Positions 1 to 64,000 of a stretch of DNA of 64,000 nt are shown here, one piece after another (the stretch's first letter is position 1; every line of letters starts with the position of its first letter). The stretch spans positions 62,001-126,000 of the forward strand of contig NZ_CP045997.1 of NCBI RefSeq assembly GCF_010233585.1. Reading direction: 5' to 3'. The position numbers were made by a program, and so were the translations under genes. The stretch is from Spirosoma endbachense. Lineage in GTDB: Bacteria; Bacteroidota; Bacteroidia; Cytophagales; Spirosomataceae. The notes beneath the pieces are model-generated. The model was given only the letters and a program-made list of their open reading frames with translations. It made no database searches and had not been told where the DNA came from.

Positions 1-3000
1 CCAGACAAAAACAGTCAGAAAGCCGGTCTGGAACTGGCCACCCGTGAAGGAGCCCTGGCAGCCTTAAAAAAAGCCAGACACAAGCATGCCATTGTTCCCG
101 GTGATCTGGACAAAAGCGAAGTATACCATCGGATTATTACCGCCGATGAACAGGAGATGATGCCGCCTAAAGCATCTAACCGCGTACTGTCGACTTACGA
201 AAAGGCCGTACTCATCAAATGGATTGAGCAAGGTGCGGACTATAAACAGCACTGGGCGCTCATCAAGCCAGAAAAATCAAAACTACCTGATGTACAGGAT
301 AAGCGCTGGCCTAAAAACGCCATTGATTATTTTACACTCCATAAAATGGAGGAGAAAGGGCTGAAACCTGCGCCTGAAGCCGATAAAGAAACGCTGCTGC
401 GCCGGGTGTCGCTCGACCTGACGGGTTTACCGCCAACCCTGGACGAAAGAGACGCATTTCTGGCCGACAAATCGCCGAATGCGTACGAAAAAGTGGTCAA
501 CCGATTGTTACAATCACCCCATTACGGCGAAAAAATGGCTGTCGACTGGCTGGACCTGGCCCGATATGCCGACACGCACGGCTATACAGTGGATCGTTAT
601 CGGTCGATGTGGCCATGGCGGGATTGGGTCATTCAATCGTTCAACCAAAACCGGCCGTTTAGCCAATTCATTACCTGGCAACTGGCCGGTGACTTGCTGC
701 CACAGCCAACGCGTGAGCAGCGGCTGGCGACAGGTTTCAACCGGAACCACTCCCAGAATATGGAAGGGGGGATTATTAACGAAGAATTTCGGGTTGAATA
801 TGTGGCTGACCGCACCAACACGCTGGGTACGGCCATGCTGGGTATGACGGTGGAATGTGCCCGTTGCCACGACCACAAATTTGACCCGATTTCGCAGAAG
901 GATTATTATAGCCTGTTTGCGTTTTTTAACAATGTTGATGAGGCCGGACAGATTTCGTGGGACGATGCCATACCGGTGCCTACCCTGCTGCTGACCGAAA
1001 AGAAACAGGATAGTCTGCTGACTTATATCGATACGAAGATCAAAACGGCGGAAACGACCCTTGCCAAAACCGTTCAGACCGAAAAGCCAGCCTTTGAACA
1101 ATGGCGGAAAGAGGCAGATAATGTAATCTCGTTTGCTCCCCAGACCGGGCTTCAGGCTCGATTTACCTTCGATAAGCTGGTCAATGGGAAGTTCGTAAGT
1201 GAGGTTTCAGGAACAGATAAAGGAACTGTGGTCGATCCGGTACTGGCTGCGGGCAAGTTCGGGCAGGCATTTCAATCCAATGGCGATGATATTCTGAGCC
1301 TCGGCAAAGTGGGTATTTTTCATCGGGCGCAGCCATTTTCGATCGGTGTGTGGGTGAATATTCCTAAAGAGCTGAACAAGGGCGTGATTTTACACAAAGG
1401 ACAGGGTGATATTCTGTACAATTTCAGGGGCTATTTTCTGAACATCCGCGAGCGGAAAGCCGAATTACTGATGGCCCACACCTGGCCGTACAACAATATC
1501 GTCAGGATTAGTCAGGCATTGTTGCCGAAGCAACAATGGATTCACCTGACCATGACCTACGATGGGTCGAGCAAAGCCCGTGGCCTGAAGCTGTATATCG
1601 ATGGCAAAGAAGCGTCGATGATCACGGAAAAAGACAATCTGTACAAGGACATCATCTGGCCCAAAGGCACGCATTTAGGGAAAGAACAGCCCGGTTTGCA
1701 GGTAGGTGCCGATATGAGGGGAGCCGGTTTTAAAAATGGATTGGTCGATGAGCTGGTTGTCTACGGCCGTGAACTCACGGCTGCTGAAGTGTCCATGCTG
1801 GCAACTACTACCGGGACTTTGGCCACCCGTCAGGCAACCGTGACCGACGCAAACGTATCGTTTCCCTACTACCTGTCAACCAGATCATTGGCTTATCAGC
1901 AGCAGCAAACAGCCTTACAACAGCTTCGAACAGAGCGTAATAAGCTTGTAGAAGCCATCCCGGAATTAATGGTGATGGAGGAGATGAAAACACCCCGGCC
2001 TACCTTCCTGCTTAAACGTGGTGTTTACGACGCACATGGTCAACGGGTACGCCCCGATGTACCGGCCAGTATTCTGCCTTTTTCGCCGGAATTTCCACGG
2101 AACCGACTAGGGCTGGCAAAATGGCTCCTTCATCCTGATAATCCGCTGACGGCCCGTGTTGTAGTGAATCGCTACTGGCAAACGTACTTCGGAACCGGTC
2201 TCCAGAAATCGTCCAATAATTTTGGCAATCAGGGAGGATTGCCTACGCACCCCGAACTACTAGACTGGCTGGCCATCACGTTTCGGGATGGTAGAAATGC
2301 AACGGACCGCTGGAATATGAAAGCGATGCAGAAACTGATCGTTATGTCGGCCACATATCGCCAATCGTCCCACGCCAGCCGCGAAGGATTTCAGCATGAC
2401 CCGGAAAATACATGGTTATCACGCGGACCATCTTCCCGCTTAACGGCAGAAATGATTCGCGATAACGCCCTGGCCGCCAGTGGCTTGTTGTCGGCTAAAA
2501 TGGGCGGGCCAAGCGTGAAGCCTTACCAGCCAGCGGGTTTGTGGGCAGTAAATGACGATGTGTATAAGCAGGATAAAGGCGAAAATCTTTTCCGTCGCAG
2601 CTTGTATACGTTCTGGCGACGAACCAATCCTCCACCGTCGATGAATACCTTCGATGCACCTTCGCGCAGCTATTGCGTCGTGCAACGGCAAAAAACCAGT
2701 ACACCGCTACAAGCGCTGATTCTGCTGAACGATCCGCAGTTTGTCGAAGCGGCCAGCGTAGTTGCCCAGCAGTCGCTGACTCACTATCAGTCTCTGCCAG
2801 ACCAGTTGACCTACAGTTTTCAACTGTTAACCAGCCGAAAACCGACCACCAGAGAGTTGGCGATTCTGACCCGACTTTATGGGCAGGAGTATCAGAAATT
2901 TCGGAAGTCTCCGGCTAAGGTTCGGGGCTGGATTCAGGCCGGAGCGCATAAACCAGCTAACATAACCGATATGCCCGCCCTGGCAGCCGGAGCCGTAGTG

Positions 3001-3045
3001 GCCAGTACTGTAATGAATTCAGAAGCCTTTGTGACGAAACATTGA
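1..3045 (+). CDS. PSD1-type DUF1549-LamG-DUF1553 protein (5' partial)
   Basis: The reading frame is open from base 1 with no start in the window, so the N-terminus (normally a signal peptide and a planctomycete-type cytochrome c, PSC1) lies upstream; the end of PSC1 with its Met-Pro-Pro motif is visible near in-window residues 53-56. A DUF1549 region follows (about 104-315) that contains ECARCHDHKFDP, a CXXCH haem-binding signature. Then comes a LamG/concanavalin-like domain (about 384-600) and a DUF1553 region (about 700-1005). Such proteins are exported, occur in Planctomycetes and some Bacteroidota, and are usually paired with DUF1501 proteins as here. They are thought to act in breakdown of complex carbohydrates, but no reaction is established. 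The next gene follows after a short hairpin, suggesting one operon. Confidence 0.9.
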   Translation, partial: PDKNSQKAGLELATREGALAALKKARHKHAIVPGDLDKSEVYHRIITADEQEMMPPKASNRVLSTYEKAVLIKWIEQGADYKQHWALIKPEKSKLPDVQDKRWPKNAIDYFTLHKMEEKGLKPAPEADKETLLRRVSLDLTGLPPTLDERDAFLADKSPNAYEKVVNRLLQSPHYGEKMAVDWLDLARYADTHGYTVDRYRSMWPWRDWVIQSFNQNRPFSQFITWQLAGDLLPQPTREQRLATGFNRNHSQNMEGGIINEEFRVEYVADRTNTLGTAMLGMTVECARCHDHKFDPISQKDYYSLFAFFNNVDEAGQISWDDAIPVPTLLLTEKKQDSLLTYIDTKIKTAETTLAKTVQTEKPAFEQWRKEADNVISFAPQTGLQARFTFDKLVNGKFVSEVSGTDKGTVVDPVLAAGKFGQAFQSNGDDILSLGKVGIFHRAQPFSIGVWVNIPKELNKGVILHKGQGDILYNFRGYFLNIRERKAELLMAHTWPYNNIVRISQALLPKQQWIHLTMTYDGSSKARGLKLYIDGKEASMITEKDNLYKDIIWPKGTHLGKEQPGLQVGADMRGAGFKNGLVDELVVYGRELTAAEVSMLATTTGTLATRQATVTDANVSFPYYLSTRSLAYQQQQTALQQLRTERNKLVEAIPELMVMEEMKTPRPTFLLKRGVYDAHGQRVRPDVPASILPFSPEFPRNRLGLAKWLLHPDNPLTARVVVNRYWQTYFGTGLQKSSNNFGNQGGLPTHPELLDWLAITFRDGRNATDRWNMKAMQKLIVMSATYRQSSHASREGFQHDPENTWLSRGPSSRLTAEMIRDNALAASGLLSAKMGGPSVKPYQPAGLWAVNDDVYKQDKGENLFRRSLYTFWRRTNPPPSMNTFDAPSRSYCVVQRQKTSTPLQALILLNDPQFVEAASVVAQQSLTHYQSLPDQLTYSFQLLTSRKPTTRELAILTRLYGQEYQKFRKSPAKVRGWIQAGAHKPANITDMPALAAGAVVASTVMNSEAFVTKH

Positions 3046-3050
3046 CGATT

Positions 3051-3080
3051 AACTGGCCGAACGTGCCCCTTCGGCCGGTT
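3051..3080 (+). other. intercistronic hairpin between the PSD1 and DUF1501 genes
   Basis: An 11-bp stem, AACTGGCCGAA against TTCGGCCGGTT with one G-T pair, encloses an 8-base loop just after the first stop codon and just before the ATG codons of the next gene. There is no T-run, so it is more likely an mRNA processing or translation-control structure than a terminator. Its role is inferred. Confidence 0.45.
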
Positions 3081-3101
3081 GGCATGAATCCAAAAAACGC
3101 A

Positions 3102-4550
3102 ATGAACAAGAAACTTGCACAACAATTGGCCGATACAGTGAACCGGCGGTCGTTTCTGACAAAAGCGTCATTGGGTTTAGGCTCATTGGCACTGGGTTCA
3201 TTATTGCCGCGTAATCTGTTTTCAACTCCATCTCCCGAGCAACTGCCATTGGTTCCGCATCGGGCTCCGAAAGCGAAACGGATCGTGTATTTGTGCCAGA
3301 GCGGTGGCCCATCGCAGTTGGAACTATTCGATTATAAGCCATACCTGCAAAAAATGCACGGTAAAGACCTGCCTGATTCGGTGCGGAAAGGCCAGCGACT
3401 TACCGGCATGAGTGCCCAGCAATCGTCGCTGCCGTTGGTGAGCTCACCCTATCAGTTTGCCCAGCATGGCAAAAGTGGCGCGTGGGTCAGCGAACTGATG
3501 CCATATACGAGCAAGGTCGCCGATGAGTTGTGTTTCATCAAGTCCATGTTTACCGAGCAGATCAACCACGACCCGGCACTGACGTTCTTCCAGACGGGTA
3601 ATCAACTGGCCGGACGACCCAGCATTGGTGCCTGGATCAGTTATGGGCTTGGCTCGGCCAATGAAAACCTACCGGCTTTTATTGTGCTGGTTTCCAAAAA
3701 TGCGCCACAGGATCAGCCGCTTTACGCCCGGTTGTGGGGGAATGGATTTCTGCCTTCAAAACATCAGGGTGTTCAGTTTCGCTCCGGTTCTGACCCTGTT
3801 CTATACCTCAATAATCCGAACGGCTATACAACAACCGATCGGCGTAACATGCTCGATGCCCTGAAAGATCTGAATCAGGTACAGGAGGAACTTTACGGCG
3901 ATCCGGAAGTGGCCAACCATACTGCTCAGTATGAGATGGCCTTTCGGATGCAAACCTCGGTTCCGGATGTGAACGACCTGTCTGACGAGCCCGACTGGGT
4001 GTTTGATCTTTATGGGCCAGAGGCCCGCAATCCGGGTACGTTCGCGGCCAACTGCCTGATGGCAAGGCGATTGCTGGAGCGGGATGTGAAATTCGTTCAG
4101 CTTTATCACCAGGGCTGGGACCTGCATAGTAACTTGCCAAAGGGTCTTGTTCGCCAATGCAAAGCGACTGATCAGCCGTCGGCGGCTCTGGTTCAGGACC
4201 TTAAACAGCGCGGCTTGCTGGATGATACGGTAGTGGTGTGGGGTGGAGAATTTGGCCGGACGAACTACTCGCAGGGAAAGCTTACGAAAGACAACTACGG
4301 CCGTGATCATCACCCGCGTTGTTTTACGATCTGGATGGCAGGTGGTGGTATCAAACCCGGCATTACCTACGGCGAAACCGACGAATTTGGCTATAATATC
4401 GCCCATAATCCGGTACATGTGCATGATTTTCAGGCTACGTTGTTACACCTGATGGGCATCGATCACGAGAAACTGACTTTCGAATTTCAGGGCCGTCGCT
4501 TTCGGCTAACGGATGTAGAGGGAAAACTTGTAAAGGGAATTATGGCCTGA
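3102..4550 (+). CDS. DUF1501 domain-containing exported protein
   Basis: A 482-residue protein with a twin-arginine-type leader: NRRSFLTKAS at about residues 14-23, then a Gly/Leu/Ala-rich core. DUF1501 is a member of the alkaline phosphatase/sulfatase-like fold and is typically encoded next to DUF1549/DUF1553 proteins, as here. Sequence features of the family are present: the LCQSGGPSQLELFDYKP segment near the N-terminus, WGGEFGRT and the GRDHHPRCFTIWMAGGG stretch near the C-terminus. The start at 3102 has an A-rich leader; an ATG at 3084 and a TTG at 3042 overlapping the previous stop are alternatives. The biochemical role is unknown; joint action with the PSD1 protein in the periplasm or at the cell surface is inferred. 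Confidence 0.9.
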   Translation: MNKKLAQQLADTVNRRSFLTKASLGLGSLALGSLLPRNLFSTPSPEQLPLVPHRAPKAKRIVYLCQSGGPSQLELFDYKPYLQKMHGKDLPDSVRKGQRLTGMSAQQSSLPLVSSPYQFAQHGKSGAWVSELMPYTSKVADELCFIKSMFTEQINHDPALTFFQTGNQLAGRPSIGAWISYGLGSANENLPAFIVLVSKNAPQDQPLYARLWGNGFLPSKHQGVQFRSGSDPVLYLNNPNGYTTTDRRNMLDALKDLNQVQEELYGDPEVANHTAQYEMAFRMQTSVPDVNDLSDEPDWVFDLYGPEARNPGTFAANCLMARRLLERDVKFVQLYHQGWDLHSNLPKGLVRQCKATDQPSAALVQDLKQRGLLDDTVVVWGGEFGRTNYSQGKLTKDNYGRDHHPRCFTIWMAGGGIKPGITYGETDEFGYNIAHNPVHVHDFQATLLHLMGIDHEKLTFEFQGRRFRLTDVEGKLVKGIMA

Positions 4551-4583
4551 TCAGTCTAAAAACTAAGCTACCTGAAATTGACC

Positions 4584-5678
4584 ATGAATCAGACCCGCAG
4601 AACCTTTCTGAAACAGTCCACCGCCGTAGTGGCTGGTTCGCTTGCCGTGAACCTCGTCGGCTACGCCCGTAATCAGGACCACGAGATAATCGGTCATGGT
4701 AACTACCGCTACCGGGTCAATAAAGAATGGGGTGTTCTCGATCCGGCCAAAACACCGGTCTTCAATTGTCACGAAATGGTCAGTGACTCGAAAGGGCGGC
4801 TAATCATGATCAATGATGAGGTGAAGAACAATGTCTTGATTTATGATCGGTCGGGCAAACTGCTCGATTCCTGGGGAACCCGCTATCCGGGTGGGCACGG
4901 GCTGACACTGGCGAAGGAGGGCGGAGAAGATGTTCTCTTCATCACGGATTGCGGCTATTTTTTCGGAAGAGACAACAAGTGGCATGCGCAGTCAGGTGGG
5001 ATTTTCAAGACAACCGTCGATGGAAGCCTTATTTTCAGTATCGGTCATCCGTCAACGATTGGCGTTTATAAGCCAGAACAAAAGTTTATGCCAACGGAAG
5101 TGGCTGTGGCACCCAATGGCGATTTTTATGTGGCCGACGGCTATGGCTCTGATTACATTATCCAGTACAATCACCAGGGTCAGTATATCCGGCATTTTGG
5201 TGGACATGCCAACGCTAATCCTGATCATAACCTCAACAACGCACATGGCGTAGCGGTCGATTTGCGCCAACCGAATCATCCTAAGCTCATTTGCACATCG
5301 CGGGAGGATAACGCATTCAAGTTTTTTACGCTCGACGGTAAGTACCTCGAAACCGTTCAGTTACCGGGGGCATACGTTTGCCGACCCGTTGTTCACGGCG
5401 AGAATATCTACGCGGGTGTATGCTGGTCGAAATCGCGGGAAACGGGAAAACGTTTCGACAATTCAGGCTTCGTAACGATTCTGGATAAGAACAATCGAGT
5501 CGTCTCAAATCCGGGCGGAACCGCGCCAGTGTATAACAATGGCGCGCTGCAACAGCTCTTTCAGGATGGCAATACGTTTTACCACGGGCACGATGTCTGT
5601 GTGGACGAAGACCAGAATTTATACGTTTGCCAATGGAATGCCAACCGGACCTATCCCATTAAGCTGGAGCGCGTGTAG
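4584..5678 (+). CDS. Tat-exported NHL-repeat beta-propeller protein
   Basis: A 364-residue protein starting with a clear twin-arginine leader (NQTRRTFLKQS, then AVVAGSLAVNLVG). The rest carries repeated segments typical of NHL or six-bladed propellers, such as NGDFYVADGYGSDYIIQYNHQG, here shown only in part: PNGDFYVADGYGS and HGVAVDLRQPNHPKLICTS. The C-terminal part has YHGHDVCVDEDQNLYVCQWN. Related proteins are annotated as NHL or peptidylglycine-monooxygenase-like proteins, but the copper-binding oxygenase domains are absent, so an enzyme role is not supported. ATG 4584 is preferred over an in-frame TTG at 4578. It follows DUF1501 by 33 bases and probably belongs to the same operon. Confidence 0.85.
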   Translation: MNQTRRTFLKQSTAVVAGSLAVNLVGYARNQDHEIIGHGNYRYRVNKEWGVLDPAKTPVFNCHEMVSDSKGRLIMINDEVKNNVLIYDRSGKLLDSWGTRYPGGHGLTLAKEGGEDVLFITDCGYFFGRDNKWHAQSGGIFKTTVDGSLIFSIGHPSTIGVYKPEQKFMPTEVAVAPNGDFYVADGYGSDYIIQYNHQGQYIRHFGGHANANPDHNLNNAHGVAVDLRQPNHPKLICTSREDNAFKFFTLDGKYLETVQLPGAYVCRPVVHGENIYAGVCWSKSRETGKRFDNSGFVTILDKNNRVVSNPGGTAPVYNNGALQQLFQDGNTFYHGHDVCVDEDQNLYVCQWNANRTYPIKLERV

Positions 5679-5698
5679 AGTAATCAATCGACCACCTG

Positions 5699-6571
5699 TT
5701 ACATGGTCCAGATCGTTTCCCGATACTGACCGGGCGGGATACCAAACCGGCGTTTAAACAGACGTGAAAAGTAATAAATGCTCGGAATACCAACCGATTC
5801 GGCGATTTCTTTCAGGGCACTCGACGAGGTCATCATCAGGAGCTGAGCCCGTTCCAATCGCTTGTTGATGATGTAATCGACGGGGCGTATGCCCACGATA
5901 CTCAGAAACAGGCGGGAGAAATAATCGGCATTCAGATTCGCATTACTGGCCAGTTGCTCGACCGTAAGCTTTTCGTGGAGATGACTGTCGATGTATTGTA
6001 AAACAACCGCCAGTTGGTGAAATCCTTTGGCCCGCTGCCGATCCTGGTCGTTTTCAGAAGCGAAAAAACGCGAAAAAAGCTGTAGCAATATACCGTGCGT
6101 TTCAACATACTGGCTTGTTGACTGGTTCGGTTTAGGCTGGTTAAAGCTCAATACTTCTGGACGATTATCGTACGTTTTAGGGTCTGCTTCTTTAATTGTT
6201 CGGCCAGGATTCAGCGCCAGCAGGCGTTCCATCAGTCGGTAATCCAGTTCATTAGCGTTCGTTTCATACGCCATTGACTTCAGGTCGTAGATCGACAAGC
6301 CTTCACTCATTTCATCGAAGAAGCTGATGTAATATTGTTCCAGAAACCGGTCGCAATGATAACGGCTGTAGGTAAAGCTCGGAATCAGGTACAGCGAGCC
6401 CGGTCTCAGCACAAATTTCTCTCCGTTGTGCCATACCCACCCTTCGCCGTCTGTGATGAGGTAAAGTCGTGAAAATGGACTGATCACGTTGTCATATTGC
6501 CATCGTTCGTCTAGCTGGATAAAGCCGATGTGAAGCAAACCCAACTTCAGATTTTTGACGATGTCGTACAT
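5699..6571 (-). CDS. AraC-family transcriptional regulator
   Basis: A 290-residue regulator. The N-terminal half (about 20-110) is a cupin-like AraC sensor domain with GEGWVWHNGEKFVLRPGS. The C-terminal 100 residues hold two helix-turn-helix units: VEQLASNANLNADYFSRLF and the conserved signature region ALKEIAESVGIPSIYYFSRLFKRR, given here in part as IAESVGIPSIYYFSRLF, ending in FGIPPGQYR. It is convergent with the NHL gene (20 bases between stops) and divergent from the GH127 gene. The position suggests that it controls the downstream carbohydrate-enzyme genes in response to a sugar; the ligand is unknown. Confidence 0.92.
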   Translation of the reverse strand: MYDIVKNLKLGLLHIGFIQLDERWQYDNVISPFSRLYLITDGEGWVWHNGEKFVLRPGSLYLIPSFTYSRYHCDRFLEQYYISFFDEMSEGLSIYDLKSMAYETNANELDYRLMERLLALNPGRTIKEADPKTYDNRPEVLSFNQPKPNQSTSQYVETHGILLQLFSRFFASENDQDRQRAKGFHQLAVVLQYIDSHLHEKLTVEQLASNANLNADYFSRLFLSIVGIRPVDYIINKRLERAQLLMMTSSSALKEIAESVGIPSIYYFSRLFKRRFGIPPGQYRETIWTM

Positions 6572-6829
6572 GGTCGGATGAATTGTTCCGGTTTGGAGGA
6601 GTAGCTAATGTCGGATTCAGATAAACGCCGAATGACTATAAGTCGGCCATACTGACTCCCTACCCGTTTTTTGTCAAGACCAATGTCACTTCTTAGGGTC
6701 GATCACAATTGATTGCCTGCCTGACAAACGAATAATTTAAAGGTTGGGAGGGTATTCGGAATAACTCTGGTACTATTTACTGATGAAGGATCGATGCAAA
6801 TAAGCTGATCCGTGCACAGCTTTTTAGTC

Positions 6830-8800
6830 ATGATGAATAACCCGGCATTTCGCGTATCAAAATGGCCCATTTCGTATAAACTAATAGTAGCTTGTCTAGT
6901 CTGTTCGGTGTCGTCACAGGCTCAATACCCTGGACAGGCCAGCGATAAGCAGAAAGTATCCATGAAGGCCCCAATCAAAGCGTACAGCTTTAATCTTCAG
7001 GATGTTCGAATAACGAGAGGACCGTTTAAGGAGAATATGGATCGGGAAGGACAGTGGCTGCTTTCGCTACCCGTCGAACGACTGATGCATAGCTTTCGGG
7101 TTAACGCTGGTATGAATACGCCTAAACCCGGTAGCATTACCAAAATGCCGAAACCATTGGGCGGCTGGGAAGGATTGGACATGGAGTTGCGTGGACATAG
7201 TATTGGTCATATTTTGTCAGGGCTGTCATTGCAGTATGCGTCTACCGGCAATGAAGCATTCCGTAAAAAAGGCGATAGCCTGGTTATGGCTCTGGGCGAC
7301 GTGCAAAAGGTATTGAATCAGGAGGGGTATCTGAGTGCCTATCCGCAACAGTACATCGATCGAACTATTGCGGCTACCAGCGTGTGGGCTCCCTGGTATA
7401 CCTTACACAAACTGTTCGCTGGCCTCACCGATATGTATACCTATGCCGGTAATCAGCAGGCGCTCGACATCGAAACCAGAATGGCATCCTGGGCGGCTAA
7501 AAAACTGTCGCCACTGAGCCCGGAGCAGTTACAGAAAATGTTGCGGAACGAGTTTGGCGGTATGAATGATGCTTTTTTAAACCTGTATGCTGTTACCGCA
7601 AACCCGGATCACCTCAAACTCGCTCAGTTATTTTATCATAAAGCTGCGCTCGAACCACTGGAAAACGGGAAGGATAATCTGAATAAACTGCACGCTAACA
7701 CAGTGATTCCTAAACTGGTCGGCGAAGCGCGAGACTATGAACTGACGGGTAATGAGAAAGCGAAAACGGCCGCTACTTTCTTCTGGAATACGGTCATTCG
7801 GGATCACACGTACGCCCACGGCGGCAATAGCGACAAAGAACACTTTTTTGAACCGGGAAAAATCTCGGAACACCTGACCGGTAACACCAGCGAAACCTGC
7901 AATACCTACAACATGCTTAAGCTGACCCGGCACCTGTTCACCTGGTCGGCCGACGAGAAATATGCCGATTATTATGAACAGGCTCTCTATAACCACATTC
8001 TGGGCCAGCAGGACCCTGAGTCGGGAATGGTGTGCTATTTCACTCCGATGAAACCGGGAGCGTACCGACTCTACAGCACACCCGATCAGTCGTTCTGGTG
8101 CTGTGTCGGATCGGGTTTTGAAAGCCATTCCAAATACGGTGAGAGTATTTACTACCACGACGACAAAGGCATTTACGTGAACCTCTTTATTCCGTCGGAA
8201 GTAAACTGGGCTGACAAAGGGGTGAAAATTACGCAGGAAACGAACTACCCTGAGGAGGAAACCACCCGACTGACGATTCAGACGAAGGAGACTGTTCGTA
8301 TGCCGCTTTACCTCCGTTACCCTGCCTGGGCAACAGCCGGAGCGACTATAAACGTGAATGGTAAGGCCCTGAAAATTGCGCAGCAACCGGGTAGCTACAT
8401 CATCATCGACCGGACCTGGAAGGATGGGGATCAGGTAGAAATTAAGTACCCAATGAGCCTACGGTTAGTCGCCACACCCGACAATCCAAAGGTATCAGCC
8501 ATTGCCTACGGCCCTGTGCTGTTGGCAGGCGAAATGGGTACGGAAAATATGAAAGGCACGGCTCCGTTTCATGATCCCGAAGATCCCTATCAATATTATG
8601 GCTACGATTATACCATTCCAGCCAGCCTGAGCCATACGATCAATACCCAGGGGAAGAAGATCACCGACTGGCTGAAGCCGGTTGCCGGAAAACCCTTAAC
8701 ATTTGAAACCGCCAATACCACTGAAGGGAAAGTGGTAGAACTGGAACCCTATTACAAAGTGCATCGTCAACGCTACGTGGTGTACTGGGATTTGAACTAA
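6830..8800 (+). CDS. glycoside hydrolase family 127 (beta-L-arabinofuranosidase type)
   Basis: A 656-residue protein with a signal peptide ending near VSSQAQ. The family signature is complete: Glu355 and Cys357 in SETCNTYNML, and the cysteine pair Cys424-Cys425 in SFWCCVGSG. In the Bifidobacterium enzyme HypBA1 the equivalent Glu and three Cys bind zinc and one Cys is the nucleophile. The protein should therefore release beta-L-arabinofuranose (or a related sugar) in the periplasm. ATG 6830 (or 6833) is preferred to a GTG at 6812, since it starts directly at the signal peptide. It heads a run of five same-strand genes for exported carbohydrate enzymes, behind a divergent AraC regulator. Confidence 0.93.
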   Translation: MMNNPAFRVSKWPISYKLIVACLVCSVSSQAQYPGQASDKQKVSMKAPIKAYSFNLQDVRITRGPFKENMDREGQWLLSLPVERLMHSFRVNAGMNTPKPGSITKMPKPLGGWEGLDMELRGHSIGHILSGLSLQYASTGNEAFRKKGDSLVMALGDVQKVLNQEGYLSAYPQQYIDRTIAATSVWAPWYTLHKLFAGLTDMYTYAGNQQALDIETRMASWAAKKLSPLSPEQLQKMLRNEFGGMNDAFLNLYAVTANPDHLKLAQLFYHKAALEPLENGKDNLNKLHANTVIPKLVGEARDYELTGNEKAKTAATFFWNTVIRDHTYAHGGNSDKEHFFEPGKISEHLTGNTSETCNTYNMLKLTRHLFTWSADEKYADYYEQALYNHILGQQDPESGMVCYFTPMKPGAYRLYSTPDQSFWCCVGSGFESHSKYGESIYYHDDKGIYVNLFIPSEVNWADKGVKITQETNYPEEETTRLTIQTKETVRMPLYLRYPAWATAGATINVNGKALKIAQQPGSYIIIDRTWKDGDQVEIKYPMSLRLVATPDNPKVSAIAYGPVLLAGEMGTENMKGTAPFHDPEDPYQYYGYDYTIPASLSHTINTQGKKITDWLKPVAGKPLTFETANTTEGKVVELEPYYKVHRQRYVVYWDLN

Positions 8801-8827
8801 CAGGTAAGGCCCATCGTCCCGAAACAC

Positions 8828-11173
8828 ATGAAATCAGTTCTTTTTGGCATACTCGCCTGGATCACGTTATCGATCCCCATTTTCGCTCAAAAGCCGTCGC
8901 ACCCCTATTTGTTCTTCAGTAAAGAGCGATTGGCGACGCTGACTAATCGCATCAAAACCGATACGGCAATTGCCCATAACTGGAACGATATCAGGCAGGA
9001 AGCCGATAACCTGCTGACAAACGGTGATCGTGGCGACGGACAGGCCCGAACGAAGATCGAGTGGTTAGCTCTGGCCTACCTGATGACCACTGAGAAGAAG
9101 TATGCCGATAAAGTCAAAGGCATACTGATTCGGTTGTGTAGCCAACCCACCTGGTCGAATCAGGAGATGATGAACCGGAATCCGCCCTGGACATCAGATC
9201 TTCAAACGGCGGATCGATGCTGGTCGGTGGCTATTGGCTACGATGCTATTTACAACACGCTCACCAAAGACGAACGGAAAATCATTGTCGATGGCGTGGT
9301 GCGAAACGGTATTAAACCAGCGCTGAATGACTGGGTTTTGCCCGAAACGCGCATCCATACGCTCAACTCGATGGGCCACAACTGGTGGAGTGCCTGCGTC
9401 GATATGGCGGGCATAGCGTCTCTGGCCATTCTCGATGACCAGCCCGAAGCCGCCGACTGGGCCGAAACGGTAATGAAGGCATCGGAAGAATGGATGCGGT
9501 TCAGTGGCGATCAGCTTCAGGCCAAGCCCAGAACGTTTGACCGTACGGGAGGCATGTACGAAAGTGTGAACTATGCCGCTTTCGGCTCGTCGGAATACCT
9601 GTTTTTTCGGCTGGCCTACACCAATACCTTTCCGGGGAAAAAACAGCCTGATCTGGGTGCCTTGAAAAAACTGGACGATTTCTTTGCGCACGTATCATAC
9701 CCGCGAACGGGACCGTTGTATTCACTGAACTTTGGTGATGGTGAATTGACGGTTTCAGCCGATCGGCCGGTGAAACTGCTGTATGCCCTGGGAAGCGATA
9801 ATCCCAATGATTTGTGGTATATGAACCAGCTAACAAATGGTCAGCATCGGGAGGGCCTTTTTCCGAATACGCCGATTGGTCTGGTCTACCAGCCTGACAT
9901 GAGTAAGGCTCCTAAACTTCCCAATCTGGCAACTTCGGCGTTGTTTGCCGATATGAACTGGGCCAGTATGCGTACTTCATGGGAGCGGGACGCTACGATG
10001 CTGGGCGTAAAATCGGGTTATACCTGGAACCATTCGCACGCTGATGCCAACTCGTTTATCCTGTTTCACAAGGGCGAAGACATCATTAAAGATGCCGGGA
10101 ATAGCTGGTATGGGTCGAAAGATTACCCGGAGTATTTCTTTCAGAGTCAGGCACATAACGTGATTTTGTTTAACGGGAAGGCACAGCCGAAAGAACAGCA
10201 GTACAACGGTTCACCGCTGAGCGGCAAACTCAGCGAGTTGATGGACGCGGGCGACATGAAATACATTATGGCCAACGGAACGGGCCCAACTTCAGCCAAC
10301 TTTTCCCGGAACTTCCGGCATTATCTCTGGCTGGATAAGGTAATTCTGATCATCGACGATGTGAAAGCTTACGAAACGGGTAAATTTCAGTGGCTTCTGC
10401 ATCCGGGGGGAGAGTCAAAAAAGGTTGGTGGTGATATCAGCATTGTGAAGGGAAAATCGTCAGTACTGGTACGACCGCTTTTTCCTGAAACGCTGGTACA
10501 GACGGGCTTCGATCATGATTTTCCGGAGAAAATGAAACTGACTGAAGTGACAGCGCCGAAAGCCCGCGACCCACAGCATCCGACCGAACTTTATTATTCG
10601 ATTGATTACCCAGAACAGGTGAAGCAAACGAAATTCATCACGGCCATTATTCTGAAAGAATCGCCTGACGATAAAGATCTGCCAATTATTGAACGGCTGC
10701 ACAGCGAAACCATGCAGGGTGTACGGATTAAACAACACGGAAAAATCTCGGAAATTTACCTGAATCTGCTGGCCGACGGTCGCATCATGCACCTCAACAG
10801 TGTGAATCAGTTCAACGGCTGGGAAACCGATGCGTATCTATTCGGAATTACGTATCCCGACCATACCGATGGGCAGCGGGGCAGCGGATCATCCCCAACC
10901 GTGGCTGGCCCCGATGAGGTAAACGACTATTTTATGGCCTACGGGAGTTATGTTCGGAAAAATCAGGAAACGGTATTTAGCTCATTGTCGAAAGTGTTTA
11001 TGATGGCCCGCAAAGACGGCAATAAGCTGAATTTGATCGTGCAGGGCCAGCCGCTGATCAATGCCAGTTTCCGATTTCCGAAAACGCCCGACACCTTTAT
11101 CCTCAATCATCAGCCTCTGAAGCCGGTATATGAGAAAGGGCAGTTACGGGTGCGGGTTGAGAACGGGAATTAG
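8828..11173 (+). CDS. heparinase II/III-family polysaccharide lyase-like protein
   Basis: A 781-residue protein with a cleavable signal peptide (ends around PIFAQ). The N-terminal half is an alpha/alpha toroid; the second half starts with the family hallmark GYTWNHSHADANSFILF (His/Asp motif) and continues as a beta-sandwich. This layout is that of heparinase II/III and alginate-lyase-like families that cut uronic-acid polysaccharides by beta-elimination. The exact PL family and substrate cannot be read from sequence alone. It begins 27 bases after GH127 and is probably co-transcribed with it; together with the CE15 esterase downstream it points to a glucuronate- or galacturonate-containing substrate. 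Confidence 0.85.
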   Translation: MKSVLFGILAWITLSIPIFAQKPSHPYLFFSKERLATLTNRIKTDTAIAHNWNDIRQEADNLLTNGDRGDGQARTKIEWLALAYLMTTEKKYADKVKGILIRLCSQPTWSNQEMMNRNPPWTSDLQTADRCWSVAIGYDAIYNTLTKDERKIIVDGVVRNGIKPALNDWVLPETRIHTLNSMGHNWWSACVDMAGIASLAILDDQPEAADWAETVMKASEEWMRFSGDQLQAKPRTFDRTGGMYESVNYAAFGSSEYLFFRLAYTNTFPGKKQPDLGALKKLDDFFAHVSYPRTGPLYSLNFGDGELTVSADRPVKLLYALGSDNPNDLWYMNQLTNGQHREGLFPNTPIGLVYQPDMSKAPKLPNLATSALFADMNWASMRTSWERDATMLGVKSGYTWNHSHADANSFILFHKGEDIIKDAGNSWYGSKDYPEYFFQSQAHNVILFNGKAQPKEQQYNGSPLSGKLSELMDAGDMKYIMANGTGPTSANFSRNFRHYLWLDKVILIIDDVKAYETGKFQWLLHPGGESKKVGGDISIVKGKSSVLVRPLFPETLVQTGFDHDFPEKMKLTEVTAPKARDPQHPTELYYSIDYPEQVKQTKFITAIILKESPDDKDLPIIERLHSETMQGVRIKQHGKISEIYLNLLADGRIMHLNSVNQFNGWETDAYLFGITYPDHTDGQRGSGSSPTVAGPDEVNDYFMAYGSYVRKNQETVFSSLSKVFMMARKDGNKLNLIVQGQPLINASFRFPKTPDTFILNHQPLKPVYEKGQLRVRVENGN

Positions 11174-11240
11174 ACCGTTGGACTTAGTAGCTTTATGCGA
11201 TTGGGTCGGTCAAGCCGTTCTCCTATAAACGAAAATCCAT

Positions 11241-12002
11241 ATGCCTCATAAACTACCAAGGCGAACCTTCCTTCAAGTATCGGCATTGTCCGGTTTGGCA
11301 CCCGGTTTAACGCGAAATCATCATGATCGAAACGCCGAAGAAACCGGACTCGTGTTTCTGTTTCAGGGCGACTCCATTACGGATGGGAATCGGGGCCGGA
11401 ACACGGATCCAAACCATATTCTGGGGCACGGATATGCCTTTTCAATTGCCAGTCGAATCGGAGCTGACTTTCCGGAAAATGGATTCACGTTTTATAATCG
11501 GGGTATTAGTGGCAACAAAGTGTCTGATTTGGAGAAACGCTGGCAAGCCGATACGCTGGATCTTAAACCCAATGTGCTGAGTATATTGATTGGCATTAAC
11601 GATACCGCTGCTGTCGTGAATAAGCCAGCCGAAGCCATGAGTAGCGAGCAATTCGAAACCGTCTATCGTCAACTGCTCACCGACAGTAAAAGCCAGAATC
11701 CGGCTACGTTGTTTGTACTGGGCATTCCCTTTGTGTATCCAGTCGGCAAGCGAAAGGAGAACTGGGAACTCTGGCGCGACGACACGACCAAACGGCAGGA
11801 GGTCGTTCGAAAACTGGCCACCGAATTTGAAGCGGTTTTGGTGGATTATCCGGCCGTATTCGACAAGGCGATGAAAAACACTCCGGCAGAATACTGGATA
11901 TGGGACGGTATTCATCCGACGGTTTTTGCGCACGAATTAATGGCCAGGGAGTGGATTAAACAGGCAAGCTCGCGGCTTCGATTCCTGAAAAAATATCGGT
12001 AG
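11241..12002 (+). CDS. SGNH/GDSL-family esterase
   Basis: A 253-residue protein with an exported-type N-terminus (PRRTFLQVSALSGLAPGL, a twin-arginine-like leader). The four SGNH blocks are present: GDSITDG (Ser45), RGISGNK (Gly), IGIND (Asn120) and DGIHPT (Asp222 and His225). Such enzymes often remove acetyl groups from plant polysaccharides (rhamnogalacturonan or xylan acetylesterases). It lies between a lyase-like gene and GH97, so deacetylation of the same polysaccharide is a reasonable inference. The ester it acts on is not known. Confidence 0.9.
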   Translation: MPHKLPRRTFLQVSALSGLAPGLTRNHHDRNAEETGLVFLFQGDSITDGNRGRNTDPNHILGHGYAFSIASRIGADFPENGFTFYNRGISGNKVSDLEKRWQADTLDLKPNVLSILIGINDTAAVVNKPAEAMSSEQFETVYRQLLTDSKSQNPATLFVLGIPFVYPVGKRKENWELWRDDTTKRQEVVRKLATEFEAVLVDYPAVFDKAMKNTPAEYWIWDGIHPTVFAHELMAREWIKQASSRLRFLKKYR

Positions 12003-12083
12003 AAATCCTGGAATTGGATACGAACTATCAACCCTATCATACACCAACTCAATCATCAGAAACAGCGCATTTTTTTACTTATT

Positions 12084-13940
12084 GTGAGAACAGAAAACGT
12101 TTTGATCCGAACCGTACTAACCATTTTACTGCTGGCTACCAGCGTTTTTGTTGCGTCGGTTTATGCCGCTCCGAAAATCTATCAGGCGACATCGCCCGAT
12201 GGCAAAACCCGAATTGAACTGACGGTTAATGAACAGAAAAATCTGACCTATCGCGTTCTGTTCAACAAGGCTCCGGTGCTGGACTGGTCGGTGTTGGGTT
12301 TACAGCTTAAATCGATTAGCCTGGGACCAAATACATCGATTCTGAAGCAGACGCAGCGAACAAACAATGAGCAGTTTGCCTGGCCGCTGGGCGAAAACGA
12401 TCACGTTCAGAACAAGTACAATGAGATCGTGCTGGAGTGTCGTTCCGGGGCCTTTCTGTACAAACTCGTTGCCCGTGTTTTTGATGGAACCGTGGCGTTT
12501 CGGTATGTGCTGCCGAAGCAGAAAGGATATACTAACGGATTGATTACCGCTGAGTTAACTACATTTAACCTGACAGATACGTACACCATCTATCAATACA
12601 ATGAAGAAACCGTTTTCACGCCCGTTACACTCGATGCCCTGACTAAAACCTGTGATTTTCCGGCAACGCTGACCAATGGCAAACTCTTTCTCTCCATTGG
12701 TGAGGCTAGCAACGATGCATATACGAAAACGGTGTTGACCAAAGGGGCCGTAGCCAACTCGCTTGGCGTGGCATTTCACAAGGATTCGGTCAATACGGCC
12801 GCTGATTTTCAAACGCCCTGGCGAACAATCAGCGTGGCAACGTCGGCCATTGGCCTTCACCAATTCAGTGATTTGCCACTTCGGCTGACACCACCCGTGA
12901 AAGAAATGGCAAACTGGATAAAACCGGGGAAGCTTATTCGATCATCATTGACCACGCAGGCCGGGCTGGATTGCATCGACTTCGCGGTAAAACACAATTT
13001 TCAGTACATCATGTTCGATGCCGGTTGGTACGGGGCTGAATTTCGGGGTAGCTCCGATCCAACAAAGCCCATTCCAGCCATCGACATGCCGAAGGTGATT
13101 CAGCATGGTAAAGACAATAACATCGGCGTTATTTTGTATGTCAATCGGGTAGGACTTCGGGCTAAGCTGGACACCATTCTCCCACTTTACAAAAAATGGG
13201 GCGTTGCCGGACTTAAATTCGGATTCGTGGATGGACTGAGTCAGGAAGGTATAAGCTGGCTGGCGGGTGCTATCAAAAAAGTGTACGACCACGGTTTTAT
13301 TCTGGACATTCACGACAACTACAAACCCACCGGCCTAAGTCATTCCTACCCGAATCTGCTCACGCAGGAAGGTATACGCGGGAATGAAAACAACCCCGAC
13401 GCCTTTCATAATACGGTGTTGCCTTTTACTCGGTTTCTGGCTGGTGCGGCTGATTATACCTTTTGCTACCCAAATTCAAACCGGTTTTTCACCGATAACC
13501 TGTATAAGACTAAATTGCAGGTTAGTAAAGGGCAGCAACTGGCCTTGTCGGTCGTGTACTTTAGCCCGTTGCAGGCTATTTTCTGGTACGGAAATCCCCA
13601 TGATTATAACGACGATCAGGAAACGGAATTCTTCAAACTTGTACCAACTGTCTGGAATGAAAGCCGATATTTGACCGGTGAAATTGGCAAACAGATCAGC
13701 GTGGCCCGTCGAAAAGGTGAAACATGGTATGTAGGATCGGCAGCCGGCCTGTCAGACTGGAATGGTTCACTACAACTCGATTTTCTGGAAAAAGGAAAGT
13801 CCTATACGGCAACGATCTATGAAGACGATCCGGCGGGCGGTATCAATAAGCGCACTGTTGTGGTAAAACAGGGCGATTCGTTTCCGATATCGATAAAAGC
13901 CAAAGAGGGCCAGGCAATAATGATAACTCCCCAATCGTAA
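12084..13940 (+). CDS. glycoside hydrolase family 97 protein
   Basis: A 618-residue protein starting at GTG 12084, with a signal peptide ending near SVYAAP. It has the N-terminal beta-sandwich, the (beta/alpha)8 catalytic domain (about 290-540) and the C-terminal beta domain of GH97, which includes SusB-type alpha-glucosidases and retaining alpha-galactosidases. Conserved blocks are FDAGWYGAEF, HDNYKPTGLSHSYPN and LLTQEGIRGNEN. In the usual retaining motif GVKVDFMD the nucleophile Asp is replaced: this protein reads GLKFGFVDG. That suggests the inverting or another subgroup. Its stop codon overlaps the start of the CE15 gene (TAATG), so the two are likely translationally coupled. Confidence 0.9.
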   Translation: MRTENVLIRTVLTILLLATSVFVASVYAAPKIYQATSPDGKTRIELTVNEQKNLTYRVLFNKAPVLDWSVLGLQLKSISLGPNTSILKQTQRTNNEQFAWPLGENDHVQNKYNEIVLECRSGAFLYKLVARVFDGTVAFRYVLPKQKGYTNGLITAELTTFNLTDTYTIYQYNEETVFTPVTLDALTKTCDFPATLTNGKLFLSIGEASNDAYTKTVLTKGAVANSLGVAFHKDSVNTAADFQTPWRTISVATSAIGLHQFSDLPLRLTPPVKEMANWIKPGKLIRSSLTTQAGLDCIDFAVKHNFQYIMFDAGWYGAEFRGSSDPTKPIPAIDMPKVIQHGKDNNIGVILYVNRVGLRAKLDTILPLYKKWGVAGLKFGFVDGLSQEGISWLAGAIKKVYDHGFILDIHDNYKPTGLSHSYPNLLTQEGIRGNENNPDAFHNTVLPFTRFLAGAADYTFCYPNSNRFFTDNLYKTKLQVSKGQQLALSVVYFSPLQAIFWYGNPHDYNDDQETEFFKLVPTVWNESRYLTGEIGKQISVARRKGETWYVGSAAGLSDWNGSLQLDFLEKGKSYTATIYEDDPAGGINKRTVVVKQGDSFPISIKAKEGQAIMITPQS

Positions 13941-15205
13941 TGGCAACCATGATAAGACTAAGTCTTGCCTTCTCGATCTGTTACCTGCTAACGCTGGCTC
14001 TACAGGCACAATCGCTTCCATTGCCGAACCCGTTGGTTCTCAATGAGGGTAGCCGGGTTACTACGGCGAAGCAATGGCATACGCAGCGACGGACCGAACT
14101 CCTTGAACTCTTCGCCAGCGAGATGTATGGCCATTCGCCGGGCAAGCCCGCTCAGATGACATTCGTAGTGTTCGATACGGACACCAAAGCGCTCGGTGGA
14201 AAAGCCACTCGCAAACAGATAGCCGTTTTTTTTAATGGCAAACCCGATGGGCCGCGCATGGACGTGCTGCTGTACATTCCCAATCAGGTAAAAGGGCCTG
14301 TTCCGGCTATCGTTGGACTAAATTTCTGGGGCAATCACAGCATCAATTCCGATCCTGGTATTCGAATCGCTACAAGCTGGATGGAATCGAGTCGGGGGAA
14401 TCCGTATATCGACGTATCCTGTGTTGTCAATCACCGCTCAACCGAATCCTGTCGGGGCATCAACGCCCGGCAATGGCCCATAGATAGCATTCTGAATCGG
14501 GGTTATGCGCTTGTAACGGCCTACCGGGAGGATATTGCCACCGATGAACCAGCCAACAAATTTACGACGGGTGTTCACCCTCTATATCCGGAATTTCAGA
14601 ACCGGGCCGACAATTTCGGTACCGTTGCGGCCTGGGCTTGGGGCCTGAGCCGAATTATGGATTATCTGCAAACCGATCGGGCGATTGATAGCAAACGGGT
14701 TGCCGTGTTTGGCTGGTCGCGATTAGGGAAAGCTGCTTTATGGGCGGGCGCAACCGATCCGCGTTTTGCGCTGGTTATCAGCAACGAATCGGGAGCGGGA
14801 GGAGCCAAATTATTTCATCGCGGTGTGGGCGAAAACATCCGACGTTTATGCACTGTTTTTCCGCATTGGTATTGTGGCAATTTCAGGAAATACATGGATC
14901 AGGATACCCTGTTGCCTTTTGATCAGCATATGGTTATTTCGCTCATTGCGCCCCGCCCGGTCTATGTTGCCAGTGCACAACAGGACAAAGGATCGGACCC
15001 CGAAGGCGAATTTGAAGGAGCCAAAGCGGCCAGTCAGGTGTATCAGTTTCTGGGGACGAAGGGCTTGCCAACGTCCACAATGCCCGCCCTGAATCAATCG
15101 GTACAGGGCCAGATCGGGTATCATATCCGATCGGGTGGCCATGATGTAACCAGTTACGATTGGACACAGTATCTGCTATTTGCTGATAAACACTTTAAAA
15201 AGTAG
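13940..15205 (+). CDS. CE15 glucuronoyl esterase-like protein
   Basis: A 421-residue exported alpha/beta hydrolase. The catalytic triad can be seen: Ser260 in GWSRLGKAALWAG, Glu283 in SNESGAGG and His401 in SGGHDVTSYDW, which is the pattern of carbohydrate esterase family 15. CE15 enzymes split ester bonds between 4-O-methyl-glucuronate and lignin alcohols. The start overlaps the GH97 stop by one base; ATG 13949 is an alternative directly before the signal peptide. Its 3' end overlaps the convergent WYL regulator gene by 11 bases. In context it suggests that the enzyme set works on a glucuronate-bearing plant polymer such as glucuronoarabinoxylan. Confidence 0.9.
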   Translation: MATMIRLSLAFSICYLLTLALQAQSLPLPNPLVLNEGSRVTTAKQWHTQRRTELLELFASEMYGHSPGKPAQMTFVVFDTDTKALGGKATRKQIAVFFNGKPDGPRMDVLLYIPNQVKGPVPAIVGLNFWGNHSINSDPGIRIATSWMESSRGNPYIDVSCVVNHRSTESCRGINARQWPIDSILNRGYALVTAYREDIATDEPANKFTTGVHPLYPEFQNRADNFGTVAAWAWGLSRIMDYLQTDRAIDSKRVAVFGWSRLGKAALWAGATDPRFALVISNESGAGGAKLFHRGVGENIRRLCTVFPHWYCGNFRKYMDQDTLLPFDQHMVISLIAPRPVYVASAQQDKGSDPEGEFEGAKAASQVYQFLGTKGLPTSTMPALNQSVQGQIGYHIRSGGHDVTSYDWTQYLLFADKHFKK

Positions 15206-16253
15206 TAGCTTCATCAGGACTAATCGGCGGATCGATCGCTTCAGGATTGTACCCATCCAGACCGGCCTGCAAACGCTGACGGATGACCCGGCGAAGCCGT
15301 TCGGGTTGGAGTACGCGCATCCCTTCGCCGAAACCAAGTATTTCTTTCTCCAGCTCAAAATTGTGCTGTACGAGCAGTTGAATCACGATGCCATCGGCGG
15401 TTCGTTCGACTACCTGTTGCGAATGGTGAAGAGGCTTGGTCTCCACATAAGGCGCGTGTAGACGGTTGACAAACAGCAGAACCTTAATAGGGCGGATGTT
15501 TTCGCTGACGGATACGCCGATAACGTCCTTGTAGTGCGCATCGGGGTCGATGCCGTAGTTGGGAACATAATCGACATCGGGGGCGATGGTTACAGACAGC
15601 ATTCGATCCAGTGCCAGATTCATGATATACCCTTTCCCATCTCGAATACCCACCGCAAACCAGCGGTTTTTATATTCTTTCAGCCACCACACATGAAAGA
15701 GAAATGTTTGTGGCGATCGCGCTGAGAACGATTGATACTGAAGCTGTAGCGTACGTTTCTGAATAACAGCCTGGTACAGCTCATCCAGCCAGTGAAGACC
15801 TTTCAGGTATTCATTTTTCTCGAAATCAATGACGGGAGCCGACTTTTTAGCCGTCGAATACACATGATCTTCCAGCTTTTGAACCACTTCGTTGAGTGCC
15901 GTAAAGTGTGAAAATCCTTTGAATTGCTTCAGTACTTCAACGGCTTCGTTCATCCGCGACAGGTCACCGTCCGATAGTGGAATATTGGTGATGCTGTAAG
16001 CTGGATCTTCGTAGGTATAATATTTTTTGTCGATGATAACGATGGGGGCGAAATAGCCCAGTTTATCACTCCGCATCATCTGGAGGTCGGCCTGAACGGT
16101 GCGCCGGCTGATTCCTTTGTCGATGCCTTCGTATTCATACAAAGCTTCCGAAACCGTTTCGATCAGGTCATCGAGTGTCCACCTGCGCTGCCGATTGCGC
16201 AGACAGGCATCCAGGGTTTTGTACCGTACGAGAGCGTTTCGATTGGCAGGCAT
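15195..16253 (-). CDS. WYL-domain transcriptional regulator
   Basis: A 352-residue regulator. The N-terminal 60-70 residues form a winged helix-turn-helix (NRNALVRYKTLDACL, then RRWTLDDLIE). The middle holds a WYL ligand-binding domain with WWLKEYKNRWFAVGIR, where the name-giving Trp-Tyr-Leu is WWL, and a C-terminal WCX-type extension. WYL domains bind nucleic acids or small ligands and often control RNA-repair, DNA-damage or defence genes. ATG 16253 is preferred over a TTG at 16385, because the longer version adds a low-complexity, non-conserved tail. The gene is divergent from rtcB across about 250 bases with inverted ACTAT motifs, so it is a good candidate for the rtcB regulator. Confidence 0.88.
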   Translation of the reverse strand: MPANRNALVRYKTLDACLRNRQRRWTLDDLIETVSEALYEYEGIDKGISRRTVQADLQMMRSDKLGYFAPIVIIDKKYYTYEDPAYSITNIPLSDGDLSRMNEAVEVLKQFKGFSHFTALNEVVQKLEDHVYSTAKKSAPVIDFEKNEYLKGLHWLDELYQAVIQKRTLQLQYQSFSARSPQTFLFHVWWLKEYKNRWFAVGIRDGKGYIMNLALDRMLSVTIAPDVDYVPNYGIDPDAHYKDVIGVSVSENIRPIKVLLFVNRLHAPYVETKPLHHSQQVVERTADGIVIQLLVQHNFELEKEILGFGEGMRVLQPERLRRVIRQRLQAGLDGYNPEAIDPPISPDEATTF

Positions 16254-16403
16254 CAGGCAGTTCGCCGTTGAAATGGTTCGATTTTTCGGAAAAATGAAAA
16301 AACTTTTTGAACTACGCAAAAACATTGCGCAGCAACCACCAACCTTTGTCGGGAAGGTTCGCTGTTGCGACGGTTCTCTGGTCAATAGCTAAGCATGCGG
16401 TTG

Positions 16404-16453
16404 ACTATGTATCACTCTGCGATAGTATCTAACTATGATTCGTTACTATAGTT
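16404..16453. promoter_or_regulatory. candidate operator region, inverted ACTAT/ATAGT motifs
   Basis: In the divergent gap between the WYL regulator and rtcB there are ACTAT at 16404, ATAGT at 16422, AACTAT at 16431 and ATAGTT at 16448; the last lies in a small palindrome ACTATAGT. The second pair forms AACTAT-N11-ATAGTT. Two dyads about 27 bases apart between a regulator and its likely target fit an operator, but binding is inferred only. Confidence 0.35.
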
Positions 16454-16504
16454 TTTCGCTCAGAGACGAGGCTCGTTCATTACCTTATTTAACGTTCTAA
16501 ACCA

Positions 16505-18031
16505 ATGGAAACACCAATTCTAATCGAGGATATTCTGATGCTGGGGCCAATCCCCGATCAGTTACATACTACATTTCTGCGGGTAGCAAACGGGCTGGTT
16601 CAACGGGCCAACTACCCTAAAGAGAAAGTAATGGGTTTGCTGGCACAGATGCTCCAGAACCCCAAAAAATTTGCGTTTTCCAGAAATAAAGTCACAAATC
16701 TGGCTCAGTCAATCTATGATTTGAACAAACAGGGTATCTCTGTCCAGCTTAGCGAGTCTGGAAAAGCTTATTTGCCCATTGAGCCCCTTTCTTATGTCCT
16801 GGAAGCCAACGAAAAACAGTCGGAGAAGGTGTTTGACCTGCGTACCGGACCGCTGCCATATGCCGTTTTTGGCCGCGATCAGATTGAAGAGGGTGCATTA
16901 ATGCAAATGGAAACGGCTGCAAGTTTGCCAGTTTCGGTGGCGGGTGCGCTCATGCCTGATGCCCACCAGGGCTATGGTTTGCCCATTGGGGGCGTGTTGG
17001 CTACGGAGGCAAACACCGTCATTCCCTTTGCGGTTGGGGTCGATATTGCCTGTCGAATGTGCCTCTCTGTGTTTGATTTACCGCCCGCTTTTTTAAAGCG
17101 CGAACCGCATCTACTAAAAAAGTCATTGGTAGAGAAAACCAAGTTTGGAATTGGTGGTGAAATCCGCGAGAAGATCGATGAGAGCGTGATGGATTTGCCC
17201 GAATGGCAGGCCACGAAAGTAATTCGCGACTTGAAAGACAAAGCTTATCGCCAGTTGGGAAGCTCCGGTACGGGTAATCACTTTGTCGAGTGGGGTATTG
17301 TTGAGGTGTATGAACAGGATGATCGGTTGAACCTGCCTCCGGGCGAGTATCTGGCGTTGCTTTCACATTCCGGATCACGCGGCTTTGGCGGAAACATAGC
17401 GAATTACTATTCAAAACTGGCTATGCAGAGAACCAAACTGCCTAAGCAGGCTGCTCATCTGGCCTGGCTGGACCTAAATACCGAGGAGGGGCAGGCCTAT
17501 TGGATTGGTATGAATCTAGCGGGCGAATATGCCTCGGCCAATCATCACGAAATTCATAAAAAGCTGGCCAAAGCACTGGGTGAGAAGCCATTAACAATGA
17601 TTGAGAATCACCACAACTTCGCCTGGAAAGAGCAACTGGCCGATGGCCGTGAGGTGATTGTTCACCGGAAAGGGGCGACTCCTGCCGGGATTGATGTTCT
17701 GGGAATTATTCCGGGATCGATGACGCAGCCGGGCTTTGTTGTTCGGGGGAGAGGCAATGCCGACTCGCTGAACTCGGCGTCGCATGGGGCCGGACGGCTG
17801 ATGTCACGCACACAGGCGTTCAATACGCTGACGCGCTCTCAATGGAACAAAGCGTTACTGGAGGCTGATATTCAGCTCATAGGAGGTGATCTGGATGAGG
17901 CTCCAATGGTGTATAAAAACATCGAGACGGTCATCGATGCTCAACGGGATCTGGTGTCGGTATTGGCGAAGTTTACGCCCAAAATCGTTCGGATGGCCGA
18001 CGCCAATCGGAAAGAAGGGCGTGAGGATTAA
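16505..18031 (+). CDS. rtcB: RtcB-family RNA ligase
   Basis: A 508-residue protein of the GTP- and Mn-dependent RNA ligase family, which joins 2',3'-cyclic phosphate or 3'-phosphate ends to 5'-OH ends in RNA repair or tRNA splicing. Metal and GTP ligands are in place: MPDAHQGYG (Asp152, His154), GVDIACRM (Cys183), GTGNHFVEWG (His259), LLSHSGSRGFG (His288) and SASHGAGR with the guanylylated His427. The first 100 residues are an extra N-terminal region with no match that I recognise. Its length exceeds the usual 400-480. The nearby divergent WYL gene is the likely regulator; no RtcA cyclase is present in the window. Confidence 0.93.
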   Translation: METPILIEDILMLGPIPDQLHTTFLRVANGLVQRANYPKEKVMGLLAQMLQNPKKFAFSRNKVTNLAQSIYDLNKQGISVQLSESGKAYLPIEPLSYVLEANEKQSEKVFDLRTGPLPYAVFGRDQIEEGALMQMETAASLPVSVAGALMPDAHQGYGLPIGGVLATEANTVIPFAVGVDIACRMCLSVFDLPPAFLKREPHLLKKSLVEKTKFGIGGEIREKIDESVMDLPEWQATKVIRDLKDKAYRQLGSSGTGNHFVEWGIVEVYEQDDRLNLPPGEYLALLSHSGSRGFGGNIANYYSKLAMQRTKLPKQAAHLAWLDLNTEEGQAYWIGMNLAGEYASANHHEIHKKLAKALGEKPLTMIENHHNFAWKEQLADGREVIVHRKGATPAGIDVLGIIPGSMTQPGFVVRGRGNADSLNSASHGAGRLMSRTQAFNTLTRSQWNKALLEADIQLIGGDLDEAPMVYKNIETVIDAQRDLVSVLAKFTPKIVRMADANRKEGRED

Positions 18032-18048
18032 TGGTTGGCGTAGGTTTG

Positions 18049-18076
18049 TGGTGTCGGTTAGTTGTAACCGACACCA
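18049..18076 (+). terminator. strong hairpin after rtcB
   Basis: A perfect 12-bp stem (TGGTGTCGGTTA with TAACCGACACCA) and a 4-base loop follow the rtcB stop by 18 bases. The tail has only short T-runs, so it may end transcription weakly or protect the 3' end. Confidence 0.55.
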
Positions 18077-18209
18077 TCCCAATTCTTTGTCGACATGCCG
18101 GAAATAAATGAATGCAGTGTCAATCTGAAACCTTATTTTGGGTGTATGTATTGATAGGTAGAAGCGAATGTCGGAATCTACCATTCGTCGCTTCTGAACG
18201 TGTTAAAAA

Positions 18210-19103
18210 ATGATTTTTCTTCGATTGCTCTGGCAGATTCCTATTGCGCTTCTCCTGCTGACTATAGTTCTTGTTTTTGCCAACGAATATGCGATTGCTC
18301 GTTCTAGTCGTCGTGAAAAAAATATTGCCTATGTCTCTTCCGATCAACCCGGCTTTGATGCCGAGAGGCATGTGCTCGATGTATATACACCCAAAGAACC
18401 GTCGGCTAAACTCCGGCCAGTCGTCGTGTTTATTCACGGAGGAAGCTGGGATAGCGGCAACAAAAACCTGTACAGTTTCATCGGACGGAGGCTGGCAAAA
18501 CAGGGCTTTGTTGCGGTGCTCATGAACTATCGGCTGGCCCCCGGTGTGCAGGTGCCGGATATGGTCGATGACTGTGCTCAGGCGGTTGTCTGGATTACGA
18601 AACATAGTGCTGAATATGGCGGAGATCCGAATCGGATTTTTCTGATGGGGCATTCAGCAGGAGGGGGGATCGCTGCCCTTTTGGCTGTCGACAACCACTA
18701 TCTGGCTAATCGGGGTTTAGCCCAGAGCCCCATAAAAGGTACTGTTCTCGATGATCCGGCCGGACTCGATATGTATGATTACCTGCAAAAGATGGAATAC
18801 CCGAATGATGAACAATACCTGATTCCGTTCGGGAAAAAACCAGCAGTTTGGCGAGCAATGTCGGCCCTGTATCACGTTAATGCCGGTTGCCAACCCATGC
18901 TGATCTATGTCGGTGAACGCACCTATCCGAGCATTATCAGAAGTACCCGGAAATTTAATCAGAGGCTTCTGGAACTTGGCATCAAGCATGAATTTGCCGT
19001 TATGCCCGGCAAAAAGCATATTGAGATGGTAACTCAGTTGTTCTGGCAAAAAAACGTTATTTACCAGAACTTAGGGAAGTTTGTAGCAAGCCAAGAGCAG
19101 TAG
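18210..19103 (+). CDS. alpha/beta hydrolase (HSL/BD-FAE-like esterase)
   Basis: A 297-residue hydrolase with an N-terminal hydrophobic helix (residues 3-24) that probably anchors it in the membrane or acts as a signal. The oxyanion motif HGGSW follows VVFIH, the nucleophile is in GHSAGGGIAALLA, and the C-terminal histidine is in GKKHIEM. This is the fold of hormone-sensitive-lipase-like esterases and kynurenine-formamidase-like proteins; substrate unknown. It is followed by a long hairpin shared with the convergent YihY gene. Confidence 0.85.
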   Translation: MIFLRLLWQIPIALLLLTIVLVFANEYAIARSSRREKNIAYVSSDQPGFDAERHVLDVYTPKEPSAKLRPVVVFIHGGSWDSGNKNLYSFIGRRLAKQGFVAVLMNYRLAPGVQVPDMVDDCAQAVVWITKHSAEYGGDPNRIFLMGHSAGGGIAALLAVDNHYLANRGLAQSPIKGTVLDDPAGLDMYDYLQKMEYPNDEQYLIPFGKKPAVWRAMSALYHVNAGCQPMLIYVGERTYPSIIRSTRKFNQRLLELGIKHEFAVMPGKKHIEMVTQLFWQKNVIYQNLGKFVASQEQ

Positions 19104-19130
19104 GCAGATGCTGAAAACTGCCTACTGCTC
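19095..19130. terminator. bidirectional hairpin between convergent genes
   Basis: A perfect 13-bp stem (GAGCAGTAGGCAG with CTGCCTACTGCTC) and a 10-base loop lies between the hydrolase and the YihY gene, overlapping the last codons of the hydrolase. The position fits a shared terminator. Confidence 0.6.
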
Positions 19131-19137
19131 ACTATAG

Positions 19138-20100
19138 TCAATGGCTTTCTGCTACTTTCTGCTCGGTAGGAATTGTTTTCACATCGCGCTCCCGTTCGGT
19201 TTGTTCAACGTAAACGGCATAGTCGGCGGGTTCAATTTTGATGCCTAAACGGTTCGCGTATGCCTGGGTAAATTCAGCGCCAAAATAGAGAATGGCGGCC
19301 GTGTAATAAATCCAGGTCAGAATAACGATCAGCGACCCGGCGGCCCCGTACGTTGAACTGGTACTGGTCGTTTCGATATACAGGCCGATCAGGTATCGTC
19401 CCAGCATAAACAGCAGGGCGGTAAAAAACGCACCCCATCGCACATCTTTCCAGGCAATTTTGGCATCGGGTAGTACCTTGAAAATGACTCCGAAGAGAAC
19501 GGCGACTACGCCAGTGCTGATCAGCAAATTAAATGCACTGATTATGAAAACGCCAATGCCTGGAATATAGCGGGTTAAAAAGTCACTCAGGGCAAGCACG
19601 AGCCCATTGATAACCAGCGATACCAACAAAAGAAAACCCAGACTAACGACCAACGACGAAGAAAGTAGCCTGTCTTTTATTATTTTTAACCAGCCGCGTT
19701 TGGGTTTTGCTTTGACCCGCCAGATCAGATTGACCGAATCCTGGATCTCGACAAAGATACTGGTCGCACCCAGCAATAGGGTTATTATGCCGACAACCAG
19801 GGCCGTGTTGGTTTTACCTGATAACTCCACATTTTTGATCATGTCCTGAATCTGCTTGGCCGCTTCATTGCCGACCAGGCCATTGATCTGGCCAAAGATT
19901 TGCCCCTGGATGGCCTCTTCGCCCAGAAAAAGACTGATCAGTGATATGATTAAGACAAGTAACGGAGCCAGCGAAAACACGGTGTAGTAGGCAAGAGCTG
20001 CACTTAATTTCAGGCAGCGATCATCAAGGAAACCATTGAATGAGTCCTTTAAAATGGCCCATAAATTGGCAAAAAAGCGTTTATCTGTCTTCGTATCCAT
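19138..20100 (-). CDS. YihY/BrkB-family membrane protein
   Basis: A 320-residue integral membrane protein with about six hydrophobic segments. The family pattern is clear: LSAALAYYTVFSLAPLLVL near residue 35, LLGATSIFVEIQDSVNLIW in the first third, and YGAAGSLIVILTWIYYTAAILYFGAEF near residue 260 (shown only in part: AAGSLIVILTWIYYTA). The family was once called tRNA-processing RNase BN by mistake; its function is unknown, possibly a transporter or flippase-like role. It is alone, convergent with the hydrolase. Confidence 0.9.
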   Translation of the reverse strand: MDTKTDKRFFANLWAILKDSFNGFLDDRCLKLSAALAYYTVFSLAPLLVLIISLISLFLGEEAIQGQIFGQINGLVGNEAAKQIQDMIKNVELSGKTNTALVVGIITLLLGATSIFVEIQDSVNLIWRVKAKPKRGWLKIIKDRLLSSSLVVSLGFLLLVSLVINGLVLALSDFLTRYIPGIGVFIISAFNLLISTGVVAVLFGVIFKVLPDAKIAWKDVRWGAFFTALLFMLGRYLIGLYIETTSTSSTYGAAGSLIVILTWIYYTAAILYFGAEFTQAYANRLGIKIEPADYAVYVEQTERERDVKTIPTEQKVAESH

Positions 20101-20546
20101 AACGGTTGAGTATTAATGAGGCTTAATTGACACCATACATATTAGGTGTCAATGGCAATAGCCTATAGCTGTAACCCAAACGAAGAGGGGTTGTTACCGA
20201 AATTGATCGCTGGTTTTATTCGAACTGATAGAGAATTATGTACTCGTAAAGGGAAGGCCCCGATTTTGTAGCCTATAACCCCAGGCGGTACCTGCATTCT
20301 GGTAAATCGTGAATTACTTTCTTAACGTTGGTGAACGCTCCAGCAAGTCGTTCAGATTCAACTTATCGGTAGGGTGGTATCGGCCTGGAGAACTCGTTCC
20401 ATGTATTCGCTGGCCGTTTGCGAATGTATTAGTGTATGGTTCATTACAGAAACCAGGTTGAAACTACAGATGGCTTTTCTTATCAACATAAACAACAGAG
20501 GTAGTGGGTCTGTTAGGCTTCCAGATAATCTACAATACAAAACGTT
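20101..20546. other. 446-base intergenic region, small dyad only
   Basis: No convincing gene was found. It holds a short dyad, TTGACACC at 20127 and GGTGTCAA at 20145, just upstream of the YihY start, which may be an operator. The rest has stop codons in all frames and no repeat or terminator that I can support. Confidence 0.4.
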
Positions 20547-20918
20547 ATGGAATCGATTTACATCTGGCTACTGGAAAATACCGGCAACGAGGGAAATTAT
20601 TACACCATTCTAAATAATCGCCGGGAAAATCCATCGGAACAGTCGGCCTATCTGGAAATAATGGCAAGGCGATCAGCTGATTTTACCGTCGTTAACCTGC
20701 TTGTTTTTAGCAGCAACCTAACTGATTTACCCGAAAAAAAACGGTATGAACACCCCCTTGAGCAGTGCCGGTTTGACAATGAACAGCAGGTTATCGACTA
20801 TTTAGCTACAGGAAAAAAGCCAGGAATATCTGCTTCTGACGAAACCGCTGGCATACAGGTTCTGCTGGTTGAGCCAACAGACGGAGCAGGGACAATTACG
20901 TTTCCAGCCGATCAGTAA
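20547..20918 (+). CDS. hypothetical protein, 123 residues
   Basis: A small protein I do not recognise. It is rather acidic and polar, with no signal peptide, membrane helix or cysteine cluster. The segment FTVVNLLVFSSN followed later by GIQVLLVEPTDGAG could form alternating beta strands of a small alpha/beta domain. It is followed by a strong intrinsic terminator, which supports that the frame is a real transcribed gene. It sits 650 bases upstream of kaiC but is separated by that terminator, so it is not clearly part of the Kai operon. Confidence 0.55.
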   Translation: MESIYIWLLENTGNEGNYYTILNNRRENPSEQSAYLEIMARRSADFTVVNLLVFSSNLTDLPEKKRYEHPLEQCRFDNEQQVIDYLATGKKPGISASDETAGIQVLLVEPTDGAGTITFPADQ

Positions 20919-20943
20919 GCCAGGTCAGGACCACTATAAAACG

Positions 20944-20977
20944 AAAAACGCCAGTCCCAGAAGGGCTGGCGTTTTTT
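20944..20977 (+). terminator. intrinsic terminator
   Basis: Stem AAAAACGCCAG with CTGGCGTTTTT, extended by three more G-C pairs around a bulged T, a 4-base loop and a six-T tail. It lies 25 bases after the small unknown gene. Confidence 0.9.
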
Positions 20978-21567
20978 GATTATCTACCTTAAAATACATG
21001 TTAAACTAAAGGCACAAAGGTAGGGCTCGGGTTAGTTGCACCGATTAGAGGAGGATTAGAAAAACCTTAGGTATACGTTAGAGGAAAGGACTAAACAAAT
21101 CCGGGCGGCTGTAATTTCAGAGAACAATCCTGTCGATCAGGTAGTAGCGCTTAAGCCTTTGCAACTCGAAAAAAGAAGCTGGCTTTGTAGGCTAAAATCG
21201 GACCATGCCGAATCGTTCTTGCGCGAACTGGTCGGCCTTTTTTCGGTCGAATTGGCTACTTTCTGAACATAGTTTACAGACGATTATGTAAAACTATTCG
21301 GCACCTTTAGCGATTATAGAATAATGAATCAGGGTTTTAATATGAAAATGCTCTGATTATTGGTAATAGGATATGTAGAGTAGCCTCGCCATTTGTTGCA
21401 GAACTTGACGTAATTAATGGTTTATTAGAGACTTAGTGATCGATCAGATCAGGTCCAGGCTTACTTGTACGAATCGCAATCGATGAACAAAGCTTTACTC
21501 AACTGGATTACAGTACTTTTTTTATAACACCATTCGTTAATCAGAACTAGACACTTTTGACACGTAA
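20978..21567. other. 590-base leader or gap before kaiC
   Basis: No gene is clearly supported. Bases 21078-21266 can be read as about 60 codons on the plus strand with protein-like composition (part: RSWLCRLKSDHAESFLRELV), but without a start codon, so it may be a gene relic. A standard TAnnTTTG promoter was not found; CACTTTTG at 21550 is close to one but lies too near the kaiC start. Confidence 0.35.
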
Positions 21568-23277
21568 ATGAGCTTAGAATCACCGAATAGCCCCAAAAAA
21601 ACCTTGAAGTCGTTGCCTAAGTGCCCCACTGGTATTATCGGTCTGGATGAAATAACAGAAGGCGGAATACCCGAAGGTCGACCAACACTTATTTGTGGAA
21701 GTGCTGGCAGTGGTAAGACATTGATGTCCATTGAATTTATAGTTTGTGGTGCAATGGAATATAATGAGCCAGGCGTTTTTATGGCTTTTGAGGAAAAAGC
21801 GGATGAGCTAGCCATGAATGTAGCTTCATTAGGCTTTGATCTCGATCAACTTCAGAAAGAAAAACTTATCAAGCTCGATCATGTACGCATCGAGCGAAGT
21901 GAAATAGAAGAAACCGGGGAGTATGACCTGGATGGTCTTTTTATCCGATTAGGCTATGCTATCGATAGCATCGGTGCTAAACGCGTAGTACTGGATACGA
22001 TCGAGAATTTGTTTGCTGGCCTCACCAATCAGGGAATTCTGCGGGCCGAATTAAGACGGCTTTTCGAGTGGTTGAAGGCAAAAAAGGTAACGACGATAAT
22101 CACAGGCGAAAAAGGAGATGGTACTCTGACCCGTCACGGACTGGAAGAGTATGTATCTGACTGCGTAATTCTGCTTGACCACCGGATCAGTAACCAGATT
22201 TCAACCCGGCTACTGCGCATCGTTAAATACCGCGGGTCAATGCATGGAACGAACGAATACCCATTTCTGATCAATGAGAAGGGTATTTCGGTGTTACCGG
22301 TTACGTCCTTAACCTTAGATCACCCCGTTTCATCGGAACGGGTTTCAACTGGTATTCAGGCGCTGGATAAAATGCTGGAAGGGCATGGTTTTTACCGGGG
22401 TAGCAGCATTCTGGTTTCGGGCACTGCTGGTACTGGTAAAACCAGTATTGCTGCTACGTTTGCCAACGAAGCCTGCCGCAAAAAAGAACGGTGTATCTAT
22501 TTTGCCTTTGAGGAATCACCTCAACAAATCGTCCGGAATATGCATTCGATCGGTCTTGATCTTCAGCCCTATATTGACAGTGGTTTACTGAAGTTTCAGG
22601 CTTCCAGACCCACACTGAATGGTCTGGAAATGCACCTGGTAGCCATCCATAAACAGATCAAAGAATTTAAGCCATCCGTCGTAATCCTGGATCCCATAAC
22701 TAACCTGATTGCTGTCGGCTCAGTGAGCGATGTAAAATCAATGTTAATCCGGTTAATCGATTTTTTACAGTCTGAGCAAATTACTGTTATGTTTACGGCG
22801 CTCTCGCTGAATAATGTCATTAATGAGCAAACAGACGAAGGAGTATCTTCACTGGTCGATGCCTGGTTACTCGTTAAAGATATCGAACATAATGGGGAGC
22901 GGAACCGGGGATTATATGTCATGAAATCGCGCGGCATGAAGCATTCCAATCAGGTTCGGGAGTTTGTCATTACCGATAAAGGGCTTCATCTGGTTAGTGT
23001 TTATTTAGGACCGGAAGGCGTACTGACTGGTTCTGCGCGCGAAGCCTCGCAATTACAGGAAGAAACAGGTATTGTCCTGAGAGAAAATGCCGTCAATAGG
23101 AAAGACCGGGAGATTGAACGAAAACGCCTGGTACTTGAGTCGAAAATAGCTGGCCTGAAGGAGGAGTTTGAATCTGTACAGGATGAGCTAAATAAGACCT
23201 ATATCGAGGAAGAACTACGAAAGGAAGTTCTGGAAAAGAATCGGGAACAAATGATCCGTAATCGACACAATGAGTAA
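21568..23277 (+). CDS. kaiC: KaiC-family circadian-clock-type ATPase
   Basis: A 569-residue double-RecA protein. The first domain has Walker A GSAGSGKT (44-51), the catalytic pair Glu75-Glu76 (FEEK) and Walker B VVLDTIENL; the second has GTAGTGKT (285-292), FEES (Glu315-316) and VVILDPITNL. At the site of the cyanobacterial phospho-residues Ser431/Thr432 this protein reads EGVSSLVD, so Ser427-Ser428 could be phosphorylated. After residue 490 there is a long charged coiled coil absent from cyanobacterial KaiC. In cyanobacteria KaiC is an autokinase, phosphatase and ATPase that keeps time with KaiA and KaiB; elsewhere it may act in stress response. Two kaiB genes and a kinase follow at once; no kaiA is present. 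Confidence 0.95.
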   Translation: MSLESPNSPKKTLKSLPKCPTGIIGLDEITEGGIPEGRPTLICGSAGSGKTLMSIEFIVCGAMEYNEPGVFMAFEEKADELAMNVASLGFDLDQLQKEKLIKLDHVRIERSEIEETGEYDLDGLFIRLGYAIDSIGAKRVVLDTIENLFAGLTNQGILRAELRRLFEWLKAKKVTTIITGEKGDGTLTRHGLEEYVSDCVILLDHRISNQISTRLLRIVKYRGSMHGTNEYPFLINEKGISVLPVTSLTLDHPVSSERVSTGIQALDKMLEGHGFYRGSSILVSGTAGTGKTSIAATFANEACRKKERCIYFAFEESPQQIVRNMHSIGLDLQPYIDSGLLKFQASRPTLNGLEMHLVAIHKQIKEFKPSVVILDPITNLIAVGSVSDVKSMLIRLIDFLQSEQITVMFTALSLNNVINEQTDEGVSSLVDAWLLVKDIEHNGERNRGLYVMKSRGMKHSNQVREFVITDKGLHLVSVYLGPEGVLTGSAREASQLQEETGIVLRENAVNRKDREIERKRLVLESKIAGLKEEFESVQDELNKTYIEEELRKEVLEKNREQMIRNRHNE

Positions 23278-23303
23278 TCAAGAAGGCTGCTAACTGTTGA
23301 TGA

Positions 23304-23597
23304 ATGAAAACAAAAGAAGAAATTTGGGAGTTGCGACTCTATATTGCTGGAAATACAGTTAAATCCCAGACTGCGCTGGCCAATCTGAAAAAGTATTGCG
23401 AGGAGCATTTAAAGGGTAAATATATTATTGAGGTTATCGATCTACTGGTGAAGCCTCAATTGGCAGAGGGTGACCAGATTTTAGCCGTACCTACCTTAGT
23501 AAAAAAAGTACCTGAGCCAATTCGCAAGATTATTGGCGATTTATCGAACGAAGAAAAAGTGTTAGTTGGATTGAACATTCGCCCAGCAAAAATATAG
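23304..23597 (+). CDS. kaiB: KaiB-family protein, copy 1 (canonical)
   Basis: A 97-residue protein very like cyanobacterial Kai[20 protein letters not shown] at the N-terminus, [20 protein letters not shown] in the middle and [16 protein letters not shown] at the end. KaiB is a fold-switching protein which in its thioredoxin-like form binds the first ring of KaiC. The Gly-Leu-Asp near the C-terminus, where fold-switch mutations have been mapped in cyanobacteria, is Gly-Leu-Asn here. It begins 26 bases after kaiC and its stop abuts the start of the second kaiB. Confidence 0.96.
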
Positions 23598-23921
23598 ATG
23601 ATTGAGTCATCACTGCTAAACGACAAGGATACTGATCCGGATGGCGAAGGCCAGTTATATGTCTTACATTTATTTGTAACTGGCGCATCCCTGTATTCAA
23701 CGCGGGCGATTAAGAATATAAGGCACATCTGCGATCAATACCTATCCGGTAAATACTCGCTGGAAATAATTGATGTACATCAGCAACGGGAAGTAGCAGA
23801 AGAGGAACAGCTGATTGCGCTCCCTTTATTAATTAAACGCTTTCCTTTACCTGAGCGACGATTGATCGGTGACTTGTCGGATACCAGGAAGGTACTTAAC
23901 GGATTAGGACTTGCTACTTAA
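23598..23921 (+). CDS. KaiB-family protein, copy 2 (diverged)
   Basis: A 107-residue second KaiB homologue, with a 17-residue acidic N-terminal extension. The fold is recognisable: LHLFVTGASLYSTRAIKNI, LEIIDVHQQREVAEEEQLIA and RRLIGDLSDTRKVLNGLG. The conserved GNT of the first strand is GAS, the proline after LIALP is kept, and the Gly-Leu-Asp near the end is Gly-Leu-Gly. Such divergence suggests a distinct partner or fixed fold instead of a duplicate function. It directly abuts the first kaiB (TAG then ATG) and its stop overlaps the next start (TAATG). Confidence 0.93.
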   Translation: MIESSLLNDKDTDPDGEGQLYVLHLFVTGASLYSTRAIKNIRHICDQYLSGKYSLEIIDVHQQREVAEEEQLIALPLLIKRFPLPERRLIGDLSDTRKVLNGLGLAT

Positions 23922-25231
23922 TGAGGATGAACGGGGCTAAAACATACGAGCAACTTGTAGTCGAAAATGAAAGTCTACGATGGCAGCTTGAAGAAGCAAC
24001 CGAAACACTACAGGCGATTCGTACCGGCCAGATCGATGCACTGGTCGTTCAGGGCGATGATGGCCATGAGCTTTACACGCTAAAAACGGCCGATTATACC
24101 TACCGGATTTTTATTGAAACCATGAATGAGGGGGCAGTAACGCTGAATAAGGAAGGTCTTATTCTCTACTGCAATTCAACATTTGCCTCAATGGTTGACT
24201 TGCCTTTATCGAAAGTTATTGGTTTATCCTTCGATCGCTTTGCGGCTGCCACCAGCAAAGTGGATTTTGATGCCCTGTTTAATGAAGGATGGGCCGATGT
24301 TCGGAAAATTGAATTTGCGCTTAGCAGCAGTTCGGGTAAATTAGTACCCTGTCTGCTTTCAGTAACGGCGTTGGAACTCGATGGAGGTGTTTGTTTGAGC
24401 ATGATTCTGACGGATCTGACCGTGCAGAAGCAAACGCAACAACTGCTGGAAGTAAATAACCAGCAACTGGCCAAAACAAATAATGATCTGGAAGTTAGTA
24501 ACCAGGCGTTGAATCGGTCAAATGACAATCTTCAACAGTTTGCCTACATTGCCAGCCATGACTTGCAGGAACCGCTTCGAAAAATTCAGTCTTTCGGTGA
24601 TTTGCTGAAAATGCAGTACAGCGAGCATCTGGGTGATGGCGTTGAGTATATAGAGCGAATGCAGTCGGCAGCGAGCCGCATGTCGACCCTGATCAAAGAT
24701 CTACTCACCTTCTCGCGAATTTCTACGCGACAGGATAGTACCCTTTATGTACCGTTGTCTCAGGTTATTGACGCGGTTCTGAACGATCTGGACATGGCAA
24801 TCGAAGAGGCCGGTGCTGTTGTTGAACTAGACACCCTGCCGACCATATTGGGTGATCCGTCGCAACTAAGACAACTCTTTTCGAATTTGATCAGTAATGC
24901 GCTTAAATTTCGAAAACCAGATGAGTCTGCCCATATCAAGGTCAGCGCAGCGATTGTTGCTGAAGATAACTTGCCTCAATCGGTTAACCCTACCCGCCAG
25001 GCGGCTACGTATCATCGCATCGATGTAATCGACAATGGAATTGGCTTTAAGGAACAGTATCTGGATCGTATCTTCCAGGTGTTCCAGCGGTTGCATGGAA
25101 AAGATCAGTATCCGGGAACTGGTATTGGTCTCGCCATTTGTGAGAAAGTAGCGAGCAATCATGGCGGTGCCATTACAGCCAGTAGCCAGCCTGATCAGGG
25201 AGCAACGTTCAGCGTATATTTTCCCGGCTAA
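23921..25231 (+). CDS. PAS-domain sensor histidine kinase of the kai operon
   Basis: A 436-residue soluble kinase. An N-terminal coiled segment with ETLQAIRTGQIDALVV leads to a PAS domain (about 55-165), a coiled-coil linker (175-205), a HisKA domain with phospho-acceptor His213 in ASHDLQEPLRK, and a HATPase domain with N box NLISNALKF and G boxes DVIDNGIGF and GTGIGLAI. No membrane helix is seen, so input is cytoplasmic. Its start overlaps the kaiB2 stop by one base. In cyanobacteria the kinase SasA reads out KaiC through a KaiB-like domain; this one has none, but the separate second KaiB might serve that role. No response regulator is adjacent. Confidence 0.94.
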   Translation: MRMNGAKTYEQLVVENESLRWQLEEATETLQAIRTGQIDALVVQGDDGHELYTLKTADYTYRIFIETMNEGAVTLNKEGLILYCNSTFASMVDLPLSKVIGLSFDRFAAATSKVDFDALFNEGWADVRKIEFALSSSSGKLVPCLLSVTALELDGGVCLSMILTDLTVQKQTQQLLEVNNQQLAKTNNDLEVSNQALNRSNDNLQQFAYIASHDLQEPLRKIQSFGDLLKMQYSEHLGDGVEYIERMQSAASRMSTLIKDLLTFSRISTRQDSTLYVPLSQVIDAVLNDLDMAIEEAGAVVELDTLPTILGDPSQLRQLFSNLISNALKFRKPDESAHIKVSAAIVAEDNLPQSVNPTRQAATYHRIDVIDNGIGFKEQYLDRIFQVFQRLHGKDQYPGTGIGLAICEKVASNHGGAITASSQPDQGATFSVYFPG

Positions 25232-25347
25232 ACTGAATCCTGTTTCGATTGACATCTGATTATCAGATTTCTATCAGTAGATAGTCTCTGAAAGGCGTTG
25301 GTATCTACTGGCAAAATTCACAACAGAAACCTTTAGTTGAATACAAG

Positions 25348-25383
25348 CAAAGCCGCCGTGTCACTCTGAACACGGCGGCTTTG
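25348..25383 (+). terminator. terminator of the kai operon
   Basis: A perfect 14-bp stem, CAAAGCCGCCGTGT with ACACGGCGGCTTTG, an 8-base loop and a T-rich tail (TTGTTTATTG). It lies 116 bases after the kinase gene. Confidence 0.85.
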
Positions 25384-25450
25384 TTGTTTATTGTTTGCCT
25401 GTATGGCCCGTTTCTGAGGGCAGGCGAATCTCTTTTGTCTGAACAATTTA

Positions 25451-25531
25451 CAGGCCTTTCGCTTCGAGCCGTGCCACGGTTAACCATGACTCTATAACTT
25501 AACCGTGGCACGGCTCGAAGCGAAAGGCCTG
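25451..25531. repeat. 33-bp-arm hairpin, copy 1 of a family with a shared core
   Basis: Perfect 33-bp inverted arms (25451-25483 and 25499-25531) around a 15-base loop. The inner part of the arms is CCGTGCCACGGTTA and its complement. The same core occurs at 47357 and 59312 with other outer arms. It ends three bases from the stop codon of the acyl carrier protein gene, between convergent genes. Confidence 0.8.
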
Positions 25532-25534
25532 AAT

Positions 25535-25780
25535 TTAATCAAACGTAACCTCGTGGCTAAGGTAGTTTTTTAATTGCCCAACCGTTTGCAGTTTCCACCA
25601 ATCCTCATCTGGAATGCGAATGCTAAAGCTATTTTCAACCTGAACAAGCAGGTCGGTAACGTCAAGTGAATCAAGGCCCAGATCCCGGATGAAATTAGCC
25701 TGATCGGTGAGCGCCGTTAAATTGACACCCATATTAACGAGTATGTCCTGCAAACGACTGTTTATCAGTGCAAGTGTCAT
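25535..25780 (-). CDS. discrete acyl carrier protein
   Basis: An 81-residue acidic protein with the 4'-phosphopantetheine attachment motif DLGLDSLDVTDLL (Ser38) and a four-helix ACP pattern; it ends with WWKLQTVGQLKNYL. It is not the housekeeping acpP, judged from sequence and from the lack of fab genes nearby. It lies 102 bases after the RND pump gene on the same strand and may be the last gene of that operon. A role in carrying an acyl chain for a lipid or secondary product handled by the pump is possible but speculative. Confidence 0.88.
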   Translation of the reverse strand: MTLALINSRLQDILVNMGVNLTALTDQANFIRDLGLDSLDVTDLLVQVENSFSIRIPDEDWWKLQTVGQLKNYLSHEVTFD

Positions 25781-25882
25781 GATTTGAATTGGTTGAGTTA
25801 GTTAATGAAAAGAATTAAACATAACCTATTCCGGCAGCCCTGAAGCGGTGTTAGTAGTACCTCAGGGCTCCCGAAAACGAAG

Positions 25883-28800
25883 TTAGGAAACAGCCGCTTC
25901 AGCTTCAGTCAATGCTTCTGATGGGTTCGATTTCCGGAAGCGGTTTTTGAACCATTCCTGGAGCCTGTCAACGAGGTAATACATCATGGGCACCAGATAG
26001 ATCGTCAGGACCATCGAGCTACTCAGACCACCAATAAGTACCCAGGCCAGCGAGTTTTTCCATTCGGCACCCGCACCACTTGCCGTTGCAATTGGAATCA
26101 TCCCGATGACCATGGCAATCGTCGTCATCAGAATGGGGCGCAAACGTTCTTCGCCAGCGTGTAGAATGGCGTCTTTATAATACGTTCCATTGGCTTTCTG
26201 CTGGTTGGCAAAGTCAACGATCAGAATGGCGTTTTTAACAACCAGACCAATCAACATCAGCATCCCCAGCATGGCGAAAATACCAATGTTCGATGAGCTG
26301 AGGGCCAAAGCCAGCAACGCACCAATTACCGCAACCGGAACGGAGAACAATACGACAAACGGATAAACGAAACTGTCGTAGAGGAGCACCATGATGAAAT
26401 ACACCAGCATCAGACCCGCCAGCATGGCAATACCCAGCGAACCGAATCCTTCACTCTGGTTCTTGGCATCACCACCCCAGCTAACGGTAACCGCAGCAGG
26501 CAGTGGATTTTTTGCCAGATCGGCCTGAATGACGCCGGTTAGCGTACCCGAACCCGTACCGAGCGTATTGGCCGTAACCGTTACCGATGAGCGACGGTTT
26601 TTTCGTTCGAGCAGCGACGGTCCATTGCTGAGCGTTACGTTGGCGAACTCCGCTAACCGTACCGATCGATTGGCCGATGGGCTGAAGAAGTTGATATTTT
26701 TTACATCATCCGGGTTTTTCCGGTCGAAAGCATCAAGCATCACGCGAATGTCATAATCCTCACCACCATCGCGGAATTTGGAATCATCGTTACCGGCAAA
26801 TGCATTCTGGAGCGTACCACCCACCGTCTGAATATTCAGGCCCAGTTTGGCCATTTTTTCGCGGTCGATTTCGACACGAACTTCCGGATTTCCTGATTCT
26901 ACCGATACGTTAACGTCGTTTGCGCCGGGTGTTTTCCGAATACGATTTGCCAGTTCTTCGGCGGCTGCTAGATTCTGGCTGGCATCGTCGCCACTCAGGA
27001 ATATCTCGATAGGCGATGTACCCGAGTTCACGATACCTACCACGGAGGAACTGAATTCGATGGCCGGAAAGCCTTCTTCCAGTTCTTTGCGGAGATCGAT
27101 CATGTATTGCTCGGTTAGCTTATGACCCGGCCGTTCGGCCGCATCGGCAAGTTGTACCGTCAATTCCGTTCGGTTCGTTGCACCCTGACCCGTACTATTG
27201 ATACCCGTACTGGCTCCGCCCACGTTGGCAAAGATGGTTTGAACTTCAGGTTTCTTTTGCAGGTAATTTTCGATACGTCTGGATGTGAGATTGTTTTCCT
27301 GCAGAGAAGCACTCTTGTCGAGCTTCATCGTCAGCAGAAATTTACCCTGATCGCCCTGCGCTACGAATTCTGAACCAATAATGCCCAGACTCATGACCCA
27401 ACCCGTGAAGACAAAAATAGCAATCAAAATTCCGGTAAAGGCTAGCTTGTGTTTCAGAACCCAGCCCAGACTTTGATGATAGCCATTGGTTAACGCAGTC
27501 AGCCCTTTTTCAAACCAGAGCAGGAAAGCCTGGAACGGATTCTTTGGATTCAGATGCTCCAATTTCGCCAGCATCGATGTGAGCCAGGGGGTTAGTGTAA
27601 AACTGACCAGCAAACTGACCATCGTAGCAAAAGCAACCGTCAGCGAAAATTGCCGCAACAGATCGGCAATGACTGAACTCACAAACGTAATTGGAACAAA
27701 CACGACCACAATAACCAACGTGATGGCTACCGCTGCGAAACCAATTTCGCTCACACCATCGAGCGTAGCCCGCCAGCGATCTTTACCCATTTCGAGGTGT
27801 CGCTGGATGTTTTCGAGTACCACAATCGAGTCATCGACCAGAATACCAATCACAAGCGACAAGGCAAGCAGGGTCATCAGGTTGAGCGAATAGCCCATAA
27901 CGAACATGAACAGGAATGCCGAGATCAGTGAGGCCGGTACGGAAATCATGACGATGAAGGCATTCCGGAAACTATGTAGGAAAAGCAGCATCACAATAGC
28001 TACCAGCCCAACGGCCAGAATCAGGTCGTGCGTTACAGCTTCTACGGATGCCAGCGTAAAGACACTGCTATCGTAGGCAATCGCAAACGTAACTTTGTCC
28101 TTAACGTTTTCTTTCTCAATCGTCTTCAGTTTTTCCTCAACTAACTTACTGATTTCAACAGCGTTGGCGTCGGATTGCTTTTTGATGAACAGACCAATAC
28201 CGTTCTGTCCATTGTAACGGCTGATGCTGGTTGCTTCTGTCAAACCATCGGTTACGGTGGCCACATCACCAACGCGTATAGGGCTACCGTTTGGTGGAGT
28301 TGCTACGACTAACTTCCGAATATCGTCTAGTGATGAGAACTTACCCGCCAGGCGCAGCGTCATGTTCTCTTTTATACTTTTTACCTTCCCGGTTGGAAAA
28401 TCCAGGTTTGCCTGATTGATGGCCTGGGTTACCTGAAGCAGTGATAAACCGTAATAATTGAGTTTATCGTCGTTGACGTTGATACGAATTTCGCGTTTGT
28501 CGCCCCCAACCATTGTGATGTCGGCCACCCCTTTAATTTGCTGGAGAACCGGCAGGTATTTGTCTTCTACCTGTTGATAAAATACTTCATTGGGTAGGGT
28601 CGAAGTGGCCAGCAACTGCATAATTGGCTGGTCGCTGGGCGATATTTTGGACAGAGATGGTTGCTCGGCATCATCGGGCAAATCGCTGACCATTTTATCA
28701 ATTTCCCGCTGAGCATCCTGCAGGGCCATATCGATATCGGTCCCTGGTTTAAACTGCACGACAATGACCGACGCGTTTTCAAATGAATTGGCTTTTACGT

Positions 28801-29035
28801 CGTCGAGGTTATCTAAGCCCGATACGGCGTCTTCGAGTTTTTTACTAACCTCCGTTTCAACTTCCGAAGGAGCCGCACCCGGATAAACCGTCGTGATGGT
28901 GATGACCGGCGTAGAAAACTCGGGCAGCAACTCATAACTCAGCATTCGATACGAAAACAGACCTCCAATTGTCAAAATCGCAAACAGAACGATGATGAGC
29001 GATGGGCGCTTGATGATTGTTTCAACAAATTTCAT
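25883..29035 (-). CDS. RND efflux pump permease (HAE1 family)
   Basis: A 1050-residue inner-membrane pump of the AcrB type, of usual length. It shows the N-terminal helix, two large periplasmic loops, and TM4 with the proton-relay aspartates in GILVDDSIVVLENIQRH. The repeat of this unit in the second half reads GLVVKNAILIVDFANQ. Such pumps export hydrophobic drugs or lipids by proton antiport together with an adaptor and a TolC channel, both encoded just upstream. A 163-base gap with a large inverted repeat separates it from the adaptor gene, which could lower expression of the pump relative to the adaptor. Confidence 0.95.
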   Translation of the reverse strand: MKFVETIIKRPSLIIVLFAILTIGGLFSYRMLSYELLPEFSTPVITITTVYPGAAPSEVETEVSKKLEDAVSGLDNLDDVKANSFENASVIVVQFKPGTDIDMALQDAQREIDKMVSDLPDDAEQPSLSKISPSDQPIMQLLATSTLPNEVFYQQVEDKYLPVLQQIKGVADITMVGGDKREIRINVNDDKLNYYGLSLLQVTQAINQANLDFPTGKVKSIKENMTLRLAGKFSSLDDIRKLVVATPPNGSPIRVGDVATVTDGLTEATSISRYNGQNGIGLFIKKQSDANAVEISKLVEEKLKTIEKENVKDKVTFAIAYDSSVFTLASVEAVTHDLILAVGLVAIVMLLFLHSFRNAFIVMISVPASLISAFLFMFVMGYSLNLMTLLALSLVIGILVDDSIVVLENIQRHLEMGKDRWRATLDGVSEIGFAAVAITLVIVVVFVPITFVSSVIADLLRQFSLTVAFATMVSLLVSFTLTPWLTSMLAKLEHLNPKNPFQAFLLWFEKGLTALTNGYHQSLGWVLKHKLAFTGILIAIFVFTGWVMSLGIIGSEFVAQGDQGKFLLTMKLDKSASLQENNLTSRRIENYLQKKPEVQTIFANVGGASTGINSTGQGATNRTELTVQLADAAERPGHKLTEQYMIDLRKELEEGFPAIEFSSSVVGIVNSGTSPIEIFLSGDDASQNLAAAEELANRIRKTPGANDVNVSVESGNPEVRVEIDREKMAKLGLNIQTVGGTLQNAFAGNDDSKFRDGGEDYDIRVMLDAFDRKNPDDVKNINFFSPSANRSVRLAEFANVTLSNGPSLLERKNRRSSVTVTANTLGTGSGTLTGVIQADLAKNPLPAAVTVSWGGDAKNQSEGFGSLGIAMLAGLMLVYFIMVLLYDSFVYPFVVLFSVPVAVIGALLALALSSSNIGIFAMLGMLMLIGLVVKNAILIVDFANQQKANGTYYKDAILHAGEERLRPILMTTIAMVIGMIPIATASGAGAEWKNSLAWVLIGGLSSSMVLTIYLVPMMYYLVDRLQEWFKNRFRKSNPSEALTEAEAAVS

Positions 29036-29053
29036 ATTCGTAGATTTTTATTA

Positions 29054-29198
29054 AGTAGAGACGCATCCTTGCGTCTCCTCAGGCGTCAGCAATCATTGCG
29101 TTAGCCAAATTATCCGATAGAATACCTTTCCGGAGAGGAGACCCCAAGCGACGCCACAGTCGCTGACGCCTGAGGAGACGCAAGGTTGCGTCTCTACT
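29054..29198. repeat. 145-bp inverted repeat element with 37-bp arms
   Basis: Arms 29054-29090 and 29162-29198 are complementary with one mismatch in 37. Each arm holds a small hairpin of its own, GAGACGCA-NN-TGCGTCTC. The 71-base centre codes for nothing visible. It fills the gap between the adaptor and pump genes and ends exactly at the adaptor stop codon. It resembles a non-coding mobile element (MITE-like); there is no transposase. Confidence 0.75.
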
Positions 29199-30248
29199 CT
29201 ATTGCGCACTAACCGCTGTTCCGTTCTGTAAATTGATCTGACCGCTGGTAACGACCTGATCACCCGCTTTCAAGCCGGTACGTATTTCGTAATAATCGTT
29301 GGTTGTAGCGCCAATTTCGACTGACTTCAGCACCGCTTTGCCACCCTCAACCACATAAACCTGTGGTTGCTTTTCCGAACCGATAATGGCCTGGCGAGGT
29401 ACCGACAGAGTCTGACCTTTCAGTTGGCTGGTGTTGGCAATGGAGCCGTACATGCCCGCCCGCAATAAATTTTTACCCGAATTATTGACTGTAATCTCAA
29501 CCGGATAATTGTGTGCGGCATCGCCCTCAGCCCCGATCAGAGTAACCCGGCCAGCAAAGTGAGCGCCCGGATAAATCTCGGTCGATACCGATAGTGACTG
29601 GCCAACGCGGAACTGATTAATGGCTTTTTCGGGCACATCAACAACCAGTTTCAGCGATGAAATATCCGTTACTGTGGCAATCGGCGATCCAAGCGATACA
29701 ACCGAACCCTTTTCAACCATCTTCTCGGTAACGATTCCGGCAAAAGGTGCCGTAATCGTGGTATTGGCTATCTGCTTCTGAAGCTGTTTGATCTGCGCCT
29801 GCGTTGAGCGAATGCTCAATTGCGTCCGTTCCAGATTAACGGCGGGCGTAGCATCTCCTTTTACCAGATTTTCGTAGCGCTTCAGATCATTCTGATACCC
29901 TTCCAGTGTTACCTGTAAGGCTTCGATCTGATAGCGCAGTTGTTCGTCGTCCAGCTTGGCGATTAATCGGCCAGCACCTACTGATTGACCTTCCTCAATG
30001 GGAAGCTGGATAATCTGACCGCCCGCCTGTGGCCGGATTTCGACCTGACGATTGGCAGCAAATGAGCCCAGAAATTCACTATTCTGCGATAAGTTACGCA
30101 GTTCGGCAACGGCCGTACGGACACCTACCTTCTGGTCGGGGTTGGGTTTGTAAATTTTTGCTTCGACTTCTTTTTTGTTGTTCAACAACGTCCAGGCAGT
30201 CATGCCTAACGTGCCAACAAGGGCGAGTAATAACCAGATACGTTTCAT
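29199..30248 (-). CDS. RND efflux periplasmic adaptor subunit
   Basis: A 349-residue membrane-fusion protein. It has an N-terminal signal or anchor (WLLLALVGTLGMTAW), a barrel-sandwich half PQAGGQIIQLPIEEGQSV, a coiled-coil hairpin (about 105-145), the second lipoyl half with ITAPFAGIVTEKMVEKGSVV and a C-terminal beta-barrel plus membrane-proximal domain. It links the RND pump to the outer-membrane channel. The gene lies 47 bases after the TolC gene in the same operon. Confidence 0.94.
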   Translation of the reverse strand: MKRIWLLLALVGTLGMTAWTLLNNKKEVEAKIYKPNPDQKVGVRTAVAELRNLSQNSEFLGSFAANRQVEIRPQAGGQIIQLPIEEGQSVGAGRLIAKLDDEQLRYQIEALQVTLEGYQNDLKRYENLVKGDATPAVNLERTQLSIRSTQAQIKQLQKQIANTTITAPFAGIVTEKMVEKGSVVSLGSPIATVTDISSLKLVVDVPEKAINQFRVGQSLSVSTEIYPGAHFAGRVTLIGAEGDAAHNYPVEITVNNSGKNLLRAGMYGSIANTSQLKGQTLSVPRQAIIGSEKQPQVYVVEGGKAVLKSVEIGATTNDYYEIRTGLKAGDQVVTSGQINLQNGTAVSAQ

Positions 30249-30295
30249 AGCTTTTGCTGAGATTTGAGATTACAGGTAGTGTAAATGGGGGTGAT

Positions 30296-31612
30296 TTATC
30301 GATTGATTAAACTGCCGGTTGCTTTTTTCCAGTCAAGTTCGGCGGTACGCAGATTGACCAGTGTGGTCAGATAGTTGTTTTGGGCATCCCGAAGCGAGTT
30401 TTCGGCCTGGACGACATCGGTAATGTCGACGGTGCCTTCTTTAAATTGAAGCTGAGTCTGGGTGTATACTTTTTCGGCCAGTTTCACCTGACCGCTGTTG
30501 GTTGACAGATTCTGCTGCTCGATCAGAAACTTGTTACGGGCATTGGTGATATCCATGGAAATGGACTCACGAACCTGACGAAGCTGTACGTCTAATTTCT
30601 GATCATCGATGCGTTTCTGGCTAAGTTTCGCTTTGCGGGCCAGGCCGTCGAACACATTCCAGTTTAGTTGCAGCCCAACCCAATAGCCCGGTAAATTTTT
30701 AACATAGGAGTTATCTCCGCCAATCGCATACACTGAACTGTTGGCAACACCGTAGGCCGACACCGTCGGCACAAAGCCCGTTTTGACGTTTCGTTGTTCG
30801 AGGCCGTTGATTATTTTTTGCTGATCGATCAACTGTAAATCGGTTCGGTTAATGGTGTATTCATTGCCAGGTGCTACCGGTATCGTTTCCTCGATGGACG
30901 TCCGAACCTGGAGCGAATCCGTTTGTGGTGTTCCCGTCAGGTATTTCAGTGTATTCAGGAGCTGGTTGTAAGTCGCCTGGAGCGATTCGATCTGGGTTTG
31001 CGATGAGGTTTTACTGAGCTGAAGCCGGTCAACGTCAATACCCTGTGCCAGCTGGTTCTGCCGCCGTAGGTCTGTAATGCGGATCAGCCGTTCGGTCGAA
31101 ACTAAATTGTTGCGTAGAAAGGCAATTTGCTGAGCAGTCGTTTGCAGATTGTAATAAGTCGCTGATACATTGTAAGCAACGTCTTCTTTTGTCTTCTGCG
31201 TTTGCAGCGCCGACAAATCACGGCTGGCTTTGGCCGCTTTAGTGGCAATCAGCAACGACTGGTTATACAGAGCCTGAGTGGCCTGAAGGCTCGTTGACAG
31301 GTTATATGGCAACCCGAATGCTACGGCCGAATAGGTTCCTTCGGGTCCGCCAAAGACCGATGCGGGAATTACCTGTCCGGGAATTTTGAGGTAGCGTTTG
31401 TAATCACCCGTTAGGTTCACCTGTGGGCGGGCACTGGCTTTAACTTCTGCAATCTGGGCTTCCGTTTTGATCTCATCAAGTCGGGCCGACTGAACACTGT
31501 AGTTATTGGTCAATGCCTTGTTAATCAGCTGATCAAGCGTAAAGTCCTGGGCTCTGGCTAGCGTAAATCCCAGTGCGAAGAACGTGGAAAGGTACCATCG
31601 AATGGTTCTCAT
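30296..31612 (-). CDS. TolC-family outer-membrane efflux channel
   Basis: A 438-residue protein with a signal peptide (MRTIRWYLSTFFALGFTLARA) and two OEP repeats of long coiled-coil helices, for example around residues 30-200 and 235-430. It should form the trimeric channel of the tripartite efflux system. ATG 31612 starts exactly at the signal peptide; an in-frame ATG at 31642 would add ten residues. The short gap before it (from tetR) carries one copy of the 20-bp motif also found upstream of tetR. Confidence 0.93.
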   Translation of the reverse strand: MRTIRWYLSTFFALGFTLARAQDFTLDQLINKALTNNYSVQSARLDEIKTEAQIAEVKASARPQVNLTGDYKRYLKIPGQVIPASVFGGPEGTYSAVAFGLPYNLSTSLQATQALYNQSLLIATKAAKASRDLSALQTQKTKEDVAYNVSATYYNLQTTAQQIAFLRNNLVSTERLIRITDLRRQNQLAQGIDVDRLQLSKTSSQTQIESLQATYNQLLNTLKYLTGTPQTDSLQVRTSIEETIPVAPGNEYTINRTDLQLIDQQKIINGLEQRNVKTGFVPTVSAYGVANSSVYAIGGDNSYVKNLPGYWVGLQLNWNVFDGLARKAKLSQKRIDDQKLDVQLRQVRESISMDITNARNKFLIEQQNLSTNSGQVKLAEKVYTQTQLQFKEGTVDITDVVQAENSLRDAQNNYLTTLVNLRTAELDWKKATGSLINR

Positions 31613-31657
31613 GACATGTGTTGAATGATTTGTTTTAAACATTGTAATTAATCATGA

Positions 31658-31677
31658 ATTTTAAATATTTGTTTAAA
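31658..31677. promoter_or_regulatory. candidate TetR operator, copy A (upstream of tolC)
   Basis: The 20-mer ATTTTAAATATTTGTTTAAA is the exact reverse complement of bases 32387-32406. It is a near-dyad with TTTAAA at both ends. One copy precedes the TolC gene and one precedes tetR, as expected of an autoregulated TetR system. Binding is inferred. Confidence 0.6.
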
Positions 31678-31694
31678 TCGCGGATAAAAAAATA

Positions 31695-32330
31695 TTACAC
31701 CTTCTCGAATTCAAACAAATAAGTGGTAATCATGTCAATGACCAGGCTCTTATGCTGATTGGCAAACTCGTCAAACTCGGCATCGGTCATTTGCCACATT
31801 TTCATGTGCATGGCCTTGCCAATAAATAAGAACTGCACGTTACAAAAGATCATTGGCATTAAATGCATCGCCTTGATCGGCCGGATTGTGCCAAGAGCAA
31901 TTTCCTGTTGAAGCTGTTCCTCAAACATGGAGTGATGAATTTGTTTCATGACGCCAATGCTTGTTGCCATTCGTTCCGGATTGCGGTGGATTTCGTTCAT
32001 GACGAAGATCGACAGGCTGGGGTTGTTTTTAAGCAACTCAAAATCATGCTCGATCAACTCGGCAATTTTTTCGCGCAGACCGGTTGGCTTATTCATAATC
32101 TCAACCATTCCATTAAAGAACAATTGGATCATTTCTTCGAATATGCTCATGAATAGCTTTTCTTTGCTGCGGAAATAGTAATTGGTTAAGGCTATATTGA
32201 TACCGGCGGTATCGGCAATATCCCGGGACGTAGCACCATCAAACCCCTTCTCCAGGAAGACCTGCTTGGCAGCCGCCCGGATTTTCTCTTCAGTAGATTT
32301 AAAAGGGGAACAATTCATGTTCTGTTTCAT
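31695..32330 (-). CDS. TetR/AcrR-family regulator of the efflux operon
   Basis: A protein of about 211 residues. The N-terminal helix-turn-helix is typical of TetR: KIRAAAKQVFLEKGFDGATS, then IADTAGINIALTNYYFRSKE, followed by a helical ligand domain. It is the first gene of the minus-strand set tetR-tolC-adaptor-pump and probably represses it, with relief by a pump substrate. A Bacteroidota-type promoter ends at 32339; transcription would start near 32333, so the ATG at 32318 is as likely a start as 32330. A TTG at 32369 lies inside that promoter and is rejected. Confidence 0.92.
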   Translation of the reverse strand: MKQNMNCSPFKSTEEKIRAAAKQVFLEKGFDGATSRDIADTAGINIALTNYYFRSKEKLFMSIFEEMIQLFFNGMVEIMNKPTGLREKIAELIEHDFELLKNNPSLSIFVMNEIHRNPERMATSIGVMKQIHHSMFEEQLQQEIALGTIRPIKAMHLMPMIFCNVQFLFIGKAMHMKMWQMTDAEFDEFANQHKSLVIDMITTYLFEFEKV

Positions 32331-32338
32331 TTGACGAT

Positions 32339-32369
32339 CAAAAGTATTTGTTGCTTTTCTAACACGCAA
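32339..32369 (-). promoter_or_regulatory. tetR promoter (Bacteroidota type)
   Basis: On the minus strand TTG (32369-32367), a 20-base spacer and TACTTTTG (32346-32339) match the -33/-7 consensus of Bacteroidota. The 20-bp operator candidate lies directly upstream. Confidence 0.6.
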
Positions 32370-32386
32370 CTTTATTGAATAGTTTT

Positions 32387-32406
32387 TTTAAACAAATATT
32401 TAAAAT
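32387..32406. promoter_or_regulatory. candidate TetR operator, copy B (upstream of tetR)
   Basis: The 20-mer TTTAAACAAATATTTAAAAT is the exact reverse complement of the copy at 31658-31677. It sits about 17 bases upstream of the -33 element of the tetR promoter. Confidence 0.6.
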
Positions 32407-32577
32407 CTATAAAAAGTTATATTATAAGTAGAAATGCTTCTTTTGCAGTGGGTTTATACATATCTGAATTTTGCCTAAGCGGGTCATAATCAGGAACAGC
32501 TGGAACCATGACTACCTGTAGGCTGGCAACTGCACTGCCAACTGAGTTCCATAGTCTGATCGATGGGGGGAGCCTAC

Positions 32578-33258
32578 TTAAAGCCGACTTTTTTCTTCCA
32601 GCGCAATCCGGATCAGGTCAATCGTATTTTTTACCCCTGCTTTACGGATGATACTTGCCCGCTGATTGGCCACGGTATTGGCACTGATACCGAATCGTTC
32701 GGCTATCTCGGGGCTACTCAGGCCCTCAATTAAACATGTCAGTATTTGGGCTTCCCGCGATGTAATTTTATTCCAGACTGACGATGACGCTCGGGGGCTG
32801 TACGTTAGTTCTTCTTTCTTTTGCTGACTAACATTTGGTAAGACCAACTGGCGGATAATTATTGACGATGCATTGGGTGGGTAGTACAACTCACCACTGA
32901 TTACGGTCCGCACCGCCCTCAGAATTTCTTCCGGGGTCGTATCCTTGAGCAGATAGCCAGCCGCACCATTCTGAACAGCTTTCAGAATGTAGTCCGGGTT
33001 GTTATGCATACTGAACATCACCGTTTTCACTTTCGGGTATTGTTGAGAAATAACCTTTAAGGCATCGATGCCCGACATTCGGGGCATGGTTATATCCAGT
33101 AGCAGCACATCGGGTTTGATAGCGGCAACCTGATCGATCGCTTCGTCGCCATCGGCAACCTCGCCGACAATCTGAATATCTGCTTCATCTTCCAGCAGCA
33201 TCCGAATTCCTTTTCGGACTACAGAATGATCGTCGGCAAGAAGAATTCGAATAGCCAT
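32578..33258 (-). CDS. NarL/LuxR-type response regulator
   Basis: A 226-residue regulator: receiver domain (2-120) with acidic pocket ADDH (Asp9, Asp10), phospho-acceptor Asp55 in LLLDITMPRM and conserved Lys in YLLKDTT; C-terminal LuxR-type helix-turn-helix (about 160-226) with LTCLIEGLSSPEIAERFGIS. It lies 76 bases after the partner histidine kinase. As the last gene after nirB-nirD-kinase it is expected to control nitrate/nitrite genes of this region, like NarL, but target sites are not known. Confidence 0.93.
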   Translation of the reverse strand: MAIRILLADDHSVVRKGIRMLLEDEADIQIVGEVADGDEAIDQVAAIKPDVLLLDITMPRMSGIDALKVISQQYPKVKTVMFSMHNNPDYILKAVQNGAAGYLLKDTTPEEILRAVRTVISGELYYPPNASSIIIRQLVLPNVSQQKKEELTYSPRASSSVWNKITSREAQILTCLIEGLSSPEIAERFGISANTVANQRASIIRKAGVKNTIDLIRIALEEKSRL

Positions 33259-33334
33259 AGTAAGGTAAATTAATGGTAAAGTTTGCCTGCTCTATCTCAG
33301 CTATAAGCAGCTGTAAACAACAAATCTCGAATAG

Positions 33335-34816
33335 TTAATGAAGGTTACCCGCTACATTAATGCTGACCAACACTTTAGTACCCTTTCTGGGTTTTGAGGT
33401 AATTGTCAGCGTGCCGTTTAACAGGCGGGTTCGGGTCCGCATGTTTTCGATGCCGTTTATTGTAGGCACCACTTGTTCTTTTTGAACGGATTTGACCTGA
33501 AAACCTTTACCGTCATCAATAACGGCCAGTTCAAGTTTACGCGAATTTTGTTGTAAATGAATGCGTATGGTCTGTGCTCCTGCATATTTTATGGCATTGT
33601 TCAGGGCTTCCTGCGCAATGCGATATAATCCGATTTCCATGGCTGGGGCCAATCGATTGGCGTCGCGATCCCCGTCAAAAAGCACATCGATTCCCGATGA
33701 CCGCGCTGTTTGTTCAGCTAGATACTGCAACGTAGCGCCCAATCCGAAGTCGCCCAGTACGGATGGCATCAGATTATGGGATATTTGTCGGGTTGTCTGA
33801 ATAATCTCGTAAATCAAATTACACAGTTCGTCAAACCGGAGCCGTTGCTTCTCGTCCGGAAACGTAATCGTCTTCATTTTTTCTGCGTGCAGCTTCAGGC
33901 CGGTTAGCATCTGACCGATACCGTCGTGAAGTTCACGGGCAAACCGACGTCGTTCTTCTTCCTGGCCTTCGAGCAGGGCCGCCGAACGAATGTTCTCTTC
34001 GGCGATCTGCAACTGATACTTCTCTTCAGTAGTACGAATAAGCTCCTGTTGAGTGGCTACCAGCTTCCGATTAGAGGCCGCCAGGTTCTGATTGGTGGCT
34101 TCCAGCTCATGGTTGGTAATTTCCATCTGCCTGTTCACCAGTTGTAGCGCATTCTCTGAGCGGGCCAGTCGCCGAACAATATTCTTCGTGTAACTGACTA
34201 CCGGACGAAAAATAAACAAAGCCTCGGCCAGAATCGTCAGCAGGGTTGCAATCGTTAATAGCCATTCGATTCGTTCAAGCGATTGAACCCGCTCGAAGCT
34301 TTCCGTGTCGAACTGAAAAACGATGTCGTTCATCTGTTGCACGAAAGAAAGTTCATCCCTCAGAATGATCTGAAGAGCCTCTTTTTTTTCGGCAAGCGTC
34401 GTTTCTGGGCTATTGATTTGACTAAAGTTCTGGTAAATGGACTGAAAAACCGGTTCAATCCGGGCAAACATGCTGGTTAGCAGAGTGCTTTTCCGAACGG
34501 AATAGTCCTTTTCCATTTTCAGGAGCCCATTCCGAAGCTGAACGTGGGTTTGATACCATGTATGCAGCAGGGAATCAAACGAAACGGTATCGGCAGCCGA
34601 CAGTCCTGTGGTTCGCAACAGAGCAAGCTTTGTCAACCGCTGACTTAGCATTCGTTGGCGACCGGTTACGTTGACAACCCGGCTATCGTCGTAGTGATTG
34701 CTGAGCGTACTTCGAATGAATACTAATCCGCTGATTGACAGTACAGCAATGGCGGTAAGGGCCATCACATAGAACCGCGTTAACCGACGGGCTACCTGTT
34801 GGTCGAGTTGCTTCAT
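33335..34816 (-). CDS. NarX-like sensor histidine kinase (PilJ-type sensor, HisKA_3)
   Basis: A 493-residue membrane kinase. A transmembrane helix (16-34) and a second one (about 184-206) flank a periplasmic four-helix PilJ/NarX-like sensor that starts with NVTGRQRMLSQRLTKLA, comparable to the nitrate-binding P-box region of NarX. A coiled coil (220-285) leads to a HisKA_3 domain with ERRRFARELHDGIGQMLTG and a HATPase domain with DDGKGF. It forms a pair with the NarL-type regulator downstream. Since it sits between nitrite reductase and its regulator, nitrate or nitrite is the likely signal (inferred). Confidence 0.9.
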   Translation of the reverse strand: MKQLDQQVARRLTRFYVMALTAIAVLSISGLVFIRSTLSNHYDDSRVVNVTGRQRMLSQRLTKLALLRTTGLSAADTVSFDSLLHTWYQTHVQLRNGLLKMEKDYSVRKSTLLTSMFARIEPVFQSIYQNFSQINSPETTLAEKKEALQIILRDELSFVQQMNDIVFQFDTESFERVQSLERIEWLLTIATLLTILAEALFIFRPVVSYTKNIVRRLARSENALQLVNRQMEITNHELEATNQNLAASNRKLVATQQELIRTTEEKYQLQIAEENIRSAALLEGQEEERRRFARELHDGIGQMLTGLKLHAEKMKTITFPDEKQRLRFDELCNLIYEIIQTTRQISHNLMPSVLGDFGLGATLQYLAEQTARSSGIDVLFDGDRDANRLAPAMEIGLYRIAQEALNNAIKYAGAQTIRIHLQQNSRKLELAVIDDGKGFQVKSVQKEQVVPTINGIENMRTRTRLLNGTLTITSKPRKGTKVLVSINVAGNLH

Positions 34817-34824
34817 AGGCTAGA

Positions 34825-34871
34825 GTATTCGGTTTACGACCTCTTGCGTCAGCCATCCGTAAACCGAATAC
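34825..34871 (-). other. hairpin between nirD and the histidine kinase
   Basis: Perfect 14-bp arms, GTATTCGGTTTACG and CGTAAACCGAATAC, around a 19-base loop fill most of the 86-base gap. No T-run follows on the minus strand. It could lower read-through from nirBD into the two-component genes or stabilise the nirBD mRNA. Confidence 0.5.
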
Positions 34872-34902
34872 AGGACACTGTATGCCGTAAACGGAATACC
34901 AT

Positions 34903-35256
34903 CTAAATCCCAATATACACCTTTCCGTCCTTAATTTTTACGGAATAGGTGTTAATCTGGTAAGAATCGTCGTTCAGGCATTGGCCGGTCTGAAGCGAAA
35001 ATGTCTTCTTATGAAACGGACAGGCAACTTTCGGCTCGTCGGACTGGCTACCAATCATACCCCGTGACAAGGCCATTTGCTGACGATGCGGACATTCGTT
35101 GTCTGTGGCATACCACTTGCCCCGCCGGGTGAAATTATAGATGGCAATTTGCTTTCCTTCGATCAGTGCGCAGGCGCCACCGTCTTCGGGAATATCGTCT
35201 ACCCGACAAGCCAGATGCCAGGTTATTTCGTGTTTGGGTGCAACAAGAACTTCCAT
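34903..35256 (-). CDS. nirD: nitrite reductase small subunit (Rieske-type)
   Basis: A 117-residue Rieske-fold protein, partner of NirB in NAD(P)H-dependent reduction of nitrite to ammonium in the cytoplasm. It retains all ligands for a [2Fe-2S] cluster: Cys-Pro-His in ECPHRQQM and Cys-Pro-Phe-His in ACPFHKKTF. Escherichia coli NirD lacks these ligands, so this version may really carry the cluster. It follows nirB by 124 bases on the same strand. Confidence 0.92.
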   Translation of the reverse strand: MEVLVAPKHEITWHLACRVDDIPEDGGACALIEGKQIAIYNFTRRGKWYATDNECPHRQQMALSRGMIGSQSDEPKVACPFHKKTFSLQTGQCLNDDSYQINTYSVKIKDGKVYIGI

Positions 35257-35380
35257 GGGTTGTATTAGTGTAAGGAGTGAAGAAATTTGTTTTTGACTCT
35301 ATTGGCAGATTTTCAGGGGCCGATTTACTGGAGCTAGTGTTTGAGCTGGCTCATAGATCAATACCATAAACCAAATGCCG

Positions 35381-37915
35381 CTATGCCCATTCTTTAGCGC
35401 GTTTCTGATCGCGCAGGGCATCGAATTGAACAGTGGGGTCTTTCTTCTCAGGAACATTCACAAAGTGAGTAAATCGCTTGCGGAGCTCTGGATTTTCAAC
35501 CACTTCCGTCCATTCACATTTGAATGTATCGACGAGTAGCTGCATCTCTTTTTCCAGATCATCGGCTATGCCCAAAACATCGTCCAGAACAACGGCTTTG
35601 AGGTAGGTCATTCCACCCTCCAGTTTGTTGAGCCAGGTTGCCGTGCGGGTGAGTGGGTCGGCTGTTTTGATGTAGAACATCAGGAACCGGTCGATGTAGC
35701 GAATGCAGGTTTCCTTATCGACATCGGAAGCCAGTAACTGGGCGTGCTGGGGTTTGGAGCCGCCGTTGCCACCTACATACAGGTTCCAGCCTTTCTCGGT
35801 AGCTATGATGCCAAAATCTTTACTTTGGGCTTCGGCGCATTCGCGGATACAGCCCGATACACCCGACTTGATTTTATGCGGAGACCGAACACCTTTATAC
35901 CGATCTTCGACTTCAATTGCGAACGAAACCGAATCCTGAACGCCATAACGGCACCAGGTGCTGCCAACACAGCTTTTTACGGTGCGCAGGGATTTGCCGT
36001 ATGCGTGGCCACTTTCAAAACCGGCGGCAATTAACTCTTCCCAGATGTTAGGCAAATCGCTGACGTGCGCACCGAACAGGTCGATCCGCTGCCCGCCCGT
36101 AATTTTCGTATAAAGACCATACTTCTTGGCGACCTGACCAATGACGATCAGCTTATCGGGTGTGATTTCGCCACCTGGAATGCGTGGCACTACGGAGTAG
36201 GTTCCGCCTTTCTGAATATTGGCCAGAAAGCGATCATTGGAGTCCTGAATCGTTGCCCGGCCTTTTTCCAGAATGTTTTCATTCCAGAGGCTGGCCAGAA
36301 TTGATGCAACGGCGGGTTTACAAACTTCACATCCATCGCCATGCCCGAACTGATCCAGAACGGTGCCGTATGTTTTCAGACCGTTGATTTTCACCAGATC
36401 CAGCAATTCCTGACGGGTGTAGTCAAAGTGTTCGCAGAGGATATTTCGTACGTAAATTCCCTGCTGCTTCATAACGCCCTGAATGATGTCTTTAACCATT
36501 GGCGTACATCCTCCGCAACCTGTGCAGGCTTTGGTGGCTTTTTTCAGCGCGTCGATGGTGGTATGACCATTCTGGCTAATTTCATGGCAAAGTGTGGCTT
36601 TCGTTATTGCTTCGCAGGAGCAGATCAGCGCATCATCGGGGAGGCTCATGATCCCCCCAACGGATGTTGCGGCTCCCGTATCATCACCACCGCGGGAACC
36701 CAGAATCAGATCTTCGGGATTGGGTGGCAAAATGGTTTTATTCTTACAGGTCTGCAACAGCATGTTATACTGCTCGGCGTCACCCACCAGAATTCCACCT
36801 AAAAGCTCTCTGCCATCGGCTGATATATTAACGCGTTTGTAAACACCCTTGGCTTTGTTTTCGTAAACGATTGTCCGACAGTCTGCTCCTTCGGCAAACG
36901 GATTGCCAAAAGAAGCAACGTCGGTGCCGATCAACTTCAGTTTGGTCGACATATCAAAGGGCTTAAACTCTTTGGATTCACCCATGAGTTGCAGCGCGAC
37001 CACTTCAGCCATTTCATAACCGGGTGCTACCAGCCCATAAATCATGTGGTGAGCAACGGCACATTCACCAATGGCAAAAATGGACGGATCGGACGTTTGC
37101 AGGAAATTATCGACAATAATTCCTCCGCGTGGGTGTGTATCGATTCCCGCCGATTTCGCTAACTCGTCGCGTGGGCGAATACCGGCCGAAATGACCAGCA
37201 TATCAACATCCAGTTTGGAGCCGTCGGCAAATTGCATACCTGTTATGGTATCTTCGCCCGTTATTTCCTGTGTACTTTTTGAGAGGTGAATCGTCAGGCC
37301 AAGTGATTCGAGCTGGCGTTGCAAAATACCCGAACCGGCATCATCGATCTGGCGGGGCATCAGGCGAGTGGCAAACTCGACGACATGCGTCTCTTCTATG
37401 CCTAAATCAAGTAGAGCTTTGGCCGCTTCCAGACCCAGTAGGCCACCGCCCAGAACGGCCCCTTTCCTGGCTTTACGCGCATACGATTGAATGAGGTCAA
37501 GATCTTCAATCGTGCGATAAACAAAAACGCCATCTTTTTCGACACCGGCTACGGGTGGAACAAACGCGCCGGAGCCAGTGGCCAGTATCAGATAGTCGTA
37601 AGGTACTACCAGGCCATGATGGGAACGAACTTCTTTACGCTCCCGATCAATATCAACTGCCGGATCGCTCAGATAAAGCTGTATGCCATTCTCGGCGTAC
37701 CAATTTTCGGGTGCCAGCGTCAGATCTTCGGCTGTTTTACCTGCAAAGTAGGCACTCAGGTGAACCCGATCGTAGGCGACACGTGGTTCTTCCCCAAAAA
37801 CAGTTAGTGTAAACTGTTGCCCATTTTTTTGTTTGGCTATTAATTTCTCGCAGAACTTATAGCCTACCATGCCATTACCAATGACAACGATTCGATTGTT
37901 TTTGTTTGTGTTCAT
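35381..37915 (-). CDS. nirB: assimilatory nitrite reductase [NAD(P)H] large subunit
   Basis: An 844-residue enzyme of normal length. Order of domains: FAD/NAD-binding (VVIGNGMVGYKFCEKL at the start, later AVLGGGLLGLEAAKAL), a BFD [2Fe-2S] region with CSCEAITKATLC and CTGCGGC, then ferredoxin-like and sirohaem/[4Fe-4S] domains. The sirohaem cluster ligands are SCVGSTWC (C-X5-C) and GCIRECA (C-X3-C). It reduces nitrite to ammonium with six electrons. Its ATG is overlapped by the dyad ATAGTT-N6-AACTAT, which also occurs before the divergent sirohaem methyltransferase gene. Confidence 0.96.
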   Translation of the reverse strand: MNTNKNNRIVVIGNGMVGYKFCEKLIAKQKNGQQFTLTVFGEEPRVAYDRVHLSAYFAGKTAEDLTLAPENWYAENGIQLYLSDPAVDIDRERKEVRSHHGLVVPYDYLILATGSGAFVPPVAGVEKDGVFVYRTIEDLDLIQSYARKARKGAVLGGGLLGLEAAKALLDLGIEETHVVEFATRLMPRQIDDAGSGILQRQLESLGLTIHLSKSTQEITGEDTITGMQFADGSKLDVDMLVISAGIRPRDELAKSAGIDTHPRGGIIVDNFLQTSDPSIFAIGECAVAHHMIYGLVAPGYEMAEVVALQLMGESKEFKPFDMSTKLKLIGTDVASFGNPFAEGADCRTIVYENKAKGVYKRVNISADGRELLGGILVGDAEQYNMLLQTCKNKTILPPNPEDLILGSRGGDDTGAATSVGGIMSLPDDALICSCEAITKATLCHEISQNGHTTIDALKKATKACTGCGGCTPMVKDIIQGVMKQQGIYVRNILCEHFDYTRQELLDLVKINGLKTYGTVLDQFGHGDGCEVCKPAVASILASLWNENILEKGRATIQDSNDRFLANIQKGGTYSVVPRIPGGEITPDKLIVIGQVAKKYGLYTKITGGQRIDLFGAHVSDLPNIWEELIAAGFESGHAYGKSLRTVKSCVGSTWCRYGVQDSVSFAIEVEDRYKGVRSPHKIKSGVSGCIRECAEAQSKDFGIIATEKGWNLYVGGNGGSKPQHAQLLASDVDKETCIRYIDRFLMFYIKTADPLTRTATWLNKLEGGMTYLKAVVLDDVLGIADDLEKEMQLLVDTFKCEWTEVVENPELRKRFTHFVNVPEKKDPTVQFDALRDQKRAKEWA

Positions 37916-37931
37916 AGTTATAACTAACTAT
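37914..37931. promoter_or_regulatory. candidate operator at the nirB start
   Basis: Dyad ATAGTT-ATAACT-AACTAT overlapping the nirB start codon. The same outline (ATAGTT-N6-AACTAT) recurs at 38134-38151 in the same divergent gap. Confidence 0.4.
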
Positions 37932-38088
37932 TTCATTATGAAAACCCTGTTATGGTATTGTATTATTTTTAGAAAATTGCTTTTTGCCCCCACAAAAAGA
38001 CAGCTCAAAAATAAAAGGTCATTTTGGTAAAACCTAACATTATATTTGTCTTAAAGTCAATTTTGAAACATATTTTTTCAGAAAAGAC

Positions 38089-38118
38089 TTGTTTTTAAGA
38101 ATTCATGCTCTAATTTTG
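38089..38118 (+). promoter_or_regulatory. promoter of the sirohaem methyltransferase gene
   Basis: TTG at 38089, a 19-base spacer and TAATTTTG at 38111-38118 fit the Bacteroidota consensus. The 5' leader would be about 70 bases and contain the second ATAGTT-N6-AACTAT dyad. A further TATATTTG at 38041 is a weaker option. Confidence 0.55.
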
Positions 38119-38133
38119 AAGCAGAAATAGCAC

Positions 38134-38151
38134 ATAGTTGTATTTAACTAT
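38134..38151. promoter_or_regulatory. candidate operator in the sirohaem methyltransferase leader
   Basis: Dyad ATAGTT-GTATTT-AACTAT, 16 bases downstream of the predicted -7 element. It matches the dyad at the nirB start in both arms and spacing. A position after the transcription start would suit repression. Confidence 0.4.
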
Positions 38152-38195
38152 AAATAGTACATTGTTGCTATTTAACCATTTGACATAGTATCGAT

Positions 38196-38954
38196 ATGCA
38201 GCCAAAGCTTACACTCGTGGGGGCGGGTCCCGGCGACGGCGAATTGATCACCTTGAAAGGGATCAGGACGCTACGGCAAGCCGATGTCGTTTTATACGAC
38301 GACCTTGCCAATGCTACTTTACTGGAGTTTGCACCGGAACAATCCCTTAAATTATATGTAGGGAAGCGGGCTGGTAAAGCTTCGTTTACGCAGGACGAAA
38401 TCAACGAACTGATCATTCGCCTGGCGCAGGAGCATGGGCATGTTGTCCGGCTCAAAGGAGGAGATCCCTATGTATTTGGGCGTGGATTTGAAGAGTATGA
38501 CTACGCCCGTCAGTATGGAATCTGTTGTGAAGTAGTGCCGGGTGTATCGAGCAGTATTGCCGTAGCGGCTTCGCAGGGTATTCCGGTAACCAGCCGGGGA
38601 GTGAGCGAAAGCTTCTGGGTAATTACGGGCACAACCCGCCATGGCGAACTGGCCGACGATATGCGGCTGGCCGTTCAGTCCAAAGCAACTGTAGTTGTGC
38701 TGATGGGAATGAGTAAATTAAGTGAAATATGTGCCATGTATTGTCAGGCCGGGCGTGGTTATATGCCCATGGCGGTCATACAGAACGGTACGCGCGCTGA
38801 TGAACAGTGCGTGGTTGGTCAGGTCTGGAATATACCTCAGCTGGTGGCAGAGCAGGGCGTGGGGGCGCCCGCTGTGCTGATTATCGGGGAGGTCGTTTCG
38901 CTTCATCCATCCTATGTGGCGGAATGTTTGCGTAACGCTGGCGTGGCCATCTAG
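38196..38954 (+). CDS. cobA: uroporphyrinogen-III C-methyltransferase
   Basis: A 252-residue SAM-dependent methyltransferase that turns uroporphyrinogen III into precorrin-2, the first step to sirohaem, the cofactor of NirB. Family motifs are VGAGPGDGELITLKG at the N-terminus, VVLYDDLAN, and VRLKGGDPYVFGRG. It lacks the CysG dehydrogenase/ferrochelatase part, so those steps are encoded elsewhere. It is divergent from nirB and followed by a terminator-like hairpin, so it is likely a single-gene unit controlled together with nirB. Confidence 0.95.
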   Translation: MQPKLTLVGAGPGDGELITLKGIRTLRQADVVLYDDLANATLLEFAPEQSLKLYVGKRAGKASFTQDEINELIIRLAQEHGHVVRLKGGDPYVFGRGFEEYDYARQYGICCEVVPGVSSSIAVAASQGIPVTSRGVSESFWVITGTTRHGELADDMRLAVQSKATVVVLMGMSKLSEICAMYCQAGRGYMPMAVIQNGTRADEQCVVGQVWNIPQLVAEQGVGAPAVLIIGEVVSLHPSYVAECLRNAGVAI

Positions 38955-38960
38955 CAAAAA

Positions 38961-38995
38961 GGCCGATCCGGTGTGGGGGCACCGTTGGATCGGCC
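38961..38995 (+). terminator. hairpin after cobA
   Basis: Stem GGCCGATCC with GGATCGGCC, extended inside by GGTG/CACC, 6 bases after the stop codon. The tail lacks a clear T-run, so termination strength is uncertain. Confidence 0.6.
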
Positions 38996-39130
38996 AAACA
39001 GGGTTTGTCTATGTATAACACAAACGCTTCAAAGAAAATGAAAAAAAACACGTAAAGCAAACCGGCTTCTTTCGCGTTGGGCAGGGTGTCAGTCACGCAC
39101 ACCATCGATCCGGAACCCAACATTCGCTTC

Positions 39131-39138
39131 TAACTTTG
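39131..39138 (+). promoter_or_regulatory. possible -7 element before the porin gene
   Basis: TAACTTTG matches TAnnTTTG and lies 84 bases before the porin start; no good TTG is found at the -33 distance. A small dyad ACTAC-N6-GTAGT follows in the leader. It may drive the porin-narK-nasA-rubredoxin genes. Confidence 0.35.
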
Positions 39139-39221
39139 CTAACCGTCTGAGAGCTACTACGCCTGTGTAGTCAGAACGACTGTTTGCCGACACCATTCAT
39201 TTTCTTGAATTAATCCCTATC

Positions 39222-40769
39222 ATGATGAAATCTTTCCTAACGCGATTATCGCTTTTGGGTGCATTGCTATTGGGTTTTCGGTCGCAGCTGAACGCACAGT
39301 TCTCCTTGATTGGCCAGCTGCGTACACGCACCGAACTGCGTCACGGCTTCGGTAATCTGCCCGTTAAAGATAGCCCGATGGCTGCTTTCACTTCGCAGCG
39401 GGCTCGCCTGACATTTGGCTATAAATGGGACCGCATTACGTTTGGCCTGGCCATTCAGGATGTGCGGGTCTGGGGCCAGGATGCCTCGACGATTTCCAAT
39501 GCCGATGGAAACCGACTGATGGTTCACGAGGCATGGGCTGATGTGGCCCTGATCAATAGAGCCGATACGACCATGAAATTCAGGCCGATCGATTATCTGT
39601 CCTTAAAGATTGGCCGTCAGGAACTTGTCTATGACGATGTGCGCCTTCTTGGCAATCTGGACTGGCTGCAACAGGGACGTCGGTTCGATGCGGCATTGCT
39701 CAAGGCTCAACACCACGGCTGGGCACTGGATTTAGGGGTTGGATTTAATCAGAACACCGATGCGTTTGGCGTTGCCGGTACGTATTATACACCCGCCAAT
39801 GTGCCTACATCGGCACTATCGACCCAAAATATAACCTTGGCCATTCCGGCCGGTTTTCTGCCTACCACTGGAAAAGGTGGAGCGCCCGTGGTGACGAATG
39901 CCGTAAGTACTAACGGGCAAAATCAGCAGTTCAAGTCGTTTCAGATGGTTTATCTGACCCGGAAGTTTGGCAGTTCGGCGGCCCGGCAAACAAAGTTTTC
40001 GGCTTTGTTCTTTAAAGATGATTTTCAGAAGTACCGGATTGACTCTATTGGTGCTGTCAGTACGGGTTACGTATATGGGAGACGTTATGACGTAACCGGT
40101 ACCAATTCGCGGATAACATACGGCGCTATGCTCACGGGGCAATTTCAATTTGCCAAAGCAAACCAGGCTTTGTGGCAGGTTTTTGGGTATGCTCAGCAGG
40201 GGAAAGATCGGGATGGACTACAGCTCAAAAATGCCTACCACTACGGAGCCAACCTGATGATCCAGAAAGGGGTTCTGAGCATTGGACCCGGTTATGAGGT
40301 GCTGTCTGGTAATAATGACGCGACGATTAAAGCGGGCGAAACCAGTCGATTCGATCCACTTTATGGTACTCCACATCGACACTGGGGCTATATGGACTAT
40401 TTCTATGTCGGAACCGGCTCGCCGTCTGGCGGTTTGCAGGATGCTTTTCTGAAGTTCAAATACACGGGAAAACGCCTGACCACTACGTTTGATGTGCATT
40501 ATTTCGCACTGGCCAACACGACGTTCAACAAAATGCCTGATGCGCTGCCAGCTACCCCACTGGCATCAAAACTGGGTATGGAATATGATCTGATTGCCAC
40601 GTATGCCCTGAACAAAGTCACTACCGTAGAGGCTGGTTACGCCATCATGAACGGCACCAACACCCTGGAGTACACGAAACAGGGAACTATGAATCAGAAA
40701 GATAAAGTCGGCACCTGGGCTTATCTGATGATCAACATTCGACCGGATTTTTTAGCATCCAAAAAGTAA
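39222..40769 (+). CDS. outer-membrane porin, alginate-export-like family
   Basis: A 515-residue beta-barrel protein with signal peptide (ends near SQLNAQ). The amphipathic strands begin with LIGQLRTRTELRHGFGN, and the middle reads DYLSLKIGRQELVYDDVRLLG, typical of the alginate_exp porin family. As the first gene of the nitrate set, followed 36 bases later by the nitrate transporter, it probably lets nitrate or nitrite cross the outer membrane. The name of the family does not mean that alginate is exported here. Confidence 0.85.
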   Translation: MMKSFLTRLSLLGALLLGFRSQLNAQFSLIGQLRTRTELRHGFGNLPVKDSPMAAFTSQRARLTFGYKWDRITFGLAIQDVRVWGQDASTISNADGNRLMVHEAWADVALINRADTTMKFRPIDYLSLKIGRQELVYDDVRLLGNLDWLQQGRRFDAALLKAQHHGWALDLGVGFNQNTDAFGVAGTYYTPANVPTSALSTQNITLAIPAGFLPTTGKGGAPVVTNAVSTNGQNQQFKSFQMVYLTRKFGSSAARQTKFSALFFKDDFQKYRIDSIGAVSTGYVYGRRYDVTGTNSRITYGAMLTGQFQFAKANQALWQVFGYAQQGKDRDGLQLKNAYHYGANLMIQKGVLSIGPGYEVLSGNNDATIKAGETSRFDPLYGTPHRHWGYMDYFYVGTGSPSGGLQDAFLKFKYTGKRLTTTFDVHYFALANTTFNKMPDALPATPLASKLGMEYDLIATYALNKVTTVEAGYAIMNGTNTLEYTKQGTMNQKDKVGTWAYLMINIRPDFLASKK

Positions 40770-40805
40770 TCAGTGCTAATCAACACCATCTAAACGCATA
40801 CAACC

Positions 40806-42107
40806 ATGAATCTGTCATCGAATAAGCCACTTACTTCGCTGAATATTTTCCGTTTCGACGGCGTCCAGATGCGGACGTTCCACATCACCTGGTTAACTTT
40901 TTTTGTCTGTTTCTTTGGCTGGTTCGGACTGGCTCCACTGATGCCCGCCATCCGGGCCGACCTGGGGCTGACTAAACCGCAGGTCGGGAACACCATCATT
41001 GCGGCTGTATCGGCCACCATTTTTGCCCGACTGATTGTCGGGAAACTCTGCGACACCTGGGGACCACGCAAAACCTACACCGCCCTGCTCGTATTGGGCT
41101 CGCTACCGGTTATGTTTGTTGGGCTGGCCCACGATTACACGACATTTTTACTCTTTCGGCTGGCCATTGGGGTCATTGGTGCATCGTTTGTAATCACGCA
41201 GGTGCATACCTCCCTGATGTTCGCTCCGAAAATTAAAGGGACCGTTAACGCAGTTGCGGGCGGCTGGGGCAACCTGGGCGGTGGTATCACGCAACTGGCA
41301 ATGCCGGTGATCATGGCCGCGATCGTTGGTTTTGGTTATACAAAACCAGAAGCCTGGCGGCTGGCAATGGTGGTGCCGGGTATTATGATGCTCATCATGG
41401 CGTTTTTGTATTTCCGTTTTACGAAAGACACACCTGCCGGTAACTACGACGAAATTCAGCGGTCGGCTCAGACCGGTGAGAAGGTAAGTTTCTGGGAAGC
41501 CTGCGCCGACATTCGGGTTTGGGCGCTGGCCCTGGCTTATGCCTGCTGCTTCGGCATGGAAATTACATTCGATGGCGTGGCTGCCCTATACTTCTTCGAT
41601 AATTTCAAGATGGAAGAAACCCAGGCTGGTTTCTGGGCCATGCTCTTCGGCGGTATGAATATTTTTGCCCGTGCGCTGGGCGGTATCGTGGCCGATAAAG
41701 TAGGTAACAAATACGGCATGCGTGGAAAGGGCGTTTTGCTGGCGGCTATGCTGTTGCTGGAAGGTGTTGGTATTATGCTGTTTGCGCAGGCCGGTAATCT
41801 GCCAATGGCTATTGCAACCATGCTATCCTTCGCGCTCTTTCTGAAAATGTCGAATGGGGGGACCTATGCCATTGTTCCCTTTGTCAACCCGAAGGCTGTT
41901 GGAGTGATCTCTGGCGTGGTAGGGGCAGGGGGCAACGTTGGTGGAATGCTAATGGGCTTTCTGTTCAAGTCGCAGTCAATTTCCTACGGCCAAGCTTTCC
42001 TGTACATCGGTGCGATCGTCGCAGCCGTCGGTTTAACCTTATTCCTGGTCAACTTTGGTAAGACGGTAGTAGCCGAACCAGCCGAAGCTGAATTGCAAAC
42101 CGCTTAA
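40806..42107 (+). CDS. NarK/NasA-type nitrate/nitrite transporter
   Basis: A 433-residue major facilitator protein with 12 hydrophobic segments. The nitrate-signature glycine-rich helices are present: GGWGNLGGGITQLAMP in TM5 and GVVGAGGNVGGMLMGFLF near TM11. It imports nitrate for the reductase encoded next. A long hairpin separates it from that gene. Confidence 0.93.
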   Translation: MNLSSNKPLTSLNIFRFDGVQMRTFHITWLTFFVCFFGWFGLAPLMPAIRADLGLTKPQVGNTIIAAVSATIFARLIVGKLCDTWGPRKTYTALLVLGSLPVMFVGLAHDYTTFLLFRLAIGVIGASFVITQVHTSLMFAPKIKGTVNAVAGGWGNLGGGITQLAMPVIMAAIVGFGYTKPEAWRLAMVVPGIMMLIMAFLYFRFTKDTPAGNYDEIQRSAQTGEKVSFWEACADIRVWALALAYACCFGMEITFDGVAALYFFDNFKMEETQAGFWAMLFGGMNIFARALGGIVADKVGNKYGMRGKGVLLAAMLLLEGVGIMLFAQAGNLPMAIATMLSFALFLKMSNGGTYAIVPFVNPKAVGVISGVVGAGGNVGGMLMGFLFKSQSISYGQAFLYIGAIVAAVGLTLFLVNFGKTVVAEPAEAELQTA

Positions 42108-42119
42108 ACAGTGAAAATA

Positions 42120-42174
42120 TAGCGTGAAAAGTAGAGAATAAACTACTCGTAGCTCTTCTTCACTTTTCACGCTA
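42120..42174 (+). other. hairpin between the nitrate transporter and reductase genes
   Basis: Perfect 13-bp arms (TAGCGTGAAAAGT and ACTTTTCACGCTA) around 29 bases fill the gap before the nitrate reductase start. Without a T-run after the stem, it may be an attenuator or processing site rather than an end of transcription. Confidence 0.5.
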
Positions 42175-42195
42175 CAGTTGTCACTCAAAATCATT

Positions 42196-45100
42196 ATGAC
42201 TCATCAAACGACCTGTTGCTATTGTGGCGTTGGCTGTGGAATCGTAGTCAGGCAGGAACCGAACGGGCGATTGACCGTTGAGGGCGATAAGCAGCACCCG
42301 TCGAACCGGGGTATGCTCTGCTCGAAAGGTATGAATCTGCATTACACGGTTATGGATCAGTCAGACCGATTGCTATATCCACAGATGCGGCTCAATCGGT
42401 CGATGCCGATGCAGCGGGTGAGTTGGGATGCAGCTCTGGAGCGTACAGCGGCTGTTTTTAAAACGTTTATTCAGAAATATGGTCCGGATTCGGTGGCGTT
42501 TTATGTGTCGGGGCAGTGCCTGACCGAAGAATATTACCTGGTCAATAAGCTCATCAAAGGATTTATTGGCTCCAATAACATCGATACCAACTCCCGGCTG
42601 TGCATGAGCTCGGCGGTGGTTGGCTACAAACTATCGCTGGGTGAAGATTCGGTACCGGTTTGTTACGATGACATTGAAGAAGCAGATGTATTCTACGTGC
42701 AGGGGGCTAATCCGGCCTGGTGCCATCCGATTCTGTGGCGCCGGATCGAAGCGCATAAGGCGGCCAATCCACACGTTAAAATCATCTGCATTGATCCGCG
42801 CCGGACCGACACGGCCCGGTCGGCCGATTTGCATTTACCCATCCTACCCGGCACTGATATTGTCCTGAACAATGCCATTGGGCGGTTACTCATCGAAAAG
42901 GGATTCATTGACAATGAATTCATTAGCAATCACGCCGATGGTTTTGAGGCTTATCGGGAGCAGGTCATGAAGCGGACGCTGGTCGAAGCGGCTGATCTGT
43001 GTGGGATTGAGCCTGATGATATCGAGCAGGCAGCTTACTGGATCGGACGCTCGAAAGGCTTCCTGTCGCTCTGGACAATGGGGCTGAATCAGTCCGTAGT
43101 TGGCGTCAATAAAAACCTGTCACTCATTAATTTACACCTCATTACAGGGCGGATTGGTAAACCGGGCAATGGCCCGTTCTCACTTACCGGACAGCCAAAC
43201 GCAATGGGCGGTCGCGAAACGGGTGGACTGGCCAATGTGTTACCCGCCCATCGTGATGTGACGAACGCAGTTCACCGCGCCGAAGTAGAAGCATTTTGGC
43301 AGGGACCCGTCAGGATTGCCGCCAAACCCGGCCTGACAGCCACCGAAATGTTCGATGCGCTGGCCGATGGTCATCTAAAAGCCATCTGGATCATCAATAC
43401 GAATCCAATGGTGAGTATGCCCGACGCCAATGCAGTGGAGAAGGCGCTCAAAAACGCCCGTTTCGTTGTTGTGCAGGATGTGTCGAACCGGGCCGATACG
43501 GTGCCGTTTGCCGATGTCGTGCTACCGGCTGCGGCCTGGCTCGAAAAAGAAGGCACGATGACCAATGCCGAACGTCGGATTGCCTACCTGCCTAACGTGA
43601 TCGATGCGCCGGGTGAAGCCTTACCCGATGCCGAAATTATCTGGCGTTTTGCGCAGAAAATGGGCTTTGGTGATTCATTTAACTACGCTAATTCTGCCGA
43701 GGTTTATCAGGAATATACCCAACTCACGGCCGGAACCAATGTCGATGTGACGGGCGTGAGTTATGAGCTGCTGAAGCGGAAACGGACGGTACAATGGCCA
43801 TTTCCGGCAAACAGCGAGCCGTTAGATGTGAACAGCGACAACTGTGTTCCAGTCGGAACGAAGCGACTGTTTACGGATCATCGGTTTTATACGCCGAATG
43901 AGCGGGCTCAGATTCATGCTGTTCCGGATGGCAATGCCTCTGAACCAACTGACGATGACTTCCCGCTGGTGCTGACTACCGGCCGTATCCGCGACCAGTG
44001 GCACACCATGACCAAGACGGGACGTGTAGCGAAACTCAATCAGCATAGTCCGCAGCCGTTCCTCCAAATTCATCCGGACGATGCCCGGACACGTGGCATT
44101 CGTGACGGGCAGTTGGTCGTTGTGCGTGGGCGACGCGGGGAGGTCCGGGTAAAGGCTCAGCTTACCGACGATGTGCGTTCGGGGCTGTGTTTTCTGCCCA
44201 TGCACTGGGGGAAGATTCTCAACAGCAATCTGAACCGGGCCAATAACCTGACCAATTCACTCGTTGATCCGCGGTCTAAAGAGCCTGATTTTAAGTTTAC
44301 GGCCGTAACGGTTTTGCCGTACCGTAAGCCGCAGGAAAAAATTATCATTATTGGGGCTGGCTCGGCTGGACTTGGGTTCATCAATGCCTATCGATTGGTC
44401 AATGCCGACGATGAAATTCACGTTTTTTCCAAAGAGATTTACCCGTTTTACAACCGGGTACTCCTGCCCGACTATATCAGTGGCGAACAATCGTGGGAGC
44501 AACTCGTCAAACTGCGTGAAGACCAGTTTGAGGATGCGAATATCATTGTGCACAAAGGTGTCAGCGTTGCTCATATCGACCGGAAGGCGAAAGTGGTCAC
44601 CGATAGCGATGGCGTTGAACATACGTATGACAAGATTTTGCTGGGAACCGGAAGCCGGGCTTTCATGCCTAAAAGTGTACCTCGTTTGCCGGGTATTTTC
44701 AACATGCGATCGCGGCTCGATGCCGATTCGCTTCTGCCGTTTCTGCAACGATCGCCGGATGATTCGACCGAACCCCATGCCGTAATTGTCGGAGGGGGAT
44801 TGTTGGGGCTCGAATTGGCGGCCTCGCTGCGGCAGATTGGTGTTCGGGTTACAGTTATTCAGCGGGGTGGGCGATTTATGGAACGCCAGCTTGATCCGCT
44901 TGCCAGTGAATTGCTATACCTCGAACTGCTGGATCGGGGCATCGACGTCTATTTCAATGAAGAAGTTCAGACGTTTATGGGAAACGGACACGTAGAGGGT
45001 ATCCAACTGAATTCGGGCCGAAAGATTCAGTGCCAGGTCGTTGTGGTGGCCATTGGAACAGAGCCAAACATCGAACTGGCGCGCGATGCCGGATTGGTAT

Positions 45101-45765
45101 GCAACCGGGGTGTCGTTGTCAATGACTACATGCAAACCTCTGATCCCGATATTTTTGCCGCTGGCGAACTGGCTCAGTGGAACGGGCAGATGTGGGGCAT
45201 TACCTTGGCAGCCGAACAGCAGGCCGAAATTGCAGCCCGATTTCTGGCCGGCGATGTATCGCAACCCTATCGGGGGAGCCTGTCTATCAGTATCCTGAAA
45301 ATGGAGGGTCTACATCTCTGTAGCATAGGGATGGCCGAAGTACCTGCCAACACCGGAACGGTCGATCGGGTGGACCGGGACGATTATGAGGAAATCGTTT
45401 TCATCGATAAAGCCAAGCGTTATTACAAAAAGTGTATTGTTCAGGGCGACAAGCTGGTCGGAGCTATTCTGGTCGGCGATAAAAACGAATTTCAGGAGTT
45501 TCGCGAACTGATTGCCAATGGAACCGAACTTTCCGAAAAGCGTCTTCAATTACTACGAGCCAACAAAAAAGTCGATCCCATAGCCGGGAAGCTGGTTTGT
45601 TCCTGCAACTCGGTTGGGCAGGGGAACCTGGAAAAGGCCATTCTGGGTGGTTGTACCGATTTTCAGCAGCTTTGCCAGAAAACCGGAGCCGGAACTGGCT
45701 GTGGCTCCTGCCGACCCGAAGTGCGAAGTATTCTTTTATCAATGAGCGAATTAGTGACTGAGTAA
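42196..45765 (+). CDS. nasA: assimilatory nitrate reductase fused to FAD oxidoreductase and BFD domain
   Basis: A 1189-residue cytoplasmic enzyme. The N-terminal 700 residues are a molybdopterin oxidoreductase with a [4Fe-4S] site (CCYCGVGCG and MLCSKG) and a C-terminal molydopterin-dinucleotide-binding part. From residue 715 (KIIIIGAGSAGLGF) there is a NirB-like FAD/NAD(P)-binding module with VIVGGGLLGLELAASL. The end (from about 1133) is a BFD [2Fe-2S] domain: LVCSCNS and GTGCGSCRPE. So electron input, transfer and nitrate reduction sit on one chain, though a rubredoxin gene follows. ATG 42196 is taken; a TTG at 42178 falls in the preceding hairpin tail. Confidence 0.93.
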   Translation: MTHQTTCCYCGVGCGIVVRQEPNGRLTVEGDKQHPSNRGMLCSKGMNLHYTVMDQSDRLLYPQMRLNRSMPMQRVSWDAALERTAAVFKTFIQKYGPDSVAFYVSGQCLTEEYYLVNKLIKGFIGSNNIDTNSRLCMSSAVVGYKLSLGEDSVPVCYDDIEEADVFYVQGANPAWCHPILWRRIEAHKAANPHVKIICIDPRRTDTARSADLHLPILPGTDIVLNNAIGRLLIEKGFIDNEFISNHADGFEAYREQVMKRTLVEAADLCGIEPDDIEQAAYWIGRSKGFLSLWTMGLNQSVVGVNKNLSLINLHLITGRIGKPGNGPFSLTGQPNAMGGRETGGLANVLPAHRDVTNAVHRAEVEAFWQGPVRIAAKPGLTATEMFDALADGHLKAIWIINTNPMVSMPDANAVEKALKNARFVVVQDVSNRADTVPFADVVLPAAAWLEKEGTMTNAERRIAYLPNVIDAPGEALPDAEIIWRFAQKMGFGDSFNYANSAEVYQEYTQLTAGTNVDVTGVSYELLKRKRTVQWPFPANSEPLDVNSDNCVPVGTKRLFTDHRFYTPNERAQIHAVPDGNASEPTDDDFPLVLTTGRIRDQWHTMTKTGRVAKLNQHSPQPFLQIHPDDARTRGIRDGQLVVVRGRRGEVRVKAQLTDDVRSGLCFLPMHWGKILNSNLNRANNLTNSLVDPRSKEPDFKFTAVTVLPYRKPQEKIIIIGAGSAGLGFINAYRLVNADDEIHVFSKEIYPFYNRVLLPDYISGEQSWEQLVKLREDQFEDANIIVHKGVSVAHIDRKAKVVTDSDGVEHTYDKILLGTGSRAFMPKSVPRLPGIFNMRSRLDADSLLPFLQRSPDDSTEPHAVIVGGGLLGLELAASLRQIGVRVTVIQRGGRFMERQLDPLASELLYLELLDRGIDVYFNEEVQTFMGNGHVEGIQLNSGRKIQCQVVVVAIGTEPNIELARDAGLVCNRGVVVNDYMQTSDPDIFAAGELAQWNGQMWGITLAAEQQAEIAARFLAGDVSQPYRGSLSISILKMEGLHLCSIGMAEVPANTGTVDRVDRDDYEEIVFIDKAKRYYKKCIVQGDKLVGAILVGDKNEFQEFRELIANGTELSEKRLQLLRANKKVDPIAGKLVCSCNSVGQGNLEKAILGGCTDFQQLCQKTGAGTGCGSCRPEVRSILLSMSELVTE

Positions 45766-45818
45766 CCACGCGACAAACCATTCACTCATTAGCCCATTCA
45801 CTCATTCAGTCATCGATT

Positions 45819-47273
45819 ATGCGCGACTATTACACCCTGAAAATCAACCTGCCCGCTGGAATCGTTTCGCCGGGAGCGTTGCAAAATGTGCTGACACTGG
45901 CACATGATGCGGGCGTACATACGGTGCGGTTTGGTGCCCGGCAGCAACTACTGATGACGGTGCATTATGAAGACATGCGCTTCCTGGAAAAAGACCTGAA
46001 AAAACACCAGATTGCGTATGAAGCCAATACGGAGCAGTATCCTAATATTATTAGCTCGTATTGTGGCGAAGATGTGTTTCGCACGGGTGCCTGGCTACGC
46101 GAAAGTGAATACCATACGGTGCTGGACCAGTTTGATTATCAGCCACGTCTGAAAGTTAACCTGTCGGATTCGAACCAGAGTTTTACACCTTTTTTTACCG
46201 GAAATCTCAACTTCATTGCTTCGCCGATACCGCATTTCTGGTATCTGTATGTCCGTCCGAAACAGAGTAATACGCTTTTCCGGTGGCGGGAACTGATCTA
46301 TACGAACGACATGGGCCGACTCGCTAAAGCCGTTGAGGAAGCCATGCTGGAGCATGACCACACGGAAGAAGAAGCCCTTTTCAGAGCCGTAACAACAGGC
46401 CGAAGCTTCATTACGCAGCCAGCAACGAATGACGTAGAACTTCCTGAATTTTCATTACCCTACTACGAAGGCTTTAACCGATATGGGCAGCGTTCGTGGC
46501 TTGGTCTTTACCGGCGTGACGAACAGTTTTCGGTGGCGTTTCTGCTCGAAGTCTGCGCGCTATGCCTGAAAACACGCGTCGGAGAACTATGTGTAACGCC
46601 CTGGAAATCGCTCATTATTAAGGGCATTGAAGAAAAAGACCGGGCTACCTGGTCGCGTATCCTGGGCAAACACAACATCAATGTACGCCATGCCGCAAAT
46701 GAATTGGCCTGGCAAACCGAAGACCATACCAACGAGGGAACGCAGCTGAAGAATTATGTGCTGCGCTATTTTGAAAAGCACGATACCCGAACATTTGGGC
46801 TTTGTTTTGGCGTGCAGACGCGGCCTAAATCGGAAGTATTTGGTTCGGTACTGGTTCGGAAACGGCCTTTGCTTCAACTTGGTCAGTTAGCGCTTTTTAG
46901 CGTCTATGATGTCTATTACACCGAAAATTTTAACCCCAATAGCCGAACGTACCACCTGTTTGAAAAAGGGTTATTTAAGCTGCATTTACCCAATCAGATA
47001 AACCGGCTTTGCCGAAAATTCAGCACTGGTCGTTTGCTGCAACGTGGTGAAGTCGTTCGGCTGGAATCCGAAAAACCGGAACCAGCCTTATCGCCCATTT
47101 CGAGTGTTTATCAATGTCCGCATTGTTTTACGGTTTATGACGAACAATATGGTGATACGTTAAATGCCATTCCAGCAGGAACCCCGTTCAGCGCGTTGCC
47201 GAGTGATTATTCGTGTCCTACCTGTGATGCACCAAAAGAAGAAATGGAAGAGGTATTGCTGGAAGTTGGCTGA
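45819..47273 (+). CDS. rubredoxin fused to a haem-less nitrite/sulfite-reductase-like half
   Basis: A 484-residue protein. The first part resembles the ferredoxin-like and catalytic half domains of nitrite/sulfite reductases (DYYTLKINLPAGIVSPGALQ and VRFGARQQLLMT), but the C-X5-C and C-X3-C ligands for sirohaem and [4Fe-4S] are missing. The C-terminus (about 425-480) is a full rubredoxin: YQCPHCFTVYD and YSCPTCDAPKEE. It starts 53 bases after the nitrate reductase gene, across a repeated CATTCACTCATT. It may dock on nitrate or nitrite reductase and deliver electrons through its iron site (inferred). Related genes occur in nitrate loci of other Bacteroidota. Confidence 0.85.
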   Translation: MRDYYTLKINLPAGIVSPGALQNVLTLAHDAGVHTVRFGARQQLLMTVHYEDMRFLEKDLKKHQIAYEANTEQYPNIISSYCGEDVFRTGAWLRESEYHTVLDQFDYQPRLKVNLSDSNQSFTPFFTGNLNFIASPIPHFWYLYVRPKQSNTLFRWRELIYTNDMGRLAKAVEEAMLEHDHTEEEALFRAVTTGRSFITQPATNDVELPEFSLPYYEGFNRYGQRSWLGLYRRDEQFSVAFLLEVCALCLKTRVGELCVTPWKSLIIKGIEEKDRATWSRILGKHNINVRHAANELAWQTEDHTNEGTQLKNYVLRYFEKHDTRTFGLCFGVQTRPKSEVFGSVLVRKRPLLQLGQLALFSVYDVYYTENFNPNSRTYHLFEKGLFKLHLPNQINRLCRKFSTGRLLQRGEVVRLESEKPEPALSPISSVYQCPHCFTVYDEQYGDTLNAIPAGTPFSALPSDYSCPTCDAPKEEMEEVLLEVG

Positions 47274-47356
47274 TACCTGTCGATTAAGGCATGTAAGACC
47301 TTCCTAATTGACTGTGAATTAATGACTTAAAGTCTGTCAGGATTTGATTGAGCAGA

Positions 47357-47413
47357 GTTGTTACTCAGCGGGGTGACATGGTTTTGAACCGTGGCACCCC
47401 GCTGAGTAACAAC
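47357..47413. repeat. 19-bp-arm hairpin, copy 2 of the shared-core family
   Basis: Perfect 19-bp arms (47357-47375 and 47395-47413). Loop and inner arm share GACATGGTT and AACCGTGGCAC with the copy at 59312. It lies between convergent genes. Confidence 0.75.
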
Positions 47414-47420
47414 CTCGTAA

Positions 47421-47702
47421 TTATAGTTTAGCAATGTCTTTGTAAAGTACTTCTATATATAATCCACGTTTATCAGCTACCCGGCAATAATCACCCCCTT
47501 CATATACCAGTAATGTAACTTTAGCTCCTTTTTTTAATTTTCCATCAGGAGGGCGGGTTTGTTCGTATTTATTAAAATAATAAGGGCATAATCGTACGAT
47601 CTGATGAGAGAATTGATTCGGAGCCGGTGATATAATATTCTTTTCCGGAACAATACTCTCCTCAGACAGCACTTTATATTTAGTTTCATTAAATCCTTTC
47701 AT
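47421..47702 (-). CDS. hypothetical small protein, SH3-like end
   Basis: A 93-residue basic protein that I do not recognise. The C-terminal part, KGAKVTLLVYEGGDYCRVAD followed by LYIEVLYKDIA, has the strand pattern of a small SH3-like barrel. There is no signal peptide. It follows the broken metalloprotease gene by 20 bases on the same strand, so the two may form a unit. Confidence 0.6.
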   Translation of the reverse strand: MKGFNETKYKVLSEESIVPEKNIISPAPNQFSHQIVRLCPYYFNKYEQTRPPDGKLKKGAKVTLLVYEGGDYCRVADKRGLYIEVLYKDIAKL

Positions 47703-47722
47703 GAAGCTAAGTTATGTTATTA

Positions 47723-48573
47723 CTACATAAGACTATCATCTGGTAAAACGGTAGGGATACTGATAAGCATATGTTCGGAGTGCAGATCCTCGGCAACCAA
47801 AAATCCGGCTTCAGCCAATGCAATAAGGTTAGGTAATGCAAAAGGTTCGGCGGCATTAATATCTACTTCATAGCCACAATCCTGAAGACTGGCGACAGTA
47901 ACGCGGCTTATCGGGTTATTTTGGCCTGCAATAAAGCCCGACATAAGTTCATTCCGAAAGATAGTTTCTCGCCAGTGGGAGTCCTGTGTTCCAATGCCGC
48001 CGGTATTTTCAACCGGCACGGGTGTAGAGCCCATCCCTCTAAGTTGTCCATACTCTATTGACGCATTATGACCTTTAAATGTTGGATTGGAAGTACCTGC
48101 CCCTTGTAAAAGATTTTTTTTACTCCATACAGTCCCTATGCCAAGAACATGGCCCATTTCATGCGTGATTACATCAATCAGCGTTCCATTTTTTCCCATT
48201 TCCGCTAAATCGGCAGTATCAAATTGCATTTCACCCTTAGCCGGTAGGAAGGCGGCATTACCAGCATTCGCTGGCCGTAACCGCGTTGGACCGGCCTGAC
48301 CTAAAATCCTGCCTGGACCATCAATTGCCGCACCGGAAGCGAGAATGAGAACATCATCAATTACTTCGCCATCGACTTGTACGCTGGGTAAATCGCCAAT
48401 GATAATTTTACACCAACGATCTGCCGCTTTTTTAAACGCATCCTTTTGTTTCTTTGTCAGCCCACCTAAAAATCGTACTTCAATGGTAAAGGGCGATGTT
48501 GTATTTGCGACCGCTAAAGCAACTTCGGGGTTGCTTTAGCAATATACGATTGAAGTTTTTTCTGTGTTTTCAT
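47723..48573 (-). pseudogene. zinc metalloprotease (leishmanolysin-like) with a frameshift
   Basis: The natural start appears to be ATG 48573 (MKTQKKLQSYIAKATP), but this frame ends within 20 codons. The continuation EVALAVANTTSPFTIEVRFL runs in the next frame to the stop at 47723. One base is missing within the C4 run (48527-48530); a fifth C would restore one frame of about 283 residues. The body has the zincin motif HEMGHVLGIG and downstream Met/His residues, the pattern of leishmanolysin-related bacterial peptidases, and no signal peptide. The break lies in the loop of a perfect 10-bp hairpin. It could be a true mutation, a sequencing error or a recoding site. Confidence 0.75.
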
Positions 48574-48740
48574 ATTGGTAGTATCTATAACATTGCTCTT
48601 GAGTTGACTAATAAGTTTAAGTACAGTTGAAAAAATTATTGATAAATAGAAAGAGCACTAATTTCGAGAGAAGTTAATAAATAAAGAATGGGGAATTTCC
48701 CGTTCTTTCGTAGAATTTCCTCATTCTTTATAAAAATAAG

Positions 48741-48765
48741 CCAATGCGACAGGTATCAGCATTGG
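48741..48765 (-). terminator. terminator of the GH95 gene
   Basis: On the minus strand a 7-bp stem (CCAATGC with GCATTGG) and a T-rich tail (CTTATTTTTAT) follow the GH95 stop by 45 bases. A second imperfect hairpin lies at 48683-48708. Confidence 0.65.
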
Positions 48766-48809
48766 AGGTGTGCTGCAAATGAATAGTTCAGCAGTATTTC
48801 TTACTGAAT

Positions 48810-51347
48810 TTACTGCATCACAAACGTGTAATTCCGTCCTGCCTGGGTCATGAAATCATACACCTTGGCCGTTGCAGCTTGCGCATTCTGAACGGTTGGC
48901 CCCTGGAAAAGAGGATTCGGATTTGCCCCGCTGGCGGGTTTCAGCACCACACCACCTGATGCTTTCAGGGCGTTGGGAACGCGAAGGCGACAGTTTCCGC
49001 CAACGTTGGACCTGATAACGACCTTATTTACGTTGCCATCCTGCCAGGTCATCTCAACGATGTCAAATCCACCCCGCGCCCGTAACCCTTTTACCTGACC
49101 ACTTTTCCACTGGTCGGGGAGGGCGGCCAGCAATCCGATATGGTCGAGATGACTCTGGAGCAGCATCTCGCTCATACCGGCAATACCCCCAAAGTTTCCA
49201 TCGATCTGGAACGGCGGATGGGCGCAGAACATATTGGGATAGGTGCCGCCCGCATTGGTATAGTTGGTTCCTTCCATGCCGGTTAGTTTCAGTAGCTCGC
49301 GAAGAAGTTTGTAGGCGTGGTTACCATCATTAAGCCGCGCCCAGAAGTTAATTTTCCAGGCTTTACTCCAGCCTGTGCCCTCATCGCCCCGGAGTTCGAG
49401 GGTTTTGCGGGCTGCGGCTGCCAGTTCGGGAGTTGTCAATGGCGCAATCTGCCGACCGGGGTGTAAGGCAAACAGGTGGGATACGTGCCGGTGCAGCGGT
49501 TCAACCTCATCGAAGTCTTTAAACCATTCCTGTAGATTCCCTTTTTTGCCGATCTGGAACGGATACAGTTTCCCCGTTTGCTCACTGATCACTTTCCGGA
49601 AATCAGCATCCGTATTGAGGATTGCTGATGCTTCGATGACATTCGTGAACAGGTCGCGGATGATGCCCATGTCCATTGTGGTGGCTATGGATACTTCCCC
49701 TCGTTTGCCATTCGGGAGTACAAACACATTTTCGGGCGTGGTCGACGGGGCCGTTACCAGATGCCCTTCGTTATCTGGTATCAGCCATTCCGAGCAGAAT
49801 TGGGCCGCTCCTTTCATGAGCGGGTAGGCCGTTTCCCGCAGAAATGTTTTGTCGCCCGTGAAGCGATAGTGTTCATAAAGATGCTGACTGAGCCAGGCGC
49901 CACCCATTGCCCAGTTGGCCCATAACGGACTCCCTTTGCCCAGATCGCCAACCGGATTAGAGACGCCCCAGATATCGGTATTGTGGTGGGCAGTCCAGCC
50001 GCCGATGCCATAGAAATTCTGGGCGGTGGCTTTGCCGGTACTGGCTACATCCTTTATTAGCCCAAATAGCGGCCGGTGAAATTCGGATAAATTGCTGACC
50101 TCGGCTGGCCAGTAGTTCATCTGCGTGTTGATGTTGATCGTGAAATTACTGCTCCAGGGTGGTCGAACGTGCGGATTCCAGATGCCCTGCAAATTGGCGG
50201 GTGTTCCGGTCGGGCGTGAACTTGAAATAAGCAGGTAGCGACCAAATTGATAGTACAGACTTTCCAGCGTCGGGTCATTTTCGCCCGTTGCGTACTGGCT
50301 TAATCGCTCGTCGGTCGGCAGAGCCTGACGATCTGTTGAACCAGTTTTAGCAGTCAGGGTGAGCGAAACACGATTGAAATAGGTCTGATAATCCTGTTGG
50401 TGCGCCTGTTTCAGAGCCGCATAAGTTTTTCGGGCGGCTGGATTCAGGTAGCTTTCTGCCAGCTTGATTTCATCTTTACCGTCTTTATCCGGGCACTTGT
50501 CGAACCCATTGAAGCTCGTTGCCGCAGAGAGCAGCAGCACAACACTGGTCGCATTGCTGACGTGTATACCCGCCGTGTCTGTCGTGACGGTGCCATCGCT
50601 GGGCAGTGCCCGAATGCGTAATGCGAAACGCATCCCCCGGCATTGATTCGCATCATCATAAATAATGGGTTGTGGATTATCACGGACATAATTTGGATCG
50701 GTATGGGCCGGGGCTTTCCCGGTAAGGGCTAATTCCCGGCTATTGATGGCTGCCAGCTGGTATCGAAGCTGACTTTTTGTGGATGCCACAAAATTTAGCT
50801 TGCCCGGTTTATCGGCGGTCAGGCGAACAACAATGACCTGATCGGGTGCCGATACGAAGATTTCCCGCGAATAGGTCACTCCATCAACGGTGAAACGGGT
50901 CGTTGCCGTAGCGTCGCTGATGTTCAGGGCGCGGTAATACGTTGTTGGCTGACCGCTGAATGGCTGACGGATCAGAAGGTCGCCCAGCGGTTCGTAGGAC
51001 TCCGTATAGCGACCCTGCATTTTTTTGGTGAGCGAGGTCGCCAGTTCATAATTCTCCTCAAACAACGCCTTGCGAATCTGGGGTAAATACGCTTTTGCGT
51101 CCGGATTGGGGTTCGGATCGACGGGACCGCCCGACCAGAGTGTGCTTTCGTTGAGTTGAAGCAATTCTTCACTCACTTTGCCAAACACCATAACCCCCAG
51201 GCGACCGTTGCCAACGGGCAGCGCTTCGTTCCAGTTTCGGGCGGGTTGTTTGTACCACAGTTTGAGTGGCTGGGCCGTGAGTGGATCTGACAGACGTAGG
51301 GCGAAGGCAAGCAGAATTAGGTAAAAATGCGTTGTTTTCGTAAGCAT
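48810..51347 (-). CDS. glycoside hydrolase family 95 (alpha-L-fucosidase type)
   Basis: An 845-residue exported enzyme with signal peptide (ends near PLTAQ). N-terminal beta-sandwich domain begins with LWYKQPARNWNEALPVGNG; then an (alpha/alpha)6 barrel with NINTQMNYWPAE, which carries the Asn residues used in catalysis, HRHVSHLFALHPG and GTGWSKAWK; the C-terminal part has IDGNFGGIAGMSEMLLQSH. GH95 enzymes remove alpha-1,2-L-fucose or alpha-L-galactose by inversion. It is divergent from the SusC/SusD pair across a gap with repeated motifs, so uptake of a fucose-bearing glycan is plausible. Confidence 0.95.
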   Translation of the reverse strand: MLTKTTHFYLILLAFALRLSDPLTAQPLKLWYKQPARNWNEALPVGNGRLGVMVFGKVSEELLQLNESTLWSGGPVDPNPNPDAKAYLPQIRKALFEENYELATSLTKKMQGRYTESYEPLGDLLIRQPFSGQPTTYYRALNISDATATTRFTVDGVTYSREIFVSAPDQVIVVRLTADKPGKLNFVASTKSQLRYQLAAINSRELALTGKAPAHTDPNYVRDNPQPIIYDDANQCRGMRFALRIRALPSDGTVTTDTAGIHVSNATSVVLLLSAATSFNGFDKCPDKDGKDEIKLAESYLNPAARKTYAALKQAHQQDYQTYFNRVSLTLTAKTGSTDRQALPTDERLSQYATGENDPTLESLYYQFGRYLLISSSRPTGTPANLQGIWNPHVRPPWSSNFTININTQMNYWPAEVSNLSEFHRPLFGLIKDVASTGKATAQNFYGIGGWTAHHNTDIWGVSNPVGDLGKGSPLWANWAMGGAWLSQHLYEHYRFTGDKTFLRETAYPLMKGAAQFCSEWLIPDNEGHLVTAPSTTPENVFVLPNGKRGEVSIATTMDMGIIRDLFTNVIEASAILNTDADFRKVISEQTGKLYPFQIGKKGNLQEWFKDFDEVEPLHRHVSHLFALHPGRQIAPLTTPELAAAARKTLELRGDEGTGWSKAWKINFWARLNDGNHAYKLLRELLKLTGMEGTNYTNAGGTYPNMFCAHPPFQIDGNFGGIAGMSEMLLQSHLDHIGLLAALPDQWKSGQVKGLRARGGFDIVEMTWQDGNVNKVVIRSNVGGNCRLRVPNALKASGGVVLKPASGANPNPLFQGPTVQNAQAATAKVYDFMTQAGRNYTFVMQ

Positions 51348-51366
51348 GAACGGGTTGTATCATCAG

Positions 51367-51381
51367 CCTGAATCGGTCAGG
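51367..51381. promoter_or_regulatory. candidate operator, CCTGAATCGGTCAGG copy 1
   Basis: A 15-mer with 5-bp inverted ends (CCTGA/TCAGG), 20 bases upstream of the GH95 start. An identical copy follows at 51421. Confidence 0.45.
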
Positions 51382-51420
51382 CATTCCTGTCTGTTAAGTT
51401 CCTTTATTCGCTTTTTTACT

Positions 51421-51435
51421 CCTGAATCGGTCAGG
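51421..51435. promoter_or_regulatory. candidate operator, CCTGAATCGGTCAGG copy 2
   Basis: Second identical copy of the 15-mer, 54 bases from the first, in the gap between GH95 and susC. Two exact copies of a dyad in a divergent promoter region suggest binding of a dimeric regulator. Confidence 0.45.
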
Positions 51436-51455
51436 ATTTATAAGGGCAGTCGCAC

Positions 51456-51484
51456 GGATAAAACCGGATAAAACGGGGATAAAA
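51456..51484 (+). repeat. three phased GGATAAAA repeats
   Basis: GGATAAAA starts at 51456, 51466 and 51477, that is every 10-11 bases, about one helical turn. They lie between the operator candidates and the susC promoter and may bend DNA or bind a regulator in tandem. Confidence 0.45.
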
Positions 51485-51590
51485 ACAAATGAAGCTATAT
51501 CTGCCTGTTACAAACAGTCAGGGAACAAGTATTAACGGCCTATGAAATTTTTGCGAAGGGTGTTTACAAATCGTTGATAATCAGTCAATC

Positions 51591-51618
51591 TTGAGGTAAT
51601 ATGACGACCGTACTTTTG
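51591..51618 (+). promoter_or_regulatory. susC promoter (Bacteroidota type)
   Basis: TTG at 51591, a 17-base spacer and TACTTTTG at 51611-51618 match the group consensus. The leader to the susC start would be about 30 bases. Confidence 0.6.
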
Positions 51619-51654
51619 CAGGTAATCATATAAGTAATACTAACCTGCAAACGG

Positions 51655-54600
51655 ATGAAGATTTCTCTACAATTTTTAACCCCACTAATTCGCGTATTGC
51701 GTTTGCTGTCAGTGGTGTTTCTGGCTATGCTGTTGCTACCAGCAATACCGGCACTCGCGCAAACGATTACTGGCCGCGTTCTGTCGGCCGATGACAACCA
51801 GCCCCTGCCAGGCGTATCGGTTGTGGTAAAAGGTACTACTACGGGTACAACGACCCGTGCTGATGGTACTTATTCGCTTAACACACCATCGAGCAGTACA
51901 CTGACCTATTCATTTATTGGTTACGAAACCCAGGAAATTGCCGTTGGCAATCGCACGGCCATTGATGTATCGCTGGCTGTAGGAACATCGACCCTAAACG
52001 AAGTCGTCGTAACGGCGCTGGGTATTAAAAAGGACATCCGGCAAACGGGTGTTGCGATTCAAACGGTCGATGGGACGCAGTTGCTTAAAGCCCGTGAGCC
52101 TAATCCGATCAACTCCCTGACCGGTAAAGTTGCCGGACTGACCATCGGGTCATCCTCCGAGTTGCTGGGCCGCCCGAACATCTCCCTGCGCGGAAATACA
52201 GACGTATTATTTGTTGTTGACGGAATTCCCATTACGTCCGACACCTGGAACGTCAGCGCCGATGATATTGAGACCTATACAGTATTGAAAGGGGCATCGG
52301 CTTCTGCCCTTTACGGCTTCCGGGGTAAAAACGGAGCTATTCTGATCACCACCAAGCGCGGTACGAAAGACAAGCGGGGGTTTTCGGTGGAAGTGAACAC
52401 CAGCCAGATGGTCGATCAGGGATTCATTGCCATTCCTAAGGTGCAGGACCAATACGGTCCCGGTGATCACGGCGTCTATGCGTTTGGTGATGGCAAAGGC
52501 AATGGCCTGAATGATGGCGATTATGATATCTGGGGGCCAGCCCTGAATGGCCAGTTGGTTCCGCAATACGACAGCCCTGTGGTGCCGGGCCAGTCGTTCA
52601 CGACGACATTCAAGAAAGCTGATGGCAATAATGTTGTCTTTACCAGCAACCGCCAGCCAACTCCATTACTACCGCGCGGTAAAGACAATCTCCGTCGGTT
52701 TATTCAGACCGGCGTTCTATCAACGAATAACGTTGCCGTTGCCGCATCGGGTGAGAAATATGATATGCGTTTTTCACTGTCGCATAATTTCCAGCAGGGG
52801 CTGGTTCCGAACACCAAGCTCAACGTAACGAACTTCAATGTTACGGGCGGTTATAATTTTTCGGATAAACTACGTTTTGAGTCGAGTTTGAACTACAACC
52901 GGCAGTATACACCGAACTTTCCGGATGTGAACTACGGCCCCAACTCGCTGATTTACAACATTATTGCCTGGGGTGGTGCCGACTGGAATATTGATGACAT
53001 GAAGCAGATCTGGCAGCCCGGCAAAGAAGGTACGCAGCAGATCTATGCAGAATATCAACGGTACAACAACCCCTGGTTTCTGGCCAAATACTGGCTGCGC
53101 GGCCATTATAACAGCAACATCTACGGCTATACGTCCCTGCGTTATCAAATCGCCGACGGATTGCAGCTGACGGGTAAAACCCAACTGACAACTTATAGTA
53201 TTCTGCGTACGGAGAAATTCCCCTATTCGGCTACAAGCTACGGCCGCGAAGAAGCCCGTGGCGATTACCGCGAAGACCGCCGGAGTCTATTCGACAACAT
53301 TAACCAGCTGTTGCTTCAGTACAACAAAAAGGTGTCACCCGACCTGTCTCTGAATGCACTGGTTGGTGGTGAAGCCCGGATTTTTAATTACAATTCCGAT
53401 TTTGCGAGCACCAATTACCTGAACGTACCGGGCGTATATAATTTCGCGAACTCATCGAATCCGGTTATTGCCTCGAACTTTCAGTCGGACATGCGGGTGT
53501 TATCCGCTTACTATTCGGCCGATTTTACCTTCCGCGATTATGCTACACTGACCACAACGGGTCGTCTGGATAAACTCTCGACCTTGCCAAAGGGTAACAA
53601 TGCGTATTTCTATCCGTCGGTAGCACTGAGCACGGTCATTTCAGATTACGTTCAGTTGCCGGCTAAACTTGGAATTTCGTTCCTGAAAGTTCGGGCGTCC
53701 TATGCCAACGTGAAGGATGGTTTGACCCAGTCGACCATTCAGAACGCTTTTAATCCAATCACAAACTACGGCTCCAACCCAATCGGCTACGGTGACAATT
53801 ATAGTTCGGCCTATGGTGGACCAACGTATCAGAACTCAGCCGTGTATTCGTTACCACTGGCTTATAACAACAAACCAGCGGCCTATTACGCCAATACCCT
53901 CAATAACCCGAATCTGAAACCCAATTCGACCTCGCAGACGGAAGTCGGTATTGATATTCGGTTCCTGAACAACCGACTGGTACTGGATGGCGCTTATTAT
54001 GTCAGCAACGACGGACCGCGCATTTTTACACTGCCATCGTCGGAAGGAACGGGCTACACGGGCCGGCTGGTGAATGGAATCAGTACCCAGAAAAAAGGTG
54101 GTGAAATCTCCCTGACGGGGCAGGCGATTCGCTCACCAAAAGGCTTTAACTGGGACATCGTGGCCAACTATTCGACCTTTACCGAACGACTGAAAGAAGT
54201 CTATCCGGAGGGCGGTATCAATACCCTGGCGTCCAGCTATTTTGTCGCCAATAGTAGCGGTTCCCGGTTTATCAACATTGGTGACCGTACGGATGGGTTT
54301 TATTCGAGCGCGCTGGTGCGGACACCCGACGGGCAGTTGATCAATGATGACGGCGGTCGACCCATTGTGAATCCGGTATCGCAGTTTCTGGGCTATGTAA
54401 ATCCAAAATTCGTTTGGGGTATCAATAACCGGTTCAGTTACAGGAACATCACCTTTAGTTTCCAGTTCGACGGTCGCGTAGGCGGGGTTATTGGCGATTA
54501 CGTTCGGCAGAAAACCTTTCAGGGTGGTCGTCATATCGAAACCGTACAGGGCGCATTGGGTGCTGCCCGGCCTAACGACGTGCAGGGTATCAAATCCTAC

Positions 54601-54990
54601 GTGGGCGATGGCGTCGTGCTGACCAGCGGCAGTATCAATTACGACGTAAACGGCAACGTGCTGAATTACGGCGAGTTGAAGTATGCGCCAAACACGATCA
54701 AAACTTACGAGCAGGACTACATTGCCCGTGTGTATGGCGCTACCGAATCATTCCTGATGAGCCGGAGTTTTGCCAAGCTCCGCGAGGTTATAATCGGTTA
54801 TTCGCTGCCACAGCATCTGCTGAGACGGGTGGGTGTAAAACAGGCCAGCGTATCGGTCGTAGGACGGAACCTGCTCTATTTCGCCAAATACAAAGATATT
54901 GACCTCGATCAATACCTGAAGGACGGCATCTCTGGTCTACAAACACCAACAACACGCCGGTACGGGATCAACCTTAACCTGGTATTTTAA
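51655..54990 (+). CDS. SusC/RagA-type TonB-dependent outer-membrane transporter
   Basis: A 1111-residue protein with signal peptide (ends near PALAQ), a carboxypeptidase-like regulatory domain (ITGRVLSADDNQPLPGVSVV to about residue 110), a plug with NEVVVTALGIKKDIRQTGVA and VDGIPI, and a large beta-barrel ending in NLNLVF with the usual C-terminal Phe. It works with the SusD lipoprotein encoded 44 bases later to import oligomers through the outer membrane, powered by TonB. The substrate is not fixed by sequence: a fucosidase gene lies upstream and phosphoester genes downstream. Confidence 0.96.
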   Translation: MKISLQFLTPLIRVLRLLSVVFLAMLLLPAIPALAQTITGRVLSADDNQPLPGVSVVVKGTTTGTTTRADGTYSLNTPSSSTLTYSFIGYETQEIAVGNRTAIDVSLAVGTSTLNEVVVTALGIKKDIRQTGVAIQTVDGTQLLKAREPNPINSLTGKVAGLTIGSSSELLGRPNISLRGNTDVLFVVDGIPITSDTWNVSADDIETYTVLKGASASALYGFRGKNGAILITTKRGTKDKRGFSVEVNTSQMVDQGFIAIPKVQDQYGPGDHGVYAFGDGKGNGLNDGDYDIWGPALNGQLVPQYDSPVVPGQSFTTTFKKADGNNVVFTSNRQPTPLLPRGKDNLRRFIQTGVLSTNNVAVAASGEKYDMRFSLSHNFQQGLVPNTKLNVTNFNVTGGYNFSDKLRFESSLNYNRQYTPNFPDVNYGPNSLIYNIIAWGGADWNIDDMKQIWQPGKEGTQQIYAEYQRYNNPWFLAKYWLRGHYNSNIYGYTSLRYQIADGLQLTGKTQLTTYSILRTEKFPYSATSYGREEARGDYREDRRSLFDNINQLLLQYNKKVSPDLSLNALVGGEARIFNYNSDFASTNYLNVPGVYNFANSSNPVIASNFQSDMRVLSAYYSADFTFRDYATLTTTGRLDKLSTLPKGNNAYFYPSVALSTVISDYVQLPAKLGISFLKVRASYANVKDGLTQSTIQNAFNPITNYGSNPIGYGDNYSSAYGGPTYQNSAVYSLPLAYNNKPAAYYANTLNNPNLKPNSTSQTEVGIDIRFLNNRLVLDGAYYVSNDGPRIFTLPSSEGTGYTGRLVNGISTQKKGGEISLTGQAIRSPKGFNWDIVANYSTFTERLKEVYPEGGINTLASSYFVANSSGSRFINIGDRTDGFYSSALVRTPDGQLINDDGGRPIVNPVSQFLGYVNPKFVWGINNRFSYRNITFSFQFDGRVGGVIGDYVRQKTFQGGRHIETVQGALGAARPNDVQGIKSYVGDGVVLTSGSINYDVNGNVLNYGELKYAPNTIKTYEQDYIARVYGATESFLMSRSFAKLREVIIGYSLPQHLLRRVGVKQASVSVVGRNLLYFAKYKDIDLDQYLKDGISGLQTPTTRRYGINLNLVF

Positions 54991-55034
54991 TCACAGTCCT
55001 GTAGAATCGACTGATCACTGCCGACTAAAAAATC

Positions 55035-56633
55035 ATGAAACTTCATAACCATATTCTTTTCCCGCTTTTCATCCTTGGTCTGACACTGACCAGTTGCGAA
55101 AAGCCCTTTGGTGAACTCGAACAGGACCCAAACCGGCCGACAAGCGCACCGGCTTCGCTGGTTTTCAGTGGCATTCTGAACGATATGTACAACAGCAACA
55201 GTAGCCCAACGGGTTATCATGGTGTGACCAATGGCGGGTGGGGCGACCAGCAACGCTGGAACCAGTTTTACGCGAGTAACTATAATTACTATGCCACCAA
55301 CGATTATGCCTGGACATCGACGGATCTCTACTATACGACGTTGAAAAACGTTGTGAAAATGGAGCAGGAAGCTAAAAAAGCAGGCCTACCCGATGTCAAT
55401 GCCTATTCGGCACTGGGCAAGTTCTTCCGAGCGTTCTTTTTCGAGAACATGACCAAGCGGGTGGGTGACATCCCGGTGACGGAAGCGCTGCTGGGAGAAG
55501 CGAACCAAACGCCCAAATACAACACGCAGAAGGACACCTATGTGCAGATTCTGAAATGGCTCGACGATGCAAATGCCGACCTGACAGCATTGATCGCGAA
55601 AAGCGACAATAACCTGACGGGAGATATTTACCTGTCCAATAGCCTCAGCAAGTGGCAGAAGGTGGTCAATACCTATAAGTTGCGAGTGCTGGTTAGCCTG
55701 AGCAAGAAAGATGCGGATACCGACCTGAACGTAAAGGCGCGGTTTGCGGATATCGTCAATAACCCCACCAAATATCCGGTGATGAGTTCGATGGACGATA
55801 ACCTGCAATTTGTTTATAATGGTCAGTTTAACAAATATCCCCGTAACCCGGATAATTTTGGCCAGAACGCTACTCGTGAGAATATGGCTGCTACATATCT
55901 GGGTACGCTGACAACGCTGAAAGATCCCCGCACATTTATTGTCGCTGAACCCGCCACGGCTAAGGTTGCGGCAGGTGTCAAACCAACCGATTTTGCGGCT
56001 TTTATCGGTGCATCATCGGGCGAAGATCTGGCCGTTATGTCAACGAACGCCAATCAGGGTCTTTACTCGTTCCAGAACCGGAAACATTATTATAGCACCT
56101 ACACGGCTGAACCATATGTCATTATCGGCTATCCTGAGCTTCAGTTTACCATTGCCGAAGGCATCAATCGGGGCTGGGCTACAGGAAGTGCCGAAGATTA
56201 TTACAAAAAAGGCATTCAGGCATCGTGGGGTTTTTATGGGTTAAAAGATGGCAGTAACGATGTATTTTTCTCGGCCGATGGGGGCTATAAAGTGTTCAAC
56301 ACCTATCAGGTTATGGTTAGTTTTGCCGATTATTACGCTCAGCCAGCCGTAAAATATGCCGGTAATACAACCGCTGGTCTAACGCAGGTACTGACGCAGA
56401 AATACCTGGCGTTCTTCCAGCAGGGCGGTCTCGAAGCGTTCTATAACCAGCGCCGAACAGGGGTACCCACATTCATGGTTGGACCCGGTACCGGAAATAG
56501 CACCCGAATCCCATTGCGCTGGCAGTATCCGTCTACGGAGCGATCGTATAATTCGGCCAATAATTCTGCGGCCATTACGAGTCAGTTCGGCGGTAATGAT
56601 GATATAAATGCAGCCATGTGGATTTTAAAATAA
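55035..56633 (+). CDS. SusD/RagB-family nutrient-binding lipoprotein (SusD-like group 2)
   Basis: A 532-residue surface lipoprotein. The lipobox ends at Cys21 (GLTLTSCEKP). TPR-like helices follow, for example AYSALGKFFRAFFFENMTKR. It begins with FGELEQDPNRPTSAPASLVF, typical of the SusD-like 2 group, and the C-terminus has the usual RIPLRWQYPSTERSYN. It caps the SusC barrel and binds substrate. A terminator follows, so susC-susD is one unit. Confidence 0.95.
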   Translation: MKLHNHILFPLFILGLTLTSCEKPFGELEQDPNRPTSAPASLVFSGILNDMYNSNSSPTGYHGVTNGGWGDQQRWNQFYASNYNYYATNDYAWTSTDLYYTTLKNVVKMEQEAKKAGLPDVNAYSALGKFFRAFFFENMTKRVGDIPVTEALLGEANQTPKYNTQKDTYVQILKWLDDANADLTALIAKSDNNLTGDIYLSNSLSKWQKVVNTYKLRVLVSLSKKDADTDLNVKARFADIVNNPTKYPVMSSMDDNLQFVYNGQFNKYPRNPDNFGQNATRENMAATYLGTLTTLKDPRTFIVAEPATAKVAAGVKPTDFAAFIGASSGEDLAVMSTNANQGLYSFQNRKHYYSTYTAEPYVIIGYPELQFTIAEGINRGWATGSAEDYYKKGIQASWGFYGLKDGSNDVFFSADGGYKVFNTYQVMVSFADYYAQPAVKYAGNTTAGLTQVLTQKYLAFFQQGGLEAFYNQRRTGVPTFMVGPGTGNSTRIPLRWQYPSTERSYNSANNSAAITSQFGGNDDINAAMWILK

Positions 56634-56642
56634 AACCCCGAC

Positions 56643-56674
56643 AGGCCCGTGCAATTAGAACCACGGGCCTTTTT
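56643..56674 (+). terminator. terminator after susD
   Basis: Stem AGGCCCGTG with CACGGGCCT, 10-base loop and a TTTT tail, 9 bases after the susD stop. Confidence 0.85.
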
Positions 56675-56685
56675 GCTTCTCATTA

Positions 56686-57768
56686 ATGCGACTTACTCTT
56701 TGTTTACTTGTCTTGCTGTTCAGCAGCCCGGTAATTGCCCAGCCCGCTCAGAATATAGTGCTGGTTACCCTTGACGGTGTTCGCTGGCAGGAAATTTTTA
56801 ATGGAGCCGATTCAACATTGTTGTTTGATCCGGTATACAGTCGCGATACGGCCAGTGCCCGTAAGCAATTCTGGGCCGTTGCACCCACCGAGCGCCGGAA
56901 ACGCCTTACGCCTTTTCTCTGGAATACCATCGGTCAGCAAGGGCAGGTGTATGGCAATCGGCAGTTGGGGAACCGTATGAATGTGTCGAATCCACACTGG
57001 TTCAGTTATCCGGGCTACAACGAAATTCTTAGTGGATATGCCGATGACCGGATCAAATCGAACGACAAAATCGACAACCCGAACGAAACGGTTCTGGAGT
57101 TTCTGAATAAACAGCCGGGTCTAGCGGGAAAAGTGGCCGTGTTTTCATCGTGGGACGTTATTGAAGCGGCCGTTAATGAGAAACGAACGGGCATTTACGC
57201 CAGTTCGGCAAACGAGCCGATGCAACCTCGTTCGGCAACGGATTCGTTGCTGAGTGACATGACAACGCTGTATCCCCGCCAGTTTGGAGATGGCGTGCGT
57301 GCCGATTTTCTGACTTATTTTTCAGCCCGGCAGTATGTCAAACAAAACCAGCCCAGGGTGTTTTTTTTATCGTTCGACGAAACCGACGATCTGGCCCATG
57401 CCGGACAATACCTCGATCATCTGCGCATGGTTCAGTCGATCGATGGGTATCTGGCTGATTTGTGGAAACTACTGCAAGGGATGCCGCAATATGCCGGAAA
57501 AACGGCAATGTTACTGACGACTGATCACGGACGGGGGCATACACCCAAAGCCCGCTGGAAAGATCACGGTACCAAAACTGCCGATTCATATCAGATCTGG
57601 ATGGCTGCAATAGGTGCTGGCGTTGCATCGACAGGGGAGCAGAAAAACGGTCCTGTTCTGTTTCAGAATCAGATCGCTGCCACATTGGCTCAACTGCTGG
57701 GCATGGAGTTTAAAAGTGATCATCCGGTCGGCAAACCGCTTGAGAGCATTGGCAGTAAAAGTCGGTGA
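56686..57768 (+). CDS. alkaline phosphatase superfamily phosphodiesterase/phosphatase
   Basis: A 360-residue exported enzyme (signal peptide ends near PVIAQ). The two-metal site of the nucleotide pyrophosphatase branch can be traced: Asp30 in VTLDGVRWQ, Ser107 in FSYPGYNEIL at the place of the catalytic Thr, Asp234 and His238 in DETDDLAHAG, Asp280-His281 in TTDHGRGH, and His294 in KDHGTK. It should cleave a phosphomonoester, phosphodiester or phosphonate outside the cytoplasm; the substrate is unknown. It is followed 24 bases later by a metallophosphoesterase gene. Confidence 0.88.
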   Translation: MRLTLCLLVLLFSSPVIAQPAQNIVLVTLDGVRWQEIFNGADSTLLFDPVYSRDTASARKQFWAVAPTERRKRLTPFLWNTIGQQGQVYGNRQLGNRMNVSNPHWFSYPGYNEILSGYADDRIKSNDKIDNPNETVLEFLNKQPGLAGKVAVFSSWDVIEAAVNEKRTGIYASSANEPMQPRSATDSLLSDMTTLYPRQFGDGVRADFLTYFSARQYVKQNQPRVFFLSFDETDDLAHAGQYLDHLRMVQSIDGYLADLWKLLQGMPQYAGKTAMLLTTDHGRGHTPKARWKDHGTKTADSYQIWMAAIGAGVASTGEQKNGPVLFQNQIAATLAQLLGMEFKSDHPVGKPLESIGSKSR

Positions 57769-57792
57769 TCAATTTAGTACTCTTCCAAAACC

Positions 57793-58713
57793 ATGAACCG
57801 TCGAACTCTCCTCAAAACAGCCAGTCTGCTGCCTATAGCGACAGCCGGGACTTCTCTGACTACAACGGCTGATCAGCCCAGAAAGCGTTCTGTTCGTTTT
57901 GCCTATATCGGCGATACGCACATCCTGCCGGAATCGAAGCCCATGCAGCAAATTGCCAAATGCCTGCACCATATTCAGAATCAGGCTGATAAGCCGGTCT
58001 TTCTGATGCATGGGGGCGACACGATTATGGACGCGTTGGTGCAGGATCACGATCGGGTGCAGAAACAATGGGATGTCTGGCATCAGGTCATAAAAGCCGA
58101 TAACTCATTGCCTATTGAACATTGCATTGGAAATCACGATGTGTGGGGATTTGAGAAGGCGAAAGGTGAACCGCTTTATGGCAAGAAATGGGCCGTTGAG
58201 CAGATGAAGATTAGCAACCGGTATCGTTCGTTCGACCGGAACGGATGGCATTTTATTGTGCTTGATAGTGTGCAGCCCAAACCCGATGGAAGCTGGTATA
58301 CGGCCTTTCTGGATGCAGAACAACTCGACTGGCTAAAACAGGATTTGGCGAAAACCAGCGCTAAAACGCCTATCTTAGTACTATCGCATGTACCAATTCT
58401 AACAAGTACGGTTTTTACATTCGACAGCGAGCCTAAAAAAGACCCGACGATTATCACTAGTGGGTTGATGCACACTGATTCCGCGGAATTAATAAAGCTT
58501 TTTTACCAGTATCCGAATGTAAAAACTGCACTGAGCGGCCACACTCATTTGCTCGATCGGGTCGATTACAATGGTATCGCTTATCTGTGCAACGGAGCCG
58601 TGAGCGGTAACTGGTGGAAGACCGATTCATTCCATGAAACCAAAGCCGGTTATGCGCTGATCGATTTGTATGACGATGGAAGTGTAGCGCGAACATACGT
58701 TCAATATACTTGA
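57793..58713 (+). CDS. Tat-exported calcineurin-like metallophosphoesterase
   Basis: A 306-residue protein with twin-arginine leader (NRRTLLKTASLLPIATAG). All five blocks of the dimetal site are visible: GDTHI, HGGDT, GNHDVWG, SHVPIL and SGHTHLLDRV. It hydrolyses phosphomonoesters or phosphodiesters in the periplasm. Its place next to another phosphoesterase and a PhnZ-like oxygenase suggests work on the same phosphorus compound. A long hairpin separates it from the next gene. Confidence 0.92.
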   Translation: MNRRTLLKTASLLPIATAGTSLTTTADQPRKRSVRFAYIGDTHILPESKPMQQIAKCLHHIQNQADKPVFLMHGGDTIMDALVQDHDRVQKQWDVWHQVIKADNSLPIEHCIGNHDVWGFEKAKGEPLYGKKWAVEQMKISNRYRSFDRNGWHFIVLDSVQPKPDGSWYTAFLDAEQLDWLKQDLAKTSAKTPILVLSHVPILTSTVFTFDSEPKKDPTIITSGLMHTDSAELIKLFYQYPNVKTALSGHTHLLDRVDYNGIAYLCNGAVSGNWWKTDSFHETKAGYALIDLYDDGSVARTYVQYT

Positions 58714-58724
58714 CTGTAATTGGA

Positions 58725-58764
58725 TTGCTGGATGAATTGAGTTGGCGCTCAATTCATCCAGCAA
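58725..58764 (+). other. 17-bp-stem hairpin before the HD-oxygenase gene
   Basis: A perfect 17-bp stem (58725-58741 with 58748-58764) and a 6-base loop lie between the metallophosphoesterase stop and the ATG at 58776. No T-run follows. It could end transcription in part or limit translation of the next gene, whose start lies 11 bases downstream. Confidence 0.55.
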
Positions 58765-58775
58765 CCATCATTGAT

Positions 58776-59297
58776 ATGCAGGTAATAACTAACCTCTTCG
58801 CCCAAAGCGGTAATGATGCCTACTTTGGAGAACCTGTAACGCAGCTCGAACACGCGTTGCAATGTGCCCAGCTGGCAGAACTGGCCGGAGCCGACACCGA
58901 CACGGTAAAAGCCGCCCTGCTGCATGATATTGGTCATCTGTTGCCGGTCGAATCGGCTGAAGGGTACATGGATGGTTATGGAACGATTGACCATGAGCGG
59001 CTTGGTGCCGACTATCTGAGGCAGCTTGGCTATTCGGAGAAAGTAGCTCAATTGATTGAAAACCACGTAAATGCCAAGCGATATCTGGTCTTCAAAAATC
59101 CGAAATACTTCGCCCGACTGTCAGAAGCCAGTCTGAAAACGCTGGAATTTCAAGGTGGGCCGATGTCGGAAGAGGAAGCGGCTGCTTTTGAGACCAACCC
59201 GTATTTCAAAGGTATTCTACAGCTTCGATCCTGGGACGAACAGGCTAAAATTCCCGGTTTGCCCACACCGGGAATTGACTATTACCTGGCTATGTAG
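58776..59297 (+). CDS. PhnZ-like HD-domain oxygenase (phosphonate type)
   Basis: A 173-residue HD protein. Spacing of key residues matches the mixed-valent di-iron oxygenase PhnZ: Tyr16, Glu19 and His26 in YFGEPVTQLEHA (PhnZ Tyr24, Glu27, His34), then His50-Asp51 and His54 in LLHDIGH, His in TIDHERLG and in IENHVNAKRY. PhnZ opens the C-P bond of 2-amino-1-hydroxyethylphosphonate after hydroxylation by PhnY. No PhnY-type dioxygenase is in the window. ATG 58776 is chosen over a TTG at 58710, because the extra residues would lie in the hairpin and are not conserved. Confidence 0.88.
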   Translation: MQVITNLFAQSGNDAYFGEPVTQLEHALQCAQLAELAGADTDTVKAALLHDIGHLLPVESAEGYMDGYGTIDHERLGADYLRQLGYSEKVAQLIENHVNAKRYLVFKNPKYFARLSEASLKTLEFQGGPMSEEEAAAFETNPYFKGILQLRSWDEQAKIPGLPTPGIDYYLAM

Positions 59298-59311
59298 GTG
59301 AGTTCGTCTTT

Positions 59312-59376
59312 CCACAAAACCCCGTGCCACGGTTATTTTAGAGCGACATGGTTAACCGTGGCACGGAGTTTTGTGG
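59312..59376. repeat. 24-bp-arm hairpin, copy 3 of the shared-core family
   Basis: Arms 59312-59335 and 59353-59376 pair with one mismatch. The core CCGTGCCACGGTTA and the loop part GACATGGTTAACCGTGG link it to the copies at 25451 and 47357. It follows the HD-oxygenase stop by 14 bases and may act as its terminator. Confidence 0.75.
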
Positions 59377-59576
59377 AGAAAGTCCTAGGTATTAGGAATA
59401 CGTTCTAACGCTCATTGGCAGACCCAGAGTAGGATTATTAAAATCCAATTATTGTATTATATTGGTAAAATGGTGTATTTATAAGTAGCTATTTTACCGT
59501 TAACTAGGTTTGATTTTATTTCGCTGATACTTGTATTTTATTTTTTATTTTTAATAAAATATAGAATATAAAGTAT

Positions 59577-61826
59577 ATGAGAATACGTATAACTGTTATT
59601 TTATTTTATTTGCTTTCTGGATTTTGTAATGCACAGACTCTTACGGGTACGATTCGTGATGCCCGAACAAACCGAATTCTGCCGGAAGTTACTGTGCAAC
59701 TTTTACAGACTACCAAAGGAGCCATAACAAATAAGCAAGGGTATTTTATTATCTATAATGTGCCAAGAGGAAGTTATGTGATGCGGCTTCGTTCGGTCGG
59801 TTATCAATTGGCCGAAGAACCGATAACGATGGGTGTCCGTGCCGATGTAAACACGACCATTCGATTACAGCCTAGTGCTGTTCAGCTTAATCAGCAGACA
59901 GTTACCAGCATTCAGCGGGCAGAAACGCCGGATTTTAACCGACCTGAGGTAACCACTGTCGTATCGAATCGGGATCTACGGCAACAACCTCCGCGGACAA
60001 TTTCGGAAGCTTTGTTTGGTTCAACGGGTGTCTGGATTCAGAAAACCGATCATGCAGGAGGGGCGCCGTTTATTAGAGGATTGACCGGCCAGCAAACACT
60101 GTTACTGGTCGATGGGATACGGCTCAATAATGCCATAACCCGCTCGGGACCAAATCCGTACTTAAATACGATTGATCCGCAGAGTGTGGGGCAAGTCGAA
60201 GTTCTTCGCAGCTCCGGTTCGGTCGCCTATGGGTCAGATGCGATTGGCGGGGTGGTTAATGTATTGACCAAAACACCTCAGTTTTCCGATCAGCCCAGGT
60301 TTCAGGGGAGTTTGTTTGCCAAAGCAATGACGCAGGGCATGGACTATTCCGGTCGGGCTGAGGTAGGGTTTGGAACGCGTTCCTTTGCCTTTCTGGGTGG
60401 ATTTGCCTATCGATCATTTGGCGATCTGGTTGCCGGAAAGGGTCTGGGTCGTGAAACGCCAACGGGCTACAACCAGATTTCGGGCGATGTAAAGACCCTG
60501 TTTCGGTTGTCGAATCGATACGTTGCAACGATTGCCTACCAAAATGGAAAGCTGGATAATGTGCCTGTCTATCACCAGGTTCGCTCTGAAGACTATGCCT
60601 ATTATCGGTTTAACCCGCAACGAAGGCAATTAGCCTATGCCCGCCTGGAAGGATTTTATAATCGACGGTTTCTGGGATCGGTGCAATTGACTGCCTCCTG
60701 GCAACGGCAGACGGAGGGGCGACAGAGTCAGATGAACGGTAGTATTTCGGCGATACAGGAACGTGATCAGACGACAACCACTGGCCTGACACTGCTGGCC
60801 AAAGCGAACCCCAATCGATTCTGGCAAATGCAGAATGGACTAGAGTGGTACTACGATCGCGTACGAAGCAGTGGTGAAGCGATAAATACACAGACCGGAG
60901 CCGTGACCACCAGCCGTGGCTTATATCCAGATCGGGCTTCGATGAACAGCCTGGCCGCATTTTCACTCCACACGCTGTCGTTTAACCGACTGATGTTAAC
61001 GGGTGGTGGGCGCTACAATATGTTCTGGATTCAAACGACTGAGCCGCCCCTGGGGAAAACCATTATTCGACCGTCTGCGCTGGTTGGAAATCTGGGAATT
61101 TCGTATGCCGTGATGCCAGTGATACGGGTCGTAGCATCGATACAGTCCGCATTTAGAGTGCCCAACGTAAATGATCTGGGGGCCCGTGGTATGATTGACT
61201 ATCGTTACGAAGGGATCAATAATACCCTTCAACCGGAGCGATCGTTCAATAAAGAAATCGGGCTAAAAGTCCGGACATCGCGCTTCTCCGCAACGGTGCT
61301 GGCGTATCATAATCAATTGACCAATTTTATCAGCCTTGTTCGAACCGGGATGGATTCGGTTCAGGGGTACCCAGTCTATTTAAAGCAGAACATTGCCGAA
61401 GGAGTTACCCAGGGCATAGAGGCTGAGGTTGAAGGTGAAATCGCAACGAACTGGCTGGCTAATGCCGGAGTGACGTACACGTACGGTCAGAATAGCAGCC
61501 CAAACGAACCATTTCGACGAATTCCGCCCCTCAATGGCCGGGTTCGTCTAACCTATCAGCCACAAACCAACTGGTGGGCGAGGGCTGAACTGCTCTGGGC
61601 GGGTGCACAGACCCGACTATCGCAGGCCGATCTGGACGATAACCGCATTGCCAAAGGCGGTACGCCAGCCTGGCAGGTAATTAATGTGAACGCTGGCTAT
61701 CGATGGGAAAAAATAACCCTCAGTGCTGAATTTCAGAACCTTACCAATGAAGCCTACCGGACACATGGTTCAGGCGTAGATGGTATCGGGCGCAGTGCGT
61801 GGGCATCACTTTTAATTAGTTTATGA
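59577..61826 (+). CDS. TonB-dependent receptor (non-SusC type)
   Basis: A 749-residue outer-membrane receptor with signal peptide (ends near CNAQ), a carboxypeptidase-like regulatory domain (TLTGTIRDARTNRILPEVTV), a plug (about 120-225) with GGAPFIRGLTGQQTLLLVDG and VEVLRSSGSVAYGSDAIGGV, and a 22-strand-size barrel ending in WASLLISL. It resembles receptors for small chelates or vitamins more than SusC. It is followed by the DUF5690 transporter 79 bases later, which suggests a route across both membranes. A possible -7 element TAGGTTTG lies at 59505; its -33 partner is poor. Confidence 0.93.
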   Translation: MRIRITVILFYLLSGFCNAQTLTGTIRDARTNRILPEVTVQLLQTTKGAITNKQGYFIIYNVPRGSYVMRLRSVGYQLAEEPITMGVRADVNTTIRLQPSAVQLNQQTVTSIQRAETPDFNRPEVTTVVSNRDLRQQPPRTISEALFGSTGVWIQKTDHAGGAPFIRGLTGQQTLLLVDGIRLNNAITRSGPNPYLNTIDPQSVGQVEVLRSSGSVAYGSDAIGGVVNVLTKTPQFSDQPRFQGSLFAKAMTQGMDYSGRAEVGFGTRSFAFLGGFAYRSFGDLVAGKGLGRETPTGYNQISGDVKTLFRLSNRYVATIAYQNGKLDNVPVYHQVRSEDYAYYRFNPQRRQLAYARLEGFYNRRFLGSVQLTASWQRQTEGRQSQMNGSISAIQERDQTTTTGLTLLAKANPNRFWQMQNGLEWYYDRVRSSGEAINTQTGAVTTSRGLYPDRASMNSLAAFSLHTLSFNRLMLTGGGRYNMFWIQTTEPPLGKTIIRPSALVGNLGISYAVMPVIRVVASIQSAFRVPNVNDLGARGMIDYRYEGINNTLQPERSFNKEIGLKVRTSRFSATVLAYHNQLTNFISLVRTGMDSVQGYPVYLKQNIAEGVTQGIEAEVEGEIATNWLANAGVTYTYGQNSSPNEPFRRIPPLNGRVRLTYQPQTNWWARAELLWAGAQTRLSQADLDDNRIAKGGTPAWQVINVNAGYRWEKITLSAEFQNLTNEAYRTHGSGVDGIGRSAWASLLISL

Positions 61827-61905
61827 GTTTTTCAGTTGAAGTTCGTAGTTTAATGCCAGGAATCTACCGCTGGATGTTATCGAACATCGCCTACATCAAC
61901 ACTCA

Positions 61906-63180
61906 ATGCGTTTTCTCCGAAATCCTACTGCCTTTGTTCTTTTTGGGGCAACCGCTGCCTTCTGTTCCTACGCCTGCATGTATGCTTTCCGAAGGGGCAT
62001 AACGGCAGTTACCTTTGAGGGTATGTTTTTTGCCGGAGTCAGCTATAAAATATGGCTCGTTACGGCGCAGGTTTTCGGTTATGCCGTATCGAAAGGAATT
62101 GGCGTGAAGGTAGTTTCTGAAATGTCGCCGGGGCGTCGGGCCATCAATATTCTCTTTTTTGTCTTGGTGGCCTTACTGGCTCTACTTGGTTTTGCGCTGG
62201 TTCCGGCTCCCTGGAATATTATTTTCCTCTTTCTCAATGGCTTACCACTGGGCATGGTATATGGCACCATGATTGGTTTTCTGGAAGGGCGTCGGCAGAC
62301 CGACGCGCTGGTGGCTGGCCTGACCGCTTCCTTTATTTTCGCATCAGGATTCGTGAAAACGGTCGCCCTGACGATCAAGGCCGATTGGGGCGTAACCGAA
62401 TTCTGGTTGCCGTTCGTAACAGGCATGCTCTTTGTTTTGCCCATGCTGGTTTCCATTTATGCGCTCACCTTGCTACCCCCACCCACCGACGAAGACCGTG
62501 CGTTGCGTACGGAACGAAAACCGATGGATGCGGCCGAACGCAGGGCGTTTGTGCGGAACTTCAGACCGGGATTGATCCTGCTGATTGCATCGTACGTATT
62601 GCTGTCGGCCTTCCGCGACTTCCGTGATAATTTTGGTCCAGAGATTCTGAAAGATGCCGGGGTGAACAATCCGGGTATTTTTGCCAAAACCGAAACACTG
62701 GTCGCCGTTGGTATACTCATCGTGATGGCCCTGCTTCAGCGTGTGACCGACAACTTCAGGGCGTTTGCTTTGCTAAACTGTTTGATGCTGGCCGGGGGAG
62801 CCATGGTCGGTCTGAGCACATACGCATACTCGACCGGTGTGCTGTCGCCTGGTAACTGGTTCCTTCTCACAGGGTTAGGTTTATACATGGCCTATGTGCC
62901 CTGCAATGGCCTATACTTTGAGCGGCTAATTGCCACCTTTCGGTATGTCAGCACGGTCGGATTTATCGTAACGCTGGCCGACTGGTACGGCTATCTGGGC
63001 AGCGTATGCGTGTTGCTGTATAAGAACTTTGGCCATGCCAGTATTAGTTACCGCGAGTTTTTCATCTACGGAGCCTACATCATGGCCGCTTTGTATGTTG
63101 TACTGGTGATTGGCTCATTCATTTACTTCAAAGGGCGGTTTCAGAAAGAAGAAAAATTAGTCACTATCTCCGGGGTATAA
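61906..63180 (+). CDS. DUF5690 family membrane protein (MFS-like transporter)
   Basis: A 424-residue protein with about 11-12 hydrophobic segments. It opens with FVLFGATAAFCSYACMYAFR and has GLPLGMVYGTMIGFLEGRR after the fourth segment and RDFRDNFGPEIL after a central loop. I place it in DUF5690, a branch of the major facilitator fold found in Bacteroidota, with no known substrate. Similarity to glycerol-phosphate or phosphonate transporters is distant. The context (phosphoesterases and a PhnZ-like oxygenase) makes an organophosphorus compound a reasonable guess. A terminator follows. Confidence 0.82.
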   Translation: MRFLRNPTAFVLFGATAAFCSYACMYAFRRGITAVTFEGMFFAGVSYKIWLVTAQVFGYAVSKGIGVKVVSEMSPGRRAINILFFVLVALLALLGFALVPAPWNIIFLFLNGLPLGMVYGTMIGFLEGRRQTDALVAGLTASFIFASGFVKTVALTIKADWGVTEFWLPFVTGMLFVLPMLVSIYALTLLPPPTDEDRALRTERKPMDAAERRAFVRNFRPGLILLIASYVLLSAFRDFRDNFGPEILKDAGVNNPGIFAKTETLVAVGILIVMALLQRVTDNFRAFALLNCLMLAGGAMVGLSTYAYSTGVLSPGNWFLLTGLGLYMAYVPCNGLYFERLIATFRYVSTVGFIVTLADWYGYLGSVCVLLYKNFGHASISYREFFIYGAYIMAALYVVLVIGSFIYFKGRFQKEEKLVTISGV

Positions 63181-63236
63181 GCAGCTATAAACGAGTACGC
63201 GGATCAAAAACCGGCACAGCAGAAGGTCTTAGCACT

Positions 63237-63264
63237 CCAGCATTTTCCCAAATGCTGGATTTTT
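63237..63264 (+). terminator. terminator after the DUF5690 gene
   Basis: Stem CCAGCATTT with AAATGCTGG, 4-base loop and tail ATTTTTT. Confidence 0.9.
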
Positions 63265-63315
63265 TATGTTCGTATTCCATGGGTGCACATCTTTGACAAC
63301 ACATCCTGTTAACGC

Positions 63316-64000
63316 ATGAAACACGTTCTGATAGTGGCTGGCCTGAGCGGTAGTGGTAAAACTACGTTTGCCCGGCGATTCTGCTCCGAAAATTCGAATT
63401 GGTTACGCGTTAACCGCGACGATCTGCGACGTGGATTACTACCTGTATCATTGGGCGATTACTGGGCAACCTGGCCAGATCTGGAGAAAAATCGCATCGA
63501 ATTACTCGTCAATGAGCTACAGAAAACGGCTATTCTGGAAGGGCTGGCACGAGGCTGGCATGTATTGATCGACAACACGAACCTGAAACTGAGCTACCTG
63601 AATGCGTACCGACGATTGATCAGTGGTCGTTTTCCTGAGGTCGAAATTCGGTATGCATTGATTGAGACGCCAATCGAAGAGTGCATTCGGCGTGATCAGA
63701 ATCGGTCAGATTCGGTAGGGGAGGCCGTCATTCGCCGGCAGGCCGAACAGCTCGCAGCGCTCAAAAAAAACGTCAACTTTCAAAGGGAAGTGCTGACCCG
63801 AAGGCCGGTAGCTAACCGGATTCAGGAGGGTCATACTACCAACTCATTGCTGCCGCGCTGTGTGCTGGTCGATATAGATGGCACCGTGGCCCAACGGGGA
63901 GATCGATCACCTTTCGACTGGCATCGCGTTGGGGTTGATACGCCCAAGTGGCCCATCATCAGGTTGGTTCAGGCCCTGCGGTCGTCAGGTCATGTCATTA
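63316..64000 (+). CDS. T4-Pnkp-like 5'-kinase/3'-phosphatase (3' partial)
   Basis: The frame starts at ATG 63316 and is open to the window end (228 codons seen). The N-terminal kinase has the P-loop GLSGSGKTTFARRF, RVNRDDLRRG and IDNTNL, the layout of phage T4 polynucleotide kinase. The second domain starts with CVLVDIDGTVAQRGDRSPFD, the DxDGT nucleophile motif of the HAD-type 3'-phosphatase. Such enzymes heal RNA or DNA ends so that a ligase can join them. No ligase gene is adjacent in the window; rtcB is 45 kb away. The rest of the phosphatase domain is outside the window. Confidence 0.85.
   Translation, partial: MKHVLIVAGLSGSGKTTFARRFCSENSNWLRVNRDDLRRGLLPVSLGDYWATWPDLEKNRIELLVNELQKTAILEGLARGWHVLIDNTNLKLSYLNAYRRLISGRFPEVEIRYALIETPIEECIRRDQNRSDSVGEAVIRRQAEQLAALKKNVNFQREVLTRRPVANRIQEGHTTNSLLPRCVLVDIDGTVAQRGDRSPFDWHRVGVDTPKWPIIRLVQALRSSGHVI

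Follow-up and report, generated by a model that had tools for sequence, protein, structure and literature searches.

How does a Kai system without KaiA pass on its signal? A locus of Spirosoma endbachense raises the question within the window analysed here (the whole 64,000-nucleotide stretch of DNA). In the window sequence, kaiC, kaiB1, kaiB2 and a PAS histidine kinase follow one another in this order, all on the + strand, with the following features:

21568-23277, + strand: kaiC, 569 aa, with CI and CII ATPase domains and an 89-residue C-terminal stretch
22846-22851, + strand: Ser-Ser phosphorylation sites S427-S428 of KaiC, in the alignment columns of S413-S414 in Rhodobacter (Cereibacter) sphaeroides KaiC
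23008-23274, + strand: residues 481-569 of KaiC, its C-terminal tail, corresponding to the R. sphaeroides KaiC coiled coil
23304-23597, + strand: kaiB1, 97 aa, KaiB class 1, predicted ground-state fold
23598-23921, + strand: kaiB2, 107 aa, KaiB class 2, predicted fold-switched (thioredoxin-like) fold
23921-25231, + strand: PAS histidine kinase, 436 aa, phospho-acceptor H213
23921-24106, + strand: N-terminal 62-residue motif of the kinase
25346-25385, + strand: terminator-like hairpin of 16 pairs, beginning 115 bases past the kinase stop

The preliminary description had reported a compact four-gene operon with intergenic distances of 26, 0 and -1 bases, and the coordinates bear this out, the -1 overlap of kaiB2 and the kinase depending on the choice of the ATG at 23921 as the kinase start. 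Because the kinase of a relative, L038, begins at the residue matching the ATG at 23927, the overlap may be a 5-base gap. Pfam profiles recovered the KaiC ATPase in two stretches (369.8 bits), the KaiB domain PF07689 in both small proteins (94.2 and 79.9 bits; cut-off 27 bits) and, in the fourth gene, PAS, HisKA and HATPase_c, as expected of the PAS kinase that had been named there. Every one of these scores exceeds its curated cut-off and many genomes conserve the gene order, which excludes chance; the operon is real. Six terminator-like hairpins were found against 4.4 expected, and the one behind the kinase is distinguished by stem length alone. Sigma-70-like promoter sites at the operon did not exceed chance expectation, and a Bacteroidota-type promoter pattern had no match upstream of kaiC.

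The layout is not peculiar to this bacterium: genomes of Bacteroidota, Chloroflexota, Myxococcota and other groups show an identical gene order. KaiB scored above the cut-off in 37 of 395 sampled Bacteroidota genomes and in 64 of 200 genomes of the window's family; Kai modules in Bacteroidota are less rare than stated in the available text of PMC11573002. Operons of the form kaiC-kaiB-PAS/HK have been published for purple bacteria, for example Rhodopseudomonas palustris (PMC4794148), and two kaiBC clusters for Rhodospirillum (PMC10931921), both sources being cited, like PMC10076222 below, from partial texts. Neither tandem KaiBs nor the N-terminal motif was found described in the literature searched, which left most subscription papers out of reach.

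KaiC has the two ATPase domains previously assigned to it, each with a Walker A motif (residues 44-51 and 285-292) and paired catalytic glutamates (75-76 and 315-316). Over the whole genome, PF06745 scored its two halves at 237 and 138 bits and found no second double KaiC; further matches were partial, in other proteins and just above the cut-off (34.0 and 29.8 bits), or below it (22 bits). The nearest solved chains are those of R. sphaeroides KaiC (E 1e-189; residues 16-568 aligned with 8dba), and of the eight allosteric residues listed in the available text of PMC10076222, Spirosoma KaiC shares six (S, S, W, Y, V, R). The same text characterises the tail-bearing KaiC clade by Ser-Ser sites and by a tail that exceeds the C-terminal tails of other clades by about 50 residues; Spirosoma KaiC has the S427-S428 pair and 89 residues after residue 480, with Met in place of the tail residue L438 of R. 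sphaeroides. A simple heptad count of the tail gave no clear register (best 0.42), so a coiled coil there rests on homology. Judged by residues and tail, KaiC is of the R. sphaeroides type, that is, a predicted KaiC2-type protein (tail-bearing, KaiA-independent).

The absence of KaiA, noted earlier for the operon, extends to the genome: a PF07688 search, which a far-diverged KaiA-like protein would escape, returned nothing above the cut-off (best E 0.47), and the control, S. elongatus, was the sole genome to exceed it. PF07689 matched only the operon's two KaiBs. Least credible to us is a self-sustained circadian clock, for which one could cite the presence of a full two-domain KaiC, of KaiB and of an output kinase; however, KaiA is missing, and the nearest studied system, the KaiBC system of R. 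sphaeroides, is called an hourglass by its authors (PMC10076222). The operon is not a proven clock, and a timer or stress function is what we infer. Because KaiC is of the R. sphaeroides type (Ser-Ser, tail), the best reading is a KaiA-independent hourglass or metabolic switch driven by ATP/ADP.

The bacterium had also been called non-photosynthetic. This stands insofar as the genome has no match to the photosynthetic reaction centre (PF00124); light capture is nevertheless possible, as there is one match to microbial rhodopsin (PF01036). Among the 200 family genomes sampled, KaiB and rhodopsin occur together in 21, KaiB alone in 43, rhodopsin alone in 70 and neither in 66. The association is negative (Fisher p 0.015), and rhodopsin was rejected as the operon's linked energy input. 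All 34 genomes of the genus in this sample have a rhodopsin match, and 16 have KaiB.

The KaiBs had been described as two different proteins, and by their tree positions they are members of two old classes: all 56 first copies fall within one supported clade and all 56 second copies outside it. AlphaFold2 (AF2) runs with the ten nearest relatives gave KaiB1 the ground-state order, its 17 best PDB matches being the KaiB crystals 4kso, 1vgl, 1wwj, 2qke and 1r5p, and KaiB2 the fold-switched, SasA-like order, its best matches being 4kun, 8fwj, 5jyt and 5jwr, then the SasA N-domain (1t4y and 6x61). The models are modest (mean pLDDT 66.8 and 68.9), each depicts a single resting state and so is no demonstration of switching, and AF2 fold predictions of this sort may echo training structures. 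The two proteins seem to prefer opposite resting folds, ground-state and fold-switched. The substitutions I68R/V83D/N84R flip the fold of R. sphaeroides KaiB (PMC10808063), and the fold-determining positions 68 and 83 are I73 and V88 in KaiB1 and E86 and N101 in KaiB2. Class-1 rows are hydrophobic at both positions in 56 of 56 cases, class-2 rows at position 68 in 25 of 57 and at position 83 in 21 of 57. Within the window's lineage these residues agree with the predicted folds; the division is not general, because both positions are hydrophobic in 21 of 56 second copies. KaiB2 retains P58/P65/P67, the three prolines of switching KaiB.

Across the cyanobacterial KaiB-KaiB contact, KaiB2 of the window keeps the positive side and KaiB1 the negative side, an arrangement that makes a mixed KaiB1/KaiB2 ring conceivable within the split-SasA reading given below, and we use it for that reading only. 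In the window and in many but not all Bacteroidota, charges favour the lateral contact from KaiB2 to KaiB1, whereas in others they are neutral or unfavourable; neighbouring KaiBs of R. sphaeroides make no contact, according to the partial text of PMC10076222. KaiB2 diverges faster than KaiB1 (identity to L037 74% versus 94%; to L061 47% versus 74%), as might a redundant or decaying duplicate of KaiB1. We hold such decay to be very unlikely: the two classes are old, class-specific residues are conserved, and the 64 family genomes with KaiB above the cut-off hold two copies in 61 cases, three in 2 and one in 1, the lone single KaiB having an internal stop codon.

The kinase has recognizable H, N, G1 and G2 boxes (string search) and no SasA-type KaiB-like N-terminal domain by PF07689. 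It opens with an uncatalogued 62-residue motif, consensus ...LEEAxxTIxAIRxGxVDALVVxxxxGxQxYTLKxADxxYR. Strong copies number 28 in the 395 Bacteroidota genomes and all 28 sit 12-263 bases downstream of a kaiB, in a census that scored 16 candidates in many genomes (all 47 in the window's genome) with a profile, A1, built solely from Kai-adjacent proteins and so favouring Kai-adjacent matches. The motif does not need KaiB2, since 8 of the 28 loci have a single KaiB, as does R. sphaeroides, whose kinase also carries it. What follows motif and PAS domain varies between loci: it may be a kinase, either ordinary, hybrid or of the HWE type, an HD domain, or no output domain at all. The idea of a complete module with its own output kinase is upheld by the anatomy and the nearest solved relative, but the kinase domain is an exchangeable end, not the conserved part.

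Outside Bacteroidota, plasmid tblastn found the motif in two records, and in one record in another search. With the R. sphaeroides front end as query (E up to 1) there were 15 records, 13 of them also in the kaiB list; gene neighbourhoods were read for five of the 13. The other two of the 15 are absent from that list: a Novosphingobium kinase, which has roughly half of the motif and lies more than 10 kb from any Kai gene, and a Burkholderia record (E 0.3), which lacks a profile match. A protein search returned 676 carriers of the front end in other groups as sequences alone, free of gene context. Because of these records and proteins, Kai-linkage is a finding for Bacteroidota, and Kai-exclusivity beyond them is not shown.

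Two candidate partners of the kinase were rejected. Mirror-tree partial correlations with its front end (34 loci; 14 named near-duplicates or relatives removed by hand) were 0.52 for KaiC, 0.37 for KaiB2 and 0.28 for KaiB1 (permutation p 0.001-0.002 each), giving no discrimination that would mark KaiB2 as a special partner. A linked response regulator is not general either: among 549 flanking ORFs the largest clusters, to judge by coordinates, were minus-strand frames within the operon itself, a receiver gene follows the kinase in L040, L041 and L043, and none was seen by eye in the downstream ORF lists of L037, L038, L042 and L092.

We give about even weight to the operon encoding a KaiBC timer or metabolic-state switch that works independently of KaiA and has an output protein of its own. 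If it behaves like its R. sphaeroides homologue, the tail of KaiC would join two hexamers and keep the A loop exposed, and KaiC would therefore self-phosphorylate S427/S428 at high ATP/ADP. As ATP/ADP drops, ADP-bound CI rings would capture KaiB, which would speed up the ATPase and hold KaiC dephosphorylated. In our proposal the delay would be set by KaiB1, as a KaiB that switches fold slowly; KaiB2, resting in the KaiC-binding, SasA-like fold, would compete with KaiB1 or seed it on CI. The N-terminal motif of the kinase, together with the PAS domain next to it, may sense the KaiC/KaiB assembly, and the kinase would hand the state to an unlinked response regulator. We infer all binding steps and the timing.

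An energy or stress switch without timing is a serious possibility, if short of an even chance. KaiC would report ATP/ADP, the PAS kinase would add another cue, the operon would adjust a stress response, no useful delay would arise, and the two KaiBs would be brakes of different affinity. The nearest studied system takes ATP/ADP as its cue (PMC10076222), the Legionella KaiB that best matches KaiB2 in structure is called a stress factor in PMC10808063, and within the genus operon carriers have larger genomes (median 8.6 versus 6.6 Mb); yet the KaiC tail, Ser-Ser sites and switching-type KaiB1, the source of slow steps in the relative, are all kept. Beside the KaiA-independent timer or metabolic-state switch, which we continue to prefer, we offer tentatively, and consider rather unlikely, a split-SasA timer, in which a switching and an always-switched step would reside on two KaiBs sharing the KaiC ring and the signal would be read by a Kai-dedicated docking motif, attached in turn to kinases, to hybrid kinases, to HD domains or to a PAS domain alone. 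If true, Kai systems without KaiA would share a general output route that has gone unrecognised.

Beyond the preliminary description, the locus now offers two KaiB classes with opposite predicted folds, a kaiB-linked kinase motif and exchangeable output domains. The motif, which tracks kaiB in Bacteroidota and is present at the R. sphaeroides locus, is a direct receptor candidate, and a native KaiB pair with opposite predicted resting folds in one operon may allow fold switching to be dissected with natural proteins.

Among known systems, the cyanobacterial KaiABC clock has the KaiA that the Spirosoma genome lacks by PF07688. The KaiB2 model resembles the KaiC-binding N-domain of cyanobacterial SasA (1t4y, 6x61) and both systems end in a histidine kinase, but in Spirosoma a small protein of its own has the predicted SasA-like fold, and no KaiB domain is fused to the kinase. 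Legionella pneumophila KaiB Lpp1115 (4kun) is the best structural match of KaiB2 (TMt 0.87; 44% identity) and likewise has polar residues, E and S, at the two fold positions; it sits on a long branch, and its tree placement is unsure. The R. palustris operon, likened by gene order alone, shares the three-gene order with a PAS histidine kinase, and the available text of PMC4794148 describes no KaiA; its published order has one KaiB. In R. sphaeroides, where KaiC and KaiB have already been purified, the role of the motif is testable. Its KaiBC hourglass (PMC10076222, locus L102) shares with Spirosoma the Ser-Ser KaiC with a tail, the lack of KaiA, the kaiC-kaiB-kinase order and the N-terminal kinase motif, and differs in having one KaiB and an HWE kinase with two PAS stretches rather than HisKA/HATPase_c.

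The four genes and the front end of the fourth protein are arranged as follows.

21568-23277, forward strand: kaiC
23304-23597, forward strand: kaiB1, the first KaiB copy
23598-23921, forward strand: kaiB2, the second KaiB copy
23921-25231, forward strand: PAS histidine kinase
23921-24106, forward strand: N-terminal 62 residues of the kinase (the motif)

Rechecked reading frames bore out the coordinates and gaps (26, 0 and -1 bases) of the preliminary description, and Pfam and NCBIfam agreed with its assignment of KaiC, KaiB, KaiB and a PAS-HisKA-HATPase kinase, both KaiBs scoring under the NCBIfam equivalog cut-offs set for cyanobacterial KaiB. The kinase has H, N, G1 and G2 boxes (expected acceptor, H213), and a terminator-like hairpin of 16 pairs begins 115 bases 3' of its stop. 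The whole genome, one contig of 10.3 Mb that its nearest named loci place in Spirosoma, yielded no second double KaiC, no third KaiB and no recognisable KaiA.

The four-gene locus is a conserved type. Related KaiC was found at 56 loci by scanning genome contigs, and the order kaiC-kaiB-kaiB-motif protein occurs, besides Bacteroidota, in Chloroflexota (Oscillochloris), Myxococcota (Polyangium), Acidobacteriota, Solidesulfovibrio, Magnetococcales and Verrucomicrobiota, and on a Pararhizobium plasmid. KaiB scored over cut-off in 37 of 395 Bacteroidota genomes and in 64 of 200 genomes of the window's family, with two copies in 61, three in two and one in a single genome, which has a stop inside its kaiB. 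Spirosoma genomes with Kai were larger (median 8.6 versus 6.6 Mb; n = 16 versus 18 genus genomes in the 200-genome family sample). Flavobacterium sp. SUN052 has a KaiC 80% identical to the window's and a KaiB2 that falls with Spirosoma in the KaiB tree, which together suggest operon transfer between orders. One kaiC-kaiB-kaiB-motif kinase locus of bacterial type sits on a 6-kb contig assigned to an archaeon (labelled Candidatus Methanomethylicus), through either misbinning or transfer. A Hymenobacter plasmid (L105) carries a solitary kaiB (3986-4279) with no kaiC nearby and a MobV relaxase gene ~2 kb away.

Phylogeny of 138 KaiB rows placed 56/56 first copies and 12 single copies in one clade (support 97/95) and 56/56 second copies outside it; this split alone was used, because the tree has few columns and long branches flagged by the tree tool. 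Folds were predicted using AF2 with the ten nearest sequences, a protocol taken from PMC10808063. The KaiB1 model has ground-state order at modest confidence (pLDDT 66.8). Its best 17 PDB matches are KaiB crystal structures, which we take to be ground state, with fold-switched KaiBs next (TM ~0.44). KaiB2 was modelled in fold-switched order, also at modest confidence (pLDDT 68.9), best matching Legionella KaiB, KaiC-bound KaiB and fold-switch-stabilised KaiB, with the SasA N-domain from rank 11. A comparison that does not depend on the models concerns two positions, 68 and 83 in the published numbering of R. sphaeroides KaiB (one higher than in the annotated protein): they are hydrophobic in 56/56 class 1 rows and in 25/57 and 21/57 class 2 rows, respectively, with E and N in KaiB2 of the window and E and S in Legionella KaiB. 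By locus (n = 56), 32 second copies have polar residues at the two positions, 21 have hydrophobic ones (these come from Bacteroidales-type and other phyla, plus a few more Bacteroidota) and 3 are mixed. We propose the predicted fold division for the window's lineage and do not extend it to every tandem KaiB pair. KaiB2 retains the three prolines to which PMC11551320 attributes slow KaiB switching, and this argues against a full lock.

Kinase residues 1-62 had no NCBIfam match and no consistent Pfam match; the motif is conserved across phyla, with A32, I33, G36 and D39 invariant in 30/30 aligned rows. A profile trained on Kai-linked proteins matched 31 of 395 Bacteroidota genomes, 28 strongly (E below 1e-16) and three weakly and partially. 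The motif was present in 28 of the 37 genomes with KaiB over cut-off, with no tandem kaiB pair shown in the remaining nine and no strong match in the other 358 (KaiB not over cut-off), but kinship inflates these counts and weight is therefore placed on gene linkage rather than on the p value. All 28 strong copies lie 12-263 bases 3' of a kaiB, beside a tandem pair in 20 genomes and one kaiB in eight, and from this linkage the motif may bind KaiC or KaiB. At least one partial motif lies away from Kai genes: an HWE-type kinase on a Novosphingobium plasmid (L108, 4932-5687) has about half the motif, with no Kai gene within 10 kb.

The kinase is one among several outputs of motif proteins. Downstream of motif and PAS, ten scanned relatives have HisKA kinases, hybrid kinases, an HWE kinase, an HD domain or nothing; as the output domain varies, it is the front end that is conserved in the fourth protein. 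Short genes (234-289 residue frames) follow kaiB2 at related loci L051-L056, L031 and L080, and the two scanned (L051 and L080) encode motif and PAS without kinase. The Oscillochloris motif protein (L057, 5899-7866) combines PAS and GAF with a terminal HD domain (HD_5), making a c-di-GMP-type output possible. In Solidesulfovibrio (L070, 3853-6677), the motif-PAS kinase spans two overlapping reading frames, through either frameshift or assembly error.

The likeliest reading of the operon is a KaiA-free timer of the hourglass kind or a metabolic switch, in which KaiB1 would be slow, KaiB2 ready-folded and the output protein dedicated to Kai. Operons of kaiC-kaiB-PAS/HK, kaiC-kaiB clusters with kinase or GGDEF/EAL genes behind them, and Kai proteins in Bacteroidetes and in a Dyadobacter (PMC11573002) are already published. 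The literature searched, with most subscription papers outside coverage, reported nothing on paired KaiB fold classes or the motif.

The closest solved structures to the window's KaiC are those of R. sphaeroides KaiC, with an alignment spanning residues 16-568 of the former, including the tail. According to PMC10076222, the R. sphaeroides tail forms a dodecamer and stands in for KaiA, and a residue chain connects it with the phosphosites; six of the eight residues named there are identical in the window's KaiC, which has Met for L438 and Leu for the V421 counterpart. Tailless KaiCs (5-11 residues past the CII end) occur at seven Bacteroidota loci (L032, L033, L075, L081, L082, L084, L087) and three in Chloroploca (L074, L076, L077), with no KaiA seen adjoining KaiC at any of them. 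All seven in Bacteroidota also lack the NQVRE stretch, the site of two chain residues, as if tail and chain had been lost together. By analogy, the window's KaiC may share the mechanism of its R. sphaeroides relative, whose kinase bears the same N-terminal motif as the window's.
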